NCBI RefSeq assembly: GCF_900102695.1
Contig: NZ_FMVW01000004.1
Location: forward strand, 1-64,000
Reading direction: 5' to 3'
Source of the DNA: Afifella marina DSM 2698
Lineage (GTDB): Bacteria; Pseudomonadota; Alphaproteobacteria; Rhizobiales; Afifellaceae
DNA: 64,000 nt
The position numbers and the translations under genes were made by a program. The stretch's first letter is position 1. The number at the start of each line of letters is the position of its first letter. The notes below the pieces were generated by a model. The model made no database searches and was not told the DNA's origin. It saw nothing but the letters and a program-made list of their open reading frames with translations. Shown in pieces: positions 1-64,000 of this stretch.

Positions 1-305
1 AATACCGCATCGGTCAGCTTCAGCCGCAGGAACCAGCGATAGGCGACATTCACCTCGATCTCGCGCACCAACTGGCGCTCAGAGCGGATGCCGAAGAGAT
101 AGCCCAGGAACAGCGCCTTGAACATCAAGGTCGGATCGAGCGCCGGGCGGCCATTATCCGGACAGTAGAGCCCCGCAACCCGGTCATGGATGAACGAGAA
201 GTCGATCACCGCGTCGATCTTGCGAAGCAGGTGATCCTTGGGAACCAATTGATCGAGTGTCACCATCTCGATCGCAGTCTGCTCAGGGGCCGGGCTCTTC
301 AACAT
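1..305 (-). CDS. IS1182-like transposase, N-terminal part (cut by window edge)
   Basis: The reverse strand reads an open frame from an ATG at 305 to the window edge, about 101 residues. It has the N-terminal pattern of IS1182/IS5-type transposases: a start like MLKSPAPEQ, then DQLVPKDHLLRKID, YCPDNGRPALDP, and LFGIRSERQLVREIEVNVAY. This region precedes the DDE catalytic core, which would lie outside the window, so activity cannot be judged. Only about 10 bases separate the start codon from the marC terminator, so little or no upstream IS sequence is left on this side. The family call is from memory of conserved motifs; IS5-group relatives are possible. Confidence 0.8.
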   Translation of the reverse strand, partial: MLKSPAPEQTAIEMVTLDQLVPKDHLLRKIDAVIDFSFIHDRVAGLYCPDNGRPALDPTLMFKALFLGYLFGIRSERQLVREIEVNVAYRWFLRLKLTDAV

Positions 306-314
306 GGCCCACTG

Positions 315-346
315 AATCAAAAAGCCCCGGCTCACGCCAGGGCTTT
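315..346 (-). terminator. Intrinsic terminator downstream of marC
   Basis: An 11-position stem (AAAGCCC-x-GGC against its complement, one mismatch) with a four-base loop is followed on the reverse strand by a T-rich tail (TTGATT). It lies about 47 bases after the marC stop and would end its reverse-strand transcript. Confidence 0.6.
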
Positions 347-358
347 GTCAGCAGTCTG

Positions 359-387
359 AGGCCGGCGTCACGCCGGCCTTTTCTTTT
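359..387 (+). terminator. Second hairpin with forward T-run
   Basis: GGCCGGCG, loop TCA, CGCCGGCC form a perfect 8-bp stem, followed on the forward strand by TTTTCTTTT. It faces opposite to the marC terminator and would stop forward read-through from the transposon side into the marC antisense strand. Confidence 0.6.
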
Positions 388-392
388 AGGGC

Positions 393-1028
393 TCAAAGAG
401 CGCTCTGGTGCGCATCCAGGAATGCGAGAACACCATCGGCCACATATTGCACGGCGAGCGCCGCCAGAATGACGCCGAGAAGCCTCGTGATCACGATGCG
501 CCCGGTCTCGCCGATCAGTTTCTCGATGCGTTCTGCGAGCGCGAGGACGAAGAAGGTGAGCCCCAGAATGGCGAAGATCACCAGGATGAGCTCGGCCATG
601 CCCACAAATCCCGGATTCTTGCTGGCGACGAGGATCGTCGCGGAGATGGCGCCGGGGCCGGCTATAAGCGGAATCGCCAGGGGGAAGACGGCGATGTGGC
701 CGATATCTTCCGAGGTGAGGACGCGCGTCGCGCTGCGCTCGTGGCGTTCCTGGCGTTTTTCGAAGATCATCTCGAAGGCGATGACGAAGAGAAGAATGCC
801 GCCTGCGATGCGGAAGGCTGGCAGCGTGATGCCGAAGACCGTAAGGATTGCCGATCCGGCGAGCGCAAAGATCACCAGAATCGGAAGTGCGATCAACGTT
901 GCCCGCAGCGCCACCTGCTGACGCTGGTCACGGTTCATGCCCGCCGTCAGCGCCAGGAAGAGTGGCGCCAATCCGGCGGGATCGATGGTGACGAAGAGCG
1001 TGACGAAAGCGGTAACAAGCTGTTCCAT
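393..1028 (-). CDS. MarC family integral membrane protein
   Basis: This 211-residue protein is almost entirely hydrophobic, with about six membrane segments. It has the MarC (UPF0056) hallmarks: an early FVTIDPAGLAPLFLALT segment and a mid-protein FPLAIPLIAGPGAISATI segment. The family sits in the inner membrane and its transport role is not settled; the old link with multiple antibiotic resistance has been withdrawn. The ATG at 1028 is preferred over one 141 bases upstream because AGGAG lies just before it and the family begins at the first membrane helix. The gene diverges from gyrA across about 265 bases, part of it AT-rich. Confidence 0.85.
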   Translation of the reverse strand: MEQLVTAFVTLFVTIDPAGLAPLFLALTAGMNRDQRQQVALRATLIALPILVIFALAGSAILTVFGITLPAFRIAGGILLFVIAFEMIFEKRQERHERSATRVLTSEDIGHIAVFPLAIPLIAGPGAISATILVASKNPGFVGMAELILVIFAILGLTFFVLALAERIEKLIGETGRIVITRLLGVILAALAVQYVADGVLAFLDAHQSAL

Positions 1029-1293
1029 GCGCGAGCTCCTATCACTCCCGCGGTAAGGGAGAAATGCCCGCGGCGGAGATCCCCCGAAAAGCCGCGGCTG
1101 CGTGCCTGTCGCTGCCGTTTCAGGCGGCTTTTGCGGGCGGAATCGCGGCTTCGCGGAGACTTGGCGCAACGAAACTGTCAGACACCTTTATAAGCCTTTG
1201 ATTTGATTAATGTATTATGCTTGCCCTCGACTTGGCTTATCGGTCGATTCCGGCTAGAAAGAGGGCCACACATCACAGCACTCGATTCTTTCC

Positions 1294-4107
1294 TTGACTG
1301 ACGCCAAGACTCCTTCCGACGGACGCCGCGGCGGCGACATCCGTTCCATCTCCATCACAGATGAGATGCGCACCTCGTATCTCGATTACGCGATGAGCGT
1401 GATCGTCAGCCGTGCGCTGCCTGACGTTCGCGACGGCCTGAAGCCCGTTCACCGCCGCATTCTCCATTCGATGAACGAAATGGGGATCGCCTCGAACCGG
1501 GCGTACCGCAAATGCGCGGGCGTCGTCGGTGAGGTGATGGGTAACTATCACCCGCATGGCGACCAGGCGATTTACGATGCGCTCGTGCGCATGGCGCAGG
1601 ACTTTTCGATGCGCCTGCCGCTTGTCGACGGACAGGGCAATTTCGGTTCGCTCGATGGCGACCCTGCCGCGGCGATGCGGTACACGGAATGTCGTCTGGC
1701 GAAGCCTGCGGAATCGATGCTGCAGGACATCGACAAGAACACGGTCGATTTCCAGGAGAACTATGATGGGCGCAAGCAGGAGCCTGTCGTTCTGCCTGCG
1801 CGCTTCCCGAACATCCTCGTCAATGGCGCAGGCGGCATCGCCGTCGGCATGGCGACGAACATTCCCCCGCACAATCTCGGCGAAGTGATCGACGGCTGCG
1901 TCGCTCTCATCGACGATCCCACGGTTTCCGATCTCGATCTCCTGGATCTCATCCCCGGTCCGGACTTTCCGACGGGCGGTGTCATCCTTGGGCGGGCGGG
2001 TATTCGCTCTGCCTACGAAACCGGCCGCGGCTCGATCGTCATGCGGGGCAAGGTGGCGATCGAAACGGGTGCTCGCGATCGGGAGGTGATCATCATCTCC
2101 GAGGTGCCTTATCAGGTGAATAAGGCGGCGATGATCGAGAAGATCGCCGAACTCGTGCGAGAGAAGCGGCTTGAGGGCATCTCGGATATTCGTGACGAAT
2201 CCGATCGGCAGGGTGTGCGCGTCGTCATCGAAGTGAAGCGCGACGCCGTCGCTGATGTCGTCCTCAACCAGCTTTATCGCTTCACGCCTCTTCAGACGAC
2301 GTTCGGCGCGAATTTCGTGGCGCTCAACGGCGGACGTCCTGAGCAGCTCGGCCTGCGAGACATCCTGACGAGCTTCATCTCCTTCCGCGAGGAAGTGGTC
2401 GGTCGTCGTACGAAATTCCTGCTCGGCAAGGCCCGTGACCGCGCGCATGTTCTCGTCGGTCTGGCCATCGCGGTCGCCAATATCGATGAGGTGATTGCGC
2501 TGATCCGGGCCGCGCCCGATCCTCAGACGGCGCGTGAGCAATTGATGGCAAAGGCTTGGCCTGCCAAGGATGTTGCGCCTCTCGTGCGGTTGATCGCCGA
2601 TCCACGGCACATGGTTCTGGAAGACGGTACCGTGCGCCTTTCGGAAGAGCAGGCGCGCGCCATCCTGGATCTGCGTCTGCAGCGCCTGACGGCTCTCGGT
2701 CGCGACGAGATCGCCGATGAGCTGAACAAGCTCGCGATTGAAATCAAAGAATATCTGGAGATCCTGGCTTCGCGGGCGCGGATCCTCGGCATCGTCAAAG
2801 ACGAGCTGACGGCGGTGAAGGAAGAATTCGCGACGCCCCGTCGGACGGTGATCGAAGAGGGCGGCGGCGACCTCGAGGACGAGGACCTGATCCAGCGCGA
2901 AGACATGGTCGTGACCGTGTCTCATGCCGGCTACATCAAGCGTGTGCCGCTTGCGACCTATCGAGCTCAGCGTCGCGGCGGCAAGGGACGGTCGGGCATG
3001 TCCTTCCGCGAGGAGGATTTCGTCAACCGCCTCTTCGTCGCCAACACCCATACGGCGGTGCTGTTCTTCTCCTCACGCGGCATCGTCTACAAGCTCAAGG
3101 TCTGGCGTCTGCCGCTGGCCGCACCGCAGGCGCGCGGCAAGGCACTCGTCAACATCCTGCCGTTGGAGGAAGGCGAGACGATCACGACGATCCTGCCGCT
3201 TCCCGACGACGACAAAGAGTTCGAGCGTCTCGATCTGATGTTCGCCACGACGGGCGGAACGGTGCGGCGAAATTCGCTCGCCGACTTCGTCAACATCAAT
3301 CGCAATGGCAAGATTGCGATGAAGCTCGAGGATGGCGATGCGATCGCCGGCGTCTGGACGTGCTCCGAAGACGACGATGTCATGCTGACCACCGCTTTCG
3401 GGCAATCGGTCCGCTTCCCGGTGACGGATGTGCGCGTTTTTGCCGGACGTTCGTCGGTCGGCGTGCGCGGGATCCGTCTCGGCAAGGGTGACCGCGTCAT
3501 CTCCATGTCGATCCTGCGCCATTTCGAGGCGACGCCGGAGGAGCGCAGCGCCTATCTGAAGATGCGGCGCGCTGTCGCCGGCGAGGCCGACAACGGCGAT
3601 GCCGGAGACGTCATCGAGGAGGGCGACGAGATCGAGGCAGAAGCCGGGGCATTGTCGTCGGAGCGCTATGCCGAGATGAGCGCTGCGGAAGAGTTCATCC
3701 TCACCGTTTCCGAACATGGCTACGGCAAGCAGACGTCGTCGCACGAGTACCGGATCTCCGGACGCGGCGGCAAAGGCATCATCGGTATGGTCGTGAACGA
3801 AAGGAACGGTCCGCTTGTGGCGTCCTTCCCGGTGGAGGAAGGCGACCAGATCATGCTCGTCACCGATCGCGGTCAGCTCATTCGTGTGCCTGTTGCCGGC
3901 ATTCGCATCACCGGGCGCGCGGCGCAGGGCGTTATTGTCTTTTCCACCGCGAAAGACGAAAAAGTCGTTTCCGTCGAGCGGATCACGGAGGCGAGCGCGC
4001 AGGACGAGCTCAACGGAAACGGAGAGGGTGGCGAAGAGACTGCCCCCGAATCCGATCCGCAGGACGGCGATAACGGCGGAGACGCGGGAGAACCGCCAAC
4101 GGAGTAA
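1294..4107 (+). CDS. gyrA: DNA gyrase subunit A
   Basis: This is the breakage-reunion subunit of the A2B2 type II topoisomerase that introduces negative supercoils. The 937 residues include the catalytic tyrosine (Y130 in AAMRYTE), the quinolone pocket segment [10 protein letters not shown] (residues 86-95), and a GyrA box QRRGGKG starting at Q559, which separates it from ParC. The C-terminal wrapping domain has an acidic insertion around residues 745-795, and the tail is acidic and Gly/Glu-rich. This makes it longer than the roughly 875 residues of the E. coli protein. The first usable start is a TTG at 1294 without a clear ribosome site; the next ATG would remove conserved residues. The residue matching E. 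coli Ser83 is Gln91. Confidence 0.97.
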
Positions 4108-4122
4108 AGCTCGAGGGGGCCT

Positions 4123-4734
4123 ATGATCGATCTTGCAAGCTGGCTGACATACCTTGCGGCGTGCATCGCCGTGGTGATCGTTCCAGGGCCGACGGTGACG
4201 GTCATCATCGCCAATTCCATGCGCCACGGTGCACGGGCTGGTTTGATGAACGTCGCTGGCACCCAAGCCGGTATCGCGGTGATGGTGGCAATCCTCGCTT
4301 TCGGCTTTTCGGCGATCGTGGCGCTCCTGGGTGAGGCATTCTTCTGGCTGAAGCTTTTGGGCGCGGCCTACCTCATCTGGCTTGGGATCAAGCTCTGGCG
4401 CTCCGACGGCACTCTCGGAAATAGCGATGCCGCAAAGGCGACCCGCAACTGGTTCTGGCAGGGCTTTATCGTCATCTGGTCAAATCCGAAGGCTTTGTTC
4501 TTCTTCGGCGCTCTCATTCCGCAGTTCATCGATCCGACGGGCTCGGCAGTGATGCAGACGCTTCTGCTGGGTGGCACGTTCATGGTGGTGGCGACATTCC
4601 TCGACAGCATGTACGCGCTTGCCGCTGGGCGAACGGGACTGCTTCTGTCGAGGCGCAACGTGCGCCTTGTCGAGATCTTCGGCGGGACATGTCTCGTCGG
4701 GGGTGGCCTTTGGATGGCGCTGAGCCGCCGGTGA
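4123..4734 (+). CDS. LysE/RhtB family amino-acid exporter
   Basis: A 203-residue inner-membrane protein with five to six hydrophobic segments and the LysE-family signature near the N-terminus (VIVPGPTVTVIIANSMRHG). A second family motif, AAYLIWLGIKLWRS, follows around residues 78-91. Members export amino acids such as lysine, homoserine or threonine; the substrate here cannot be read from sequence. A GAGGGGG ribosome site precedes the ATG, and the gene follows gyrA by 15 bases in the same direction, so it may share its transcript. Confidence 0.88.
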   Translation: MIDLASWLTYLAACIAVVIVPGPTVTVIIANSMRHGARAGLMNVAGTQAGIAVMVAILAFGFSAIVALLGEAFFWLKLLGAAYLIWLGIKLWRSDGTLGNSDAAKATRNWFWQGFIVIWSNPKALFFFGALIPQFIDPTGSAVMQTLLLGGTFMVVATFLDSMYALAAGRTGLLLSRRNVRLVEIFGGTCLVGGGLWMALSRR

Positions 4735-4795
4735 CGCGTTTCGAACCGGTATCCTATTCATTGCGGTTCGCCGCAGGTGACGCTAAGCGGACCCA

Positions 4796-5296
4796 ATGAT
4801 TCGCACTGCACTCTACCCGGGCTCATTCGACCCGCTGACGAACGGGCATATCGATATCCTCCAGGCGGCCTTTGGGCTCGCCGATCGCGTTATCGTTGCC
4901 GTCGGGCGCCATCCGACGAAGTCCGGCCTCCTCGATATCGACAAGCGTATCGCGCTGATTGAGGAAGTCGCGGGTCCCCTGGCTGAAAGCAGCGAAGTCA
5001 CGCTCGAGGTTCTGAGCTTCGACAATCTCGTCGTCGACCTCGCCCAGGAGGTCGGCGCGACCATCCTGATCCGCGGTCTGCGCGATGGGACGGATCTCGA
5101 TTACGAGATGCAGATGGTCGGCATGAACCGCACCATGGCTCACTGGCTGCAGACGGTTTTCGTTCCGGCGAGCCCGCATCACCGTCACATCACGGCCACG
5201 CTCGTGCGTCAGATCGCAGCCATGGGCGGTGATATCGGGCCTTTCGTGCCTGCTTCAGCAGCCGACGCCGTACGTGTGGCGCTCGCCAGTCGCTGA
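4796..5296 (+). CDS. coaD: Phosphopantetheine adenylyltransferase
   Basis: CoaD transfers AMP from ATP to 4'-phosphopantetheine, the fourth step of coenzyme A synthesis, in the cytosol. The 166-residue length fits the family. The nucleotidyltransferase motif is visible as [12 protein letters not shown] near the N-terminus (the TxGH variant). The second nucleotide-binding motif appears as [10 protein letters not shown] near residue 132, and [15 protein letters not shown] lies in between. It stands between the exporter gene and the cyclophilin pair, all on the forward strand. Confidence 0.96.
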
Positions 5297-5342
5297 ACGA
5301 TTGCGCCGCCCGCGGGTTCAGATCTCAAGGAAGGACATTTTC

Positions 5343-5891
5343 ATGCTGAAATGGCTGGCCACGGTCGCCTTTGCCGTCACCTGCACGCTTTCCCAGCCGG
5401 TGCTGGCGCAATCTGCGGACGCCGAAAACACGCTTTTGATGCAGCTGAAGGACGGCACCGTCAGCATTCACCTGCGCCCGGATCTTGCGCCGAACCATGC
5501 CGAGCGCCTGAAGACACTCACGCGCCAGGGCTTCTACGACGGCGTGCCGTTTCACCGCGTGATCGACGGCTTCATGGCGCAGACCGGCGATCCCACCGGC
5601 ACCGGCATGGGGGGATCGGATCTGCCGGACCTCAAGGCGGAGTTTTCCGATGAGCCTTTCGTGCGCGGCGTCGTGGGCATGGCGCGCTCCAGCAATCCTG
5701 ACAGCGCCAATTCGCAGTTCTTCATCATGTTCGCGCCGGCCCCGAGCCTTGATGGCAAGTACACCGTCGTGGGCGAAGTCACCGACGGCATGGACCTCGT
5801 CGACAATATCAAAAAGGGAAGCTCCAGCGCCAATGGCAAGGTGGACAACCCCGACAAGATCATCAGCATGAAGGTTGCCGCCGACCAATAG
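5343..5891 (+). CDS. Periplasmic peptidyl-prolyl cis-trans isomerase, cyclophilin type
   Basis: A 182-residue cyclophilin that speeds cis-trans isomerisation of prolyl bonds. Residues 1-22 form a signal peptide ending VLA before QSADAEN, so the enzyme is placed in the periplasm. Active-site segments are [15 protein letters not shown] and NSQFFIMFAPAPSLDGKYTV. The ATG at 5343 is chosen because AAGGA precedes it and the signal peptide begins there; an earlier in-frame start inside coaD has neither. It is followed within 37 bases by a close paralogue without a signal peptide, so the pair looks like a tandem duplication serving two compartments. Confidence 0.93.
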   Translation: MLKWLATVAFAVTCTLSQPVLAQSADAENTLLMQLKDGTVSIHLRPDLAPNHAERLKTLTRQGFYDGVPFHRVIDGFMAQTGDPTGTGMGGSDLPDLKAEFSDEPFVRGVVGMARSSNPDSANSQFFIMFAPAPSLDGKYTVVGEVTDGMDLVDNIKKGSSSANGKVDNPDKIISMKVAADQ

Positions 5892-5928
5892 GTACCTTAC
5901 CCGAGACCTCCAAATCAGGGAGATTCGA

Positions 5929-6393
5929 ATGGCCGCCCAGCCCGAAGACACACTCATCATGGAAACCAGCAAGGGGCAGGTGACGATCGCCATGCGCCCG
6001 GACCTCGCGCCCAACCATGTGGCGCGCATCAAGGAGCTCGTGCGCGACGGGTTCTATGACGGGGTCAAGTTCCACCGCGTTATCGACGGCTTCATGGCCC
6101 AGACGGGCTGCCCCCAGGGCAACGGCACGGGTGGATCCGGCAAGAAGCTCAAGGCGGAGTTCTCGTCGGAGAAGCACACGCGCGGCACCGTCTCTATGGC
6201 GCGCGCCATGGATCCCAATTCCGGCGACAGCCAGTTTTTCATCTGCTTTGCCGAGGCCCCGTGGCTCGACCGCCAGTACACGGTCTGGGGCGAGGTGGTG
6301 GACGGCATGGATGTCGTCGATCAGATCAACAAGGGCGAGCCGCCGCGGCAGCCTGACACCGTCCAATCGATCAAGGTCGCCGCGGACGCCTGA
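5929..6393 (+). CDS. ppiB: Cytosolic peptidyl-prolyl cis-trans isomerase, cyclophilin type
   Basis: A 154-residue cyclophilin without a signal peptide, so cytosolic. It shares long identical stretches with the preceding periplasmic paralogue ([26 protein letters not shown]). The glycine-rich turn differs ([15 protein letters not shown]), as usual for bacterial PpiB. AGGGAG lies before the ATG at 5929; an earlier start overlapping the upstream gene is less likely. It is probably co-transcribed with the upstream cyclophilin and with queA, 37 bases further on. Confidence 0.93.
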
Positions 6394-6430
6394 TGATTTG
6401 GCGGCGGCCTCTCGCCGCCGCCTCTTTCCC

Positions 6431-7531
6431 ATGCGTATCGATGCTTTCGATTTCGAGTTGCCGGAAGAGCGGATCGCGCTTCGTCCGGCGCGGCCGCGCG
6501 ATTCCGCGCGGCTCCTCGTCGTGCCCTCTGAAGGGGCTTTCCGCGATCTCCGGGTCTTTGATCTGCCTGCCCTTTTGGAGCCCGGCGATCTCCTCGTCTT
6601 GAACGACACCGCGGTCATTCCGGCGCGGCTTGCCGGACGTCGTCTGCCACGCACGCAAGACGGCCAAGCAATCCGCGTGGAAGCGACCCTTATCGAGCGG
6701 CTCGATCAATCCCATTGGATGGCGCTTGCCAAGCCCGGACGGAAGCTAAAGCCCGGGGATATCCTTCGTTTTGGCGGCGAAGGCGAGACCTGTCTTGCCG
6801 GAACGCTCGATGCGCGCGTTGTCGAGAAAGGCGAGGCCGGTGCCATCACGCTAGGCTTTTCCCTTTCCGGGCCGGTCCTCGACGAAGCCATCCACGGCCA
6901 GGGGTCTATGCCGCTTCCGCCTTATATCGCTTCGCGCCGACAGGCCGATGCGGCCGATCTGGAAGATTACCAGACGATCTATGCGGCGAAGGAGGGCGCG
7001 GTCGCTGCGCCGACGGCGGGGCTACATTTCACAGACGATCTCTTGGCTGCTCTTGCGGATAAGGGCGTCGAGCGCCGCCTGGTGACGCTGCATGTGGGGG
7101 CGGGCACGTTTCTGCCGGTGAAAAGCGAAGAGACGGACGACCACGTCATGCACGAAGAGTGGGGCGAGGTGAGCGAGGAGACGGCAGAGGCCGTCAACGA
7201 GACGCGCCGGCGGGGCGGGCGCGTTGTCGCCATCGGGACCACGGCTCTACGTATCCTGGAAAGCGCCGGCGACGAGAATGGTCTCCTGCGCCCATTTTCC
7301 GGCAAGACCGGGATTTTCATCACGCCCGGCTATCGCTTCCGCATCATCGACCGGCTTTTCACGAATTTTCATTTGCCGCGCTCGACGCTGTTCATGCTCG
7401 TGTCTGCGTTTTCGGGTCTCGACCGTATGAAGGCTTCTTATGCTCATGCGATCGAGGAACAATATCGCTTCTATTCCTACGGCGATGCCTCGCTCCTCGA
7501 ACCGGCGACGCCCTCCATCAGGCCCAAATGA
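6431..7531 (+). CDS. queA: S-adenosylmethionine:tRNA ribosyltransferase-isomerase
   Basis: QueA moves the ribosyl part of SAM onto 7-aminomethyl-7-deazaguanine in tRNA, making epoxyqueuosine in the wobble position of Asp, Asn, His and Tyr tRNAs. The 366-residue length is usual. Conserved segments include [33 protein letters not shown]-like [13 protein letters not shown], and [16 protein letters not shown]. The frame stays open upstream into ppiB, but [13 protein letters not shown] at 6431 is the family's normal start. The last codons overlap the tgt start as ATGA, so the two tRNA-modification enzymes are translationally coupled. Confidence 0.96.
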
Positions 7532-8646
7532 CCGAATTCTCGTTCACTCTTCAGGCTCGCGACGGGAATGCCCGTCGCGGCACGATCTCCATGCCGCGCG
7601 GGCTCATCCGCACGCCCGCCTTCATGCCGGTCGGGACGCAGGCCACCGTGAAGGCGATGTATCCCGAACAGGTGAGGGAGCTTGGCGCCGATATCGTCCT
7701 CGGCAACACCTATCACCTGATGCTGCGGCCGGGCGCGGAGCGCGTAGCACGATTGGGTGGGCTGCATTCCTTCATGCGGTGGCCGCATCCGATCCTGACG
7801 GATTCCGGCGGCTTTCAGGTCATGTCGCTCGCCCAGCTGACGAAGCTCGACGAGGACGGCGTCACGTTCAAATCGCATGTCGATGGATCGACACATCGTC
7901 TGACGCCCGAGCGCTCGGTGGAGATTCAGGGGCTCCTCGGCGCCGATATCACCATGCAGCTCGACGAATGCCTGAAATTGCCGGCGGACTATTCCGAGGT
8001 CGAGCGGGCGATGGAATTGTCGCTGCGCTGGGGCGAGCGCTCGAAGGCTGCGTTTGGCGGTGAACCCGGACGGGCGCTTTTTGGGATCGTGCAAGGTGGC
8101 GATCAACCAGACTTAAGGCTGCGCTCGGCGGAGGGGCTGCGTCGGATCGGTTTCCATGGCTATGCGGTCGGGGGCCTTGCCGTCGGCGAACCGCAGGCGA
8201 TCATGCTGGAAATTCTCCAGGAGACGGTTCCCGCACTGCCCGACGAGGCGCCTCGCTACCTGATGGGCGTCGGAACGCCTGAAGATATCTTGCTGTCGAT
8301 CGCACGTGGCATTGACATGTTCGATTGCGTGATGCCGACCCGCGCCGGACGCCACGGCCAAGCGTTTACGCGCTATGGGCGCCTCAATATGCGCAATGCC
8401 AAGCATACGGAGGATTTGCGGCCGCTCGACCCTTCGAGCGATTGCCCGGCTGCCCGCGATTATTCCCGCGCCTATCTGCATCATCTCTTCCGCACTCAGG
8501 AGACGCTCGGGGCGATGCTGCTGACGTGGTCGAACCTCGCTTATTATCAGACGCTGATGAAAGAAGCCCGGCAGGCGATCAGCGAAGGACGCTATACGGA
8601 TTACGTGGCGGAGGTGCGGGAAAATTGGGAGCGGGGAGAGCCGTAG
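7528..8646 (+). CDS. tgt: tRNA-guanine transglycosylase (queuosine synthesis)
   Basis: Tgt exchanges guanine-34 for preQ1 in target tRNAs, the step before QueA. The 372-residue barrel enzyme keeps [12 protein letters not shown] (with the conserved catalytic-site aspartate) and [13 protein letters not shown] (with the nucleophilic aspartate). The C-terminal zinc site is degenerate. Where the E. coli enzyme has Cys302, Cys304, Cys307 and His333, this one has Ser304, Cys306, Ala309 and Ser335, so three of four ligands are gone while the flanking YSRAYLHHL and NLAYYQ are intact. I recall similar loss in other Hyphomicrobiales. The start overlaps queA by four bases (ATGA), which fixes it. Confidence 0.96.
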
Positions 8647-8700
8647 CGGTTTTTCCCATCACGGCGAATACGCGGCAGAGAGTGTCGCTGTGCCGATATG

Positions 8701-8726
8701 AAAAAGCCCCGGCGATACCGGGGCTT
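8701..8726 (-). terminator. Bidirectional-looking terminator between tgt and the DUF4864 pair
   Basis: AAGCCCCGG, loop CGATA, CCGGGGCTT gives a perfect 9-bp stem. On the reverse strand it is followed directly by TTTTTCAT, a good tail for ending the DUF4864 transcript; it also lies 55 bases after tgt. Confidence 0.7.
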
Positions 8727-8740
8727 GAACGTTCTAGAAA

Positions 8741-8869
8741 TCAGCGGCTGATGGCGGCGGCGAGAGCGATTGCCGCTACAGCACCCAAAGAGCTCCACCA
8801 GAAGAACTGCGCGCTTCGGGCCTCCTTGTCGGCCTGAACGGCGATGGCTTTTGCACGTGCTTTCGGCAT
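8741..8869 (-). CDS. 42-residue putative membrane peptide coupled to the DUF4864 gene
   Basis: An ATG at 8869 shares its A with the stop codon of the upstream gene (TGATG), a classic coupling arrangement. The frame encodes 42 residues: a basic and polar start (MPKARAKAIAVQADKEARSA) followed by one hydrophobic helix (FFWWSSLGAVAAIALAAAI) and an SR end. A terminator follows within 20 bases. A single-span small membrane protein is the simplest reading. No function is known to me; the call rests on coupling, hydrophobicity and position. Confidence 0.6.
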   Translation of the reverse strand: MPKARAKAIAVQADKEARSAQFFWWSSLGAVAAIALAAAISR

Positions 8870-9411
8870 CAGATCAATTCTCCCGGAGCCGGCCTCAATT
8901 TGCAGTCAACAATTTTCCAGTCGCCTGCGTCATCCTGCAGGAGAGCAAAATCGGCGGACCATTGCAAGCCAATGCGGTCTCGCACATACGTCTTCACCAT
9001 GGTTGCCTCGCCATCTTGGGTCACGCTGTCCACCGTCAGCCGCTTCGCATAGACGAGAGGCGGATGGATCTTGGAAAAGAACGTGTAGGCAGCTTCCTCG
9101 GTTCCAAAACGGTCCTGCTCGTACTCCGTCGCAAAGCGCCAGACAGCCTGCGGCTGCTTATTCGAGAGGCCCCAGACAAAAGTCTCGACGGCGCCGCGCA
9201 CGGCATCTTCCTGGCCCTTCGTGAGAGCCCGAGATTCAGGGTGGTAAGCGGCGAGATCGAGGCGGTCGGATTTCGGAGCTGCCTGAGGAAGCGTTTTTGG
9301 AAGAGGTGCGTTCAACGAGTTCACCTGGACCGTGCCGATCAGCACCGTCGCCAGAACGCCTGTTGCAGCAACTGCCAGGTTTCGCCCCCAGCCTGCTTTC
9401 AGACTGAACAT
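8869..9411 (-). CDS. DUF4864 domain protein with N-terminal membrane anchor
   Basis: A 180-residue protein with one hydrophobic segment (about residues 13-32), which serves as signal or membrane anchor, and a globular extracytoplasmic part. The pattern of the latter (AVETFVWGLSN...AVWRFATEYEQDRFGTEEAAYTFF, then W-K-I-V-D-C near the end) resembles the DUF4864 family of uncharacterised proteins. The ATG at 9411 has GGAGAGG upstream; a TTG six codons earlier is possible but would place that site inside the gene. It is transcribed toward tgt and coupled to a 42-residue peptide. The biological role is unknown. Confidence 0.75.
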   Translation of the reverse strand: MFSLKAGWGRNLAVAATGVLATVLIGTVQVNSLNAPLPKTLPQAAPKSDRLDLAAYHPESRALTKGQEDAVRGAVETFVWGLSNKQPQAVWRFATEYEQDRFGTEEAAYTFFSKIHPPLVYAKRLTVDSVTQDGEATMVKTYVRDRIGLQWSADFALLQDDAGDWKIVDCKLRPAPGELI

Positions 9412-9756
9412 GGGATTGCACCTCTCCAAGAACTTCGACAGGACAATTCGTTAACCCGTCGTTCAGTTCCGTGAAGATGTGGTTGTCGTTAAGAAGTTGG
9501 ATGCTCGCGGCTCTGCCGAAAGCCTCCGCCGGCTGGGCTTTGGCTGCGTCTCCACAGCCACGAGCTTGCTGATACGCGCCTCTTCACTTCGGCGTGAATC
9601 CATCTCGCGGCGCCGCAGAACATGAGGTCGTGCTGCGCGGGGGGAGGCTCAGGCTGCGTTTTCGAGAGGATACGATCTCAAAGCCGACTCAGCTATTCTG
9701 GAAGCAGTCAGTTGCGTTGTTCTGCGTTCCCACGACATAGCAGAGGCCTTGGCGCA
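9412..9756. other. Divergent intergenic region, about 345 bases
   Basis: This region lies between the reverse DUF4864 gene and the small forward gene at 9757. It must hold the promoters for both. I see no convincing promoter boxes, repeats or structured RNA; frames across it lack coding character. Confidence 0.5.
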
Positions 9757-9990
9757 ATGACGGAAACGTCCCTCTACCAGACAATCCTGCTCGAGCTTTA
9801 CGCGCAAACGCCTCGGAGCGCGCTCCCCAATTGGGTGATGGACGGGCTTGTCGAGGAGGGGCTCGCACATCGCGACGAGGCGAAGGGCCTTGTGCTCAAT
9901 GGCCCCTTTCAGCCCTTCCAGATCCGCAAGAGAGACGTGAGAGACGTACGGTCGGCGGCCAGGCTGCAGGCCGCTGAGGCTACCGGCTAA
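9757..9990 (+). CDS. Small hypothetical protein, 77 residues
   Basis: A soluble, mixed-charge protein starting MTETSLYQTILLELYAQTP. It ends in a basic, Ala/Arg-rich tail after the motif FQPFQIRKRDVRD. I do not recognise the family. The reading frame extends further upstream with poor coding character, so the ATG at 9757 is preferred, although its ribosome site is weak. It stands alone between a divergent DUF4864 gene and the converging RND pump operon. It could be a small lineage-specific protein or a chance frame. Confidence 0.45.
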   Translation: MTETSLYQTILLELYAQTPRSALPNWVMDGLVEEGLAHRDEAKGLVLNGPFQPFQIRKRDVRDVRSAARLQAAEATG

Positions 9991-10022
9991 GCGCCGACGT
10001 TACTTGTCTAAGCGATGTCTAA

Positions 10023-10055
10023 AAGATCAGATCGCGGGCTGAGAAGCCCCGCGAT
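10023..10055 (-). terminator. Intrinsic terminator of the RND efflux operon
   Basis: GATCGCGGGCT pairs with AGCCCCGCGATC (one bulge) and is followed on the reverse strand by a short tail containing TTTT. It lies 15 bases after the pump stop codon. Confidence 0.65.
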
Positions 10056-10069
10056 CATCTTATTCGGCT

Positions 10070-13000
10070 TTATTCGGCAGGCGCCTGGCTTTCCTCGCCC
10101 CGTTCGGACGCCGGCGGATGATGCGGCTTCCAGCCGGTCTTTTCGCGCATCCATTGGAAGACGCCGAAGAGGAGCGGGATCAGGAAGATGCCGATCGTCG
10201 CGGCACCGATCATGCCGGCGAAGACCGGAATACCCACCGCGTGCATGGATCCTGCCCCAGGCCCGGTTGCCCGGACCAGCGGGACGAGACCGGCGATAAA
10301 GGCGAAGCTCGTCATCATCACCGGGCGGAAACGCAACCGTGCGCCTTCGACGGCGGCGTCGTGCAGATCCATACCGAACTCGCGTTGTTCGAGCGCGAAT
10401 GCGTTGATCAGGATGGCGTTCTTCGCTGATAGCGCGATCAGAACGACAACGCCGATCTGCGCATAGAGGCTGAAGTTGGCGCCAACCCACCAGATCGCGA
10501 ATATGGCACCGAACATAGCGCTGATCGTCGACAGCAGCACCGGGATCGGGACGTTCCAGCTTTCGTAGAGCGCGACCAGGAACAAGAAGGCAAAGACAAC
10601 TGCCGCGCCAAGGACAATCGGTGTCTGTCCTGCCGATTGCTTCTGTTCGAGCGCCTGGCCCGTCCATTCATAGCTGTAGCCACTCGGCAGGGATTTCGCC
10701 ACCTGCTCCATGGCATCGGTCGCATCACCGTCGCCAAAGCCTGGTGCGGGGGAGCCCTGGATGGAGACGGAGCGATAGTTGTTGTAGCGCGTCAGGCTGC
10801 GTGGGCCGACGGTCAGTTCGGCGCGTGCGAAGGTGGAAAGCGGCACCATCTCGCCTGACTTGTTGCGCACTTCGATGTCATAGATGTCGTCGATCGACGT
10901 GCGGAATTCTTTTTCCGCCTGCATGCGGACCGTCCAGGTGCGGCCGAAGAGGTTGAAATCGTTGATATAGTACCCGCCGAAGGTGGATTGCAGGGCGGCG
11001 AAGATCTCGTTGATCGGCACGCCGAGCGTCTGCGCCTTCGTGCGATCGATATCGAGGCGGATCTGGGGCGTCTCGGCTTCAAAGTTCGCGTAGACGCGGG
11101 TCAGTTGCGGCTCCTGGTTGGCCTGGACGAGGAGGCCACGCATCACGGCCGCAAGCTCTGAGGGTTCCTGTCCCTGAAGAGCTTCGAGCACGAACTCGAA
11201 ACCGCCGAAAGAGCCCACGCCTGAAATTGCCGGCGGCTGCAGAGGGATGAACTGAGCGTCCGGAATCGTCGACAGACCACCATAGAGCCGGCCAATGACG
11301 GAGCCGATTGCAAGGTCGGGGGACGTGCGCTCGTCGTATGGCTTCAAGCGCAGGAACATGAGGCCGGCATTCGAGGCCGCGCCGCCGCCCAGGAGATCGA
11401 AGCCAAGGACGGTGCCGATGCTCTCCACACCCGGATCCTGACTGATGATGGCTTCAGCCTTCTTCGCTGCGATATCCGTGCGGTTCAGCGATGCTCCCGG
11501 CGGCAGGTTCATGATGACAATGACGAAGCCCTTGTCTTCATTCGGGAGAAAGCCGGCTGGCGTACGCAAGAACATGTAGCCCGTCGCCGCGCCGAGAGCG
11601 GCGAGGATGACGAGCGACACCACGGAAACCCGCATCAGCTTGCTGATGATCCAGGCATAGCCATGACCGACCTTGTCGACGGCATGGGTGATGCCGCGCA
11701 TGATCCGGATCGGTTCGCCCGTGCGGAGGAAGAGTGCGCACAGCGCCGGCGACAAGGTCAGCGCGTTGATGGCCGAAATCACCATGGCCGCTGAAATGGC
11801 GACGGCAAACTGGCGGAAGAGGGCGCCCGAGGAGCCCGGCAAGAAGGCGACCGGAACGAACACCGACAACAGCACAAGAGTGATGGCGACGATCGGCCCG
11901 ACGATTTCGCTCATTGCCTTATGAGTGGCCTCATTCGGCGAGAGATGCGGGTCCTCCTCCATCACGCGTTCGACGTTCTCCACGACGATGATGGCGTCGT
12001 CGACAACGATACCGATGGCGAGCACGAGAGCGAGAAGTGAGATCGTGTTGGCGCTGTAGCCGAAGGCATACATGATCGCCAGTGCGCCGATGATGGCAAC
12101 CGGCACGGCGATCATCGGAATGAGGGTCGCTCGGAAACGTCCGATGAAGATAAACACGACGATCGCAACGAGAACGAAGGCCTCGATCAGGGTCGAGACG
12201 ACCTTCTCGATCATCGCTCCGACGAAGTCGGACGCATTGTAGATGTATTGGTACTCGAGCCCCTCGGGGAAGCGTTCCGACAGCTCTTCGAGCCGCTTCG
12301 TGACGTTTGTTGCGACCGTCACCGCATTGGCGCCAGGGGAGAGATAGGTGGCGACGGCGGCCATCGGCTTGCCGTTAAAACGGGCAATGACACCGTAGTT
12401 TTCGGACGCAAGCTCGACGCGTGCAACATCGCCCAAACGTACGACGGAGCCGTCCGGGTTGGAGCGGAGGATGATGTTGCGAAACTCCTCCGCGTCGCTC
12501 AGGCGACCCTTGGTATTGATCGTCAGCTCGAGCCGCTGTGCGTCGACGAGGGGAGCCGCGCCGAGCTTGCCGGCGGCCGCCTGCACGTTCTGCGATTCGA
12601 CCGCAGCAGCAATATCGGCCGGTGTCAGTTCCAGATTGCTGAGCTTTTGCGGATCAAGCCAGATCCGCATCGCGTAATCGCGCTCGCCAAAAACCTGAAC
12701 GTTGCCGACGCCGTTGACGCGCTTCAGCTCGTCGATGACGTTGAGGCCGACGAAGTTCGCAATGAACAATTCGTCGAAGCGATCATCCGGCGAATAGAAA
12801 AGGAAAACCTGGAGCTGGTCTTGCGAGGCGCGCGCCACGTTGATGCCGACCGAACGCACTTCCGCCGGCAGCTGGCTTTCGACCTGAGCGACGCGGTTTT
12901 GCACGTTGATGGCGGCAACGTCGGGATCGGTGCCGAGCTCGAAAGTGACGTTGAGCTCATAAGAACCGTCTGAGCTCGACGTCGATTTCATGTAGCGCAT

Positions 13001-13225
13001 GTCCTCGACGCCGTTGATGGCGCTTTCGAGGGGCTGTGCGATGGCCTGTTCGACGGTCTCGGCACTTGCGCCGATATATTGCGTGGAGACGCTGATGGTC
13101 GGAGGCGCGATGTCCGGATATTGGGCGACCGGAATCACCGCGATCGAGATGAGCCCGACCAGCGTGATCAGGATCGAGATGACGAAGGCCAGTCGCGGCC
13201 GGCGGATGAAGACGTCAAAGATCAT
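10070..13225 (-). CDS. RND efflux pump, inner-membrane transporter (HAE1/AcrB type)
   Basis: A 1051-residue proton-driven exporter of the AcrB/MexB class, which forms a trimer spanning inner membrane and periplasm and expels hydrophobic drugs and related compounds. It shows the typical start ([16 protein letters not shown]), two large periplasmic loops, and twelve membrane segments. The proton-relay pair D409-D410 lies in [13 protein letters not shown] and the relay lysine in [10 protein letters not shown]. It is the distal gene of a two-gene reverse operon with its periplasmic adaptor 35 bases upstream. No outer-membrane partner or regulator is adjacent, so it may use a channel encoded elsewhere. 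Confidence 0.95.
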
Positions 13226-13260
13226 GCCGTGTGGGCCTTCAAAGTATCACGCAATGCGGC

Positions 13261-14439
13261 TTACTGGTTCGTCGAAGGAGCTGCGTTCGTCGCCTGCTCC
13301 TTCGGGGTGACGTCCTGCGGGGCGACCTCCATGCCCGGCTGCGCCTTCTGCTGACCGGCGACGATCACCCTGTCACCGGCCTTCAGGCCATCGGTGACGA
13401 CCACCGCCGGACCACGCTGCTCCCCCGTTTCGATGCGACGCTGCTCGACCTTGTTCTCGTCGTTGACGACGAGGGTGTAGGTGCCCTGCTGATCGATGAG
13501 CATGGCCGATTGCGGCATCAGGAGTTTCTCTTCGGGCTCGCGTGCGGCGACGATCACATCGACGAGCTGCTTGTCGTACAAAACTCGGTCCGGATTGGCG
13601 ACGCTCGCCCGCACCATCACCGAATCCGTGCCCTCGTTCGCTTCGATGTTGGTGAAGAGGATCTCGCCCTCTTGGTCGTAGATGCTGCCATCGGCGAGAC
13701 GCAGTTTGATGACGACCTCGTTCCGTTGCTGCTCTGTCTGACCGATATTGATCAAACGGCGCTGCGGCACGGGAAAGGCGACGCGCATCGGGTCTTGCTG
13801 CACGATTCGCGCAAGGGCGCCGCTATCGGGCCCGATGAAAGCACCTTCCGAGAAGGCCGCGACGCCGATGCGCCCGCTGATCGGGGCCGTGATTTTCGTG
13901 TAACCCAGATCGAGCTGCGACAGTTTGAGAGAGGCCTCGTTCTGGCGAAGCGTGGCCTCAGCCTGATCTCGGTTGGCGCGCGCTTCGTCGAGTGACGCCT
14001 GCGAGCCGGTGTTGCGCTCCCGGAGCGTCTGCTGGCGCTCGTAGCTGAGATTTGCGAGCTCAAGTGCAGCACGCGCATTCTGGACGGCCGCTTCGGCTTG
14101 GGAAACCGCCGCTTCGTAAGGTGCCGCATCGATGGTGAAGAGCACCTGGCCTTTTTCCACCTCGGCGCCTTCCTCGAATTGACGGGCTCCGAGATATCCT
14201 TGCACGCGCGCCCGGATTTCGACGCTTTCTGCTGCTTCGATCCGGCCAGTGAAGACCTGCTGCTCGGTCACGTCACCCAGGCGAACCTGCTCGACATTGA
14301 CCGCCGGCGGAGCGCCGGCCCCCGGTGCTCCCTGAGCCAATAGCGGGGCAGGTGCGAGCGCCAGTGCCAATGCGAGTGCGGCGCGCATAGGAAAGGTGCG
14401 ACGCCCCGTTGCCGGGGTGGGAAGGCGAAAATCGATCAT
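13261..14439 (-). CDS. RND efflux pump periplasmic adaptor (AcrA/MexA type)
   Basis: A 392-residue membrane-fusion protein that bridges the RND pump and an outer-membrane channel. After an N-terminal signal segment ending in PAPLLAQG come the lipoyl half-motifs (VEIRARVQGYLGARQFEEG), a long helical hairpin (about residues 95-170), the second lipoyl half (YTKITAPISGRIG) and beta-barrel domains. I see no lipobox cysteine, so it is probably a soluble, cleaved periplasmic protein rather than a lipoprotein. The start is uncertain: an ATG 17 codons further in (14388) would begin right at the signal peptide. Confidence 0.92.
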   Translation of the reverse strand: MIDFRLPTPATGRRTFPMRAALALALALAPAPLLAQGAPGAGAPPAVNVEQVRLGDVTEQQVFTGRIEAAESVEIRARVQGYLGARQFEEGAEVEKGQVLFTIDAAPYEAAVSQAEAAVQNARAALELANLSYERQQTLRERNTGSQASLDEARANRDQAEATLRQNEASLKLSQLDLGYTKITAPISGRIGVAAFSEGAFIGPDSGALARIVQQDPMRVAFPVPQRRLINIGQTEQQRNEVVIKLRLADGSIYDQEGEILFTNIEANEGTDSVMVRASVANPDRVLYDKQLVDVIVAAREPEEKLLMPQSAMLIDQQGTYTLVVNDENKVEQRRIETGEQRGPAVVVTDGLKAGDRVIVAGQQKAQPGMEVAPQDVTPKEQATNAAPSTNQ

Positions 14440-14734
14440 CTAGGAGCTACCAGTTCGAATGCAGGCGCTAGTTCGGTGCGCTCACTTCCGGCGATGACAT
14501 AATTCCTGCCGTCAGAAAAGCAAACAGTCGAGTACCGATTCCGGTGTAGGGGTTACCAAATAGACGTAGGGTGACCTTGAAGGCCGTGGCCTGACGCATC
14601 TACACAAGTATGTGATCCGACGCTGGCGGCGCTCTCCTGGCTCTCGGGTCGCAGGAGACGAGTGGGTCGAGGGTCGTCACCTGTGTCTGAGGTGCGATCT
14701 CCTACCCATGTCGCCTAGTCGGACAAATAAGCAA
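14440..14734. other. Intergenic region between the RND operon and tRNA-Lys
   Basis: About 295 bases upstream of the reverse adaptor gene, so it must carry the pump promoter. Two copies of the palindrome GGTNACC, at 14551-14557 and 14570-14576, sit 19 bases apart and could be operator half-sites. No regulator gene is adjacent. Nothing else is apparent. Confidence 0.4.
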
Positions 14735-14810
14735 TGGTGAGCCCTGTGGGACTCGAACCCACGACCTACTGATTAAAAGTCAGTTGCTCTACCGGCTGAG
14801 CTAAGGGCTC
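14735..14810 (-). tRNA. tRNA-Lys (anticodon TTT)
   Basis: The reverse strand folds into a complete 76-base cloverleaf. The acceptor stem is GAGCCCT/AGGGCTC, the D arm contains AGCTCAGCCGGTAGAGC, the anticodon stem-loop is ACTGA-CTTTTAA-TCAGT with TTT at positions 34-36, and the T loop is GGTTCGAGTCC. The 3' CCA is encoded. It reads AAA and AAG lysine codons. Confidence 0.97.
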
Positions 14811-14824
14811 TCAGCGCGGGCGGA

Positions 14825-14852
14825 CCCTATGGAAGCGGCCGGTGCGGGTCAA
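14825..14852 (-). promoter_or_regulatory. Probable sigma-70-type promoter of tRNA-Lys
   Basis: On the reverse strand TTGACC is followed after 16 bases by ATAGGG, which would start transcription a few bases before the mature tRNA 5' end at 14810. Confidence 0.5.
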
Positions 14853-14863
14853 GCCGTTTTGGT

Positions 14864-15823
14864 TCAGGAGTGCCCCGTATGCCGGGGTTTTGCCCACCGC
14901 CGAATGCTAAGCCACGGCCGCGGCCATGTGGACGGCAGCGTTGCGAGCATCAAGCCAGGCAGAACAAGGGCCAGCCCGAGCGCATGATAGGTGTGAAATT
15001 CCTCTCCCAGGAAGATCATCGCGAGCAAGACCCCATAGGGCGGTAGCAGGTAGAGGAACATGCCGGTGACGCCTGGTCCGAACACTTTGACGCCGTGCTG
15101 GTAGGAGAGAAAGGCGAGAACCGAGGAGATGAAAGCAAGACCTGCGATCGACAGCCATGCGGCAAGAGTTGAGGGAAAGGCCTCGCGCACGACGGCTTCC
15201 ACCGCAAAAAACGGCAGCAAAACGAGCGCGCCGGCCGCCACGATGGCTGTAAAAAGCGGCAAGGTCGGAACGGTATGAAGTGAGCCGCGACGCAAGAGGA
15301 CCGAATAGACAGCCCAGGAGAAGGCGCACAGTGCGATCAACAGATCACCCGCATTGAGTTCGAGAGCGATGAGCCGGCCGAGATCTCCGCGCAGCACGAT
15401 GACGGCAACGCCGATGAATGCGAGCGCCACGCCGAGTGCCTGGCGCAGGGCAATGCGCTTGCCGCGAAACAGCCACTCCAGCACCAGGATCATCACGCCG
15501 GACGAGGTGTAGATCAGCGTCGCGTTGGTGGCGTTGGTGTGGCGGAGAGCGAGATAGACGATCGCCCCGCAGACACCCATGCCGAGAAAGCCCAGCACAA
15601 GAAGCAGGCGCCAGTTTTCCAGAAGGGTCTTGCGATGCTGCCGCAATCCGGAGGCGGCAAGCGGAAGAAGTAGAAGAAACGCTACCGTCCAGCGCAAAAA
15701 GGCGAGGGTGAACGGCTCCACCGTGCTCACCGCCGCGCGTCCGATCACGAGATTGGAAGAGAAGAAGAGCGGCATCAGCGCCAAAAGCGTGATGTCGCGC
15801 AGGCGGTCTGAGGAAGCTTGCAT
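14864..15823 (-). CDS. EamA/DMT family transporter
   Basis: A 319-residue inner-membrane protein with ten predicted helices in two EamA repeats (about residues 10-145 and 160-295), typical of drug/metabolite exporters. The first repeat starts with LMPLFFSSNLVIGRAAVSTV and the second has the characteristic FLGEEFHTYHALGLALVLPG near its end. Substrates of this family range from amino acids to nucleotide precursors and cannot be assigned here. The gene lies downstream of nothing obvious and converges on the tRNA; its start is about 100 bases from the divergent glmU. Confidence 0.88.
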   Translation of the reverse strand: MQASSDRLRDITLLALMPLFFSSNLVIGRAAVSTVEPFTLAFLRWTVAFLLLLPLAASGLRQHRKTLLENWRLLLVLGFLGMGVCGAIVYLALRHTNATNATLIYTSSGVMILVLEWLFRGKRIALRQALGVALAFIGVAVIVLRGDLGRLIALELNAGDLLIALCAFSWAVYSVLLRRGSLHTVPTLPLFTAIVAAGALVLLPFFAVEAVVREAFPSTLAAWLSIAGLAFISSVLAFLSYQHGVKVFGPGVTGMFLYLLPPYGVLLAMIFLGEEFHTYHALGLALVLPGLMLATLPSTWPRPWLSIRRWAKPRHTGHS

Positions 15824-15925
15824 CGGTTCGGAGGGGCTTTCGGCTTCGACATACCTGCGCTAACGGGCTGACAGAATTTGCGCAAGCTGCGGCTCCGCAA
15901 GCGACGCTGCATAGGAAAGGGACAT

Positions 15926-17260
15926 ATGTCTCAGCTTACGACCATCATTCTGGCTGCGGGCGAGGGCACCCGCATGCGCTCGGCCTATCCGAAAGTCCTG
16001 CACCCGATCGGCGGACTTCCGATGCTGGCCTTTGTGATGCGCGCGGCCCAGGCGGCCGGGGCGGCGCATCTCGGTGTGGTCGTCGGGCCGGGACACGATT
16101 CTGTCCAGGCCCTGGTCACCAAAGAAACGCCGCAAGCCGAAGTCTTTGTGCAGGGGGAGAGACGCGGGACGGGGCACGCCGTCATGCAGGCGCGTCCGCT
16201 TCTGGAGCGCGCGGACGGCGTGGTGCTCGTCCTCTTCGGAGACACGCCTTTCGTGACGGTTGAGACGATTTCCTGTCTCGCCGGTCTTATCGATAAGGGC
16301 GCTGCGCTCGCCGTTGCCGGCATGCGCCCGCCGTCTCCTGCTGGGTACGGCAGGCTCATCACCGAAGAGGGCCGCCTTCTCGCGATTCGCGAAGACAAGG
16401 ATGCCTCACCGGAGGAGAAGAAGATCGGGTTCTGCAATGCGGGTCTGATGGCGTTCCGTGCGGCCGACATGCTCTCCTTGCTCGAGGCGATCGATAGCGA
16501 CAACGCGCAGGGCGAGTTCTATCTGACGGATGCGGTTGCGATCGCCAATCAGAGAGGCCTTACAGTCAAAGCGGCCGAGATCGCCTTCGATGAGGTCTTC
16601 GGCGTCAACGACAGGGTGCAGCTTGCCGAGGCAGAAGCGCGCTTCCAAAGCGCCCGTCGCCGACAGGCTATGATGGAGGGCGTCAGCCTCGTTGCGCCGG
16701 AGACGGTGTTCTTTTCTTACGATACCATGCTCGGTCGCGACGTGACCGTCGAGCCGAACGTCTTCTTCGGCCCTGGGGTTCGCGTTGAAGACGGGGTCAG
16801 GGTCCATGGCTTTTCGCATCTTGAAGGCTGTGTCGTAAAATCTGGAGCGGAGATCGGGCCGTTTGCCCGCTTGCGGCCTGGAGCGGATGTCGGTGCGAAA
16901 GCGAAGGTCGGGAATTTCTGCGAGGTGAAGGCAACCACGCTGGGCGATGGTGCAAAGGTCAACCATCTGACCTATCTCGGCGATGCTTCCGTCGGTGCGG
17001 GCACCAATATCGGGGCCGGGACCATCACCTGCAATTACGACGGCTTCGGCAAATTTCGCACGGAGATCGGAAAGGGCGCGTTCATTGGTTCCAACTCGTC
17101 CCTTATCGCGCCGCTCGCCATCGGCGACGGTGCTTATGTCGGGTCCGGCAGTGTGGTTACCGATGACGTCGCGCCGGATGCGCTCGCAATTGCACGCGGC
17201 CGACAGGTGGAGAAGCCGGGCTGGGCGAAATCCTTTCGGGCGCGCCACGAAAAAAAGTGA
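15926..17260 (+). CDS. glmU: Bifunctional GlcN-1-P acetyltransferase / UDP-GlcNAc pyrophosphorylase
   Basis: GlmU acetylates glucosamine-1-phosphate and then couples it to UTP, giving UDP-GlcNAc for peptidoglycan and lipopolysaccharide. Of 444 residues, the N-terminal half holds the uridylyltransferase motif LAAGEGTRMRSAYPKVLHPI. The C-terminal half is a left-handed beta helix of hexapeptide repeats with the acetyl-CoA site (NIGAGTITCNYDG, FIGSNSSLIAP). The ATG at 15926 has AGGAAAGGG upstream. It is followed by glmS after 113 bases, so two steps of the amino-sugar pathway are neighbours. Confidence 0.96.
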   Translation: MSQLTTIILAAGEGTRMRSAYPKVLHPIGGLPMLAFVMRAAQAAGAAHLGVVVGPGHDSVQALVTKETPQAEVFVQGERRGTGHAVMQARPLLERADGVVLVLFGDTPFVTVETISCLAGLIDKGAALAVAGMRPPSPAGYGRLITEEGRLLAIREDKDASPEEKKIGFCNAGLMAFRAADMLSLLEAIDSDNAQGEFYLTDAVAIANQRGLTVKAAEIAFDEVFGVNDRVQLAEAEARFQSARRRQAMMEGVSLVAPETVFFSYDTMLGRDVTVEPNVFFGPGVRVEDGVRVHGFSHLEGCVVKSGAEIGPFARLRPGADVGAKAKVGNFCEVKATTLGDGAKVNHLTYLGDASVGAGTNIGAGTITCNYDGFGKFRTEIGKGAFIGSNSSLIAPLAIGDGAYVGSGSVVTDDVAPDALAIARGRQVEKPGWAKSFRARHEKK

Positions 17261-17373
17261 CGCCGCTTACCCGCATGCAGGGCGTTTGCGTCACACTGTG
17301 TCATGGCAATTGATTTCCTCGGTGCGGACAGCTTCGGCATGATCGCGCCGATGGAACGGGAGTATCTCTGAAT

Positions 17374-19200
17374 ATGTGTGGCATTGTCGGAATCGTCGGA
17401 ACGACCCCAGTCGCGCCGCGGCTGTTGGATGCGCTCAAGCGGCTCGAATACCGCGGATACGATTCGGCAGGTGTCGCGACGCTGGAGAACAAGAAGCTCA
17501 CGCGCGAGCGCGCCAAGGGAAAGCTCGTCAATCTCGAGAACCGCCTGCATGAGCATCCGCTTTCCGGTTTGATCGGCATCGGCCATACGCGCTGGGCGAC
17601 GCACGGCGCGCCGACGGAAGTCAACGCACATCCCCATGCAACGGAAAGCGTCGCCGTCGTCCACAACGGCATCATCGAAAATTTTCAGGAATTGCGGGCG
17701 GAGATCCGGGCTGCGGGACGGACGCTGCAGACCGATACCGACACGGAAGTCGTCGCGCATCTCATCACTCTGGCACTCGCCCGTGGGCTCGATCCCGTGG
17801 CGGCCGCAGCGGAGACGCTGGCGAAACTCGAGGGCGCTTTCGCTCTCGCGATCCTCTTCGCACATGAGGACGACCTTCTCATCGCGGCACGCCGGGGCAG
17901 CCCGCTTGCCATCGGCTACGGCGATGGTGAGATGTATCTCGGCTCCGATGCCATCGCGCTTGCGCCGTTCACTAACCGGATCACCTATCTCGAAGACGGC
18001 GATTGGGCGGTCGTACGCCGCAAGAGCGTGAGCATCTACGACGAGAACGGTGTCGAAGCACGGCGGCCGGTTTCGCACTTCGTCGCCTCGAATCTCATGG
18101 TCGACAAGGGCAATCATCGTCATTTCATGCTCAAGGAGATCTATGAGCAGCCCGAAGTCGTGGCGCATACTCTCGGCCATTACGTGGATTTCGCGGAACG
18201 CCGTGTGGCGCTGCCGGAGGGAGCCGAGATTGATTTTGCGGGGCTCGACCGTCTCGCCATGTCGGCCTGCGGAACGGCGTTTTACGCGGCGCTTGTCGGC
18301 CAATATTGGTTTGAGCAGTTGGCTCGCCTGCCTGTCGATCTCGATATCGCTTCGGAGTTTCGCTACCGGGAGGTTCCCCTCGGCGCCAACGGGCTGTCGC
18401 TCTTCATCTCGCAATCGGGTGAGACGGCCGACACGCTCGCTTCGCTCCGCTACTGCCGCGAGCACGGGCAGAAGATCGGTGCGATCGTCAACGTGCCGAC
18501 GTCCACGATCGCGCGCGAGGCGGATTACATTCTGCCGACATTGGCTGGACCCGAGATCGGCGTCGCCTCGACGAAGGCGTTCACCTGTCAGCTCACGACA
18601 CTCCTCGCGCTGGCGATCGGCGCCGGCCGTCAGCGCGGACATCTCTCACGCGAAGACGAGGAACAGCTCGTTCAGGCCGCAATCGAGATGCCGCGGCATC
18701 TTTCGCAGGCGCTCAAGCTCGAAGACGAGATCGAAGGGCTGGCGAAGGAGCTGTCGCGCGTCAAGCACGTCCTCTATCTCGGCCGCGGCAAGAGCTTTCC
18801 GCTCGCACTTGAAGGCGCTCTGAAGCTCAAGGAAATCTCCTATATTCATGCCGAAGGCTATGCGGCGGGCGAACTGAAGCACGGGCCGATCGCGCTCATC
18901 GATGAGACGATGCCGGTCATCGTGGTGGCGCCTTACGACAAGGTCTTCGACAAGACCGTCTCCAACATGCAGGAGGTTGCGGCACGCGGCGGACGAATCA
19001 TTCTGCTGACGGACGAAGAGGGCGCCCGAAGTGCGTCTGTCGATACGATGAAGACGCTCATCCTGCCGAGTATGCCGGCAGCGATCGCACCGATCGTATA
19101 TGCCGTTCCAGTGCAGCTTTTAGCCTACCATACCGCGGTTTTTATGGGCACCGACGTCGACCAGCCGCGCAATCTCGCCAAGTCTGTGACGGTCGAATAG
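17374..19200 (+). CDS. glmS: Glutamine--fructose-6-phosphate aminotransferase (isomerizing)
   Basis: GlmS makes glucosamine-6-phosphate from fructose-6-phosphate and glutamine, the first committed step to UDP-GlcNAc. The 608 residues begin MCGIVGIVG, where the cysteine becomes the N-terminal nucleophile of the glutaminase domain (to about residue 240). Two SIS sugar-isomerase domains follow, with SQSGETADTLASLR and the C-terminal end DQPRNLAKSVTVE. The 113-base gap after glmU shows no recognisable glmS ribozyme. Confidence 0.97.
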   Translation: MCGIVGIVGTTPVAPRLLDALKRLEYRGYDSAGVATLENKKLTRERAKGKLVNLENRLHEHPLSGLIGIGHTRWATHGAPTEVNAHPHATESVAVVHNGIIENFQELRAEIRAAGRTLQTDTDTEVVAHLITLALARGLDPVAAAAETLAKLEGAFALAILFAHEDDLLIAARRGSPLAIGYGDGEMYLGSDAIALAPFTNRITYLEDGDWAVVRRKSVSIYDENGVEARRPVSHFVASNLMVDKGNHRHFMLKEIYEQPEVVAHTLGHYVDFAERRVALPEGAEIDFAGLDRLAMSACGTAFYAALVGQYWFEQLARLPVDLDIASEFRYREVPLGANGLSLFISQSGETADTLASLRYCREHGQKIGAIVNVPTSTIAREADYILPTLAGPEIGVASTKAFTCQLTTLLALAIGAGRQRGHLSREDEEQLVQAAIEMPRHLSQALKLEDEIEGLAKELSRVKHVLYLGRGKSFPLALEGALKLKEISYIHAEGYAAGELKHGPIALIDETMPVIVVAPYDKVFDKTVSNMQEVAARGGRIILLTDEEGARSASVDTMKTLILPSMPAAIAPIVYAVPVQLLAYHTAVFMGTDVDQPRNLAKSVTVE

Positions 19201-19281
19201 AGCCCAAAATTTTCGCGCGCAGTCCGGCGCGACGAGCGTTATGATCGGTGATCTGGCACCTTCGCCAGTGGGATATTGCGG

Positions 19282-20019
19282 ATGGAAACCGAGGACGCAG
19301 AGCGGGGGGCAAAGCCGCAGCGGCGGCACTCGAAAGCGGGGCTCAGGCTTCGCAACTATTTCTTGACCGGTATCGTCGTTGCGGCGCCGATCGGCATCAC
19401 GTTTTATCTCACCTGGGCGTTCGTCGCCTGGGTGGACGGATGGGTGAAGCCGCTCATCCCCCACGCTTACAATCCCGACAATTATCTGCCGTTCTCGGTT
19501 CCGGGGTTCGGGCTCATCGTCGCCATTTTTCTTTTGACGATGCTGGGCTTCCTGACCGCCAACCTGGTCGGGCGCACGATTGTCGCCTACGGCGAGCTTC
19601 TGCTCGACCGTATGCCCCTCGTGCGCAACCTCTACCGGGCGTTGAAGCAGATCTTTGAGACGGCCCTTTCACAATCGAGCCGCTCGTTTCAGCAGGTCGG
19701 GCTGATCGAGTATCCTCGGCGCGGGTTGTGGGCGTTGGTCTTCATCGCCACCGACACGAAGGGGGAAATCGCCGACCGTCTCAAAGAAAGCGACACCGAT
19801 ACGATGGCCGTCTTTCTGCCGACGACGCCAAACCCGACCTCTGGTTTTCTGCTCATTGTACCGCGCCAGGATGTCATCCTACTCGATATGACCGTCGAGG
19901 AAGGCGCCAAGCTCGTCATTTCCGCAGGCCTCGTCGCTCCGGAATATCAGCGCAAGACCAAGGCTCTCGCCCGCGAGGCGAAGGAAGCTGCGGATGATGA
20001 GAGAGAGGCGGCGGAATAG
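19282..20019 (+). CDS. DUF502 family membrane protein
   Basis: A 245-residue protein with a short basic cytoplasmic start, two membrane helices (about residues 27-50 and 75-100) and a soluble C-terminal domain ending in a charged helical tail. The motif block GYGELLLDRMPLVRNLY-like (AYGELLLDRMPLVRNLYRA), then FLPTTPNPTSGFLLIVP, is typical of DUF502 proteins, which have no settled function and a relative among plant membrane proteins. Start choice between TTG 19276 and ATG 19282 is unclear; the ATG is used. It may be co-transcribed with glmS, 81 bases upstream. Confidence 0.85.
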   Translation: METEDAERGAKPQRRHSKAGLRLRNYFLTGIVVAAPIGITFYLTWAFVAWVDGWVKPLIPHAYNPDNYLPFSVPGFGLIVAIFLLTMLGFLTANLVGRTIVAYGELLLDRMPLVRNLYRALKQIFETALSQSSRSFQQVGLIEYPRRGLWALVFIATDTKGEIADRLKESDTDTMAVFLPTTPNPTSGFLLIVPRQDVILLDMTVEEGAKLVISAGLVAPEYQRKTKALAREAKEAADDEREAAE

Positions 20020-20058
20020 GCACCGCAGCTCACCGGCATACTGCCTCCGATCACGTGC

Positions 20059-22152
20059 TCAGCCGGAGCGCATGAGCCGGATCGCCTCGTCTCTGCCGAA
20101 GAGATAGAGAAGGCATCGGATCGCTTCGCGACCCGCATCTCCGCCTTTTTCTTCGCGCGCGAGGATGAGCTTCGCCTCGTCTCGGGCAAGGGAGAGGAGA
20201 TCGCCGTGGAATTCCGGCCGGGCGAGACGGAAACCCGGCATGCCGGACTGGCGCGTGCCGAGAAGATCGCCTTCGCCGCGAAGTTTTAGGTCCGCTTCGG
20301 CGATGACGAAGCCGTCATTCGTTTCCCGCATGACCTTGAGGCGTTCGCGCGCCGTTTCACTCAAGGGCGGCTTGTAGAGCAGGAGACAGCTCGAGGGCTT
20401 GTCGCCACGTCCGACCCGGCCGCGCAGCTGATGAAGCTGGGCGAGGCCGAAACGTTCGGCATGCTCGATGACGATGATGGACGCATCCGGAACGTCGACG
20501 CCGACTTCGATCACTGTGGTCGCCACGAGGACAGCGCCGCCCGCATCCCGGAAGCGCTGCATCGCCTCGGCCTTTTCGGCAGCCTTCATCCGTCCGTGGA
20601 GGAGCAGGGCCCGTGATCCGAACATCTTTTCGAGGTCGCGAAACCGCTCTTCGGCCGCCGCCACGTCGAGCGATTCCGATTCTTCGACGAGCGGGCAGAC
20701 CCAGTAGACCTTTTCGCCTTTATCGACGGCGGAACGAATTCGCTCTTTGACTTCCGAGAGCCGTTCGGAGGAGGCGACACGGGTATCGATCGGGCGCCGC
20801 CCAGCCGGCTTTTCGCGCAGCTCGGAAATTTCCATGTCGCCGAAATAGGTGAGGACCAGCGTGCGCGGGATCGGGGTCGCCGTCATGACAAGGAGGTCCG
20901 GCGCACTCCCTTTGCCCGATAGAAGCATGCGCTGGTGGACGCCGAAGCGATGCTGCTCGTCGACGATGACGAGACCGAGATCCTTGAAGGCGACGCTTTC
21001 CTGAAAGAGGGCATGCGTGCCGATTGCGATATCGATGTCGCCGGCTGCGAGTGCTGCAAGCTTCTCGCCGCGGCCGGCGATATCCTTGCCGGTGAAAAGC
21101 GCGGTCGTCAGGCCAATCGATTCGGCAAGGGGCGCGATCGTCGCGAAATGCTGACGAGCCAGGATCTCCGTCGGTGCCATCAACGCGGATTGGCCGCCAT
21201 CCTCGCTGACATCGAGGATGGCGTTGAGAGCGACCAGCGTCTTGCCGGAGCCGACGTCGCCTTGCAGGAGACGCAGCATCCGCTCGGGCGAACGAAGATC
21301 CTTGCGGATGTGGGTGACGGCATCCTGCTGGGCCTGCGTGAGAGCAAAGGGCAAGAGCTCGTGCAACTTTGCGGCGCGCTCGCCAGAGAACTGACGCGCT
21401 TTGCCGGCAGTCTTGCGGGCGTTTCGGCGCACCAGCCCAAGAGCGAGCTGACTTGCCAGCAATTCGTCGAAGGCGAGGCGCCGCCAGGCAGGTGCTTCGG
21501 GCAGGAGGGCCGCGGCCTCCTGCGGCCGGTGCATCGCGGCGAGCGCTTCGGTGAGAGAAGGCCATTTCTCGCGGGCGATCAGGTCTGCGGTGATCCATTC
21601 CGGCAATGTCGGCGCCCTGTCGAGCGCCGCCCGTACGATCTTGCCGAGGACACGGGACGACAGGCCTTCCGTCAGCGGATAGATCGGCTCGACCATCTGG
21701 ATCTTGTCGGCGGCGTTCGGCTCCATCACCTCCGGATGCACGATCTGGGCGCGATAATCGAACCAGTCGATGCGCCCCGAAACTGTCCGGGTCGCCCCGA
21801 GAGGCAGGATCTTTTCGATCCACTGGCTGCGGATGTTGAAAAAGATGAGCTCGACGGTGCCGCGGCCGTCGTCGAGAATGACGCGATAAGGCGCGCGCGA
21901 ATGCCGGCGCGGCGCTTCATGATGCTCCACTTTGCCGGTTACGACGACATGGCCTTGCTGTGGAAGCTCGTCCAGGCTAGCGATCTGCTGTCGCGCAATC
22001 GCTGAAACCGGCAGATGGAAAAGCAGGTCGCGCACAAGAGGTGGCCCCTCGGCCACACCGGTCACCCGTGCGAGAAGCTTCTCCACTTTCGGTCCCACCC
22101 CAGGCAGCGAGGCGGCCTCTGCAAAAAGCGGATCGAGAAGGGCGGGGCGCAT
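20059..22152 (-). CDS. recG: ATP-dependent DNA helicase RecG
   Basis: RecG is a double-stranded DNA translocase that regresses stalled replication forks and branch-migrates recombination intermediates. The 697-residue protein has the N-terminal wedge (OB-fold) domain, then Walker A LQGDVGSGKTLVALN, the DEQH box in VDEQHRFGVHQR, TATPIPRTL, and motif VI in QLRGRVGRGD. The ATG at 22152 with GGAAGAGG upstream is preferred over a start 33 codons earlier. It diverges from the sdhE-mfd pair across about 118 bases and converges on the DUF502 gene. Confidence 0.95.
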   Translation of the reverse strand: MRPALLDPLFAEAASLPGVGPKVEKLLARVTGVAEGPPLVRDLLFHLPVSAIARQQIASLDELPQQGHVVVTGKVEHHEAPRRHSRAPYRVILDDGRGTVELIFFNIRSQWIEKILPLGATRTVSGRIDWFDYRAQIVHPEVMEPNAADKIQMVEPIYPLTEGLSSRVLGKIVRAALDRAPTLPEWITADLIAREKWPSLTEALAAMHRPQEAAALLPEAPAWRRLAFDELLASQLALGLVRRNARKTAGKARQFSGERAAKLHELLPFALTQAQQDAVTHIRKDLRSPERMLRLLQGDVGSGKTLVALNAILDVSEDGGQSALMAPTEILARQHFATIAPLAESIGLTTALFTGKDIAGRGEKLAALAAGDIDIAIGTHALFQESVAFKDLGLVIVDEQHRFGVHQRMLLSGKGSAPDLLVMTATPIPRTLVLTYFGDMEISELREKPAGRRPIDTRVASSERLSEVKERIRSAVDKGEKVYWVCPLVEESESLDVAAAEERFRDLEKMFGSRALLLHGRMKAAEKAEAMQRFRDAGGAVLVATTVIEVGVDVPDASIIVIEHAERFGLAQLHQLRGRVGRGDKPSSCLLLYKPPLSETARERLKVMRETNDGFVIAEADLKLRGEGDLLGTRQSGMPGFRLARPEFHGDLLSLARDEAKLILAREEKGGDAGREAIRCLLYLFGRDEAIRLMRSG

Positions 22153-22270
22153 ACCTCTTCCTGCCTTGCGCTGCGCGTGGCGGCAAGATGCATCTCTTGC
22201 CCGCTTGGTCTGAGTGGATAAATCTTGGCAGGGTGCGAGCTCCCGCCCCATAAGGAATGTGACACCCGAT

Positions 22271-22567
22271 ATGGCAGACGAAAAATTTGAAGAGCGGCGC
22301 CGACGCGCCCATTTTCGTGCCTGGCGCCGCGGTACGCGCGAGCTGGACCTTCTCGTCGGGCGCTATGGCGACAGCGTTTTGCGATCGGCTGACGAGCAGC
22401 AACTTGCGGAATTCGAGCGGCTTCTCGAACTGCCGGATCTCGCTCTCTACAGCTGGATCGTCGGGCGCGAAGAGGTGCCGGCCGAGCATCAGAGCGCGAT
22501 GATTTCAGGATTGATTGCCTTCCACAAAAGAGAACGAAATTCGGATGTCGAAATCCCCCAGCGCTGA
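22271..22567 (+). CDS. sdhE: FAD assembly factor SdhE (succinate dehydrogenase flavinylation)
   Basis: A 98-residue helical protein of the SdhE/Sdh5 family that promotes covalent attachment of FAD to the succinate dehydrogenase flavoprotein. The signature RGTRELD (RGxxExD) lies at about residues 20-26, followed by FERLLELPDLALYSWIVG, a typical family segment. The ATG at 22271 is chosen because the protein then starts right before its first helix. Its last 23 bases overlap the mfd start, pointing to a single transcript. The recG-sdhE-mfd order is one I associate with Hyphomicrobiales. Confidence 0.92.
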   Translation: MADEKFEERRRRAHFRAWRRGTRELDLLVGRYGDSVLRSADEQQLAEFERLLELPDLALYSWIVGREEVPAEHQSAMISGLIAFHKRERNSDVEIPQR

Positions 22568-25500
22568 GCGGCTGAGCGATCTTCTGGCGGAAAACCGCCA
22601 TCTTACCCTGTCCGGCGTCCCGGACGGGCTTGAGGGGCGCGTCCTTGCCGATCTCGTGCGTCTGCGCCGCCTGCCGGTCACGTTTGTTGCACGCGACGCG
22701 CGTCATCTGGAGATGGCGAAAGAAAGCCTGCGCTTCTTTGCGCCGGATATCCGACGACTGACGTTTCCGGCCTGGGACTGCCTGCCGTACGATCGCGTCT
22801 CGCCCAACGCCGACGTCGTGGCGCGCCGGATGGCGACGCTGAAGGCGCTCGTCGATGCCGGTCCGAAGGCGCCGCTCATACTCCTGACGACGGCCAATGC
22901 GGTCATCCAGCGTGTCCCGCCGCATGATTGGGTGGCGCGGCACGTCTGGAGTGCTGGCGCCGGTGACGTGACGCCCATGGAGGGCCTGGTCGCGCGTCTG
23001 GCTGCCGACGGTTTTGAGCGCGTGCCAACGGTGCGAGCGGTTGGCGAGTACGCCGTGCGCGGCGGTATCGTCGATCTTTTCGCCCCAGGGGATACTGGCG
23101 CAATTCGTTGCGACTTCTTCGGCGACACGCTGGAGACGATCCGCCCCTTCGATCCGGAGAATCAACGCACGACCGGACAGGTTTCTCGGCTCGACCTTCT
23201 GCCTGCGAGCGAAATCATCCTCGATGACGAGGTCGTCGCGCGTTTCCGCCAGAACTATCGCGAAGCCTTCGGCGCGGTGACGAGCGACGATCCGCTTTAC
23301 GAGGCAATCAGCGCCGGGCGGCGATTTGCCGGCATGGAGCACTGGCTCGCCTTCTTCCATGAAAGGCTGGAGACGGTGCTCGATTATACCGGCGACACAT
23401 TGGTCGCCGTCGATCATCTGGCCGCAGACACGCTCAAGGATCGTTGGGAGCAGATCGGCGACCATTACGAGGCGCGCAAAGAGAACGCCGATCAGAAGCT
23501 TGCGGGCGCGGCGCCCTATAAGCCTGCGGCTCCCGACAGCCTCTATCTGACACCCGAGGAATGGCAGGCGAAGGTCGACGATCATGCGTCTGCGAAGCTG
23601 ACGCCTTTCGCATCACCTGACGAATCAGGCTCCGTCTATGATGTGGAGGGCCGGGCAGGCCGCACCTTTGCCGCCGAAAGGGCGGCTGGTGACGTCAATG
23701 TCTTCGACGCGCTCGTCGCGCATGTCGCCGATCGCCGAAGGGCCGGCAAACGCATCGTGCTTGCGACCTGGAGCGTCGGCGCGCGCGACCGCCTCATCCA
23801 GGTCCTGAGCGACCACGGCATGGAGCGGCTGCAGCCGGTCGAAACCTGGTCTGAGACGGAAGGTCTCGCCAAAGGCATCACCGGCATGGCCGTGATGCCG
23901 CTCGAAACCGGGTTCGAGACGCCCGACAGCGTTTTCATTGGCGATCAGGACGTGCTCGGTGACCGTCTCGTACGCCCGGCACGCAAGCGCAAACGCGCAG
24001 CCGATGCTCTGACCGAGGCCGCGAGCCTCTCGGAAGGCGATCTCGTCGTTCATGTCGATCACGGCATCGGGCGTTTCGACGGTCTCGTCACGATCGAGGC
24101 GGCGGGTGCGCCGCACGACTGCCTGCAGCTCGTTTATGCGGGTGGCGACAAGCTCTTTCTCCCGGTCGAAAATATCGATCTTCTGACGCGCTATGGTGCG
24201 GAAGGCTCTGAGACCGCGCTCGACAAGCTCGGCGGCGTCGCCTGGCAGAACCGCAAGGCGCGTCTCAAGAAGCGCATCCGTGAAATCGCCGATGCTCTCA
24301 TCAAGACGGCGGCCGCGCGGCTTCTCCGTCACGGCGAGAAGCTCGTCGCACCGGAGGGCCTCTACGGAGAATTCGCGGCCCGTTTTCCCTACGAGGAAAC
24401 GGATGACCAGGATGCCGCGATCGAGGCCGCGATCGGCGATCTCGGCTCGGGTATGCCGATGGACCGGCTGGTCTGCGGCGATGTCGGTTTCGGCAAGACC
24501 GAAGTGGCGCTCAGGGCGGCGTTCGTCGCGGCGATCAGCGGCAAGCAGGTGGCCGTGGTCGTTCCGACGACCTTGCTCGCCCGGCAGCACTACAAAACCT
24601 TCGTCGAGCGTTTTCGCGGATTGCCGCTGCAGATCGGCGGCCTTTCCAGGCTTGTCGGCACGGCAGAGAAAGCGCGGGTCAAGGCGGGACTCGCCGACGG
24701 CACCATCGATATCGTCGTCGGCACGCACGCGCTTCTCGCGAAATCGGTCAATTTCCGCGATCTCGGCCTCGTTATCGTCGACGAGGAGCAGCATTTTGGC
24801 GTCAAGCATAAGGAACGTCTGAAGGAGCTGCGCTCGGCGGTGCACGTCCTGACGCTGACGGCGACACCGATCCCGCGCACCCTGCAGCTCGCGCTCACCG
24901 GCGTGCGTGATCTCTCCATCATCGCGACGCCACCGGTCGACCGTTTGGCGGTGCGCACCTTCATCTCGCCCTTCGATCCGCTGATCGTTCGCGAGGCGCT
25001 CCTGCGGGAGAGACTTCGCGGCGGGCAGTCTTTCTATGTCGTGCCGCGGATTTCCGATCTCGCCGAAGTGAAGGAGTTCTTGGAGCAGAACCTGCCGGAG
25101 GCGCGCGTTGCGGTCGCGCATGGCCAGATGGCGGCAAGCGAGCTCGATCAGGTGATGAACGCCTTCTACGACGGCCAGTACGACGTCCTCTTGTCGACGA
25201 CGATCGTGGAATCGGGCCTCGATATTCCCACCGCGAACACGCTCATCATCCATCGCGCCGACATGTTCGGTCTGGCGCAGCTCTATCAGCTGCGCGGGCG
25301 CATCGGCCGGTCCAAGAACCGCGCCTACGCCTATTTCACCGTACCGGCGAAGAAGACCATGACGACGACGGCCGAGCGGCGCCTCAAGGTGCTGCAATCG
25401 CTCGATTCGCTCGGCGCGGGCTTCCAGCTCGCCAGCCACGATCTCGATATCCGTGGTGCCGGCAATCTTCTCGGCGAAGAGCAGTCCGGCCATATCAAGG

Positions 25501-26054
25501 AGGTCGGTTTTGAGCTTTACCAGCAAATGCTCGAAGAGGCCGTGGCAAGCCTCAAGGCCGGCGACGAGGAGCTCGGCGAGGGCAAATGGTCTCCGCAGAT
25601 TACGATCGGCATGGCCGTCATGATTCCAGAGACTTACGTTCCAGATTTGACGCTTCGCATGAGCCTTTATCGACGTCTGGCAGACCTCGAAGATGCAGGC
25701 GATATCGATGCTTTTGGAGCAGAAATGATCGATCGCTTCGGGCCGTTGCCGGACGAGGTCGATCATCTTTTGAAGGTCGTCTACGTGAAGTCGCTCTGCC
25801 GCAGAGCCCATGTGGAGAAGGTCGATGCCGGTCCGAAGGGCGTGGTGATTGCCTTCCGCAACAACGAGTTCGCAAATCCCGGTGGCCTCGTGCGCTATAT
25901 CGGCGAGCAGGGCTCGATGGCGAAAATCCGCCCCGACCAGCGTATCGTTCTGTCCCGCGATTGGCCGCGGCCTGAAGACCGCCTGAAAGGCACGGCGTCC
26001 CTGCTGACGCGTCTTGCCAAGATTGCCGAGGAAGGGGCGCAGAAAGCCGCTTAG
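22545..26054 (+). CDS. mfd: Transcription-repair coupling factor
   Basis: Mfd removes RNA polymerase stalled at DNA lesions and recruits UvrA. The 1169 residues hold, in order, a UvrB-like region (to about 340), the polymerase-interacting domain (about 500-570, with LVVHVDHGIGRFDG), and a RecG-like translocase. The translocase has Walker A CGDVGFGKTEVALRAAF, DEEQHFGVKHKE, TATPIPRTLQLAL and QLRGRIGRSKNRAYAY, followed by the TRCF C-terminal domain. The ATG at 22545 overlaps sdhE by 23 bases; a TTG 10 codons upstream is less likely. The stop overlaps that of the converging MerR gene. Confidence 0.96.
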   Translation: MSKSPSAERLSDLLAENRHLTLSGVPDGLEGRVLADLVRLRRLPVTFVARDARHLEMAKESLRFFAPDIRRLTFPAWDCLPYDRVSPNADVVARRMATLKALVDAGPKAPLILLTTANAVIQRVPPHDWVARHVWSAGAGDVTPMEGLVARLAADGFERVPTVRAVGEYAVRGGIVDLFAPGDTGAIRCDFFGDTLETIRPFDPENQRTTGQVSRLDLLPASEIILDDEVVARFRQNYREAFGAVTSDDPLYEAISAGRRFAGMEHWLAFFHERLETVLDYTGDTLVAVDHLAADTLKDRWEQIGDHYEARKENADQKLAGAAPYKPAAPDSLYLTPEEWQAKVDDHASAKLTPFASPDESGSVYDVEGRAGRTFAAERAAGDVNVFDALVAHVADRRRAGKRIVLATWSVGARDRLIQVLSDHGMERLQPVETWSETEGLAKGITGMAVMPLETGFETPDSVFIGDQDVLGDRLVRPARKRKRAADALTEAASLSEGDLVVHVDHGIGRFDGLVTIEAAGAPHDCLQLVYAGGDKLFLPVENIDLLTRYGAEGSETALDKLGGVAWQNRKARLKKRIREIADALIKTAAARLLRHGEKLVAPEGLYGEFAARFPYEETDDQDAAIEAAIGDLGSGMPMDRLVCGDVGFGKTEVALRAAFVAAISGKQVAVVVPTTLLARQHYKTFVERFRGLPLQIGGLSRLVGTAEKARVKAGLADGTIDIVVGTHALLAKSVNFRDLGLVIVDEEQHFGVKHKERLKELRSAVHVLTLTATPIPRTLQLALTGVRDLSIIATPPVDRLAVRTFISPFDPLIVREALLRERLRGGQSFYVVPRISDLAEVKEFLEQNLPEARVAVAHGQMAASELDQVMNAFYDGQYDVLLSTTIVESGLDIPTANTLIIHRADMFGLAQLYQLRGRIGRSKNRAYAYFTVPAKKTMTTTAERRLKVLQSLDSLGAGFQLASHDLDIRGAGNLLGEEQSGHIKEVGFELYQQMLEEAVASLKAGDEELGEGKWSPQITIGMAVMIPETYVPDLTLRMSLYRRLADLEDAGDIDAFGAEMIDRFGPLPDEVDHLLKVVYVKSLCRRAHVEKVDAGPKGVVIAFRNNEFANPGGLVRYIGEQGSMAKIRPDQRIVLSRDWPRPEDRLKGTASLLTRLAKIAEEGAQKAA

Positions 26055-26470
26055 GGCAACGTTGGCTGCGAGGAGAGCGCCTCGATGATGCGGCAGTCGT
26101 CGATCGTGCCGCCCCGGCAGCTCTCCTTCATCCGTCGGAGCTCGCTCGCGAGACGCTGAAGGTCAGCGATCTTGTCCTCCACCTCGACAAGGTGCGAGGT
26201 GACCAGCCGGTCGACGGCGGCGCAGTCGCGCTCGGTATCCGCTGATAGTTCGAGGAGTTCCCGGATCTCGTCGAGGGTGAAGCCGAGAGCACGAGAGCGC
26301 CTGATAAAGCTCAACCGCTCCCGATGCGTCGTTGAATAGGCGCGATAATTTCCGCCCGTGCGCGGCGGGGCGGGCAGAAGCCCGATTTTCTCGTAATAGC
26401 GGATGGTGACGATCTTCGTGCCCGTTGCGGCAGCGAGATCGCCGATTCGGAGAAGCGACGGCTCGGTCAC
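26051..26470 (-). CDS. MerR family heavy-metal-responsive regulator (CadR/PbrR-like)
   Basis: A 139-residue dimeric activator. The N-terminal winged helix-turn-helix is clear (LLRIGDLAAATGTKIVTIRY, then NYRAYSTTHRERLSFIRRSR), followed by the long dimer helix and a C-terminal metal loop. Cysteines at 83, 118 and 126 match the three-cysteine arrangement of Cd/Pb/Zn sensors of the CadR/PbrR/ZntR group rather than MerR proper. The gene diverges from a cation transporter, with a textbook MerR operator between them. The protein should bind there, distort the promoter and switch on the transporter, and probably repress itself, when metal is bound. Confidence 0.9.
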   Translation of the reverse strand: MTEPSLLRIGDLAAATGTKIVTIRYYEKIGLLPAPPRTGGNYRAYSTTHRERLSFIRRSRALGFTLDEIRELLELSADTERDCAAVDRLVTSHLVEVEDKIADLQRLASELRRMKESCRGGTIDDCRIIEALSSQPTLP

Positions 26471-26474
26471 GCTC

Positions 26475-26505
26475 TTGACCCTATAGTGGCTAGAGGGTGC
26501 AGCCT
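26475..26505 (+). promoter_or_regulatory. MerR-type promoter and operator for the cation transporter
   Basis: TTGACC (26475-26480) is followed by an inverted repeat, ACCCTATAG and CTAGAGGGT separated by TGG (26478-26498), lying in a long spacer of about 19 bases. The -10 (about 26500-26505) is poor. Long spacer plus dyad is the mark of MerR-activated promoters, and the repeat closely resembles known CadR/PbrR sites. Confidence 0.85.
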
Positions 26506-26536
26506 AGCAGCTCGTTGGATCGGATGTGAGGCCGAA

Positions 26537-27178
26537 ATGAGCGGTTGCTGCCAGGACGAATGCTGTGGGAGCGCAATCCGCGGTGATGACGGACGTTTTG
26601 CCCGGCTTCTTTGGATCGCGCTTGTCGTCAATGCCGGGATGTTCGTCGTGGAGGCAGGCGCGGGATTTGCCGCCGGGTCTCTGTCGCTGCAGGCCGATTC
26701 GCTCGATTTCCTCGGCGATGCGGGAAATTATGCCGTCAGTCTGATGGTTGTCGCGTCGGCACCGGCCGTACGCGCCAAGGCTGCGCTTTTGAAAGGCGCC
26801 ACCATGGGGCTTTTTGGTCTCTGGATTGTGACTGCAACCATATGGCACGCCTTCAATGCGGTTCCTCCGGACCCCCTGACGATGTCCTGGGTCGGGCTCC
26901 TCGCGCTTATCGCCAATCTCGGAGTGGCCGCGCTTCTGTGGGCCTATCGCGGGGGCGATGCCAATATGCGCTCCGTCTGGCTTTGTTCGCGCAATGACGC
27001 GATCAGCAATCTCGTCGTGCTCGTTGCGGCTGCCGGTGTCTTCGGAACGCAGACGGCCTGGCCGGATCTCATCGTCGCAGCCATCATGGCTTCGCTCGCG
27101 CTCCAGGCTGCGACGATGATCGTCCGCCACGCGCTTCTCGAGCTTCAAGAAGACGCACGCGAGCAAAAGCCCGCCTAG
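26537..27178 (+). CDS. Cation diffusion facilitator-type heavy-metal transporter
   Basis: A 213-residue inner-membrane protein with about five to six helices and a cysteine-rich start (MSGCCQDECC) that may bind metal. The metal-site segments ADSLDFLGDAGNYAVSL and WLCSRNDAISNLVVL correspond to the CDF helices 2 and 5 motifs. Here Asp replaces the usual His in the first, and the usual C-terminal cytoplasmic domain is missing. The short form is one I know beside MerR regulators. The likely job is efflux of Cd, Pb or Zn ions, controlled by the divergent MerR protein. The ATG at 26537 follows the promoter at about 26475; earlier starts lie within it. Confidence 0.85.
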   Translation: MSGCCQDECCGSAIRGDDGRFARLLWIALVVNAGMFVVEAGAGFAAGSLSLQADSLDFLGDAGNYAVSLMVVASAPAVRAKAALLKGATMGLFGLWIVTATIWHAFNAVPPDPLTMSWVGLLALIANLGVAALLWAYRGGDANMRSVWLCSRNDAISNLVVLVAAAGVFGTQTAWPDLIVAAIMASLALQAATMIVRHALLELQEDAREQKPA

Positions 27179-27213
27179 ACGCCATTCCGTGTGGAACGGA
27201 CCTGGGCGGCTCC

Positions 27214-27897
27214 CTAAGCCGGCCCGTTGTCGTTGGCGTTGTGCGAAGCCGCCAACGCGGCATTGAAGGCCTCGACGAGGACGTCAGGGGCCTGAGCGCC
27301 GACGACGACATAGCGGTTTCCGACGATGAAGGTCGGCACGCCGCTCACACCCATCTGACGGGCGAGGGCGATTTCCTCCTCGACCAGATCGCGGTCGGCG
27401 CCGCTTGCCAGGAGCTCGGCAATGACGTCGGGATCCATCCCAGCTTTGGCGGCGATCTCCGTCAGCGTCTCCGGCTCGTTGAGACGCCGACCCTCGATGA
27501 AATAGGCGTTGAACAGCGCCTCTACGATGGCGTCCTGCACACCGGCGCTTGCCGACCAGCGGATGAGGCGGTGGGCGTCGAGCGTGTTGGGTGACACCTC
27601 GATCGCATCGAAATCGAAGGGAATCGCTTCCTGCGCCCCGGCTGCGCGCACGTCGACATAGAGAGAGCGCGCTCTCTCAGCCGAGCCGAATTTCTCCGCA
27701 AGGTAGAGGCTGCGATCCTTGCCTTCCGGCGGCAAGGTCGGGTCGAGCTGATAAGGACGCCAGCGGATGTCGAGCGGAATCTCGCTCTGGCTCGCGGCCT
27801 TTTCCAGGCGCCTTTTCCCGATGAAGCACCACGGGCACATGACGTCTGAGATGACATCTACGGAAAGGCGGTCGGTCGCTGGGAGTTCATCGCTCAT
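27214..27897 (-). CDS. DsbA-family thiol oxidoreductase, FrnE-like
   Basis: A 227-residue thioredoxin-fold protein of the FrnE/2-hydroxychromene-2-carboxylate isomerase group. The active site is CPWC, within VISDVMCPWCFIGKRRLEKA near residue 21. A helical insertion follows, and the cis-proline loop GVSGVPTFIVGNRYVVVGAQ lies near residue 185. There is no signal peptide, so it acts in the cytosol. FrnE of Deinococcus is a disulfide isomerase tied to oxidative stress; the true substrate here is unknown. It lies 37 bases downstream of the family-5 binding-protein gene on the same strand and may share its transcript. Confidence 0.88.
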   Translation of the reverse strand: MSDELPATDRLSVDVISDVMCPWCFIGKRRLEKAASQSEIPLDIRWRPYQLDPTLPPEGKDRSLYLAEKFGSAERARSLYVDVRAAGAQEAIPFDFDAIEVSPNTLDAHRLIRWSASAGVQDAIVEALFNAYFIEGRRLNEPETLTEIAAKAGMDPDVIAELLASGADRDLVEEEIALARQMGVSGVPTFIVGNRYVVVGAQAPDVLVEAFNAALAASHNANDNGPA

Positions 27898-27934
27898 ACG
27901 GGGAACTTAGCGCGGGGCCCGTGCCTGGCCAGCG

Positions 27935-29764
27935 TCAATTCTGCTCGGCCTCGGAAGACCACCATGTGGTCGGCTCGGGTCCGTAGAGCGACCCCTTCGG
28001 CGGATGGGAAAGTCTCGTCCAATAGGCGACCCACTCGGCGGGCGCATGAAAGAGCGGCACGACGTAGAAGCCGGAAATGAGGACGCGATCGAGCGCGCGG
28101 ACTGCGGCGACGAAGGTCTCTCGGTCTCTCACCGACAACAGGCTTTGGATCATCGCGTCGATGGCGGGATCGGAGGCACCGGAAAAATTGAAGCTTCCCG
28201 GGCTTTCTGCGGCCGCCGACGACCAGCGGAAGGATTGTTCGCTACCGGGCGAGAGAGACGCGAATGCCAGATTGTATCGGATCATGTCGAAGTCGAACGA
28301 TTTGAGCCGCTCCCAATACTGGCTCGCATCCACCTGGCGGACGTTGGCGACGATGCCGACGAGTGCAAGCGCATTCTGATAGGCGAGTGCCAACCGCTCG
28401 TCCTCGCGCGTCATCACCAGGATTTCGAATGCGAAGGGTTCGCCCGTCTTCTCGTTGACGATCTTGCCGCCCTGGCGCACCCAGCCGGCCTGTTCGAGCA
28501 AGGCGAGGCCCTTGCGGAAATTGTCGCGGTCGCGGCCGCTGCCGTCGCCTTCGGGCGGACGATAGCTGCCGTCCATCACGGAAGGGAGAACCGCTTCGGG
28601 GTAGGGGGCGAGGAGCTTTTTCTCCTCTTCGGAGGCGGGCCGACCGATTGCCGAGAGTTCAGAGCCCTCGAAATAACTCGCGGTGCGGTCGTAGGCGCCG
28701 AGGAAGAGGTTTTCGTTGAGCCATTTGAAGTCGAGAAAATAGCCGAGCGCCTGGCGCACGCGCTTGTCGGCGAAAACCGGTCGCCGCGTGTTCATGAAGA
28801 AGCCGTTCATCCCCTTCGGGATGCCGGTGTCGAACTTCTCAAGCTTGACCAGACCCTGTTCCACCGCCGGGAAGCGATAGCCGGTCTGCCAGCGGCTCGG
28901 ATCCTTTTCCCGATGATAGTCGAAGAGGCCCTTCTTGAAGGCTTCGAAATAGGTGTTGGTGTCGCGGAAATACTCCAACCGAATCTCGTCGAAATTGTCG
29001 AAGCCGCGCTTCACCGGCAGATCCTCGCCCCAATAATCATCCCGTTTTTTCAGGATGATAGAGGTGCCAGGGCGGGTTTCGGCGACCTCGTAGGGGCCGG
29101 AGCCCATAAGCGGCGTGAGGCTGCTTCTCGAAAACTCGTCTTCCGACACGGCGTGTTTGGGGAAGATCGGCAGCAGTGCGACGAGAAGCGGCAATTCGCG
29201 GCTGGCGCCGTCATTGAAGGTGAAGCGCACCGTGCGTTCGCTCTCGGCTGAGACATCCGCCACCATGGCATACCAGGTTTTTGGGCGCCCATGGTCTTTC
29301 AGGAGGTTGAAAGAATAGACGACGTCCTCCGTCGTCACCGGCGCGCCATCGGCCCATTTCGCTTCCGGACGTATGGAAAACGAAATCCACGAGCGATCAT
29401 CGGGGACGGTGACGTTTTCGGCGAGCAGCCCATAGAGCGAAAACGGCTCGTCGCGGTTTCGCACCATCAGGCTTTCCCAGAGATTGTTACCCCATTCGTC
29501 GTCCCATAGAGCGCGCGGAGCCGTTCCCTTGAGGATGAAGGGATTGAGGCTGTCGAAACTGCCCACCATCGCGTAGGCGATGCGCCCTCCCTGCGGGGCC
29601 TCTGGATTGGCATAGGGGAGGTGATCGAAGTCCGCCGGCAGCTCCGGATCGCCATGCATGGCGATCCCGTGCTGGGGTTCTTGAGCGCTGGCTGGGAGGA
29701 TCGACGCGACAAACCCCAAGAGCAGCGCCGCGAGCGCGCTCGAGAGGCGAGGGCAAGGCACCAT
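27935..29764 (-). CDS. ABC transporter substrate-binding protein, family 5 (YejA-like)
   Basis: A 609-residue periplasmic binding protein with a signal peptide cleaved after ILPASA. The large two-lobed family 5 fold is indicated by the segments LNPFILKGTAPRALWDDEWGN (part), VVYSFNLLKDHG, PLMGSGPYEVAE and the late WSSAAAESPGSFNFSG. Length and the N-terminal HGIAMHGDPELPADFDHLPY pattern point to the YejA subgroup, whose systems import oligopeptides and microcin C-like compounds. No permease or ATPase gene is next to it, so it is an orphan that must work with a transporter encoded elsewhere. Confidence 0.9.
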   Translation of the reverse strand: MVPCPRLSSALAALLLGFVASILPASAQEPQHGIAMHGDPELPADFDHLPYANPEAPQGGRIAYAMVGSFDSLNPFILKGTAPRALWDDEWGNNLWESLMVRNRDEPFSLYGLLAENVTVPDDRSWISFSIRPEAKWADGAPVTTEDVVYSFNLLKDHGRPKTWYAMVADVSAESERTVRFTFNDGASRELPLLVALLPIFPKHAVSEDEFSRSSLTPLMGSGPYEVAETRPGTSIILKKRDDYWGEDLPVKRGFDNFDEIRLEYFRDTNTYFEAFKKGLFDYHREKDPSRWQTGYRFPAVEQGLVKLEKFDTGIPKGMNGFFMNTRRPVFADKRVRQALGYFLDFKWLNENLFLGAYDRTASYFEGSELSAIGRPASEEEKKLLAPYPEAVLPSVMDGSYRPPEGDGSGRDRDNFRKGLALLEQAGWVRQGGKIVNEKTGEPFAFEILVMTREDERLALAYQNALALVGIVANVRQVDASQYWERLKSFDFDMIRYNLAFASLSPGSEQSFRWSSAAAESPGSFNFSGASDPAIDAMIQSLLSVRDRETFVAAVRALDRVLISGFYVVPLFHAPAEWVAYWTRLSHPPKGSLYGPEPTTWWSSEAEQN

Positions 29765-29958
29765 TTGGGATGGCTCTCCAGTTATCGTCTATCGTTTAAG
29801 GGCGAGAATCGGACCTTGCGCCAATCTGGCATAGCGTGCAATTGCGGACTATGGAGTTGGCCGCGGGGCTCCGACATGGTGTCGCCGCATTCTGAGGTCT
29901 TCCAACCCGGACAGAATGAAAGGGCGCCACGGGCGCCGAGTCAGTGCGAGGATCATCC

Positions 29959-30600
29959 ATGCAATTTCTTCAGGCCGCGATGCGGCGGTCGCGTTCCATT
30001 GCGCAGGTCGCGGCGCCCTTGCTCCTGGTTCTTGCAGTCTCGCCCGCCTGGGCGCAGGACCAGCAGCCGAACCAGGATCAGCAGCAGCAGCCGGAATGGG
30101 TCAAGCTGTGCAGCGAAAACCCGCAGAACAAAAAGCAGGTCTGCGTGGTCACACGCGAACGTCGTGCCGCCACGGGGCAGCTGCTTGCAGCGGTCTCGTT
30201 GCGCGAGACGGAAGGCAAAAAGTTCCTGGTTTCGGCCGTGCCGCCGGGAATGCTCTTGCGGCCTGGGCTTCAGGTTCAGATCGACGGCGGCAAGCCCACC
30301 AAGGTTCAGTACTCGATCTGCTTCCCGAATCTCTGCTTCGCCGAAGCGGAAGTGAACGACGATTTCCTCGCTTCCATGAAGCGCGGCAGCAAGCTCGTCA
30401 TCACCACGCTCAATCAGCAGGCCAAGCCGATCAATTTCGACGTGAGCCTGTCGGGCTTCACCGCCTCCTATGAGGGCGAAGCGATCGACCCGAAAGAGCT
30501 GCAGGCCGAGCAGCAGAAGCTGCAGGACGAGTTGAAGCGCAAGGCCGAGCAGGCCCGCAAGCAGCTCATCGAGAAGCAGCAGCAGAGCTCCGGTCAGTAG
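29959..30600 (+). CDS. Invasion-associated locus B (IalB) family periplasmic protein
   Basis: A 213-residue secreted protein with a signal peptide ending PAWA before QDQQPNQ, a Gln-rich linker, and the IalB fold. The IalB domain has two cysteine pairs (one either side of SENPQNKKQV, one around SICFPNLC). The C-terminal tail is a charged helix rich in Gln, Glu and Lys. IalB was named from Bartonella invasion of red cells, but relatives are widespread in non-pathogenic Hyphomicrobiales, so virulence should not be assumed. The ATG at 29959 has GAGGAT upstream; a GTG five codons earlier is less likely. A strong terminator follows. Confidence 0.9.
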   Translation: MQFLQAAMRRSRSIAQVAAPLLLVLAVSPAWAQDQQPNQDQQQQPEWVKLCSENPQNKKQVCVVTRERRAATGQLLAAVSLRETEGKKFLVSAVPPGMLLRPGLQVQIDGGKPTKVQYSICFPNLCFAEAEVNDDFLASMKRGSKLVITTLNQQAKPINFDVSLSGFTASYEGEAIDPKELQAEQQKLQDELKRKAEQARKQLIEKQQQSSGQ

Positions 30601-30626
30601 GCCCGGCTCTTCATGAGACGTCTCAA

Positions 30627-30656
30627 GGCCCCGGCATCATCGCCGGGGCCTTTTTT
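30627..30656 (+). terminator. Strong intrinsic terminator after the IalB gene
   Basis: GGCCCCGGC, loop ATCATC, GCCGGGGCC forms a perfect 9-bp stem followed by six Ts, 26 bases after the stop codon. Confidence 0.9.
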
Positions 30657-30731
30657 GTTCGGCATCGGCTTCTGTCTTTTTGAGAAATGTCGCTCGCCGC
30701 AAAGGATCGAAAAGCGGTCGGCGACCAGCAG

Positions 30732-30759
30732 TTGACAACGATTTAGCCGGGGCTACATT
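30732..30759 (+). promoter_or_regulatory. Sigma-70-type promoter of the Nramp gene
   Basis: TTGACA (30732-30737), 16-base spacer, TACATT (30754-30759). Transcription would begin near 30766, so translation must start downstream, supporting the GTG at 30788. I see no clear Mur/Fur or MntR box around it. Confidence 0.7.
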
Positions 30760-30787
30760 TCTCGCCATACAGCAAAAGAAGCCCCGC

Positions 30788-32098
30788 GTGACCGCGTCCC
30801 CTCGCTCTTCCTCTTTGTCCGACCGCACGACGACTGCCATCCGCGAGACCCTCGCGGGCAGGCGTCGTGGGCCTTTCTCTGGAATGGTCTTTGCCGGCCC
30901 GGCGGTGATCGCCTCGATCGCCTATATGGACCCGGGCAATTTCGCCACGAACATCCAGGCAGGCGCGAAGTTCGGCTACACGCTCCTATGGGTCGTCTTG
31001 ATGGCGAACCTGATCGCCATGTTGTTTCAGGCTTTGTCTGCGCGGCTCGGCATCGTCACCGGGCGCAATCTTGCGGAACTCTGCCGAGACCGGTTCCCGC
31101 TGCCGGTCGTTCTCGTGATGTGGGTGGTGAGCGAGATTGCCGCGATGGCGACCGACCTTGCCGAGTTCCTCGGCGGAGCGATCGGGCTCGCGCTCCTCTT
31201 CGACATGCCGCTCCTTGTCGGAATGGGGATTACGGCCGCCGTTACCCTGGCGATCTTACTCTTCGAGCGAGGAGGTTTTCGGCCGATGGAGCTCATCATC
31301 GGCTCGCTCGTCGGCCTTATCGGGCTTTGTTACCTGATCGAGATGTTCATCGCGCCCGTCGATTGGGCGGCAGCTGGTCTGCATGTCTTTGTACCGGAGA
31401 TGCCGGACGGCGAGGCGCTGCTGATTTCCGTCGGCATCATCGGCGCGACCGTCATGCCGCATGCCGTCTATCTGCATTCGGGGCTGACACAGAACCGCGC
31501 GCCGGCAAGCAACGATCAAGATCGACGCAAGCTCGTTCGATTTTCCAATCGCGAAGTGGTTTTGGCCCTGGCAGTGGCGGGGCTCGTGAACATGGCCATG
31601 GTGGTCATGGCCTCAAGCGCCTTTCACGCCGGTCACAGCGAGGTCGCGGAAATCGAGACCGCCTATCACACACTGACCCCGCTTCTTGGCGTGGCAGCGG
31701 CGGAAGTGTTCCTGATCTCTCTGATCGCGTCGGGCGTGTCGAGCTCCGTCGTCGGAACCATGGCGGGCCAGATGATCATGCAGGGATTCGTCGGCTTCAG
31801 TATTCCGATCTGGGTCCGGCGCCTCGTCACCATGCTGCCGGCCTTTGTCGTCGTCGCGCTCGGCATCAACGCCACGAAAGCACTCGTCATCAGCCAGGTG
31901 ATCCTGTCGATCGCGCTGCCCGTGCCGATGATTGCGCTCGTCTATTTCAGCGCCAGCCGCGACATCATGGGGCAGTTCGTTGCGCGACGCTCGATCAGCG
32001 TGATCGCCGTCACCGGAACGATCATCGTTCTGGCACTCAATATGGTGCTTTTGCTCGACATTTTCGGCATCGACATACCCGGTCTGCCACCTCTTTAA
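30788..32098 (+). CDS. mntH: Nramp family Mn(II)/Fe(II) transporter
   Basis: A proton-coupled divalent metal importer with about eleven membrane helices. The metal-site motifs are both present: MDPGNFATNIQAG in the first helix and GATVMPHAVYLHSG in the sixth. With the GTG at 30788 it has 436 residues, usual for the family. The frame stays open upstream to a TTG at 30680, but a strong promoter lies between the two, so the longer form is unlikely. It stands alone, with a terminator before it. MntH is the best family match, though the preferred metal is inferred. Confidence 0.92.
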   Translation: MTASPRSSSLSDRTTTAIRETLAGRRRGPFSGMVFAGPAVIASIAYMDPGNFATNIQAGAKFGYTLLWVVLMANLIAMLFQALSARLGIVTGRNLAELCRDRFPLPVVLVMWVVSEIAAMATDLAEFLGGAIGLALLFDMPLLVGMGITAAVTLAILLFERGGFRPMELIIGSLVGLIGLCYLIEMFIAPVDWAAAGLHVFVPEMPDGEALLISVGIIGATVMPHAVYLHSGLTQNRAPASNDQDRRKLVRFSNREVVLALAVAGLVNMAMVVMASSAFHAGHSEVAEIETAYHTLTPLLGVAAAEVFLISLIASGVSSSVVGTMAGQMIMQGFVGFSIPIWVRRLVTMLPAFVVVALGINATKALVISQVILSIALPVPMIALVYFSASRDIMGQFVARRSISVIAVTGTIIVLALNMVLLLDIFGIDIPGLPPL

Positions 32099-32121
32099 TC
32101 GGGAGGCCGAGACCGCGGGGC

Positions 32122-32451
32122 CTAGTTGATGGCCTCACGCATTTGGTATTGGCCGTTTTCAAACGACGCGAACAGCTCGGTCACCTGCGGATGACGGACG
32201 GGCTCGCCGGAATCGTCCGGGACGAGGTTCTGTTCGGAGACATAGGCCACGTATTCGGTCTCCGCGTTCTCCGCCAGCAAATGATAGAAGGGCTGATCCT
32301 TCGACGGCCGGATCTCGGCCGGGATGGCATCGTACCATTCGTCTGTGTTGTCGAAGACGGGATCGACGTCGAAAATCACCCCGCGGAACGGCAGGAAGCG
32401 ATGCTTGACGACGTCACCGATATTGAATTTGGCTGATCGCATGTTGTCCAT
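32122..32451 (-). CDS. hspQ: Heat shock protein HspQ (hemimethylated-DNA-binding family)
   Basis: A 109-residue protein with the YccV/HspQ core: KFNIGDVVKHRFLPFRGVIF, then DEWYDAIP, then QPFYHLLAEN and YVSEQNLVPD. E. coli HspQ is a heat-induced adaptor that enhances Lon protease on selected substrates, and relatives bind hemimethylated DNA. The start is uncertain (ATG at 32451 or 32442; neither has a clear ribosome site). A heat-shock-type promoter lies immediately upstream. The gene converges on mntH with 23 bases between stops. Confidence 0.9.
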   Translation of the reverse strand: MDNMRSAKFNIGDVVKHRFLPFRGVIFDVDPVFDNTDEWYDAIPAEIRPSKDQPFYHLLAENAETEYVAYVSEQNLVPDDSGEPVRHPQVTELFASFENGQYQMREAIN

Positions 32452-32472
32452 AAGTTCAACCCAACAGCTCGA

Positions 32473-32500
32473 AGATCGGGCATCCTGAGGGAAAGTCAAG
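32473..32500 (-). promoter_or_regulatory. Candidate heat-shock (RpoH-type) promoter of hspQ
   Basis: On the reverse strand CTTGAC (32500-32495) is followed after 14 bases by CCCGATCT (32480-32473). This resembles the RpoH consensus CTTGAA with a 13-17-base spacer and CCCCATNT. It would give a leader of only about 15-25 bases. Confidence 0.5.
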
Positions 32501-32517
32501 GCGCGCTGTCAGGCACC

Positions 32518-33423
32518 TCAACTGCGTGTGCGGGCTGATTTCCAGCGGTCGTGAACCCACATCCACTCTCCCGGTCTCTCTCGGATCCAGGCTTCGAACT
32601 GTGTCTGGATCGTCTGAGTAAATACGGCCACATCCTCCATCTGGTTTCCAGTCTGGGGGCATTCGAGCAGCTTCGCCTGAACGATGAAGCGTGCACCTTC
32701 GCCTCGAAGGACGCGGCCAGCCACCACAGGATTATGCAAACGACGTGCCACCATCGCCGGAAAAGGATTGGCCGTTGTCTCTTTGCCGAAGACGGTGACG
32801 TTGATGCCTTTCGCCTCACGCTGATCACCGAGGAGCGCGACGGCGCCGCCGGCACGCACATGGGCCATCACGCGTTTCGGTGTGGACTTGGCTTTCGCGA
32901 TAAGACCGCCCGGAAACACGTTCGACCGCAAGCTCGTGACGTAAGCGTCGGAGTAGGGGTTCTTGAGCCTTTGGTAGAGCCCGATCCCATTGAGCTCTTT
33001 GGGAATGGCGATCGACGCGATCTCCCAATTGGCCGAATGGAGGCCGACGACGAGCAGGCCCGCCCCGCGGTCGACGAAGCTCTGACGCAGCTTCGGGTCG
33101 ATGTCGATCGTTACGCGGTCGCTCGCAACGATGCGGTCGATGAGAAAGCTTTCGGCGAAAGTCCGCCCCAAATTGTCCCATTGCTGGCGGGCGATCTCCT
33201 CGCGTTCCGATTCGCTCTTCTCAGGAAAGGCGATGGCAAGATTGTGCATCACCCGCGGATGCCGATGGGTCCAAGGCCCGATCAAACTCCAGGCGCGGCC
33301 CATCATGCTCGACGCAAGATCGATCGGTAACGATCGCAGGACTACAGCGACGAGACGCATGAGCGCGTACTCGGCGAAGTAGCGTGCGCGGCGTGTTGGT
33401 GACAATGATCGGCCGGAGGTCAT
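32518..33423 (-). CDS. Lipid A lauroyl-type acyltransferase (LpxL/HtrB family)
   Basis: A 301-residue inner-membrane acyltransferase that adds a secondary acyl chain to a lipid A precursor on the cytosolic face. The HX4(D/E) active-site motif is seen as LHSANWE near residue 128. Other family marks are LGDQREAKGINV (substrate pocket) and FPAMVARRL, and a hydrophobic N-terminal anchor precedes them. Chain specificity cannot be read. The ATG at 33423 gives usual length; an ATG 16 codons upstream (33471) is possible. It diverges from the AEC carrier gene and is 66 bases from hspQ, probably with its own transcript. Confidence 0.9.
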   Translation of the reverse strand: MTSGRSLSPTRRARYFAEYALMRLVAVVLRSLPIDLASSMMGRAWSLIGPWTHRHPRVMHNLAIAFPEKSESEREEIARQQWDNLGRTFAESFLIDRIVASDRVTIDIDPKLRQSFVDRGAGLLVVGLHSANWEIASIAIPKELNGIGLYQRLKNPYSDAYVTSLRSNVFPGGLIAKAKSTPKRVMAHVRAGGAVALLGDQREAKGINVTVFGKETTANPFPAMVARRLHNPVVAGRVLRGEGARFIVQAKLLECPQTGNQMEDVAVFTQTIQTQFEAWIRERPGEWMWVHDRWKSARTRS

Positions 33424-33575
33424 GGCTTGCCCGCGGAAGCCTGCGTCAATTGACGAGATGGGTCCAACCATCTAGCCCGCAGGGTCGGCGGACCGCTTAG
33501 CGAAGCTCGCACTTGGATGCAACACGAGCCGACCCGTCGTCTGTCACCCATGAAGAAGGAAAGCGCCGGTTCAGG

Positions 33576-34541
33576 ATGAGTGATGTCGTGGGCCTTGCCC
33601 TGCCGTTCTTCGGTTTGATCCTTCTCGGTTTCGTCGCCGGCCGCATCTGGCACGAGGACGAGAAGGCGCTCGCCTGGCTGAACCTCTACGTGATCTATTT
33701 CGCGCTCCCGGCGCTCTTCTTCGAGGTGCTGTCGAAGACGCCGATCGAAGAACTGACGAATGGCAGCTTCATATTTGCGACCACCTTTGCGACCTATACC
33801 GCGTTTGCTTTCGCCTTCGCGTTTGCGGTGCTCAAGAACGACGGACGCATTCCGGAGGCGACCGTCCAGGGCCTTGTCGGTGGCTACGGCAATGTCGGTT
33901 ATATGGGTGCGCCCTTGGCGATCGTTGCCCTCGGGCCGCAGGCAGCCGCGCCGGCCGCGCTGATCTTCAGCTTCGACGTGACCCTCGTCTTCACGCTGGC
34001 GCCCCTTATGATGGCGATGAGCGGGGCCAGTCATCAGCCGATCGGCTCAATCTTGAAGTCGATTCCCCGCAAAGTGCTCCTGCATCCTTTTATCCTTGCG
34101 ACGCTCGCGGGTGTTCTCGCCGCTTTCATCGGCGTTGGGCTTCCTGCGCCGCTCGAGCGGTTCCTGTCGCTCCTGGGCGGATCTGCCGCGCCCTGCGCGC
34201 TCTTCGCCCTCGGCGTCACGGTTGGCCTGCGACCCCTGCGGCGTGTGCCGGGAGAACTGCCGTTTCTGATCGCGATCAAGCTCCTCGTGCACCCGTTGAT
34301 CGCTTATCTTCTCCTCACCTGGATCGGTGGGTTCGACCCGGTCTGGATCCAGACCGGGGTTTTGATGGCAGCACTGCCGCCTGCCGCCACGATCTATGTG
34401 ATCGCGGCGCAGTATCGCACCTACGTGCTGGAAGGCTCGTCGGGCATCCTGCTCGGAACCGCGGCCTCCGTGGTCACTCTGAGCGTCGTTCTTTATCTCG
34501 TTACCACGGGCCTTTTGCCGCTCGATCCTTTCGGATCCTAG
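33576..34541 (+). CDS. AEC (auxin efflux carrier) family transporter
   Basis: A 321-residue inner-membrane protein with ten predicted helices in two inverted halves. Typical AEC segments are ALPFFGLILLGFVAGRI at the start, GGYGNVGYMGAPLAIVAL in the middle (the crossover helix region), and LPPAATIYVIAAQY near the end. Bacterial members move dicarboxylates or other organic anions; the substrate here is unknown. The ATG at 33576 begins right before the first helix, with AAGGA some distance upstream. It converges on the UbiH-type gene with only 3 bases between them. Confidence 0.88.
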   Translation: MSDVVGLALPFFGLILLGFVAGRIWHEDEKALAWLNLYVIYFALPALFFEVLSKTPIEELTNGSFIFATTFATYTAFAFAFAFAVLKNDGRIPEATVQGLVGGYGNVGYMGAPLAIVALGPQAAAPAALIFSFDVTLVFTLAPLMMAMSGASHQPIGSILKSIPRKVLLHPFILATLAGVLAAFIGVGLPAPLERFLSLLGGSAAPCALFALGVTVGLRPLRRVPGELPFLIAIKLLVHPLIAYLLLTWIGGFDPVWIQTGVLMAALPPAATIYVIAAQYRTYVLEGSSGILLGTAASVVTLSVVLYLVTTGLLPLDPFGS

Positions 34542-34544
34542 GCC

Positions 34545-35717
34545 TCAGAGACCCTGGAACGTTTTCGCAAGACCCTGCTGCATTAGAAAGCGTCGGAAAG
34601 GTGCAAAGCCGCCGGCTGCCGAGAGCGCGATCGCGCGCAATGCCTGGACCGGCAGAAGCCCGGTCAACAGCGATCGGTTCAGAAGATCGACGGCAAGCGT
34701 ACGACTGCGAACATCGATCTGGCGCAGGCGGTGAAACTCTGTGGCCGTACCTTCGTCGAGCCGGTTGCGATTGAGCGACAGGACCGTTTTGAGAGCCTCG
34801 ACGTCGCGCAGGCCGAGATTGAGACCCTGAGCGCCGATTGGGGGGAAAATATGCGCGGCCTCGCCGATCAGAAGCGCGCGCCCGGAGGCGAAACGGTCGG
34901 CGAGTCCGGCGGACAGAGGATAGCTCACGCGAGGCGAGGTGACCTGCATGGCCCCCAGCAGCGAATGCGCGGAGCGTTCGGCACGCCGTGCGAACTCTTC
35001 CTCAGGAATCTCGCAGAGAAGGCTGGCTTCGCGCGGTCGTTCGACCCAGACCAGGCTGACATTGTTGCCCTGCATCGGGACGAGGGTGAACGGGCCACGA
35101 TCCGTGTGGAACTCCGTCGACACAGAATGGTGCGGTTGAGTGACGGACAAGGTCGTCACCAACGCCGATTGGGCATAGCGCCAACGTCTCACCGCTATGC
35201 CGGTTTTGTCTCGAACGAGAGAGCGCGCGCCGTCGGCACCCACCACGAGGTCACTCTTCAACAAGGTGCCGCGCCCGGTGGTGATGTGGACGCAGTCGGG
35301 CTGGAAGCTCAGTTCGCTGGCGGTATCCTCGAAAATGGTGATGTAGCGGCTGTTGCGCGCGCGTTCGGACAGCGCTTCGACGAGGCGGCGATTGGGGATG
35401 TTGTAGCCAAAAACGTTCAAGCCGATCTCGCCGGCATAGAACGTCACTTCGGGTGCACGGATGAGCCGTCCGGTGTCGTCGATGAGCCGCATAGCCTGCA
35501 AAGGTGCGGCGGCCGAGACGAGATCAGGCATGGCACCGAACTGTTCCAGAAGCTCGATCGAGCCAGCAAAAAGCGCGGCGGTGCGTCCGATGGGGAAGGT
35601 CGCAGGTGGAGCGATGATGGCAGTGGTGCGTCCGGCTTCTGCCGCCGCGAGCGCTGCGGCCCAGCCGGTGGCACCGCCTCCGACGATGCAGATTTCGAAA
35701 TCGTCGCGTGGCTTCAT
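34545..35717 (-). CDS. UbiH/UbiF-type FAD-dependent hydroxylase
   Basis: A 390-residue flavoprotein monooxygenase. The FAD-binding GxGxxG is at the N-terminus (CIVGGGATGWAAALAAAEAG), the DG motif is LVVGADGARSLVRDKTG, and the third motif is LIGEAAHIFPPIGAQGLNLGLRD, where Glu stands in the usual GDAAH. This last block is characteristic of ubiquinone-ring hydroxylases. Which ring position it acts on cannot be told. The ATG at 35717 with AGGA upstream is preferred over starts 5 and 16 codons earlier. It is followed on the opposite strand by the converging AEC gene. Confidence 0.88.
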   Translation of the reverse strand: MKPRDDFEICIVGGGATGWAAALAAAEAGRTTAIIAPPATFPIGRTAALFAGSIELLEQFGAMPDLVSAAAPLQAMRLIDDTGRLIRAPEVTFYAGEIGLNVFGYNIPNRRLVEALSERARNSRYITIFEDTASELSFQPDCVHITTGRGTLLKSDLVVGADGARSLVRDKTGIAVRRWRYAQSALVTTLSVTQPHHSVSTEFHTDRGPFTLVPMQGNNVSLVWVERPREASLLCEIPEEEFARRAERSAHSLLGAMQVTSPRVSYPLSAGLADRFASGRALLIGEAAHIFPPIGAQGLNLGLRDVEALKTVLSLNRNRLDEGTATEFHRLRQIDVRSRTLAVDLLNRSLLTGLLPVQALRAIALSAAGGFAPFRRFLMQQGLAKTFQGL

Positions 35718-35977
35718 TCTTAATCCTGCCATATCTTCGCCCGAACCAGATTGTCTGCCGAGCATTTATTGCCCTATGGGTTGCGTTTCCAGGCATATGG
35801 CCTCTTGCGGGAGCGCAAGCAAAGACCACAACGAGGAAAAGAATCTCTGCGTGACGCAAAAAGCTTGCATCGTTTGCCGCAACCGGGCCAATGCCTCGCC
35901 GGCAGACAGCCGGTGGATCTTTTTGCCCTTGCCGGAGGGCTGGCGTTTTGACGCTAAAAGCGGCATGAGGAGCCACT

Positions 35978-36715
35978 ATGTTGACGGGGTCTAGGGATTT
36001 GCAGCTCGGGCAGCAACTGGAGCATTTACGCGCCGCCGCGTCGCTCTTCGCCATCCATCTATTGACGGCGAGCGGAGCAGCGCTGGCGCTGCTTGCGACA
36101 CTTGCGGCTGCGCGCGGCGAATGGCGTGCCGCATTCGTGTGGCTTGGGATCGCGCTCATCGTCGATGCGCTCGACGGGCCGATCGCGCGCCGCTACCAGG
36201 TGGGCTCGCGCCTGCCGCGGTGGGACGGCAGTGCCCTCGATTTCGTCATCGATTACACGACCTACGTCTTCGTGCCGGCCATCATCCTGGCGAGCGGCTG
36301 CGGGCTCGGAACCTTTTTCGGCATTCTGGCCGCGATGATCGTGGCGATCACCGGCGCGCTTTATTTCGCCGACACGCGGATGAAGGAGCCGGACAATTCG
36401 TTCAGAGGCTTCCCGGCCGCGTGGAACCTCGCCGTCTTCGTCCTCTTCGCTTTGCAGCCGCATCCTTTCGTGACCTTTATGGTGACGGTACTCCTCGCTG
36501 TCGGCACATTTCTTCCGGTCAATTTCGTGCATCCCGTGCGCGTTACAAAATGGCGCTGGCTCACGCTCTTGATGATGGTGCTTTGGATGATCTGCGCCGG
36601 CATTTTGATCGCGACCGGTTTCGATCAGAACTCAACGGTCGAGATGCTGCTGCTCGTCACGAGCTTCTACCTTCTCGGTGTCGCTGGGGTTCAGCAGCTC
36701 CTTGCACGTTTCTAG
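35978..36715 (+). CDS. pcs: Phosphatidylcholine synthase
   Basis: Pcs condenses CDP-diacylglycerol with choline to make phosphatidylcholine in one step, at the inner membrane. The 245-residue protein has about eight membrane helices. Its CDP-alcohol phosphotransferase motif has the Pcs-specific spacing: DGPIAR, twelve residues, G, three residues, D, three residues, D (DGX2ARX12GX3DX3D). The ATG has GAGGAG upstream. The enzyme needs imported choline; a betaine/choline-type importer lies 19 kb downstream. It precedes terC by 18 bases and may be co-transcribed. Confidence 0.93.
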   Translation: MLTGSRDLQLGQQLEHLRAAASLFAIHLLTASGAALALLATLAAARGEWRAAFVWLGIALIVDALDGPIARRYQVGSRLPRWDGSALDFVIDYTTYVFVPAIILASGCGLGTFFGILAAMIVAITGALYFADTRMKEPDNSFRGFPAAWNLAVFVLFALQPHPFVTFMVTVLLAVGTFLPVNFVHPVRVTKWRWLTLLMMVLWMICAGILIATGFDQNSTVEMLLLVTSFYLLGVAGVQQLLARF

Positions 36716-36733
36716 CCTCGGGCAGCTGAGGCC

Positions 36734-37462
36734 ATGGAGCTATTGTCGGATCCGCAGGTGTGGGCGAGTTTCCTGACGCTTTGCGTCATGGAGATCGTGC
36801 TTGGCATCGACAACATCGTCTTCATTTCGGTCGTCGTCAGCCGACTGCCGGAGGAACAGGCGAAAAAGGCGCGCCAGATCGGGCTTCTTCTGGCGCTCGT
36901 CTTCCGCATCCTGCTACTTCTCGTCCTGTCGTGGCTGATTGGCCTCACGGCGCCGGTCTTCACCGCGTTTGGGCAGGAGGTGTCATGGCGCGATCTCATT
37001 TTGATCGCTGGCGGCCTTTTCCTGATCTACAAGGCGACGCATGAGATCCATGCCGAGATCGAGCATGAGACGGCGACGCTTGCCGAAGCCAAGACCGCGT
37101 CTTTCGGCGGAATCATCGCCCAAGTGCTGATCATCGATATGGTGTTTTCCGTCGATTCCATCATTACCGCGATCGGGATGGCTGAACATGTCGAGGTGAT
37201 GATCGCCGCTGTCATCGTGGCGATCGCGGTCATGTATGCCGCGTCGGGACCGATCGCCGAGTTCATCAAGCACAATCCGACCACCAAAATGCTGGCGCTC
37301 GCATTCCTGCTTCTGATCGGCGTGGCGCTCATCGCCGATGGTTTGGGTTTCCATATCCCGCGCGGCTACATCTACTTTTCCATGGCATTTGCGGCGGTGG
37401 TCGAGGTGTTCAACGTTCTTGCTCGGCGCCGCCGGCAGAAGGTTGCAGGAGGCGAACAGTGA
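36734..37462 (+). CDS. TerC family membrane protein
   Basis: A 242-residue inner-membrane protein with about seven helices. The TerC hallmarks are EIVLGIDNIVFISVV in the first helix and the repeated VFSVDSIITAIGM in the second half, both with acidic residues that may bind metal. TerC-family proteins (such as Alx and MeeY) are linked to manganese export and to metal loading of secreted proteins; a tellurite role is not implied here. Its stop overlaps the next gene's GTG start as GTGA. Confidence 0.9.
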   Translation: MELLSDPQVWASFLTLCVMEIVLGIDNIVFISVVVSRLPEEQAKKARQIGLLLALVFRILLLLVLSWLIGLTAPVFTAFGQEVSWRDLILIAGGLFLIYKATHEIHAEIEHETATLAEAKTASFGGIIAQVLIIDMVFSVDSIITAIGMAEHVEVMIAAVIVAIAVMYAASGPIAEFIKHNPTTKMLALAFLLLIGVALIADGLGFHIPRGYIYFSMAFAAVVEVFNVLARRRRQKVAGGEQ

Positions 37463-38436
37463 CGAGTGTCGTTCGGATTCATGCGCATGGCGGGCCGGAG
37501 GTGCTGCGGGTCGAAGACCAAGAGGTCGGCGAGCCGGGGGAGGGCGAAGTCAAGATCCGGCACGAGGCGATCGGGCTCAACTACCTCGATACCTACTACC
37601 GCACGGGCCTCTACAGCGCGCCGAACGGCTTGCCGCTCACGCCCGGTAACGAAGGAGCTGGCACGGTCGTCTCGATCGGTGCCGGGGTTTCGCGTTTTCG
37701 GCCGGGCGACCGGGTCGCCTATGTCGGCGGGCTCGGAGCCTACGCCGCCGAGAGGTTGATCGCTGCCGATAGTCTGGTGCGTCTTCCCGACGAGATCGAC
37801 TTCAAGACCGGCGCGGCGATGATGCTGAAGGGGCTGACGGCCCAGTATCTCCTGCGGCAGACCTTTCGGGTGGAGCGAGGGCAGACGATCCTCTTTCATG
37901 CGGCTGCCGGCGGTGTCGGTTTGATCGCCTGCCAATGGGCGAAGCATCTCGGCGCGACCGTCATCGGGACTGTCGGCTCGGCCGATAAGGCCGAACTGGC
38001 CAAAGCGCATGGCTGCACGCACACCATCAATTACCGCGATGAGGACTTCGTCGCTCGCGTGAAGGACATAACAGAAGGACGGCTGTGCGACGTCGTCTAC
38101 GATTCAGTCGGCCAGAGCACCTATCCTGATTCGCTCGATTGTCTGAAGCCGCGGGGCATGTGGGTGTCGTTCGGTCAATCTTCTGGGCCGATCAAGGATT
38201 TCAATCTCGCACTGCTGGCCCAGAAGGGGTCGCTTTACGCCTGTCGCCCGACCCTTTTCAGCTACATCGCCAAGCGCGAGAGCCTGCAGGCGATGTCGGA
38301 CGATCTCTTTCACGTCGTGGCGAGCGGTTTCGTTAAGATCGAAGTCAACCAGGAATTCGCGCTGAAGGATGTGGCAGACGCCCATCGCGCCCTGGAAAGC
38401 CGCGCGACGACGGGTGCGACGGTTCTCATTCCGTGA
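37459..38436 (+). CDS. qor: Quinone oxidoreductase, zinc-free MDR family
   Basis: A 325-residue NADPH-dependent reductase of the quinone oxidoreductase group of medium-chain dehydrogenases. It has the catalytic-domain block IGLNYLDTYYRTGLY, the family segment PLTPGNEGAGTVV, the Rossmann motif HAAAGGVGLIACQWAKHLGA and the Qor motif FGQSSGPIKDFNLALLAQKG. No zinc-ligand cysteines are seen. Such enzymes reduce quinones or other activated carbonyls. The start is GTG, overlapping the terC stop by four bases, so both genes are translationally coupled. Confidence 0.92.
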   Translation: MTSVVRIHAHGGPEVLRVEDQEVGEPGEGEVKIRHEAIGLNYLDTYYRTGLYSAPNGLPLTPGNEGAGTVVSIGAGVSRFRPGDRVAYVGGLGAYAAERLIAADSLVRLPDEIDFKTGAAMMLKGLTAQYLLRQTFRVERGQTILFHAAAGGVGLIACQWAKHLGATVIGTVGSADKAELAKAHGCTHTINYRDEDFVARVKDITEGRLCDVVYDSVGQSTYPDSLDCLKPRGMWVSFGQSSGPIKDFNLALLAQKGSLYACRPTLFSYIAKRESLQAMSDDLFHVVASGFVKIEVNQEFALKDVADAHRALESRATTGATVLIP

Positions 38437-38528
38437 GGCCGTGACACGACCAGAACGGAGCCTGACCGATACACGACCTGGCCCTCAGCCGGATCGTTGC
38501 GGACACACCCCTCGCGTACAACAAAGAA

Positions 38529-38547
38529 GCCGGGCGCGGAGCCCGGC
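38529..38547 (-). terminator. Hairpin terminator after doeB
   Basis: GCCGGGC, five-base loop, GCCCGGC forms a perfect 7-bp stem. On the reverse strand it is followed by TTCTTTGTT, fitting termination of doeB about 94 bases after its stop. It may also serve qor on the forward strand. Confidence 0.6.
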
Positions 38548-38640
38548 AAGGATTTGGAGTGAGAAGGCATCGAGCTTAGCAGGCGAAGGTTGGCGGGCGC
38601 CTATGGCGATCCGCCGCATTTTACGCGGCACCGGCCCGGC

Positions 38641-39657
38641 TCAACGCTGCTCATCGACCGATATGTCAGGCTCGACGCTTGCGACGACGGCAAGACAGTC
38701 CCCAAGCCCGACGAGCCCCGGATAATGGCGAGCGGCAAGGATCCCGTCCAGGCCAGCTCGATATTCCTGAGGCTCTCCGCCCAAACGCTCGATCGGGTGC
38801 ACTGAGAGGAGGAGATCCCCCTTTCTGACCTGCGCCCCAAGATCGACCGCGGGCTCGATGAAGCCTTCAGACTGGCTGAAGGAAAAACACTCCGGCCCAG
38901 GCATATCCAGAAATACGGATGGCCGGTGGTCGATCGGGCCCGCCAGAATGCCGGCATGTTTGAGAATGTTCGCAAGGCCGCGCCGGGCAATCGCCAATGT
39001 CCGCGCCGTGGCGGTTCCGCCCCCGCCGATTTCCGTCGTCACGAAGACTTTGCCGAGCGCCTCTGCGGCGGTGTCGAGCATGCCGACGGCGTCGATTTCC
39101 AACATGGTCATCGAATAGGGCGCGCAGAACGCATCACGGGCTTCCCGGCAGCGTGCCTCCTGCGCCTTGTTCTCCAGCACGTGACAGGCGGCAAACGGCA
39201 GGAAATCGAGTGTTTTTCCGCCGGAATGGAAGTCGAGCACCAGATCCGCCATGGGCAGCAGAGCGCGCTGAATGTAGTCGGCGATCTTCTCCGTCACACT
39301 GCCGTCAGGCCGTCCTGGGAAGGTGCGGTTGAGATTGAACGTGTCGATTGGCGAAAGGCGGGTTCCCGCGCGAAAGGCCGGGTAGTTCATGAAGGGAACC
39401 AGGATGATGCGCCCGGTGACCTCATCGACTTCGACCTTACGGGCAAAATCGGCGAGTGCGATGGGCCCCTCATATTCATCGCCATGGCTGCCACCGGTGA
39501 CGAGAGCCGTCGGGCCAGGGCCGTTGCTCACGACCGTGATCGGTATCATGAGATTGCCCCAGGCGCTGTCGTCACGGCTCCAGGGAAGTCTTAGGTAACC
39601 GTGCTGGATGCCTTCGCGCTCAAAATCGACGGTCGGGACGATGGGGCTGTCAATCAT
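38641..39657 (-). CDS. doeB: N-alpha-acetyl-L-2,4-diaminobutyrate deacetylase (ectoine degradation)
   Basis: DoeB (EutE) removes the acetyl group from N-alpha-acetyl-diaminobutyrate, the product of ectoine ring opening, in the cytosol. The 338 residues belong to the succinylglutamate desuccinylase/aspartoacylase (AstE/AspA) zinc family. They show GGSHGDEYEGPIAL (HxxE zinc motif) and VLDFHSGGKTLDFLPFA (third ligand). The start GIQHGYLRLPWSRDDSAWG is the pattern I know from DoeB. The ATG at 39657 gives family length; earlier starts add a doubtful stretch. It diverges from the aminotransferase and doeA, matching the ectoine-utilisation setting. Confidence 0.9.
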   Translation of the reverse strand: MIDSPIVPTVDFEREGIQHGYLRLPWSRDDSAWGNLMIPITVVSNGPGPTALVTGGSHGDEYEGPIALADFARKVEVDEVTGRIILVPFMNYPAFRAGTRLSPIDTFNLNRTFPGRPDGSVTEKIADYIQRALLPMADLVLDFHSGGKTLDFLPFAACHVLENKAQEARCREARDAFCAPYSMTMLEIDAVGMLDTAAEALGKVFVTTEIGGGGTATARTLAIARRGLANILKHAGILAGPIDHRPSVFLDMPGPECFSFSQSEGFIEPAVDLGAQVRKGDLLLSVHPIERLGGEPQEYRAGLDGILAARHYPGLVGLGDCLAVVASVEPDISVDEQR

Positions 39658-40031
39658 CGCGGGCTCGTTCGGGCTTCCATGCTTTCTCGTCGAAAGCATA
39701 GGATTGGAAATCCTCGCAAGCTTCAACGTAGCTGTTGGGAGAATTGCTTTCCGGAACGTCACGCTGACTGTGTCGTGTCGACGACCGCTTGCCCCTTATG
39801 GTTTCAGCGCCTAGGCTTCCTTTGTCCGTCTTCAATCGGTCCATGCTAGCGTCGCGCCGCCTGCCGGACCGCCCGTTGCGGAAAAGGAATGGACCGCGCG
39901 CGTCTGAGACATGACGATGGTCGACAGTCGGCAGACATTCTCTCTGCCGGGCGCCGCTTCGATCCCACCGGCCAGCCCTTGCCAGTCAGCCCCTGCATCG
40001 TCTCTTCCCGCCAACCAAAAAGGACCCCGTC
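39658..40031. other. Divergent control region of the ectoine cluster
   Basis: About 374 bases between doeB and the aminotransferase. It has a perfect inverted repeat near the doeB side (39679-39699), a second shorter one (39701-39713), and a ribosome site AAGGA before the start at 40032. Both promoters should lie here. I see no coding frame that persuades me, and no local EnuR/DoeX regulator gene is present in the window. Confidence 0.5.
39679..39713. promoter_or_regulatory. Candidate operator: tandem inverted repeats upstream of doeB
   Basis: ATGCTTTC, five bases, GAAAGCAT (39679-39699) is a perfect 8-bp dyad. GGATT, three bases, AATCC (39701-39713) follows at once. Their place in the divergent region fits binding by an ectoine-responsive regulator; no such binding is shown. 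Confidence 0.45.
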
Positions 40032-41417
40032 ATGGACGAACACGTCACCGCCAATGACCTGGAAACACTCGACCGGGCGCATGTCTTCCACCCCTCGACG
40101 CATCTTGCGCAATTCGCGCGTGGCGAGGCGCCGTCGCGGATCGTGACCGGGGGCAAAGGCTGCACCATCGTCGATCGTGACGGGCGCAAAAGTCTCGATG
40201 CCTTTGCAGGCCTTTATTGCGTGAACGTCGGCTACGGCCGGCAGGAGATCGCAGACGCGATCTACGCCCAGGCGAAGGAGCTTGCCTATTTCCACGCCTA
40301 TGCGGGCCATTCCAACGAGCAGGTGATCCGATTGTCGAGCCGGATCGTTGACAAAGTCGGCCTCGGAATGCAGCGCATCTATTGGGGGCTCTCCGGATCG
40401 GACGCCAACGAAACCAACATCAAGCTCGTCTGGTACTACAACAACGTCATGGGGCGTCCGGAGAAGAAGAAGATCATCTCCAGGCAGCGCGGCTATCACG
40501 GCTCGGGCATCATGACGGGCAGCCTGACGGGTCTTGCGCTCTTCCACAACGCATTCGATCTGCCGCGCTCGCCGATCCTGCACACGTCGTGCCCCCATTA
40601 CTGGCGCTACGGCCGGGAAGGGGAAAGCGAGGCGGATTTCTCCAAACGCATGGCCGCGGAGCTCGAGGAGCTGATCCTTGCCGAGGGACCGGAGACGGTC
40701 GCGGCCTTCATCGGTGAGCCCGTCATGGGAACGGGCGGGATCATTCCGCCTCCCGAGGGCTATTGGCAGGAAATTCAGGCGGTCCTGAACAAGTACGACA
40801 TTCTCCTGATTGCCGATGAGGTCGTCACGGGATTCGGGCGCACTGGCGAATATTTCGGTTCGCACACCTACGGCATCGAGCCGGATCTCATCACCATCGC
40901 CAAGGGCGTGACGTCTGCTTATCTGCCTTTGTCGGGTGTCATCGTCGGCGAAAAAGTCTGGCAGGGTCTCGAAAAGGGGACCGACGATCTTGGCGTCATC
41001 GGTCACGGCTGGACCTATTCCGCGCATCCCACCTGTGCGGCCGCGGCCAACGCCAACCTTGATATCATCGATCGTGAGGATCTCACGGCAAACGCCCGGG
41101 AAACAGGCGGGTATCTTCTCAAATCCTTGCAGGAGGCGGTCGGCGATCACCGGCTCGTCGGCGAGGTTCGCGGGGTCGGCCTGATGGCGGCGGTCGAATT
41201 CGTCGGAGACAAGGATACGAAGGCGGCGCCGGACCCATCTTTGAAGGTCGGTATGAAGATGTCGGCGGCTCTCTTGGAAGAGGGGGTGATCGCCCGGGCG
41301 ATGCCGCACAGCGAATGCCTCGGCTTTTCGCCTCCGCTCGTGATCACCCGCGATGAGGTCGACCAGGTTGTATCCGCAACGAAACGGGTCATCGAGCGCA
41401 TCTCAGAAAGCCTTTGA
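40032..41417 (+). CDS. doeD: Class III aminotransferase, probable diaminobutyrate transaminase DoeD
   Basis: A 461-residue PLP-dependent class III (omega) aminotransferase. The cofactor lysine is K291 in TIAKGVTSAYLPLSG, preceded by LLIADEVVTGFGRTG with the aspartate that binds the pyridine ring. The N-terminal DAFAGLYCVNVGYGRQEIA is shared with putrescine/beta-alanine-type enzymes. In ectoine catabolism DoeD turns diaminobutyrate into aspartate-semialdehyde, and the position between doeB and doeA makes that the likely role. Alternatives are a polyamine or taurine-type transaminase, given the polyamine-class transporter nearby. A good ribosome site (AAGGA) precedes the ATG. Confidence 0.78.
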   Translation: MDEHVTANDLETLDRAHVFHPSTHLAQFARGEAPSRIVTGGKGCTIVDRDGRKSLDAFAGLYCVNVGYGRQEIADAIYAQAKELAYFHAYAGHSNEQVIRLSSRIVDKVGLGMQRIYWGLSGSDANETNIKLVWYYNNVMGRPEKKKIISRQRGYHGSGIMTGSLTGLALFHNAFDLPRSPILHTSCPHYWRYGREGESEADFSKRMAAELEELILAEGPETVAAFIGEPVMGTGGIIPPPEGYWQEIQAVLNKYDILLIADEVVTGFGRTGEYFGSHTYGIEPDLITIAKGVTSAYLPLSGVIVGEKVWQGLEKGTDDLGVIGHGWTYSAHPTCAAAANANLDIIDREDLTANARETGGYLLKSLQEAVGDHRLVGEVRGVGLMAAVEFVGDKDTKAAPDPSLKVGMKMSAALLEEGVIARAMPHSECLGFSPPLVITRDEVDQVVSATKRVIERISESL

Positions 41418-41536
41418 GACCGCGTTGATGCATTCGCCCCGCCTGGGCGGATAAAGCCAGAGGCTTGGCCTGGAAACTGCACGGCGGCGGCAGACCGCCG
41501 TCGTCGGAGATTTCGGAACTGGGAGGCACAGCCGTC

Positions 41537-42733
41537 ATGGAGTTCGGCAAAAACAACACTCCGTTCCGCGAAGACGAATTCGCCCAGAGGCTTGTCAGCA
41601 CGAAGCGAGCGATGGAAGCGGCCGGCCTGGACGTTCTCATCGTCTGTGATCCGGCGAACATGAACTATCTGACCGGCTATGACGGCTGGTCGTTTTATGT
41701 GCACCAGGCTGTGATCGTCGCGCAGGACCTCGATCAGCCTTTGTGGGTAGGCCGCAACCAGGACGTGAACGGGGCACATCTGACGACGATTCTCTCGGAA
41801 GAAAACGTCATCGGCTATGCCGACGAATATGTGCAGTCGCTGACAAGGCATCCGATGCAAGTCGTGGCCAGCACCATCGCCGAAAGGGGGCTCGGCTCGG
41901 GCAGGATCGGTGTCGAGGCCGATTCCTACTATTTCACGGCACGGGCTCAGGCGGTGCTCGCAGATGAGCTGCCCGATGCGGTCTTCTCCGATGCTGGTGT
42001 TCTGGTGAACTGGTTGCGTTGCGTGAAGTCGGACGCCGAAATTGCGCTGATCCGGCAGGCGGCCCGCATCACCGAGCGCATCATGCAGCGTGCCGTCGAC
42101 CTGATCGACGTTGGTGTTCCGCAAAGCGAGGTGGCGGCTGCCATTCTCGAGACCGGCGTTCGCGGCATACCGGGCGAGGGGGGATATGGCGGCGATTATC
42201 CCGCCATCATGCCGTTGATGCCGAGCGGGGTTGGCACATCCTGCCCTCATATCACCTGGCGGGACGAGCCGTTTCTTGCCCAAACCGGGACGACGGTCGA
42301 AATCGCCGGCGTTCGCCATCGCTACCATGCTCCGATGAGCCGAACCGTCTATCTCGGAACGCCGCCGCAGAAGATGCTCGATGCGGCCAAAATCGTTGAT
42401 GAGGGGATCGATGCGGGGCTTGCGGCAGCACGACCGGGGGCAACCGCGCACGACGTTTATGCCGCGTGGAGCGGGGTCATTGCGCGCCACGGTATCTTCA
42501 AGGAATCCCGATGTGGCTACTCGTTCGGTCTGAATTATCCACCGGACTGGGGCGAGCGGACTTTGTCGCTGCGGGCGGGGGACCAAACGGTGCTTCAACC
42601 CAATATGACGATTCACTTCATGCCGGGGCTCTGGCTCGACGATTGGGGTATCGAGATTTCCGAACCCATCCGGATCACCCAATCGGGTGTGGAGCAGTTC
42701 TGCACTTTTTCGCGCGAGCTAGTCGTCAAGTAG
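41537..42733 (+). CDS. doeA: Ectoine hydrolase
   Basis: DoeA (EutD) opens the ectoine ring to N-acetyl-diaminobutyrate. The 398-residue length matches known DoeA. It has the creatinase/prolidase (M24) fold with an N-terminal domain (NYLTGYDGWSFYVHQAVI, a segment I associate with ectoine hydrolases) and a pita-bread C-terminal domain. The canonical metal-binding aspartates are not seen at VEIAGVRHRYHAPMSRT, consistent with a creatinase-like, metal-independent enzyme. GGGAGG precedes the ATG at 41537. It follows the aminotransferase by 119 bases and precedes the ABC importer on the same strand. Confidence 0.9.
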   Translation: MEFGKNNTPFREDEFAQRLVSTKRAMEAAGLDVLIVCDPANMNYLTGYDGWSFYVHQAVIVAQDLDQPLWVGRNQDVNGAHLTTILSEENVIGYADEYVQSLTRHPMQVVASTIAERGLGSGRIGVEADSYYFTARAQAVLADELPDAVFSDAGVLVNWLRCVKSDAEIALIRQAARITERIMQRAVDLIDVGVPQSEVAAAILETGVRGIPGEGGYGGDYPAIMPLMPSGVGTSCPHITWRDEPFLAQTGTTVEIAGVRHRYHAPMSRTVYLGTPPQKMLDAAKIVDEGIDAGLAAARPGATAHDVYAAWSGVIARHGIFKESRCGYSFGLNYPPDWGERTLSLRAGDQTVLQPNMTIHFMPGLWLDDWGIEISEPIRITQSGVEQFCTFSRELVVK

Positions 42734-42896
42734 TACAAGGGTTTGGCGCCGTTTAAGGCACTCGGCGAGCGCGACAATTATCCGAAAGTCGCGGCCGTTC
42801 TGTGCGGTGCGACTTGCTTTTGCGGCCATTTCTTGGAAAAGTGACGAAATAGAGACGAAGTCCTTCGGCGGCGGCGACGCTCGGTGAGGGACAAAA

Positions 42897-42912
42897 GACG
42901 GCTTAAGCCGTC
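42897..42912. repeat. Perfect 16-base palindrome upstream of the Pot-type ABC genes
   Basis: GACGGCTTAAGCCGTC reads the same on both strands and is flanked by AAAA on the left and CAAAAAAA on the right. It lies about 80 bases before the ATPase gene, between doeA and the importer. It could be a regulator site, or a hairpin terminator for reverse-strand transcripts. Confidence 0.6.
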
Positions 42913-42992
42913 CAAAAAAAGACAATGGGTTGAACAGCAGCAGCGTCGAGGCTTCGCTCGGGAGCCATCGACAGTGTGGCAGAAAGGCATTC

Positions 42993-44108
42993 ATGCAGGA
43001 CGAGAACGGCGTCGCGAAAGGCGCCGAAGATCGCGCCTATGTGCGCTTCGAGGACGTTCAGAAGAGCTATGATGGCGAAACGCTCGTCATCAAAAATCTG
43101 AACCTCGAGATTGAGCGCGGCGAATTCCTGACCATGCTTGGGCCTTCCGGGTCCGGGAAAACCACCTGCCTGATGATGCTGGCAGGTTTTGAATCCACCA
43201 CCCATGGCGCGATCTATCTGCACGATCAGCGCATCGACAACGTGCCGCCGCACAAACGCGGCATCGGGATGGTGTTCCAGAATTACGCGCTCTTTCCGCA
43301 CATGACCGTGTCGGAGAATCTGGCATTTCCGTTGAAGGTCCGCGGCTTGTCGAAGAGCGACACGGAAGAACGTGTGAAGCGGGCGCTGGAAATGGTGGAG
43401 CTGCCGCAATTCGGCGACAGACGGCCAGCGCAGCTTTCGGGCGGACAGCAGCAGCGTGTGGCCGTGGCGCGTGCGCTCGTGTTCGAGCCGGATCTCGTCC
43501 TGATGGACGAGCCGCTCGGCGCTCTCGACAAGCAGCTGCGCGAGCAGATGCAGTTCGAGATCAAACACATCCACGACAATCTCGGGGTGACGGTCGTCTA
43601 TGTGACGCATGATCAGACGGAAGCTCTGACCATGTCGGACCGCGTCGCCGTCTTCAACGACGGCATCATCCAGCAATTGTCGACGCCTGAAGTTCTCTAC
43701 GAGGCGCCCGACAACGCCTTCGTCGCTCAGTTCATCGGCGAGAACAATCGCTTCCTGGGGCGCATCGTGGAGCGCGTGAACGATCAGGAAGTGCGGGTGA
43801 AGCTCGATACGGGCGAGGACATTCGCGCGCTTCCGGTCAATCTGAATGGCGGGGACCGCACGACCTTGTCGCTGCGGCCCGAGCGCGTGCTTATCAATCC
43901 GGATGAGGGGGCAACTCCCAACGTCCTGGAAGGCACTGTGCAGGAAGTGATCTATCTCGGTGATCACATCCGCACCCGGCTTGCCGTGGCAGGCCATGAT
44001 GATTTCATCGTCAAGATCCCGAATGCGGCCGGGCATCCGAGCCTTCAGCGTGGCCAGGCCGCGCGTCTCGGCTGGACGATTGAAGATTGTCGGGCACTCG
44101 ACGCCTGA
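42993..44108 (+). CDS. ABC importer ATP-binding protein (PotA type)
   Basis: A 371-residue ATPase that powers the following permeases. It contains Walker A GPSGSGKTTC, the Q-loop MVFQNYALFPHMTV, signature LSGGQQQRVAVARAL, Walker B LVLMDEPLGALD and the switch histidine in YVTHDQTEAL. A C-terminal TOBE regulatory domain follows from about residue 280. This layout is that of the polyamine/opine/iron subclass (PotA-like). AAAGG precedes the ATG at 42993. It opens a four-gene set (ATPase, binding protein, two permeases) directly behind doeA, so an ectoine-related or polyamine-like substrate is inferred, not shown. Confidence 0.93.
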   Translation: MQDENGVAKGAEDRAYVRFEDVQKSYDGETLVIKNLNLEIERGEFLTMLGPSGSGKTTCLMMLAGFESTTHGAIYLHDQRIDNVPPHKRGIGMVFQNYALFPHMTVSENLAFPLKVRGLSKSDTEERVKRALEMVELPQFGDRRPAQLSGGQQQRVAVARALVFEPDLVLMDEPLGALDKQLREQMQFEIKHIHDNLGVTVVYVTHDQTEALTMSDRVAVFNDGIIQQLSTPEVLYEAPDNAFVAQFIGENNRFLGRIVERVNDQEVRVKLDTGEDIRALPVNLNGGDRTTLSLRPERVLINPDEGATPNVLEGTVQEVIYLGDHIRTRLAVAGHDDFIVKIPNAAGHPSLQRGQAARLGWTIEDCRALDA

Positions 44109-44209
44109 CAAAGCGCCCATATCTGGCGCCCATTTCCCGACCGGCAGGACACGAAAAATGCCGGCAAAAGCTCCCAAACGGGGACCAACAACAACGGAGG
44201 TCAGTCCGA

Positions 44210-45304
44210 ATGAAGCGAACCCTATCCCTTATGGCCGCAGTGGCGATTGTGCCGAGCATGGCCTTGGCCGCAGAAGGTGACAGCCTGACGATCGTATCCT
44301 GGGGCGGCGCCTATACGATGTCGCAGGAAAAGGCCTATCACGAACCCTATAGCGAGAAGACCGGCACGCAGATCCTGCGTGAGGACAAATCGGCAAATGC
44401 GCTTGCGGGCATCCGCTCGCAGGTCGAGGCCGGGAACGTCACCTGGGACGTTGTCGATATGCTGCAGGCGGATGCGCAACGCGCCTGCGACGAGGGTCTC
44501 ATCATGGAGATCCCGCACGACGAGTGGCTCGCCCCAGGCCCGGATGGAGCCAAACCGACAGAGGACTTCATCGACGGAACGCTCGGCGATTGCTTCATTC
44601 CGCAGATCCTTTACGCGACCATGTTCGCGTACAACGAGGAAGCGTTCCCGGATGGCGGCCCCAAAACTGTGGCGGATGTTTGGGATCTCGAAAAATTCCC
44701 TGGAACCAGATCATTACAGAAAATTCCTCAGAAAAACCTTGAGTGGGCTCTCATCGCCGACGGCGTGCCTGCAGACGAGGTTTACGAGGTTCTCGCAACG
44801 CGCGAAGGGCAGGACCGTGCCTTCGCCAAGCTCGACGAGATCAAAGACAATGTGATCTGGTGGTCGGAAGGCGCGCAGCCGCCGCAGATGCTTGCCGACC
44901 AGGAAGCCGTCATCGCCACCGCCTATAACGGCCGCATCTTCAATGCGCAGGTGAACGAAGACCAGCCCTTCAAGATCATGTGGGACCACCAGATGTTCGA
45001 GGTCGACGGTTGGGTCGTTCCCGTCGATCAGAGCGAAGACGATCTGAAGCTGATCAAGGACTATCTCTATTTCGCCACCGATACGCAGCGGCTTGCGGAT
45101 CAGGCGAAATACATCGCTTACGCGCCGGCGCGTAAGTCGTCTGTGCCTCTTGTCGGGAAGATGGAGGGCACCGACATCGACATGAAGCCGCATATGCCGA
45201 CGACGCCCGAAAACTTCGAGACGGCGGTGCAGTTCGACACCTCGTTCTGGGCCGATTACGGCGACCAGCTCGAAGAGCGCTTCAACGCCTGGCTCGCTCA
45301 GTAA
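44210..45304 (+). CDS. ABC importer substrate-binding protein (PotD type)
   Basis: A 364-residue periplasmic binding protein with a signal peptide ending MALAA before EGDSLTIV. The body has the PotD-like extracellular solute-binding family 1 pattern: TIVSWGGAYTMSQEKAY at the N-terminus, NVTWDVVDML, and WWSEGAQPPQMLADQEAVI. The binding site of true PotD proteins is lined with acidic and aromatic residues; I cannot align it well enough to tell polyamine from ectoine-type ligands. GGAGG precedes the ATG at 44210; a longer frame upstream lacks coding character. It lies between the ATPase and permease genes of the same system. Confidence 0.92.
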   Translation: MKRTLSLMAAVAIVPSMALAAEGDSLTIVSWGGAYTMSQEKAYHEPYSEKTGTQILREDKSANALAGIRSQVEAGNVTWDVVDMLQADAQRACDEGLIMEIPHDEWLAPGPDGAKPTEDFIDGTLGDCFIPQILYATMFAYNEEAFPDGGPKTVADVWDLEKFPGTRSLQKIPQKNLEWALIADGVPADEVYEVLATREGQDRAFAKLDEIKDNVIWWSEGAQPPQMLADQEAVIATAYNGRIFNAQVNEDQPFKIMWDHQMFEVDGWVVPVDQSEDDLKLIKDYLYFATDTQRLADQAKYIAYAPARKSSVPLVGKMEGTDIDMKPHMPTTPENFETAVQFDTSFWADYGDQLEERFNAWLAQ

Positions 45305-45371
45305 GCGAACCTGGTCGGTAAAACGTCCGGCGCGGTTGCACCGCGCCGGGCATGAAGGTGGAGCGCAGGAC

Positions 45372-46658
45372 ATGGCGGATATAGCGGCAGACGGCTACGT
45401 GCCGGAGCGAGACGAAAGCGGAGCGTTGACGACCGTCGACGGGACGCCGCTCAAAATCTCGTTGAGAAAGTCGCAACGGCGGGCCAAGCGGCGGGCCTTC
45501 TATCTGGTCGTTCCGCTCCTTGCCTTCCTCTTCATCACCTTCACGATCCCGATCGTCGGTATGATCGTGCGCTCAGTCTACAACCCCGAAGTGGCCAATT
45601 ATCTGCCCGAAACCTCCGCGGCAATCGGTGACTGGGACGGGGAAGAGCTGCCGCCCGAAAAGGTTTTCGCGGCCATGGCGGCCGATATGGAAGTCGGTCT
45701 CGAAAACCGTACGATCGGACGCGCCGCAGGGCGGATCAATCGCGAAATTCCGGGTGCTCGCAGCCTGGTGATGGGGACGGCGCGTCATGTCGACGAGATG
45801 CAGCCACCCTACCGCGAGGCCTTCCTGGAGGAAGACGAGGACTGGTCCGATCTCGAACTCTGGCGCCTCCTCAAGCGTGAGACGCGCCTCATCACACCGG
45901 CCTATTATCTTCTGGCGCTCGATTTCGAATACACGCCGCGTGGCGACATCGTGGAGCGGCCGGAGATTTATCAGGTTTATCGGCTGCTCTTCATCCGCAC
46001 CGCCTGGATGAGCATCGTCATCACCGGCGCTTGCCTGCTTCTAGGATATCCTGTCGCACATCTTTTGGCGACGCTGCCGCTCAGGACATCGAACCTGTTG
46101 ATGATCCTGGTGCTGTTGCCGTTCTGGACATCGCTTCTCGTGCGCACTTCGGCCTGGATGGTGCTCCTACAGCAGGAGGGGGTGGTCAACGACCTGCTCG
46201 TATGGGCCGGAATCATCAACGACAACGGCCGCATCCGCATGATCTATAACCAGTTGGGTACGATCATTGCGATGACGCATATCCTGCTGCCGTTCATGAT
46301 CCTGCCGCTCTATTCGGTGATGAAGACGATCCCGCCGTCCTACATGCGAGCGGCGCGCTCGCTTGGCGCCAATCAGTTTACCGCCTTCGTGAAGGTCTAC
46401 ATGCCGCTCACCATTCCCGGGCTTGCGGCGGGCGTCCTCCTCGTCTTCATCCTGGCGATCGGCTACTACATCACCCCGGCGCTCGTCGGCGGCGAAAGCG
46501 GTATCTTCATCTCGAATTTGATCGCCTCCAATATGCAGGGAACGAGCGCGCAACTGAAGCTGGCCTCAGCGCTTGCGACGATCCTCCTCGTGCTGGTTCT
46601 CTTCTTCTATTGGCTCTTCAACAAGCTTGTCGGTGTCGACCGACTGAAGTTCGGGTGA
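45372..46658 (+). CDS. ABC importer permease (PotB type) with large periplasmic insertion
   Basis: A 428-residue permease, much longer than the usual 280-300 residues. After a cytosolic start and first helix (about residues 43-66) there is an extra hydrophilic segment of about 130 residues (roughly 68-200, beginning NPEVANYLPETSAAIGDWDG). The standard five-helix core with the EAA loop (RAARSLGANQFTAFVKVYMP) follows. The insertion lies on the periplasmic side and may contact the binding protein. I recall such inserts in some alphaproteobacterial Pot-type permeases. The ATG at 45372 with GCAGGA upstream is preferred over one 12 codons earlier. Confidence 0.9.
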   Translation: MADIAADGYVPERDESGALTTVDGTPLKISLRKSQRRAKRRAFYLVVPLLAFLFITFTIPIVGMIVRSVYNPEVANYLPETSAAIGDWDGEELPPEKVFAAMAADMEVGLENRTIGRAAGRINREIPGARSLVMGTARHVDEMQPPYREAFLEEDEDWSDLELWRLLKRETRLITPAYYLLALDFEYTPRGDIVERPEIYQVYRLLFIRTAWMSIVITGACLLLGYPVAHLLATLPLRTSNLLMILVLLPFWTSLLVRTSAWMVLLQQEGVVNDLLVWAGIINDNGRIRMIYNQLGTIIAMTHILLPFMILPLYSVMKTIPPSYMRAARSLGANQFTAFVKVYMPLTIPGLAAGVLLVFILAIGYYITPALVGGESGIFISNLIASNMQGTSAQLKLASALATILLVLVLFFYWLFNKLVGVDRLKFG

Positions 46659-46666
46659 GGTAAGCC

Positions 46667-47518
46667 ATGGCCCTTCCTACCTATGCCGGACCGCTTGAGC
46701 GCACCTGGTACTACAGCTACCGCGTCATCTGTGCGGCGATCTTCATCTTTCTGATCGTGCCGATCGTGGTGATCGTGCCGCTGTCGTTCAACGCGCAGCC
46801 CTATTTCACCTTCACCAAGGAGATGCTCTCCTTCGACCCGGACGGCTATTCGCTGCGCTGGTACGAGGAGCTTCTCTCCAGCCGTGAGTGGATGCGCGCC
46901 ATCGGCAATTCCTTCTTCATCGCGATATCGGCGACGATCATCTCGACAACTCTCGGCACGCTCGCTGCGCTCGGCCTTTCGCGTCCGAACATGCCCGCCA
47001 AGGGCTTCATCACGGCCGTTTTGATCTCGCCGATGATCGTGCCGCTGATCATCACGGCGGCGGCGCTGTTTTCCTTCTATGCCCGGCTCGATCTCGCCAA
47101 TTCGTATTTCTCGATCATCATGGCGCATGTGGTTCTCGGCACGCCTTTCGTCGTGATCACCGTGACGGCGTCACTCTCAGGCTTCGACCAGCAACTCATC
47201 CGAGCGGCGCAGAGCCTTGGAGCCAACCAGGTCACGACCTTCTTCAAAGTCATCCTGCCGCTGCTTCTTCCGGGTGTCGTTGCCGGCGCGCTCTTCGCCT
47301 TCATCACGTCACTCGATGAGGTCGTGGTTGTCCTGTTCCTGGCCGGCCCTGAGCAGGTGACGATGACCGTGCGGATGTTCTCCGGGCTCAGAGAAGAGAT
47401 TTCGCCGACGATCCTGGCGCTCGCGACCATCCTGGTCGCGATCTCGATCCTGCTTCTCTCGTCGATGGAATTGCTGCGCCGCCGTTCCGAACGCCAGCGT
47501 GGCATGAGCCCCGGCTAG
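46667..47518 (+). CDS. ABC importer permease (PotC type)
   Basis: A 283-residue permease with six helices and the EAA loop RAAQSLGANQVTTFFKVILP, which docks on the ATPase. It starts 8 bases after the PotB-type gene, with GAGGT as ribosome site, and completes the importer. The end is basic and Arg-rich. Together with the preceding gene it forms the membrane channel of the system. There is no second binding protein, so the substrate is set by the PotD-type protein. Confidence 0.93.
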   Translation: MALPTYAGPLERTWYYSYRVICAAIFIFLIVPIVVIVPLSFNAQPYFTFTKEMLSFDPDGYSLRWYEELLSSREWMRAIGNSFFIAISATIISTTLGTLAALGLSRPNMPAKGFITAVLISPMIVPLIITAAALFSFYARLDLANSYFSIIMAHVVLGTPFVVITVTASLSGFDQQLIRAAQSLGANQVTTFFKVILPLLLPGVVAGALFAFITSLDEVVVVLFLAGPEQVTMTVRMFSGLREEISPTILALATILVAISILLLSSMELLRRRSERQRGMSPG

Positions 47519-47540
47519 TCAGGCCGTCCGAACCGGTCAC

Positions 47541-47566
47541 AAAAAAGGAGGCGCCGAAGCGCCTCC
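47541..47566 (-). terminator. Intrinsic terminator of the hsp20 gene
   Basis: GGAGGCGC, loop CGAA, GCGCCTCC forms a perfect 8-bp stem. The reverse strand continues with six Ts, 50 bases after the hsp20 stop; the same hairpin ends the region after the Pot-type operon. Confidence 0.8.
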
Positions 47567-47615
47567 GCAGATGTGTGCCGTCAGCAATCGTTCTTCTGCT
47601 GCCGGGCAACCTCTC

Positions 47616-48113
47616 TCAGTGGCCGTTGACCGAGATCTTGCGCCCCTTGGCCTCCAGCTCCTTGGCGCGGGGAACCATCACTTTGAGAACGCCTTTGTCG
47701 AAGCTCGCCGTCACTTCGTCGGCCTTCGGCTCGAAGGGAAGAGCGAAACGGCGCATGAACGTGCCGTAGGAGCGCTCAACGAGATGAAATTGTTTCTTCT
47801 CGTCTTTTTCCTCTCGCTCGACCTTGTTTTCCGCCTTCAGCGTCAGCACGCCCTCGGTGAGGTCGAGTTCGATATCCTTCTCGTCGATGCCTGGAAGTTC
47901 GGCGGTCAGCTCAAGCCCAGCCTCGGTTTCGGCGACGTCCACTTTCGGCGACAGGAAGCCGCCCGAAGCCGGATTGGCCGGAGCGCTCCAGTCGCGCGTG
48001 AAGTCGTCGAAGATGCGGTCCATTTCGCGCCGCATCGCGAGGAAAGGATCGGTCTCAGGCCCGCGGGTCAGCGCGGTCTGGCGACCAAATGGAATCATCG
48101 ATCTGAAATCCAT
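47616..48113 (-). CDS. Small heat shock protein, Hsp20/alpha-crystallin family
   Basis: A 165-residue ATP-independent holdase that keeps unfolding proteins soluble. The alpha-crystallin domain runs from about residue 55 to 150, with ELPGIDEKDIELDL and the FALPFEPKADEVTASFDKGV stretch. GVLKVMVPRA supplies the conserved GVL motif, and KISV near the end is the C-terminal I-x-V-like anchor. The ATG at 48113 has a perfect AGGAGGTG upstream. A heat-shock-type promoter and a strongly folded leader precede it, and a terminator follows, so it is a single-gene unit. Confidence 0.94.
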   Translation of the reverse strand: MDFRSMIPFGRQTALTRGPETDPFLAMRREMDRIFDDFTRDWSAPANPASGGFLSPKVDVAETEAGLELTAELPGIDEKDIELDLTEGVLTLKAENKVEREEKDEKKQFHLVERSYGTFMRRFALPFEPKADEVTASFDKGVLKVMVPRAKELEAKGRKISVNGH

Positions 48114-48171
48114 GACGTCACCTCCTGATAAAAAAGGCCGACGCCGGACAACTGGGTGACCAGTGTCGGCC
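48114..48171 (-). promoter_or_regulatory. Structured leader of hsp20 (terminator-like hairpin next to the ribosome site)
   Basis: On the reverse strand GGCCGAC-ACTGG, loop, CCAGT, an 8-base bulge and GTCGGCC form a 12-bp hairpin (48171-48136). Six Ts follow directly, then ATC and the AGGAGG ribosome site. GTCACC within the hairpin apex (48160-48155) is complementary to GGTGAC at the ribosome site (48122-48117). The layout suggests RNA-level control, by attenuation or as a thermometer. Confidence 0.5.
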
Positions 48172-48188
48172 ACGTTATCACGCGCTTT

Positions 48189-48217
48189 ATTTGGCGTTGC
48201 GAATCCCGACGTTCAAG
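48189..48217 (-). promoter_or_regulatory. Candidate heat-shock (RpoH-type) promoter of hsp20
   Basis: CTTGAA (48217-48212 on the reverse strand), a 17-base spacer and CCAAAT (48194-48189) resemble alphaproteobacterial RpoH promoters. Transcription would start near 48182, so the leader is about 70 bases and almost wholly made of the hairpin. Confidence 0.55.
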
Positions 48218-48302
48218 CCTTCTGATGAACTCCGTTGGGTCTCTCCATGGGCCTCGTCGATCCTATTGACTGGGTCTTTCGGGTGAGTTGCGGAGAGCGG
48301 GC

Positions 48303-48331
48303 TTGTCTCCATTTACACGCACAGATAAATG
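48303..48331 (+). promoter_or_regulatory. Promoter with overlapping inverted repeat upstream of emrA
   Basis: TTGTCT (48303-48308), 17 bases, TAAATG (48326-48331) is a plausible promoter. A perfect dyad, CATTTA, ten bases, TAAATG (48310-48331), covers the spacer and -10. This is the expected place for repression by the TetR protein encoded at the operon end. Confidence 0.5.
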
Positions 48332-48364
48332 CACCCGGAGGTACCTTTCTTTTTCGGTGTATTG

Positions 48365-49582
48365 ATGAGCGAGCAAGCGTCCAACGCTGACGATGGCGAA
48401 CGGTCTGAAGCGGATCCTGAGGACAGCGAAGAGAAGGAACGGTCAGAGACATCGCATTCTTCGGATGAAGATGACGGAGGATCGCCGCTGAAGAAGCCTT
48501 GGGCACGGGTTTTCCTGGTGGTTGCTGGGATCGCGTTGCTTGTGGGGGGCGGCTGGTGGCTCTGGCACTACTGGACGGTCGGGCGCTTCATCGAGAGCAC
48601 CAACGACGCCTATTTGCAGGCCGATCAGGTCACGATCTCGCCGAAGGTCGGCGGCTATGTCGAAGACGTCATGGTCAAGGCCAATGCCGGTGTCGAGGCT
48701 GGCGATGTGCTCGTGAAGATCAATGACGAGGATTACCGTGCCGGCGTAGCACGCGCCGCTGCCGGCCTGCAGGCGGCTCGGGCAGATCTTGCGAAGGCGA
48801 AAGCCGAAGCGGGACGATCCAGGGTGGCCGTCCAGCAGGCGGAAGCCCAGCTCGCCCAGGCGGAGGTGAACGAGGCTTTTGCGCAAAGCCAGGTGGAGCG
48901 CTATGCACCTCTCGTGAAGACCGGGGCGCAGCCGGAAGAACGGTTGTCGCAGCTTATCAACCAGCGCGACCAGGCCGAAGCGCAGGTGAAGGTCGCTTCC
49001 GCCTCTCTTGCCTCTGCGCATGAAGCGACCAATACGGCCGACGCTCAGATTCTCCAGGCGCGGGCCGCCGTGCACCAGGCTCAGGCTCAGCTGACGGATG
49101 CCAACAATCAGCTTGCGAATACGCTGATCAAGAGCCCGATCTCCGGACGTGTCGGCGACAAGACGGTCAATGTCGGGCAGCTCGTCCAGCCTGGCACGCG
49201 GCTGATGACGATCGTGCCGGTGGATCAGCTTTATCTGGAAGCGAATTTCAAAGAGACGCAGATCGAGTTGATGCGTGTCGGCCAGCCCGCGACGGTGAAG
49301 GTCGACGCACTGACCGCCGAAAAGCTGCACGGCCATGTGGAGAGTTTTTCGCCGGCGACCGGCGCACAATTTGCGCTGATCCCGCCGGAAAATGCCACCG
49401 GGAATTTCACCAAGATCGTGCAGCGTGTGCCGGTTCGCATCGCGGTCGATCCAGGACCTGCAGCGAGTAAGGTTCTCGTTCCCGGCCTCTCGGTCACGGT
49501 CGAAGTCGATACGCGCGGCGCTCGCGACGAATACGAAGAGTTGCAGGAAGAGGGGCGGCGCTCGGAAGAGGCGGCACAGTGA
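48365..49582 (+). CDS. emrA: HlyD/EmrA family efflux adaptor
   Basis: A 405-residue membrane-fusion protein: an acidic, Ser/Glu-rich cytosolic start of about 45 residues, one membrane helix (VFLVVAGIALLVGGGWWLW), then periplasmic domains. These include the EmrA block TNDAYLQADQVTISPKVGGYV, a long Ala/Gln-rich coiled hairpin (about residues 115-245), and LIKSPISGRVGDKTVNVGQLV. It links the MFS pump to an outer-membrane channel. The ATG at 48365 lies about 28 bases after the predicted transcription start; an ATG at 48329 would fall in the promoter. Its stop overlaps the pump's GTG start. Confidence 0.9.
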   Translation: MSEQASNADDGERSEADPEDSEEKERSETSHSSDEDDGGSPLKKPWARVFLVVAGIALLVGGGWWLWHYWTVGRFIESTNDAYLQADQVTISPKVGGYVEDVMVKANAGVEAGDVLVKINDEDYRAGVARAAAGLQAARADLAKAKAEAGRSRVAVQQAEAQLAQAEVNEAFAQSQVERYAPLVKTGAQPEERLSQLINQRDQAEAQVKVASASLASAHEATNTADAQILQARAAVHQAQAQLTDANNQLANTLIKSPISGRVGDKTVNVGQLVQPGTRLMTIVPVDQLYLEANFKETQIELMRVGQPATVKVDALTAEKLHGHVESFSPATGAQFALIPPENATGNFTKIVQRVPVRIAVDPGPAASKVLVPGLSVTVEVDTRGARDEYEELQEEGRRSEEAAQ

Positions 49583-51150
49583 GCTCGGCGGAGGCCACAG
49601 CGGACGCGGGCGCACCCGCCTCAAGCGAGCCGCGAGCCGATGCCGCTGCCTGGCTGGCCGTTGCTGCCGGCACGATCGGTGCGTTGATGGCAACGCTCGA
49701 TATCTCCATCGTCAACGCGGCGTTGCCGGTGATTCAGGGCGAGATCGGTGCAAGCGGTACCGAAGGCACCTGGATCTCCACCGCCTATCTCGTCGCCGAG
49801 ATCGTCATGATCCCTCTGACGGGCTGGTTCGTGCGTGTCCTGACGCTACGCACATTCCTTCTGCTCATGACGGTCTTTTTCGTCGTGTTCTCTGTTCTCT
49901 GTGGTCTCTCTTCGTCGCTGACGATGATGATCATCGGCCGCGTCGGGCAGGGGTTTACCGGCGGCGCGATGATACCGACGGCGCTCACCATCGTTTCGAC
50001 GCGGCTGCCATCGGACAAGCAGCCGATCGGGATTGCACTCTTTGGTCTGACGATTGTGCTCGGGCCGATCCTCGGACCGCTCATCGGCGGCTATCTGACC
50101 GAGCATGTCAGCTGGCACTATGCCTTCTTCCTCAACCTTCCGGTCGGGATCGGGCTCGTCCTTCTGCTTGTCGTGGGCATGCCGCCGGCGAAGGCGCATC
50201 TTCGGGCGTTCTTCAAGGCCGATTGGTTCGGGATCCTCGGACTGGCGCTCTTTCTCGGCTGCCTGACGACGGTTTTGGAGGAAGGACAGCGCGAACTCTG
50301 GTTTCAGTCCGAGCTGATCGTGGGTCTCAGCCTCGCGTCATTTCTCGGGCTTGTCCTGCTCATCGTCGGGCAGAGGAGGGCGGCCGAGCCCGTCATCGAC
50401 CTGTCGATCCTATTTGAGCGGAGCTTCGGCAGCGTTTTTCTGATGAGCCTCGTCACGGGTGCCGCGCTTTATGGCATCCTCTATCTCATCCCGCAGTTTT
50501 TGGCGCAGATCCCCGACTATAACGCCTATCAGTCGGGTCTCATCGTGCTCATCAGCGGCATTCCGACCCTGATGATCATGCCTTTCTTTCCTTTCCTTGT
50601 GCGTACGATCGACCTCCGTCTGGCGATCGCGATCGGACTTTTCATCTACGCTCTGAGCTGTTTCGCCGACACCGCGATGACGGCCCAGTCCGACGGCGGC
50701 GATTTCTACTTCTCGCAGCTGCTTCGCGGCGTCGGTCAGGGATTTGCGCTGCTCTTTCTCAATCAGGCGGCGACGAGTTCGGTGGTGCGCGAAAAGGCAG
50801 ACGACGCGTCCGGGCTCTTCAATGCGGCACGAAACCTGGGCGGCTCTTTCGGGCTTGCCCTCATCTCCACGCTTCAGGACCGACGCGTCACGTTCCACGT
50901 CGAGCGGATCAGCGAGACCGTCAATGCCAATTCGGTTCAGGTCCAAGAGCGTCTGCAGGAACTCGGCGGCAATGACCCCTACCAGCGACTGCAGGCCTTG
51001 AAGATGCTCTTCGGGACGATCCGCCAGCAGGCCGTCGTGATGATCTACAACGACCTCTTTTTCGTCTTCGGTATCATCCTTCTCGTTTCCATCCCGCTCG
51101 TTCTGCTCCTGCGGCCTTTGCCGCGCGGGCAGGGCATGGCGATGCATTAA
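49579..51150 (+). CDS. emrB: EmrB-type drug:proton antiporter (MFS, DHA2 family)
   Basis: A 523-residue major-facilitator pump with fourteen predicted helices. DHA2 marks include ATLDISIVNAALPVIQGEIG in helix 1, GWFVRVLTLRTFLL (loop 2-3) and GLTIVLGPILGPLIGGYL, the antiporter motif C of drug exporters. It starts with GTG, overlapping the emrA stop as GTGA, and precedes the outer-membrane channel by 9 bases. Export substrates of EmrAB systems are usually hydrophobic toxins and uncouplers. Confidence 0.94.
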   Translation: MSSAEATADAGAPASSEPRADAAAWLAVAAGTIGALMATLDISIVNAALPVIQGEIGASGTEGTWISTAYLVAEIVMIPLTGWFVRVLTLRTFLLLMTVFFVVFSVLCGLSSSLTMMIIGRVGQGFTGGAMIPTALTIVSTRLPSDKQPIGIALFGLTIVLGPILGPLIGGYLTEHVSWHYAFFLNLPVGIGLVLLLVVGMPPAKAHLRAFFKADWFGILGLALFLGCLTTVLEEGQRELWFQSELIVGLSLASFLGLVLLIVGQRRAAEPVIDLSILFERSFGSVFLMSLVTGAALYGILYLIPQFLAQIPDYNAYQSGLIVLISGIPTLMIMPFFPFLVRTIDLRLAIAIGLFIYALSCFADTAMTAQSDGGDFYFSQLLRGVGQGFALLFLNQAATSSVVREKADDASGLFNAARNLGGSFGLALISTLQDRRVTFHVERISETVNANSVQVQERLQELGGNDPYQRLQALKMLFGTIRQQAVVMIYNDLFFVFGIILLVSIPLVLLLRPLPRGQGMAMH

Positions 51151-51159
51151 GGGGCCGTC

Positions 51160-52686
51160 ATGTCGCATTGGCGCCTGTTCACACCTTTGGCCTGCACGCT
51201 GGTCTTGTCCGGATGCATGGTCGGCCCGGATTATCAGGGGCCGCCGGATGCGGCCCCGCTTGCGCGTCTGGCCGGCGCCTTCCGGCATGCGGACCAAACG
51301 ACACCGGCCTATTATCCTGCGGCCGCCTGGTGGGAGAGCTTGTCGGACAAACAGCTCGACGCGCTGATCGTGCTCGCTCTGTCGAAGAGCCCAAATGTGG
51401 ACCTTGCAATCGCGCGGCTGAAGCAGGAACGGGCGGGCGTGACCGGTGCCCGTGCCAATCTCATGCCCACGGCCGCTGGCCTTGGAGCCGCAAGCGGGGT
51501 TCGATTGGGGCTCGGCGACACTGACGGTCTCAACAACAAACTCGCTGCAGCAGCGGCCACGCTCGGCCCGGAGGCCGCTGCCGCAGCGCCGGCCGTTCCC
51601 GAACATGTGAGCACGGGGCTCTACAACGCAGCTTTCGATGCGTCCTGGGAGGTCGATATTTTCGGCGGCCGGAGACGCGCCGTGGAGCGCTCCACGGCCA
51701 GAGCTCAAGCCGCGGAAGCTGCACTTGCCGACGCTTATGTTCAGCTATCGGCCGAGGTGGCGCGGGCCTATGTCGGTCTTCGCGCCGCACAGAGACAGCT
51801 TGGTATCGTTCGCCATTCGGTGTCGTTGCAGCAAAAGACGTTCGACCTGACCCGGCAGCAGGTGGAACAGGGAACGTCTGCGAAGCTCGATCTGGCGCGT
51901 CTCGAAACGCAGCTCACGAGCACGCAGGCCGATATTCCCCTGCTTGAAGCGCAGGTGGAGGAGGCGCTTGGGCAGCTTGCGGTCCTGTGCGGACTGGAGC
52001 CGGGTGCGCTCGATGCAAGGCTGTCGAAGCCCAGACCGATTCCGTCCCCGCCAAAGTCCGTGCCCGTCGGCAATCCGGAATCTATGCTCCGAAGAAGGCC
52101 CGATGTTCGGCAGGCGGAGCGACAGCTCGCCTCGGCCAATGCTGCGATCGGCGAGGCCGTGGCGCAGTATTTCCCGCGAATCAAACTCATCGGACTTGCC
52201 GTCGCAGGGGGAACTCAGCCTGGTGATCTCGCTGATACCGCCTCCCTCAGTCTCCTTGGGGGGCCCACGCTTCAGTGGAATCTCCTGAGTTTCGGACGGA
52301 TCGACGCCAAGGTCCAACAATCCGAAGCTGCGACAGAGGCGGCGCTCGCCGAATACCGGCAAAGTGTGCTTGCAGCTCTCCAGGATGCGGAATCCTCGCT
52401 CACACAATTCCGCAAGCGGAAGGAGAACGTTGCCTATCTGGCGCGGGCGAGCGCATCGGCGGCGCGGGCGGCGGCTCTCACCCGCGATATGAACGAGGCG
52501 GGCGCGCTCAGCCTGATCGATACGCTCGATATCGAGCGCCAGCGCTTGCAGACGGAACAGAGCCTCGCTCAGGCCGAGGCGGAACTAACCAATGCGTTCA
52601 TTGCGTTAGAGAAGAGCTTGGGGCTTGGATGGAAACCCGCGACATCGCGGCAACCGGCAGCAGCCACTGTCGCCAAGGCCAATTGA
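51160..52686 (+). CDS. Outer-membrane efflux lipoprotein (NodT/OprM/TolC-type)
   Basis: A 508-residue channel-forming lipoprotein. The N-terminal lipobox LSGC is at about residues 16-19 (LVLSGCMVGPDYQGP), so it is lipidated and anchored in the outer membrane. Two OEP repeats follow, with FDASWEVDIFGGRRRAVE and LDLARLETQLTSTQADIP in the first half and RRPDVRQAERQLASANAAIG in the second. It completes a tripartite exporter with the EmrA- and EmrB-type proteins, so the pump need not borrow TolC. AAGGGG precedes the ATG, 9 bases after emrB. Confidence 0.92.
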   Translation: MSHWRLFTPLACTLVLSGCMVGPDYQGPPDAAPLARLAGAFRHADQTTPAYYPAAAWWESLSDKQLDALIVLALSKSPNVDLAIARLKQERAGVTGARANLMPTAAGLGAASGVRLGLGDTDGLNNKLAAAAATLGPEAAAAAPAVPEHVSTGLYNAAFDASWEVDIFGGRRRAVERSTARAQAAEAALADAYVQLSAEVARAYVGLRAAQRQLGIVRHSVSLQQKTFDLTRQQVEQGTSAKLDLARLETQLTSTQADIPLLEAQVEEALGQLAVLCGLEPGALDARLSKPRPIPSPPKSVPVGNPESMLRRRPDVRQAERQLASANAAIGEAVAQYFPRIKLIGLAVAGGTQPGDLADTASLSLLGGPTLQWNLLSFGRIDAKVQQSEAATEAALAEYRQSVLAALQDAESSLTQFRKRKENVAYLARASASAARAAALTRDMNEAGALSLIDTLDIERQRLQTEQSLAQAEAELTNAFIALEKSLGLGWKPATSRQPAAATVAKAN

Positions 52687-52706
52687 AACAACATGCAGAA
52701 CCGATC

Positions 52707-53438
52707 ATGACGCCGAAGCAAGATCACTCCGAGGAAGGCGGGCGCAATTGCTGCGTCGTGGTTGGCTGTGGCGAGAGCGCACTTGCGGAGGCTGGCGCTG
52801 TTGCCCGTCGGGGTCGGCCGCGCAAGGGTACGAGCGGCCTCGTGACCGAGCGGATTGTGGCCGTCGCAACCGAGCTCTTTCTGGAACGTGGCTTCGCCGA
52901 AACCAACATGGATGCTGTCGCTGCGCGCGCGGGCAGTTCCAAACGCACGCTTTATGCACGTTTCGCCTCCAAGGACGCGTTGTTTGAGGCCGTCATCCTG
53001 AAATTCCTGCGCGAGCGCCTGACGGAAATGCAATTGACGATCCGGCGCGATGACGGGCTCGAAGAAACGCTGATCAGCGCTGGCGAGCGGCTCCTGGAAG
53101 GGGCGATGACGCCGGAGGTCATCCGTCTTCATCGTCTGATGGCCTGCGAAGGGGAGAACTTTCCGGAGCTGGCGCGGACGGTCAACGAGCAGGCCTGGAC
53201 GCAGTTTCGCCTTTTCGTTGCCGATGTTCTGCAGCAGGCGAGTGTTCGCTACAATGAGCCGTTCGAAGATTGCGAATGGCTGGCCACACGCTTCTTCGGG
53301 ATGATGGTGGAGCCGTATTTCCGCCGCGCGACGCTCGGCCTTCAGCCGGCTGAAGTGACGGAAGAGATGCGCAGGGATGTGTCCCGATCGGTGCAGCTCT
53401 TCCTGAAAGGAAGCCGGGGGTTGTCCGGATCTGTGTAA
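52707..53438 (+). CDS. TetR/AcrR family repressor, probable regulator of the emr operon
   Basis: A 243-residue regulator. After an unusual start with Cys15, Cys16 and Cys21 and an RRGRPRK stretch, the TetR helix-turn-helix appears at about residues 50-90 (ATELFLERGFAETNMDAVAA, then SSKRTLYARFASKDALF). The ligand domain resembles the AefR/TetR_C_7 group. The gene is the last of the emr operon, 20 bases after the channel gene, and an inverted repeat covers the operon promoter, so self-regulating repression is likely. The start is uncertain: no good ribosome site precedes the ATG, and a GTG at codon 18 is an alternative. Confidence 0.85.
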   Translation: MTPKQDHSEEGGRNCCVVVGCGESALAEAGAVARRGRPRKGTSGLVTERIVAVATELFLERGFAETNMDAVAARAGSSKRTLYARFASKDALFEAVILKFLRERLTEMQLTIRRDDGLEETLISAGERLLEGAMTPEVIRLHRLMACEGENFPELARTVNEQAWTQFRLFVADVLQQASVRYNEPFEDCEWLATRFFGMMVEPYFRRATLGLQPAEVTEEMRRDVSRSVQLFLKGSRGLSGSV

Positions 53439-53453
53439 AATCGCGCTTTTCTC

Positions 53454-53483
53454 TATAATGCTGGCGCAAGATCGCATCGCCAG
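53454..53483 (+). promoter_or_regulatory. Minus-10 box and inverted repeat before the hydrolase gene
   Basis: A perfect TATAAT (53454-53459) is followed at once by CTGGCG, eleven bases, CGCCAG (53461-53483). No good -35 box stands at the right distance. The dyad would cover the transcription start, or may form a hairpin ending the TetR transcript. Confidence 0.35.
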
Positions 53484-53564
53484 AGTGTTGCCTTGAGGTC
53501 ATAGCGGAGGCTAGGCCTAGACGCTAAAAGCACCTGGCGCGTTTCATTTATTCCGGAAGAGAGC

Positions 53565-54740
53565 ATGCGGCATTGGGGCAGGAGGAACGAGGAGGGGCGT
53601 AGCGTCCTGCTCATTCCCGGAGGGTTATCGGCATTTCTGGTCTTCTGCGTGGTCTCCTTGTTGGGGGCCTGCGCCGGGCTGCCCGATGAAGCGGCTCTGA
53701 CACCCGTTCAGGCGACCGTGCCGGGTGCCCAGCTCGTGACCATCTATGCGGCCACGACGCGGGAGCGGAAGGGGCCGCAGAGCGTCCTCTATACCTCCGA
53801 GCCGGCTGCTGAACTCAATTTCGCCCGTTACACGGTCTCGGTTCCACCCGGGCATAAGCCGACGGAAATCGAGTGGCCGGACGGCAAGGCTGATCCAAAG
53901 CGCAGCTTTGCAACCGTCAAGGAAGAGCGGCTGACGGAAGCCGAGTTCTATCGTCAGATCACAGCGCGGAACGGACGGGGCGAGCTGTCGCCCGGGCGAG
54001 ACGATGTCGGCATTTTCGTCCACGGCTACAACACGAGCTTTGCCGAATCGCTTTTTCGCCTCGCCCAGATCACGGTCGATTCCGATCCTAACGACGTGCC
54101 GGTTTTGTTTGCCTGGCCGTCGGAAGCTGCCGTCACCGGATATGTCGCAGACAAGGACGCTGTGACCTATTCACGCGATTATCTGGCCGGTGTTTTGACG
54201 CATCTCGCGAAAGATCGCGATGTCGGAGATATCACGCTCTTCGGCCACAGCATGGGTGGCTGGCTTGTGATGGAAGTGCTGCGGCAATTGCGCCTTTCTG
54301 GTCAGGGCGACGTGATCTCCGGGATCGAGGAGGTGATCCTTGCGTCTCCGGATATCGATATCGACGTTTTCAGAACCCAGATCGCGGTCATCGGCCGCAA
54401 TCATCCCCCTATGACCATCCTCGTCTCGAAGCAGGACCGGGCTCTCGCGATTTCCAGGCGTGTGGGCGGCGGGCGGCCGAGGCTCGGCGGGGTGGACGTC
54501 GATGACCCCGAGATCCAACAGCTTGCGGTGCAATACAATCTGCGGATCATCGATATCTCGCAGCTTCCGAAAACGGATTTTCTCGGACACGACCAGTTCG
54601 TGACGCTTGCGGCGCGGCTGGGTTCGACCGGGCGGCAAGGTTTCGGGCAGCTGGGCAAAGCTGGCGCCTTCGTTTTCGACGCCGTCGGCAACACCGTGGC
54701 GAGCCCGTTCAGGATTGCGAGCGACGTGCTTTCCCAATGA
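53565..54740 (+). CDS. Alpha/beta hydrolase (DUF900 type), probable lipoprotein
   Basis: A 391-residue hydrolase with the nucleophile elbow FGHSMGGWLVMEVL (serine in GHSMG), an oxyanion region VGIFVHGYNTSFAES, and a late FLGHDQFV that may supply the catalytic histidine. This is the DUF900 family layout. The N-terminal hydrophobic segment ends LLGAC, a passable lipobox, so the protein may be an envelope lipoprotein. Substrates of DUF900 enzymes are unknown; esterase or lipase activity is the usual guess. It stands between the emr and betaine-transport units. Confidence 0.82.
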   Translation: MRHWGRRNEEGRSVLLIPGGLSAFLVFCVVSLLGACAGLPDEAALTPVQATVPGAQLVTIYAATTRERKGPQSVLYTSEPAAELNFARYTVSVPPGHKPTEIEWPDGKADPKRSFATVKEERLTEAEFYRQITARNGRGELSPGRDDVGIFVHGYNTSFAESLFRLAQITVDSDPNDVPVLFAWPSEAAVTGYVADKDAVTYSRDYLAGVLTHLAKDRDVGDITLFGHSMGGWLVMEVLRQLRLSGQGDVISGIEEVILASPDIDIDVFRTQIAVIGRNHPPMTILVSKQDRALAISRRVGGGRPRLGGVDVDDPEIQQLAVQYNLRIIDISQLPKTDFLGHDQFVTLAARLGSTGRQGFGQLGKAGAFVFDAVGNTVASPFRIASDVLSQ

Positions 54741-54843
54741 GCGCGCCGCCATCTTGTGGCTGCCTTCGTGTTCCGGCACCCGTTTACGTTGACATCCTGG
54801 CTTCGATCATGAGGATGGCGCCACACCAAACAAAGGAGCGCCC

Positions 54844-57453
54844 ATGTCAATGCCGGGGGGCACGACCGACCCTGCGATCGTTTTGTCGAATGTCTGGAAG
54901 ATTTTTGGCGAACGCTCAGAAGAGGCCCTTGCGGCGATTGAAACAGAGCAGCTCGATAAAGCCGAGGTCCAATCTCGCTTCAACTGCATCGTCGGCGTCG
55001 CCGATGCGAGCATAGAGGTCGCGCGCGGCGAGATCTTCTGCGTGATGGGCTTATCCGGCTCAGGTAAGTCTACTCTCGTGCGCCACATCAACCGCCTTCT
55101 CGAACCGACGTCGGGTCGGATCGAGGTCGAGGGCCAGGATGTGATGGCCATGGGCGACGACGCGCTGCGCCGTCTGCGAGCCCAGACAATCGGCATGGTC
55201 TTCCAGAATTTCGGCCTCCTGCCGCACCGCACTGTCCGCGACAATGTCGGGCTGCCGCTCGAGGTCCAGAGCGTTCCCAAGCTCGATCGTTTCGATCAGG
55301 CCGAACGCTGCCTCGACCTCGTGGATCTTGGCGACTGGGGCGACAGTTTCGCCCATGAACTTTCAGGCGGCATGCAGCAGCGTGTCGGTCTCGCGCGCGC
55401 TCTTGCGGCAGATCCCGACATTCTTCTCATGGACGAGCCGTTTTCGGCGCTCGACCCTTTGATCCGCCGCCAATTGCAGGCAGAGTTCATGGCTCTGTCG
55501 AAAGAGCTGCACAAGACGACGGTCTTCATCACCCACGATCTCGACGAGGCGATCCGCATCGGCGATCGCATCGCCATCATGAAAGATGGCCGCATCGTGC
55601 AGACCGGGACGCCCGAGGAGATCGTGACCGATCCGGCCGACGATTATGTGGCCGATTTCGTCTCCGGCATCTCGCGGCTGAAGCTGGTCCATGCGGCGAA
55701 GATCATGCGGCCGTTGCCGACGCCCGGCGAGACGGGCATGGATTTAACCTCTGCTCCGCGCGCTCCGGTCGGTGCCGATCTCGATAGCCTTGTCGATCTC
55801 GTGCTCTCACAGAGAGAAGACATCGTTATCGTCGACGAAAGCGGCGCGGAGGTCGGCCTTGTCACGCAGACGGACCTCCTGCGCGGCGTCCAGGGCGGCA
55901 AGGAGCAACCCGTCGAGGTCGAAACCCAATCGGCCGCTGCCTTCGAGGTGGGGGCGGCGACCTCCCGCAAGGAACAGAACGCGCTCATCGCCGAGTTCGT
56001 CGGTCGCGGGGCTGGCCATTACATTCCCGCATTCCGCCGGATCGGGGAGGGGCGATGGGGCGTCATCAATCTCGGCGCCGTCGTTTTTGGTCCGATCTGG
56101 GCGGGTGCACGATCGCTCTGGTCGGTCTTTTGGGCCTTCGTCATCTTGGAATTGATCGGCCTTGTGCAAATCGGCCGCGGCTTTCTTGGCGATCTCGGCA
56201 GTGAGGCGGCGGCCCGTGCAGCCTCGCTTCTCGCGCGCGCCGATGCGCGGGCGGAGCGTGCGGCAGACGCGGCCGCTTCGGGTGCGGACAATGCCGCTCG
56301 CCTCGCTGCCAGCGCGGACAGGCTGCGTGATATTGCGGCCTCGGCTCAGACAGAAGCGGATGCTCTCTCGGCGCAGTCCACACAGGTCGCGTTGATCGGT
56401 CTCGGCATCTTTGTTGTCGTCAAACTCATCGAAGCTCTGACCGCAGATCGCGCGCTCGAATGGCGCTTCACCCATTGGCGTTCGGACCGCTCGATCCGCT
56501 CAGGCCTCTCTTGGGTGGGGGCGGCGATCGCGACCCTGCTGGTCGCCTTCATCTATCCCGTCACGATCTATCGGTTTTCGGCTGCCGAACCGCCGGCATG
56601 GCTGACGACTTTTCCCGCTGACAACGCGATCCGCGCGAGCGCAGCACGTTGGATCGATCACGCTTTCGATTGGCTCGCGATCGCGGGGGAGGGTTTCTTC
56701 GATTCCGTGACGGCGGTCGTGCGTGCGCTCCTCGATACCCTTGAACTGATGCTGGTGGCGACGCCCTGGCCTGTGGTCATGGTGGCGATTTGCGCCATCG
56801 CCTGGCTTCTCGCCGGCGCGCGGGTGGCGATCTTCACGGCTGTGGCGCTCGCCTATCTCGCACTCTTCGGTTTCTGGGAAAAATCCATGGCGACCGTGGC
56901 GCTGCTCGGAGCTGCGGCAGTGATCTGCGTCGTCATCGGCGTGCCGCTCGGCATTTGGTTTGCAAAGTCGGACCGTGCCTACGCGGCCGCGAGGCCGGTG
57001 CTCGATTTCATGCAGACGATGCCGGCCTTTGTCTATCTGATCCCGGTGATCGCATTCTTCGGAACCGGCAAACCTCCCGGCATTCTGGCGACACTCGTCT
57101 TCGGCATGCCGCCTGTCATCCGGCTAACCGCGCTCGGCATGAAAGGCGTGCCCTACGACGTCACCGAGGCGGCATCCGCTTTCGGCGCGACACGGACTTT
57201 CCGGCTTTGGAAGGTCGAGCTGCCGCTCGCCATGCCGTCCATCAAGACGGGCATCAACCAGACCATCCTGATGTGTCTGTCGATGGTGGTCATCGCCTCG
57301 CTCATTGGCGCGAAGGGTCTCGGCGAGGACGTTCTCGAAGCTCTGCAATATGCGGCCGAAGGGCAGGGCATGCTCGCGGGGCTCGCGATTCTTTTCTGTG
57401 CGATGGCGCTTGATCGGATCGTCGCCGGACGCGCGCCCGCAAAGTCGGCCTGA
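54844..57453 (+). CDS. Fused betaine/choline-type ABC transporter: ATPase plus permease
   Basis: An 869-residue single protein joining ProV- and ProW-like parts. Residues 1-280 are the ATPase: Walker A GLSGSGKST at 69-77, signature LSGGMQQR from 173, Walker B D197-E198. A CBS-like regulatory region follows (to about 385). Then comes an extra membrane segment resembling DUF2628 (about 391-450), an Ala/Asp/Arg-rich coiled coil (about 452-512), more helices, and the permease core (about 630-860). The core has the EAA loop EAASAFGATRTFRLWKVELP. ATPase and permease are normally separate proteins. The reading frame is open throughout. A ProX-like gene follows after 55 bases. Substrate (betaine, choline or proline) is inferred. 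Confidence 0.9.
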   Translation: MSMPGGTTDPAIVLSNVWKIFGERSEEALAAIETEQLDKAEVQSRFNCIVGVADASIEVARGEIFCVMGLSGSGKSTLVRHINRLLEPTSGRIEVEGQDVMAMGDDALRRLRAQTIGMVFQNFGLLPHRTVRDNVGLPLEVQSVPKLDRFDQAERCLDLVDLGDWGDSFAHELSGGMQQRVGLARALAADPDILLMDEPFSALDPLIRRQLQAEFMALSKELHKTTVFITHDLDEAIRIGDRIAIMKDGRIVQTGTPEEIVTDPADDYVADFVSGISRLKLVHAAKIMRPLPTPGETGMDLTSAPRAPVGADLDSLVDLVLSQREDIVIVDESGAEVGLVTQTDLLRGVQGGKEQPVEVETQSAAAFEVGAATSRKEQNALIAEFVGRGAGHYIPAFRRIGEGRWGVINLGAVVFGPIWAGARSLWSVFWAFVILELIGLVQIGRGFLGDLGSEAAARAASLLARADARAERAADAAASGADNAARLAASADRLRDIAASAQTEADALSAQSTQVALIGLGIFVVVKLIEALTADRALEWRFTHWRSDRSIRSGLSWVGAAIATLLVAFIYPVTIYRFSAAEPPAWLTTFPADNAIRASAARWIDHAFDWLAIAGEGFFDSVTAVVRALLDTLELMLVATPWPVVMVAICAIAWLLAGARVAIFTAVALAYLALFGFWEKSMATVALLGAAAVICVVIGVPLGIWFAKSDRAYAAARPVLDFMQTMPAFVYLIPVIAFFGTGKPPGILATLVFGMPPVIRLTALGMKGVPYDVTEAASAFGATRTFRLWKVELPLAMPSIKTGINQTILMCLSMVVIASLIGAKGLGEDVLEALQYAAEGQGMLAGLAILFCAMALDRIVAGRAPAKSA

Positions 57454-57508
57454 AGGCCTGCCGCGCATCGGCGCGGCCCCAAAACACCAACCTATGAGAG
57501 GACACAGT

Positions 57509-58456
57509 ATGAAGTCGCTTGTCTATTCCGCAGCTGCAGCAGCCTTGCTGATCGGCAGCAGTGCGCAGGCCGCCGATATCACCATCGGCGTGCCGAGCTG
57601 GCCGTCGGCAAAGGCCGGCGCCGCAGTCCTGAAGAACCTCGCGGAGCGGGAGTTCGGCGCCAATGTCACGCTGACGCCCGGCACGAACCCCGTCATCTTC
57701 GCGGCCATGGCGTCCGGCAAGGGCGATATGGATGTGCATCCGGAGGTCTGGCTGCCGAACATTCAGGGCATCGTCGACGAGTACAAGGATAACGTCGTCC
57801 TGGGCGATACCATGTTCGAGGGTGAGCAGGGCGACTGCGTGACGAAGGCGACGGCCGAAAAACTCGGCCTTTCGTCCATCACCGATCTTGCTGATCCAGA
57901 GATTGCAAAGCAGTTCGATTCAAACGGGGACGGCAAGGGCGAGTTCTGGGTGGGCGCGACCGGCTGGGCCTCCGCGAACACAGAGAAGGTCAAGATGCGG
58001 GGCTATGGGCTCGCCGATCTCTATGAGCCTGAGACGATCGATGAAGCTCTCGCCTATGCGCGTATCGGGGAGAAGGACAAGAAGGGCGAGCCTTACGTCT
58101 TCTACTGCTACACGCCACACCACATTTTCGCGCAGTACGACCTCGTGATGCTCGACGAGCCGGCGCATGACGATGCGAAATGGAACATGATCCAGCCGGA
58201 CGAAGATCCGCAATGGTACGAGAAATCGAGCGTCTCGACGGCCTGGAAGCCGGCCGAGATCCATCTCGCCTATTCGAAATCGCTCGAAGAGCGCGCTCCC
58301 GAGCTGATCACGCTGTTTGAGAACTACAAACCCACCAGCGACATGGTCGCCGACTGGACGTACCAGATCGCGGTGAAGGGGCGGGACGAGGACGAACTCG
58401 CTCAGGAGTGGATCGCCGACCATCCCGACGTCGTGGACAAATGGCTGGGCCTCTAA
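57509..58456 (+). CDS. Glycine betaine/choline-type substrate-binding protein (ProX-like)
   Basis: A 315-residue periplasmic protein with a signal peptide ending SSAQAA before DITIGVPSW. The OpuAC/ProX fold is indicated by GVPSWPSAKAGAAVLKNLAE, MDVHPEVWLPN and the mid-protein WVGATGWASAN; aromatic residues in these blocks usually form the cage for a quaternary ammonium group. The ATG at 57509 has GAGAGGAC upstream. It is the binding partner of the fused ATPase-permease 55 bases before it. Choline is a plausible ligand because the phosphatidylcholine synthase at 36 kb needs it, but betaine or proline fit equally well. Confidence 0.9.
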   Translation: MKSLVYSAAAAALLIGSSAQAADITIGVPSWPSAKAGAAVLKNLAEREFGANVTLTPGTNPVIFAAMASGKGDMDVHPEVWLPNIQGIVDEYKDNVVLGDTMFEGEQGDCVTKATAEKLGLSSITDLADPEIAKQFDSNGDGKGEFWVGATGWASANTEKVKMRGYGLADLYEPETIDEALAYARIGEKDKKGEPYVFYCYTPHHIFAQYDLVMLDEPAHDDAKWNMIQPDEDPQWYEKSSVSTAWKPAEIHLAYSKSLEERAPELITLFENYKPTSDMVADWTYQIAVKGRDEDELAQEWIADHPDVVDKWLGL

Positions 58457-58524
58457 GGCGCGGCGGTAGATGAATGATGGGCCGCCGCGCTTTCGGGTGC
58501 GGCAGCCCTTTCTGCAGGCTCGCC

Positions 58525-60216
58525 TTACATGGTGGCGACGTATCGCTGCCTGACAGCATCTCGAACGCGCTGGCGGCTCTCCTGAGGAGAAAGCGCGCGA
58601 TCGAACGCAATGGCCTCGCATTCTCGCGCCAAGGCCTCGTCCTTGATGACGTCTCGGAACCACGCCGAATAATCGCCCGCCCGCAAATGGTGTTCCCAGG
58701 TTTCGTCGTCGACCTGATAAGCGAGCTCCAGGAAGTTCGACAGATTGCGGGCGGACAGGAAGACGCTGCCCGTCGGTCCACGAAAATAGAAACTGTGTTC
58801 CGGACCGACATCGCCGACCGCGTATTTTCCGGAATGGCGGTGATGGAGTTGCTGCGGTAGATCGGTTTTTATCCGCCATGGTGTGGGCTCTCCGACGAAC
58901 CAACCGAGCGCTTCGTTTTCGGCGCAGGCCCCGGGAGGGGAGACGTCGTGGCCTTGGATCGAGGCCGTGATCTCGATCACTTCGGGAGCGGACTTGCCGA
59001 AGGCGAGGATCGTTTCCGCCGTCGCCACCGCCTGGCGCGCGAGCGAACGCGGGCTGACCGTGATCATGACAATCGCGGGAATACTCTCCGGTAGCTTGTG
59101 CACATTCTCATGTCCCGCCGGCAGGATGTGATGGGCCTCGTCGATGATCACCCAATGCGGACGTCCCGTCCGATTGCGCAGCTGCGTGATCGACGGCAGC
59201 AAATCCGCAAAAAGCTGCCTGCGTTCGGCCAACGACAGAGCGACTGCGTTCACGACGACGTTGAGGTCGGCCGCATGCAAGAGGCGCAGCGCCTCTCCAG
59301 GCGAAGGCGGTTCTGCGCGACTGCCGATTTGGACGGCGTGGGCCAGGTCCTCGTAATCACCCTCAGGATCGATGACACAGAACTCCAGGCCTCTGTCCAC
59401 CATCCGTTCGGTCAAGAGCTTCGCGAAGCGTGACTTGCCGATGCCTGAATCTCCGCCGATCAGGACCCGCGTGTCGGGCTCGAGGTATATGTCATTGCCA
59501 TCCTCGTCGCTCCCAATTCTCAGGCCACGGCGGGCGAGCGGCAGGATATGTGCATCTTCGCGAAGGAGTGCGTCGATGAGCTCAACCACCCCTGCGCCGT
59601 GGTCGCGCATCAGGCGAATATCTGCCGCGTTCCGAAGGGCTGGCAAGGCATTTGCCACCGCGGCCGAACAGCCGCAGGCGCCAAGAAAGGCGTGATCGTT
59701 TTCCGCATCGCCCACCGCGACCACATTCGGCGCTGAGATATCGAGATGTCGGAGGGCGGCTTTGAGCCCCGAAGCTTTGTTCACGCCGGGCGGCAACACC
59801 ATCACCGCACCTTTGTTGAAGGTGATTTGGAGTTCCAGGCCCAGCTCGTGGATGGCCGCAAGAACCTCTCGTTCGTGGGGCTCCCAGGTGGCGAGGACCG
59901 CGCGGCCGATCGAAAGCGGCCCAACCTTCCGCTCGAGCAGCCTCTCGATGAGAGCGTGCGGGGGCGGCGCTGCGAGCGTTGTCTCCGTTCCTTCTCCGGG
60001 ATCGTAGAGAACCGCGCCGTTTTCGGCGACGATCAGATCGAAGAGTGCGAATTCGGCAAACGCGGCTTTGAGCGGTTGGAGCTCGCGCCCGGTCACCAGG
60101 ATGATGCGGCGCCCGCTCTCCTTGAGCCGCCGCAGCGCCTCGCACGTCTCGGGAGCGACGAAACCGTCATGGGCGAGCGTACCGTCATAATCGGTCGCAA
60201 GGGCGAGGAAGTGCAT
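58525..60216 (-). CDS. HAD phosphatase fused to a P-loop ATPase
   Basis: A 563-residue two-domain protein. Residues 1-225 are a HAD-IIB (Cof-type) phosphatase: DYDGT at 9-13 with nucleophile D9, VTGRE at 41-45, K147 in the GVNKASGL block, and GDAENDHAFL at 169-178. Residues 245-450 are an ATPase of the HerA/DUF87 kind: Walker A GDSGIGKS (255-262), VIDPEGDYED, Walker B VIIDE (356-360). The C-terminal 100 residues form another conserved-looking module with WEHHLRAGDYSAWFRD. The pairing of a sugar-phosphate-type phosphatase with a motor-like ATPase is unusual, and the function is unknown. It is a single-gene reverse unit. Confidence 0.85.
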   Translation of the reverse strand: MHFLALATDYDGTLAHDGFVAPETCEALRRLKESGRRIILVTGRELQPLKAAFAEFALFDLIVAENGAVLYDPGEGTETTLAAPPPHALIERLLERKVGPLSIGRAVLATWEPHEREVLAAIHELGLELQITFNKGAVMVLPPGVNKASGLKAALRHLDISAPNVVAVGDAENDHAFLGACGCSAAVANALPALRNAADIRLMRDHGAGVVELIDALLREDAHILPLARRGLRIGSDEDGNDIYLEPDTRVLIGGDSGIGKSRFAKLLTERMVDRGLEFCVIDPEGDYEDLAHAVQIGSRAEPPSPGEALRLLHAADLNVVVNAVALSLAERRQLFADLLPSITQLRNRTGRPHWVIIDEAHHILPAGHENVHKLPESIPAIVMITVSPRSLARQAVATAETILAFGKSAPEVIEITASIQGHDVSPPGACAENEALGWFVGEPTPWRIKTDLPQQLHHRHSGKYAVGDVGPEHSFYFRGPTGSVFLSARNLSNFLELAYQVDDETWEHHLRAGDYSAWFRDVIKDEALARECEAIAFDRALSPQESRQRVRDAVRQRYVATM

Positions 60217-60471
60217 GCACGGTCTCCCTGCCTGTCGGCATCGCTTGTCTCAACGTACCAATGCCGATGCCGCATCATAAGCCCCGGACCGGATTTCACC
60301 AGACCGCGCGTTGTCTCGGAGAAGCCCGCCGCAGCCATTCTGGTCGGCACGGATTTGATCCACGATGGCCTTTCGTCCGCCTGTCGACTTCGTGCTATGG
60401 CCGTTTCGGTCGGGCCCTTCGTCCGTTGGCTCGACCGGGATCTCATGAGATGGGTGTTGAGGAGGACGGAG

Positions 60472-61443
60472 ATGCAAGCTCCGCTCATAGCTTTGACCGG
60501 TGCCTCCGGCTTTATCGGCCGTCACCTTCTTGCGGATCTTCGTGCGCATGGGTTTCGTGTGCGCGTGCTCTTGCGTCGTCCCATCGATCAGGTGCTGACG
60601 GCCGATTCCGCCTTGATCGGTGATCTTGCGCAGCCCGCGAATCTGTCACGCGCACTCGAAGGCGTCGATGCGATCGTTCACTCCGCGGGTCTCGCGCATG
60701 CGGCGTCCGGATTGCCGGAGGTCGATTATCGCACCATCAACACGGACGCGACCTTGAGACTGGCGGAAGCCGGGGCGCGGGCAGGGGCGAAACGCTTCGT
60801 GTTTCTGTCATCGGTGCGGGCTCAGAGCGGCCCATCAACCAAAGGCGTTCTCGACGAAAGCCGACTGCCCGAACCGACGGATGCTTACGGGCGCTCCAAA
60901 CGTGCGGCCGAAGAGGGACTTGCCGGGCTCGGTATCGATTTCGTCAGCCTCCGTCCCGTTTTGGTCTATGGCCCCGGGGTGAAGGGAAATATGGCAACGC
61001 TGCTGCGTCTCGCGAAGAGCCCTTATCCCCTGCCGTTTGCGGGCCTCAAAGCGCGACGCTCGTTGCTTGCCGTAGAGAATTTGGCGGAAGCCGTGCGATG
61101 CAGTCTCTCCTATCCTGAGCCTTTGTCGGGGGCCTATCTCGTTGCCGACGACACGCCGTTGACGCTTCCCGAAATGCTCCGGGCGATGCGCTCAGGCCTC
61201 GGGCGGCCGCCGCGGCTTTGGCCGTTTCCTGAATTCCTTTTCGCGGCCGGGGCGCGGCTCGCCGGACGGGCAGAGATCCTAGAGCGGCTTTCCGGCGACC
61301 TCGTGGTCGATTGCCGTCGGCTGAAGCGACTCGGCTGGCGTCCCCGTATTGCAAGCGTTGAGGGGCTCGCAGGCCTTGCGCGTGCAAGCGGTGAAACCGA
61401 TCGCACCGATAACAACGCTATTGCGCCGGAAACGTTAGCGTAA
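60472..61443 (+). CDS. NAD-dependent epimerase/dehydratase (extended SDR)
   Basis: A 323-residue Rossmann-fold enzyme of the extended short-chain dehydrogenase family. The cofactor motif TGASGFIGRHLL is at the N-terminus, the catalytic serine is in FLSSVRAQSG and the YxxxK motif is AYGRSKRAAEE. Relatives act on nucleotide sugars or on quinone/terpenoid intermediates; the substrate is not evident. GGAGGACGGAG lies before the ATG at 60472, favouring it over upstream in-frame starts. The last 26 bases overlap the converging histidine kinase gene. Confidence 0.87.
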   Translation: MQAPLIALTGASGFIGRHLLADLRAHGFRVRVLLRRPIDQVLTADSALIGDLAQPANLSRALEGVDAIVHSAGLAHAASGLPEVDYRTINTDATLRLAEAGARAGAKRFVFLSSVRAQSGPSTKGVLDESRLPEPTDAYGRSKRAAEEGLAGLGIDFVSLRPVLVYGPGVKGNMATLLRLAKSPYPLPFAGLKARRSLLAVENLAEAVRCSLSYPEPLSGAYLVADDTPLTLPEMLRAMRSGLGRPPRLWPFPEFLFAAGARLAGRAEILERLSGDLVVDCRRLKRLGWRPRIASVEGLAGLARASGETDRTDNNAIAPETLA

Positions 61444-62596
61444 AGCGCTTCGGCTCCTCGTCGACGCTCATGCTTCCTCCGATCTGATTGGCAAGCTGAA
61501 CCAGTAAGTTCAGACCGGCGCCGCCTTCCTTCTGGTCGGGGTCTCGGTTGAGCGGCGCGCCATCGTCGGAAACGGAAAGCTGCAGACAGTTGTCGCCCGC
61601 CTCCTTCAGTCGAACCGCAATCGTGCCTGTCTTACGCCGGGCGAGGCCGTGCTTCAGTGCATTGATCACCAGCTCGCTGACGACGAGGGCAGCGGTGGCG
61701 GCCCTCTGCGGCTTTATGACGGTGGGATCGAGATCGAGATCCAGCTGAAACCGCGGGTCCGGATCGACGAGAGTGCGGCAGACAGAGGCAATGACGGTAT
61801 CGAGCCTGTCAGAAGCGCCGTCCTTCTCCAGCCCGTGCAGATTGCCCAGGGCGGCCACGCGTGCGCTCGCCGTCTCGATGGCTTCTTGCGCTGCCGGTTC
61901 GGTCATTTCCCTCATCTGATGGCGCAGGAGACCAACCGTGATCGCGAGGATGTTCTTGGTGCGATGCTCGAGCTCACGGTAGTTCAGTTCGAGTTCCTGA
62001 CGCTGAGCGTCCGCCTGCCGCGTGCCCTTGTGAAGATGCAGCGTTGTGGCGGTAAAGATCGCGACGCGCTCAAGGATTTTGGCATGTTCTGCGGTAAAGC
62101 GCGTTTCCCCGTCATGAGCGATCGCCCAGATTGCGCCCTCCAGCGCCTTTCGGTCATATCCGAAGGGTACGATCAGCGTTTCCCAGAAAGGCACTTTGGT
62201 TGCGAGGTCCGGAAAGACCCGGTGAGGCTGGCGCAGCAGAAGAGGGTGGCGATTTTCCACGCAGCTCTTGCACGGGGAGACTGCAAGCGGCAGGTCGGGG
62301 GGAGGGGCTTCGGTGAGTTTTCCAGCAAGCCCAACCCAGGAGCATGTCGGTGCTTCGTCGTCGGCTTTGCAGAGAGTGATGCCGCTGCTGCCAGCGTCGC
62401 AGAGATCTCGCACCACCTCAGCACAAACTCGAAACACTTCTTCGGGAGCCGCGCCCACGATATCGGCAATCCGGCGCATCGCTGTGGTCTCATCGAGGTT
62501 GCTCGCCCCGGGCTCGCTGCGCCGCCATAGTTCAGATGTGATCGTGATATCCGAAAGCGTCGGCTGCTGCGCCGATGGGCCGCCGTCTGCCCGCAT
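61418..62596 (-). CDS. Sensor histidine kinase, HisKA_2/HWE type with GAF domain
   Basis: A 392-residue soluble kinase. The N-terminal half is GAF-like (about residues 40-195, with two nearby cysteines in SPCKSCVENRHP). Then come the phospho-acceptor helix with ELEHRTKNILAITVGLLRHQ (conserved His about residue 209) and the ATP-binding domain VVSELVINALKHG with GAGLNLL. The ELxHRxKN form is typical of HisKA_2/HWE kinases, common in Alphaproteobacteria and often tied to light, oxygen or general-stress signalling. No response regulator is adjacent. The ATG at 62596 has GGGAGG upstream; an earlier start is 14 codons longer. Confidence 0.88.
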   Translation of the reverse strand: MRADGGPSAQQPTLSDITITSELWRRSEPGASNLDETTAMRRIADIVGAAPEEVFRVCAEVVRDLCDAGSSGITLCKADDEAPTCSWVGLAGKLTEAPPPDLPLAVSPCKSCVENRHPLLLRQPHRVFPDLATKVPFWETLIVPFGYDRKALEGAIWAIAHDGETRFTAEHAKILERVAIFTATTLHLHKGTRQADAQRQELELNYRELEHRTKNILAITVGLLRHQMREMTEPAAQEAIETASARVAALGNLHGLEKDGASDRLDTVIASVCRTLVDPDPRFQLDLDLDPTVIKPQRAATAALVVSELVINALKHGLARRKTGTIAVRLKEAGDNCLQLSVSDDGAPLNRDPDQKEGGAGLNLLVQLANQIGGSMSVDEEPKRFTLTFPAQ

Positions 62597-62986
62597 CTTC
62601 TGCGCCTCCCACAGGACGAAATACCTAAAGGTCACCATAAGCGGCGTTCATTCTCTGAGGTCAAGCCGCGGGCACGCACCGCGTTCGACAATTTGATAAG
62701 GGAGCAAATGATGTGACGAGGGCTCATCCAAGCCGTTTCTTCCATGGGTGGAGCCCTCCATGACTGGACGGCGACAGAAAGAGGATGTTCTCGTCTGCCG
62801 TAATCTTGCCTGCGACAATTTCGCCGGAAGGCTTGCCCCCACCATGTCGCCCTGACCTATACCGCTCCTGGGAGATCATCCTTTGCGAGCTCAATAGAAC
62901 AACAGTCCGAGAGAAGCTGTCTGACGATTGGGGCCGCTTGGGGTGGTTGAGGAGACATCTGCAAGTCAGCGGGATAAACATACACG
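62597..62986. other. Divergent intergenic region, about 390 bases, with a long hairpin
   Basis: It lies between the reverse histidine kinase and the forward AGCS symporter. GAGGGCTC (62718-62725) pairs with GAGCCCTC (62751-62758), and the inner bases extend the stem imperfectly. No T-run follows, so a terminator is unlikely. I looked for a glycine riboswitch and did not find its conserved core. No persuasive coding frame is present. Confidence 0.45.
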
Positions 62987-64000
62987 ATGGAAGATTTGTC
63001 GTCTTTTTTGGCGAGTGTGAGCTCTTTTGTCTGGGGCCCAGTCATGCTCGTCCTGCTTTTGGGAACGGGCCTCTACCTCACGCTTGGCCTCGGCTTTCTG
63101 CCGCAAAGAAAGCTCGGTTACGGCTTCCGGCTCGCGCTTGGCGGGCGCAAGGCTCAACATGGTGACGAAGGCGAGATCACGCCGTTTCAGGCGCTGACCA
63201 CGGCACTTTCCGCAACGATCGGTACAGGGAATATCGCAGGTGTTGCGACCGCCATCTTCCTCGGCGGCCCGGGTGCTGTCTTCTGGATGTGGCTGACGGC
63301 CCTCGTCGGCATGGCGACCAAATATGCCGAGGCGGTGCTGGCCGTCCGCTATCGCGAGAGCGACGAGAACGGCCGCTATGTCGGCGGACCGATGTACTAC
63401 ATCCGCAACGGGCTTGGTCCGCGCTTCGCCTGGCTTGGCTGGCTCTTCGCGCTTTTTGCGACCATTGCCGCCTTCGGTATCGGCAATACGGTGCAGTCGA
63501 ATTCCGTGGCGCGTGCGCTTGAGAGCACGATCGGCGTTCCCTACGTGGCGACGGGCGTCGTCCTTGCCGTTCTGACGTTCCTCGTCATCATTGGCGGCGT
63601 GAAGCGCATCGGCAGTGTGGCCGAGCATCTCGTGCCGCTGATGGCGGTCCTCTATGTCGGTGGTGCACTCGTCATTCTGGCACTCAACATCGCCGACGTG
63701 CCGGCAGCGCTTGGTACGATCTTCTCCGATGCGTTCAGCGGGACGGCCGCTGCCGGGGGCTTTGCCGGGGCAGGTGTGCTGGCCGCGATCCGCTTCGGCG
63801 TTGCGCGTGGCGTCTTCTCCAACGAGGCGGGTCTTGGTAGTGCGCCGATCGCGCACGCCGCGGCGAAGACGAGCGATCCCGTGCGTCAGGGCAGCATCGC
63901 GATGCTCGGCACATTCATCGACACGATCGTGGTTTGCACGATGACGGCCCTCGTCATCATCACCACCGGCGCTTGGACGAGCGGAGAGACGGGCGCTGAA
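62987..64000 (+). CDS. Alanine/glycine:cation symporter (AGCS family), C-terminus cut by window end
   Basis: A sodium-coupled amino-acid importer, of which 338 residues are visible. It starts MEDLSSFLASVSSFVWGP and has a GLYLTLGLGFLPQRKLG segment. The AGCS signature region TPFQALTTALSATIGTGNIAG follows, with GGPMYYIRNGLGP and the later GVARGVFSNEAGLGSAPIAH. About seven helices are present; the rest of the usual ten to twelve lie outside. It imports alanine or glycine in known members. It diverges from the histidine kinase gene; no other partner is seen in the window. Confidence 0.92.
   Translation, partial: MEDLSSFLASVSSFVWGPVMLVLLLGTGLYLTLGLGFLPQRKLGYGFRLALGGRKAQHGDEGEITPFQALTTALSATIGTGNIAGVATAIFLGGPGAVFWMWLTALVGMATKYAEAVLAVRYRESDENGRYVGGPMYYIRNGLGPRFAWLGWLFALFATIAAFGIGNTVQSNSVARALESTIGVPYVATGVVLAVLTFLVIIGGVKRIGSVAEHLVPLMAVLYVGGALVILALNIADVPAALGTIFSDAFSGTAAAGGFAGAGVLAAIRFGVARGVFSNEAGLGSAPIAHAAAKTSDPVRQGSIAMLGTFIDTIVVCTMTALVIITTGAWTSGETGAE

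Follow-up and report, generated by a model that had tools for sequence, protein, structure and literature searches.

The window, the whole 64,000-nucleotide stretch of Afifella marina DSM 2698 DNA analysed here, belongs to a 3.96 Mb draft genome of 24 contigs. On its minus strand, at 58525..60216, we identified a single open frame, intact from ATG to stop and encoding 563 amino acids (open-frame listing), that joins a HAD-IIB phosphatase, a HerA-type ATPase and an OrfY-like module in one polypeptide. The phosphatase domain covers residues 1-220 (59557..60216, minus strand) and has a PH1421-type cap, as indicated by Pfam, the NCBIfam HAD-IIB model and the 1wr8 fold. It is followed by a HerA-type RecA/ASCE core at about residues 231-454 (58855..59526, minus strand), identified by a DUF87 match and the fold of HerA (4d2i), and by a C-terminal module at residues 455-563 (58528..58854, minus strand) that resembles OrfY and DUF5752 and takes the 4cso fold. 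The AlphaFold2 model of the whole protein has a mean pLDDT of 90.4 and a pTM of 0.79. An initial annotation made from the DNA letters had described a phosphatase joined to a HerA/DUF87-type ATPase and a conserved C-terminal module, and Pfam, the AlphaFold2 model, the fold matches and the conservation of the C-terminal part all support that description.

Full-length relatives of the protein share 58-47% identity with it, and the three-domain architecture is genuine and occurs in many bacteria. Comparison with two orthologues from the same genus gave dN/dS values of 0.106 and 0.126 for the whole gene. By domain, the values were 0.056 and 0.076 for the phosphatase, 0.110 and 0.164 for the ATPase and 0.171 and 0.170 for the C-terminal module; all three domains are kept under purifying selection. 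Convergent with the fusion gene, and context rather than part of it, lies an ABC importer (54844..58456, plus strand; Pfam ABC_tran, BPD_transp_1 and OpuAC). It consists of an 869-residue polypeptide (54844-57453) that combines the ATPase and permease of a glycine-betaine-type importer, and of an OpuAC binding protein (57494-58456).

The phosphatase domain matches Pfam Hydrolase_3 (1.1e-25, 91.3 bits against a cut-off of 20.9) and passes the NCBIfam HAD-IIB model TIGR01484 (90.2 bits against 41.8). All four HAD motifs are kept, with D9, D11, T42, K147, D170, N173 and D174 invariant in 31 of 31 aligned relatives. Motif I, D9-Y10-D11, with the nucleophile and acid/base aspartates, lies at 60184..60192 and motif IV, GDAEND (residues 169-174), at 59695..59712, both on the minus strand. 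With these residues and the Walker A and B motifs described below invariant in 31 of 31 relatives, the view that both catalytic centres look intact holds. Residues 1-224 of the model superpose on PH1421 (1wr8) with a Z-score of 27.2 over 222 residues at 30% identity, and this full-length superposition places a C2-type cap between motifs II and III. Lower fold matches include YbiV, sucrose-phosphatase, mannosyl-3-phosphoglycerate phosphatase and trehalose-6-phosphate phosphatase.

The domain had been labelled Cof-type. The broader assignment to HAD-IIB stands above cut-off, but the Cof model TIGR00099 reaches only 87.4 bits against a cut-off of 137, so that the label was too narrow. The protein also falls under the cut-offs of the NCBIfam models for sucrose-phosphate phosphatase (SPP) and archaeal phosphoglycolate phosphatase. 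Because all three models are under cut-off, we assign the domain by sequence profile to HAD-IIB, outside the three named subfamilies. Membership of the OtsB family was likewise rejected (PF02358, 17.4 bits against 27), although OtsB (6upb) has the HAD-IIB fold in common with it (Z 20.2). The fold and the full set of HAD motifs are common to PH1421 and the HAD-IIB metabolite phosphatases, such as sucrose-phosphatase, mannosyl-3-phosphoglycerate phosphatase and YbiV. PH1421-type phosphatases stand alone, whereas the protein described here carries 340 further residues after the HAD domain. HAD-IIB enzymes are frequently promiscuous.

HerA/FtsK ATPases are movers of DNA or protein. The central part of the fusion protein matches the DUF87/HerA domain PF01935 above cut-off (3.6e-07, 30.9 bits against 23.2), and the DUF87 match is found at E<=0.01 in 24 of 24 core sequences (best 4.3e-10). 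Residues 231-469 of the model superpose on Sulfolobus solfataricus HerA (4d2i) with a Z-score of 22.2 over 225 residues (rmsd 3.0), and the core scores 21.2 against HerA-NurA (9x1m) and 21.1 against an anti-phage HerA complex (8xav). Walker A, GDSGIGKS (residues 255-262, 59431..59454), contains K261, invariant in 31 of 31 relatives; the Walker B pair D359-E360 (59137..59142) is equally invariant, as is a DPEGDY motif (residues 283-288, 59353..59370) in 31 aligned relatives, all three on the minus strand. The RecA core with Walker A, a D176-like aspartate and Walker B is thus common to HerA (4d2i, 9x1m) and the fusion. D283 lies 22 residues after K261, a spacing equal to that given for K154 and D176 in the part of the HerA study concerned with these residues (PMC4351679). 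The initial annotation had read the segment VIDPEGDY as typical of proteins that move DNA or protein. The fold that this implied is borne out; the step to DNA movement is not, as D283, together with Walker A and B, points to ATP binding.

Two features of HerA are missing in the fusion family. The N-terminal HAS barrel is absent because the HAD domain occupies its place: in the model and its fold matches, residues 1-224 fold as a HAD domain, with the core beginning at about residue 231. The second feature concerns the trans arginine finger. In the portion of the study of S. islandicus HerA that treats the arginine finger, R381 is described as essential, 25 residues past E356, and the substitution R381K as abolishing ATPase activity (PMC4351679). 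Residue 388 of the fusion protein (59053..59055, minus strand), 28 residues past E360, aligns with the arginine of the TQR motif of STIV B204 and likely corresponds to R381, an equivalence that draws on one weak STIV B204 alignment (E 0.016) and on the spacing from Walker B. That alignment came from a search of PDB sequences with an ATPase profile stripped of its P-loop; results with the full profile were dominated by ABC-type P-loops. Position 388 is serine here and histidine in most relatives, and arginine is missing in 30 of 31. The sole relative with arginine (L009 8001-9689) reads TYRP where TVHP is usual, which makes it a natural experiment on the loss of the arginine finger. R332, R460, H461, K464 and Y465, the last four of them in the C-terminal module, are invariant in the alignment of relatives and could be substitutes or ligand contacts. 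The neighbour families listed, 25 of 154, include no gene for a NurA partner.

The C-terminal module is well conserved (mean column identity 69% in 31 sequences) and folds confidently when residues 455-563 are modelled alone (pLDDT 90.0, pTM 0.83). A Foldseek search returned Thermoproteus tenax OrfY (4cso) in its top three rows with weak E-values of 0.58-0.69. Structural alignment to OrfY gave a Z-score of 11.3 at an rmsd of 2.1 over 95 of 109 residues, with the next best chain at 5.1, scores that helical domains may reach by chance. The likeness is also independently backed, because sequence profiles agree with the fold match: a profile search of the PDB placed OrfY first (E 0.019), and DUF5752 matches reach E<=1 in 25 of 31 modules (best 4.8e-05), the module of the A. 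marina protein itself scoring 15 bits with PF19027, under the cut-off of 23. On these model and profile matches we assign the module to the OrfY fold, as a DUF5752-like domain newly seen here. OrfY differs in being 216 amino acids long with two weak profile matches, compared with about 109 amino acids for the module. The PDB entry labels OrfY a transcription factor, and our literature search found no paper on T. tenax OrfY or on DUF5752. A link between OrfY and trehalose is not claimed, since the T. tenax trehalose operon, in the passages that set it out, is msc-gt-tpsp, with OrfY not in it (PMC3634074). The DUF5752 profile had no match in a search of the A. marina genome.

The species collection has 436 candidate stretches, and 362 of them encode relatives of the fusion; the best 80 of the 362 were kept, and each of these matches at least residues 4-558. 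Occurrence is patchy. An even sample of the phylum has relatives in 11 of 398 genomes and 4 of 213 genera; the order sample has them in 28 of 297 genomes and 9 of 122 genera, as 20 full-length fusions and 8 with the HAD part only. In Afifella itself the gene is present in 5 of 5 genomes listed, compared with none of the six genomes listed from the family's other genera in the order sample. Full-length fusions outside the order are found in cyanobacteria, betaproteobacteria and one actinobacterium, and the cyanobacterial sample has relatives in 6 of 244 genomes, 2 of them full-length. Fifteen plasmid records (from Sinorhizobium, Agrobacterium, Aminobacter, Synechococcus, Nonomuraea, Caballeronia and Paraburkholderia) carry relatives, 11 of which cover at least 80% of the fusion. 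By comparison, 50,697 phage records yielded four weak HAD matches, none over 80% of the fusion. The patchy distribution across phyla suggests horizontal spread.

HAD-only relatives occur in several genomes, which establishes that the phosphatase can exist without the ATPase. Those of Rhizobiales and cyanobacteria show 53-61% identity, and further ones are more distant (41-43%). A tree built from 48 HAD domains needs five changes to explain the HAD-only forms, of which the well-supported branches force at least two. The C-terminal module was never found alone in the order sample, where it lies inside the fusion in 16 of 16 genomes with a match; the same is true of 11 of 11 plasmid records and of two of three cyanobacterial matches. 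The third is a short, stop-interrupted remnant (L205, G413:C41:160595-160807), the sole copy seen outside a full fusion. The ATPase query found the 11 fusion records among plasmids and one short, distant DUF87 match. Since the HAD domain occurs alone and the C-terminal module, bar this remnant, only with the fusion, the ATPase and the C-terminal module look like an accessory pair.

The initial annotation had proposed a gene-neighbourhood survey of the fusion; this revealed no constant neighbour and a leaning to universal stress proteins and family-4 glycosyltransferases. There is no conserved operon: in an all-against-all clustering of neighbours, only the gene itself and its antisense shadows cross lineages. 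Within two positions of the gene at 40 loci, the 138 genes counted (of 155 listed, 17 being left out; 25 of 154 families listed) include seven universal stress proteins (Usp), five family-4 glycosyltransferases (GT4), four CBS proteins and three PfkB kinases. In a control of 138 genes, taken from 18 regions chosen arbitrarily in carriers or related genomes, each family stayed below 2. One-sided Fisher tests, which took 1 per family in the control and ignored the kinship of loci, gave 0.033 for Usp and 0.0008 for the four families pooled, these four having been picked after looking; GT4, CBS and PfkB were not individually significant. The neighbours thus lean towards stress (Usp) and sugar (GT4) genes, and response-regulator genes are also among them.

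The annotated plasmid regions mostly point the same way. The fusion gene is surrounded by Usp, CBS, phosphoketolase and P-type ATPase genes in Agrobacterium, by GT4, amylo-alpha-1,6-glucosidase and trehalose-6-phosphate synthase genes in Aminobacter, and by Dps, BON, hemerythrin and rubredoxin genes in Synechococcus. In Caballeronia two GT4 genes lie immediately upstream. The Sinorhizobium region is unlike the others, with ABC transporter and cold-shock genes. Past the right end of the window, about 7 kb from the A. marina fusion (L162 16568-19356), two genes resemble by eye HsdM and HsdS of a type I restriction-modification system.

A lead on the substrate comes from two Mesorhizobium genomes (G194 and G197), in which a HAD-only gene adjoins GT4, a GDE/MGH1-like glycosidase and GT20 trehalose-6-phosphate synthase (TPS) (L160 9310-15319 and L159 9005-15473). 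Neither genome has a match to the trehalose-phosphatase family PF02358. Within a set of 40 genomes, GT20 is present in 32 and PF02358 in 31, G194 being the sole GT20 genome without PF02358. GT20 accompanies the fusion in 20 of 20 fusion-bearing genomes, compared with 12 of 20 without it (p 0.003, kinship ignored). In the HAD tree the two HAD-only genes group with the fused Aminobacter gene (support 100/94), itself part of a cluster of this type. The neighbourhood makes the HAD-only gene of G194 and G197 a candidate alternative trehalose-6-phosphate phosphatase, on an argument that comprises two related genomes. A further HAD-only gene (L140) comes after one of the ROK family in an apparent sugar-transport region. 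A control region (L177) likewise has a GT4-GDE pair.

The idea that OtsB is generally replaced was rejected: of 20 fusion genomes, 19 keep OtsB, as do 12 of 24 genomes or records in a second set, and only G194 and G197 fit well. G194 carries a full fusion elsewhere in its genome too. In one further genome (G403), a single cluster contains TPS and the fused gene with OtsB between them; because this cluster has its own OtsB, the fused enzyme need not be a trehalose-6-phosphate phosphatase. Most fusion-bearing genomes have OtsB as well, and a role shared with OtsB is possible in the two Mesorhizobium genomes. Among the literature matches listed, nothing relevant on the replacement of trehalose-6-phosphate phosphatases was found.

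Given these analyses, we propose that the protein acts in stress or solute metabolism as a sugar-phosphate phosphatase, in which a core derived from HerA serves as ATP switch or scaffold and the OrfY-like module as a sensor or binding part. We give this tentative reading a probability of about 40%. The HAD-IIB domain would remove phosphate from a small phosphorylated sugar or glycoside, with trehalose-6-phosphate or a similar disaccharide phosphate as the leading candidate. The HerA-type core is predicted to bind ATP and to work as a switch, possibly as a ring scaffold, and it may couple ATP, or a ligand or partner read by the OrfY-like module, to the output of the phosphatase. The role would lie in stress or compatible-solute/storage-sugar metabolism and not in DNA end processing. 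We infer the substrate class from fold, motifs and neighbourhood; a regulatory role for ATP, in place of one in powering movement, and any ring of subunits are inferred as well. Of the two ideas in the initial annotation, that of an ATP-regulated phosphatase is, as a prediction, the better one. We also speculate, with considerable doubt, that a HerA-type core without HAS barrel and arginine finger was recruited into metabolism between a sugar phosphatase and an OrfY-type sensor as an ATP-gated ring or switch that controls, under stress, how trehalose-6-phosphate or a related solute is dephosphorylated, and that the un-fused HAD form replaced OtsB in some Mesorhizobium.

The neighbourhood could be accommodated in another way, with the HAD domain as a broad house-cleaning phosphatase linked to stress and the ATPase and C-terminal part binding and relocating another protein or a DNA regulator. 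The fold match to OrfY (Z 11.3) and the transcription-factor label of its PDB entry would fit this arrangement, as would the promiscuity of HAD-IIB enzymes and the Usp, CBS and response-regulator neighbours. Against this, our literature search found no function for OrfY, and we consider house-cleaning with relocation rather unlikely.

The pairing of a HAD domain and a P-loop on a single chain might instead denote a bifunctional kinase/phosphatase that sets the level of one metabolite: the P-loop part would act as a kinase for small molecules, or as an ATPase supplying the HAD domain with its product. The absence of the HerA arginine is compatible with this, and many weak matches to P-loop kinases were obtained, including APS kinase at E 1.6e-05, with APS_kinase matched in 12 of 24 members. 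However, most of these matches span the P-loop region only, both the Walker B DE pair and the strand bearing DPEGDY belong to the HerA/FtsK type, and the core can be superposed on HerA over all its 225 residues. A bifunctional enzyme of this sort is improbable.

The initial annotation had also suggested a nucleic-acid end processor. Here the HerA core would be a DNA-translocating ring and the HAD domain would remove terminal phosphates, in the manner of HerA-NurA or of polynucleotide kinase/phosphatase (PNKP). PNKP itself pairs a HAD domain with a P-loop; it is absent from the 50 fold matches listed, which does not count against the comparison, and the core matches HerA. The superpositions on HerA and HerA-NurA, the DUF87 match above cut-off, the invariance of Walker A, Walker B and DPEGDY, and a PADLOC match to mad8 (1e-10, residues 234-411) all speak for such a machine. 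Yet the HAD domain stands in place of the HAS barrel, the arginine expected at the R381 position is missing in 30 of 31 relatives, and both the HAD-IIB cap and the best fold matches are those of metabolite phosphatases. Within the neighbour listing (25 of 154 families) the tilt is to stress and sugar functions, and HAD-only relatives lie in a sugar-transport region or a GT4-GDE-TPS cluster; both observations argue in the same direction. The missing barrel, the lost arginine and the stress and sugar neighbours weaken the earlier suggestion, and we regard DNA-end processing by the fusion protein as unlikely, a slim prospect at most.

A role in defence, against phage or otherwise, is highly improbable; in it the HerA-like core would act as in DUF4297-HerA (8xav, an anti-phage complex; PMC11291478) or MADS, and the HAD domain would be the effector. 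The HerA-type core is shared with DUF4297-HerA (fold matches at Z about 21) and with mad8, and occurrence is patchy, but the gene is present in all five same-genus genomes seen, the neighbour listing (25 of 154 families) shows no obvious defence system, phage records hold no full-length match, and, where DUF4297-HerA has a separate nuclease effector, the fusion has a joined, metabolite-type phosphatase with stand-alone homologues.

The domains of this protein are known, and their combination is apparently undescribed as far as the searched literature and annotation go; our search found no description of a HAD-HerA/DUF87 fusion, within a coverage that is thin for subscription papers and is not proof of absence. 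The relatives are annotated merely as 'HAD-IIB family hydrolase' or the like, and the three-domain architecture of a widespread family has been hidden behind this one-domain label. If the proposed sugar or glycoside phosphatase with an ATP switch is correct, a HerA core serving a metabolic phosphatase would represent a change of trade for the HerA/FtsK superfamily. The fusion also gives DUF5752/OrfY a testable context, and the HAD-only form provides a candidate trehalose-6-phosphate phosphatase for genomes with TPS and without OtsB. One HAD-only relative (L118/L119, G565:C57:171940-172671) came out of the search split in two, its first row containing one TAA. Gene calling nevertheless yields a 242-residue frame (L161 9444-10172), and this relative may simply carry an insertion.
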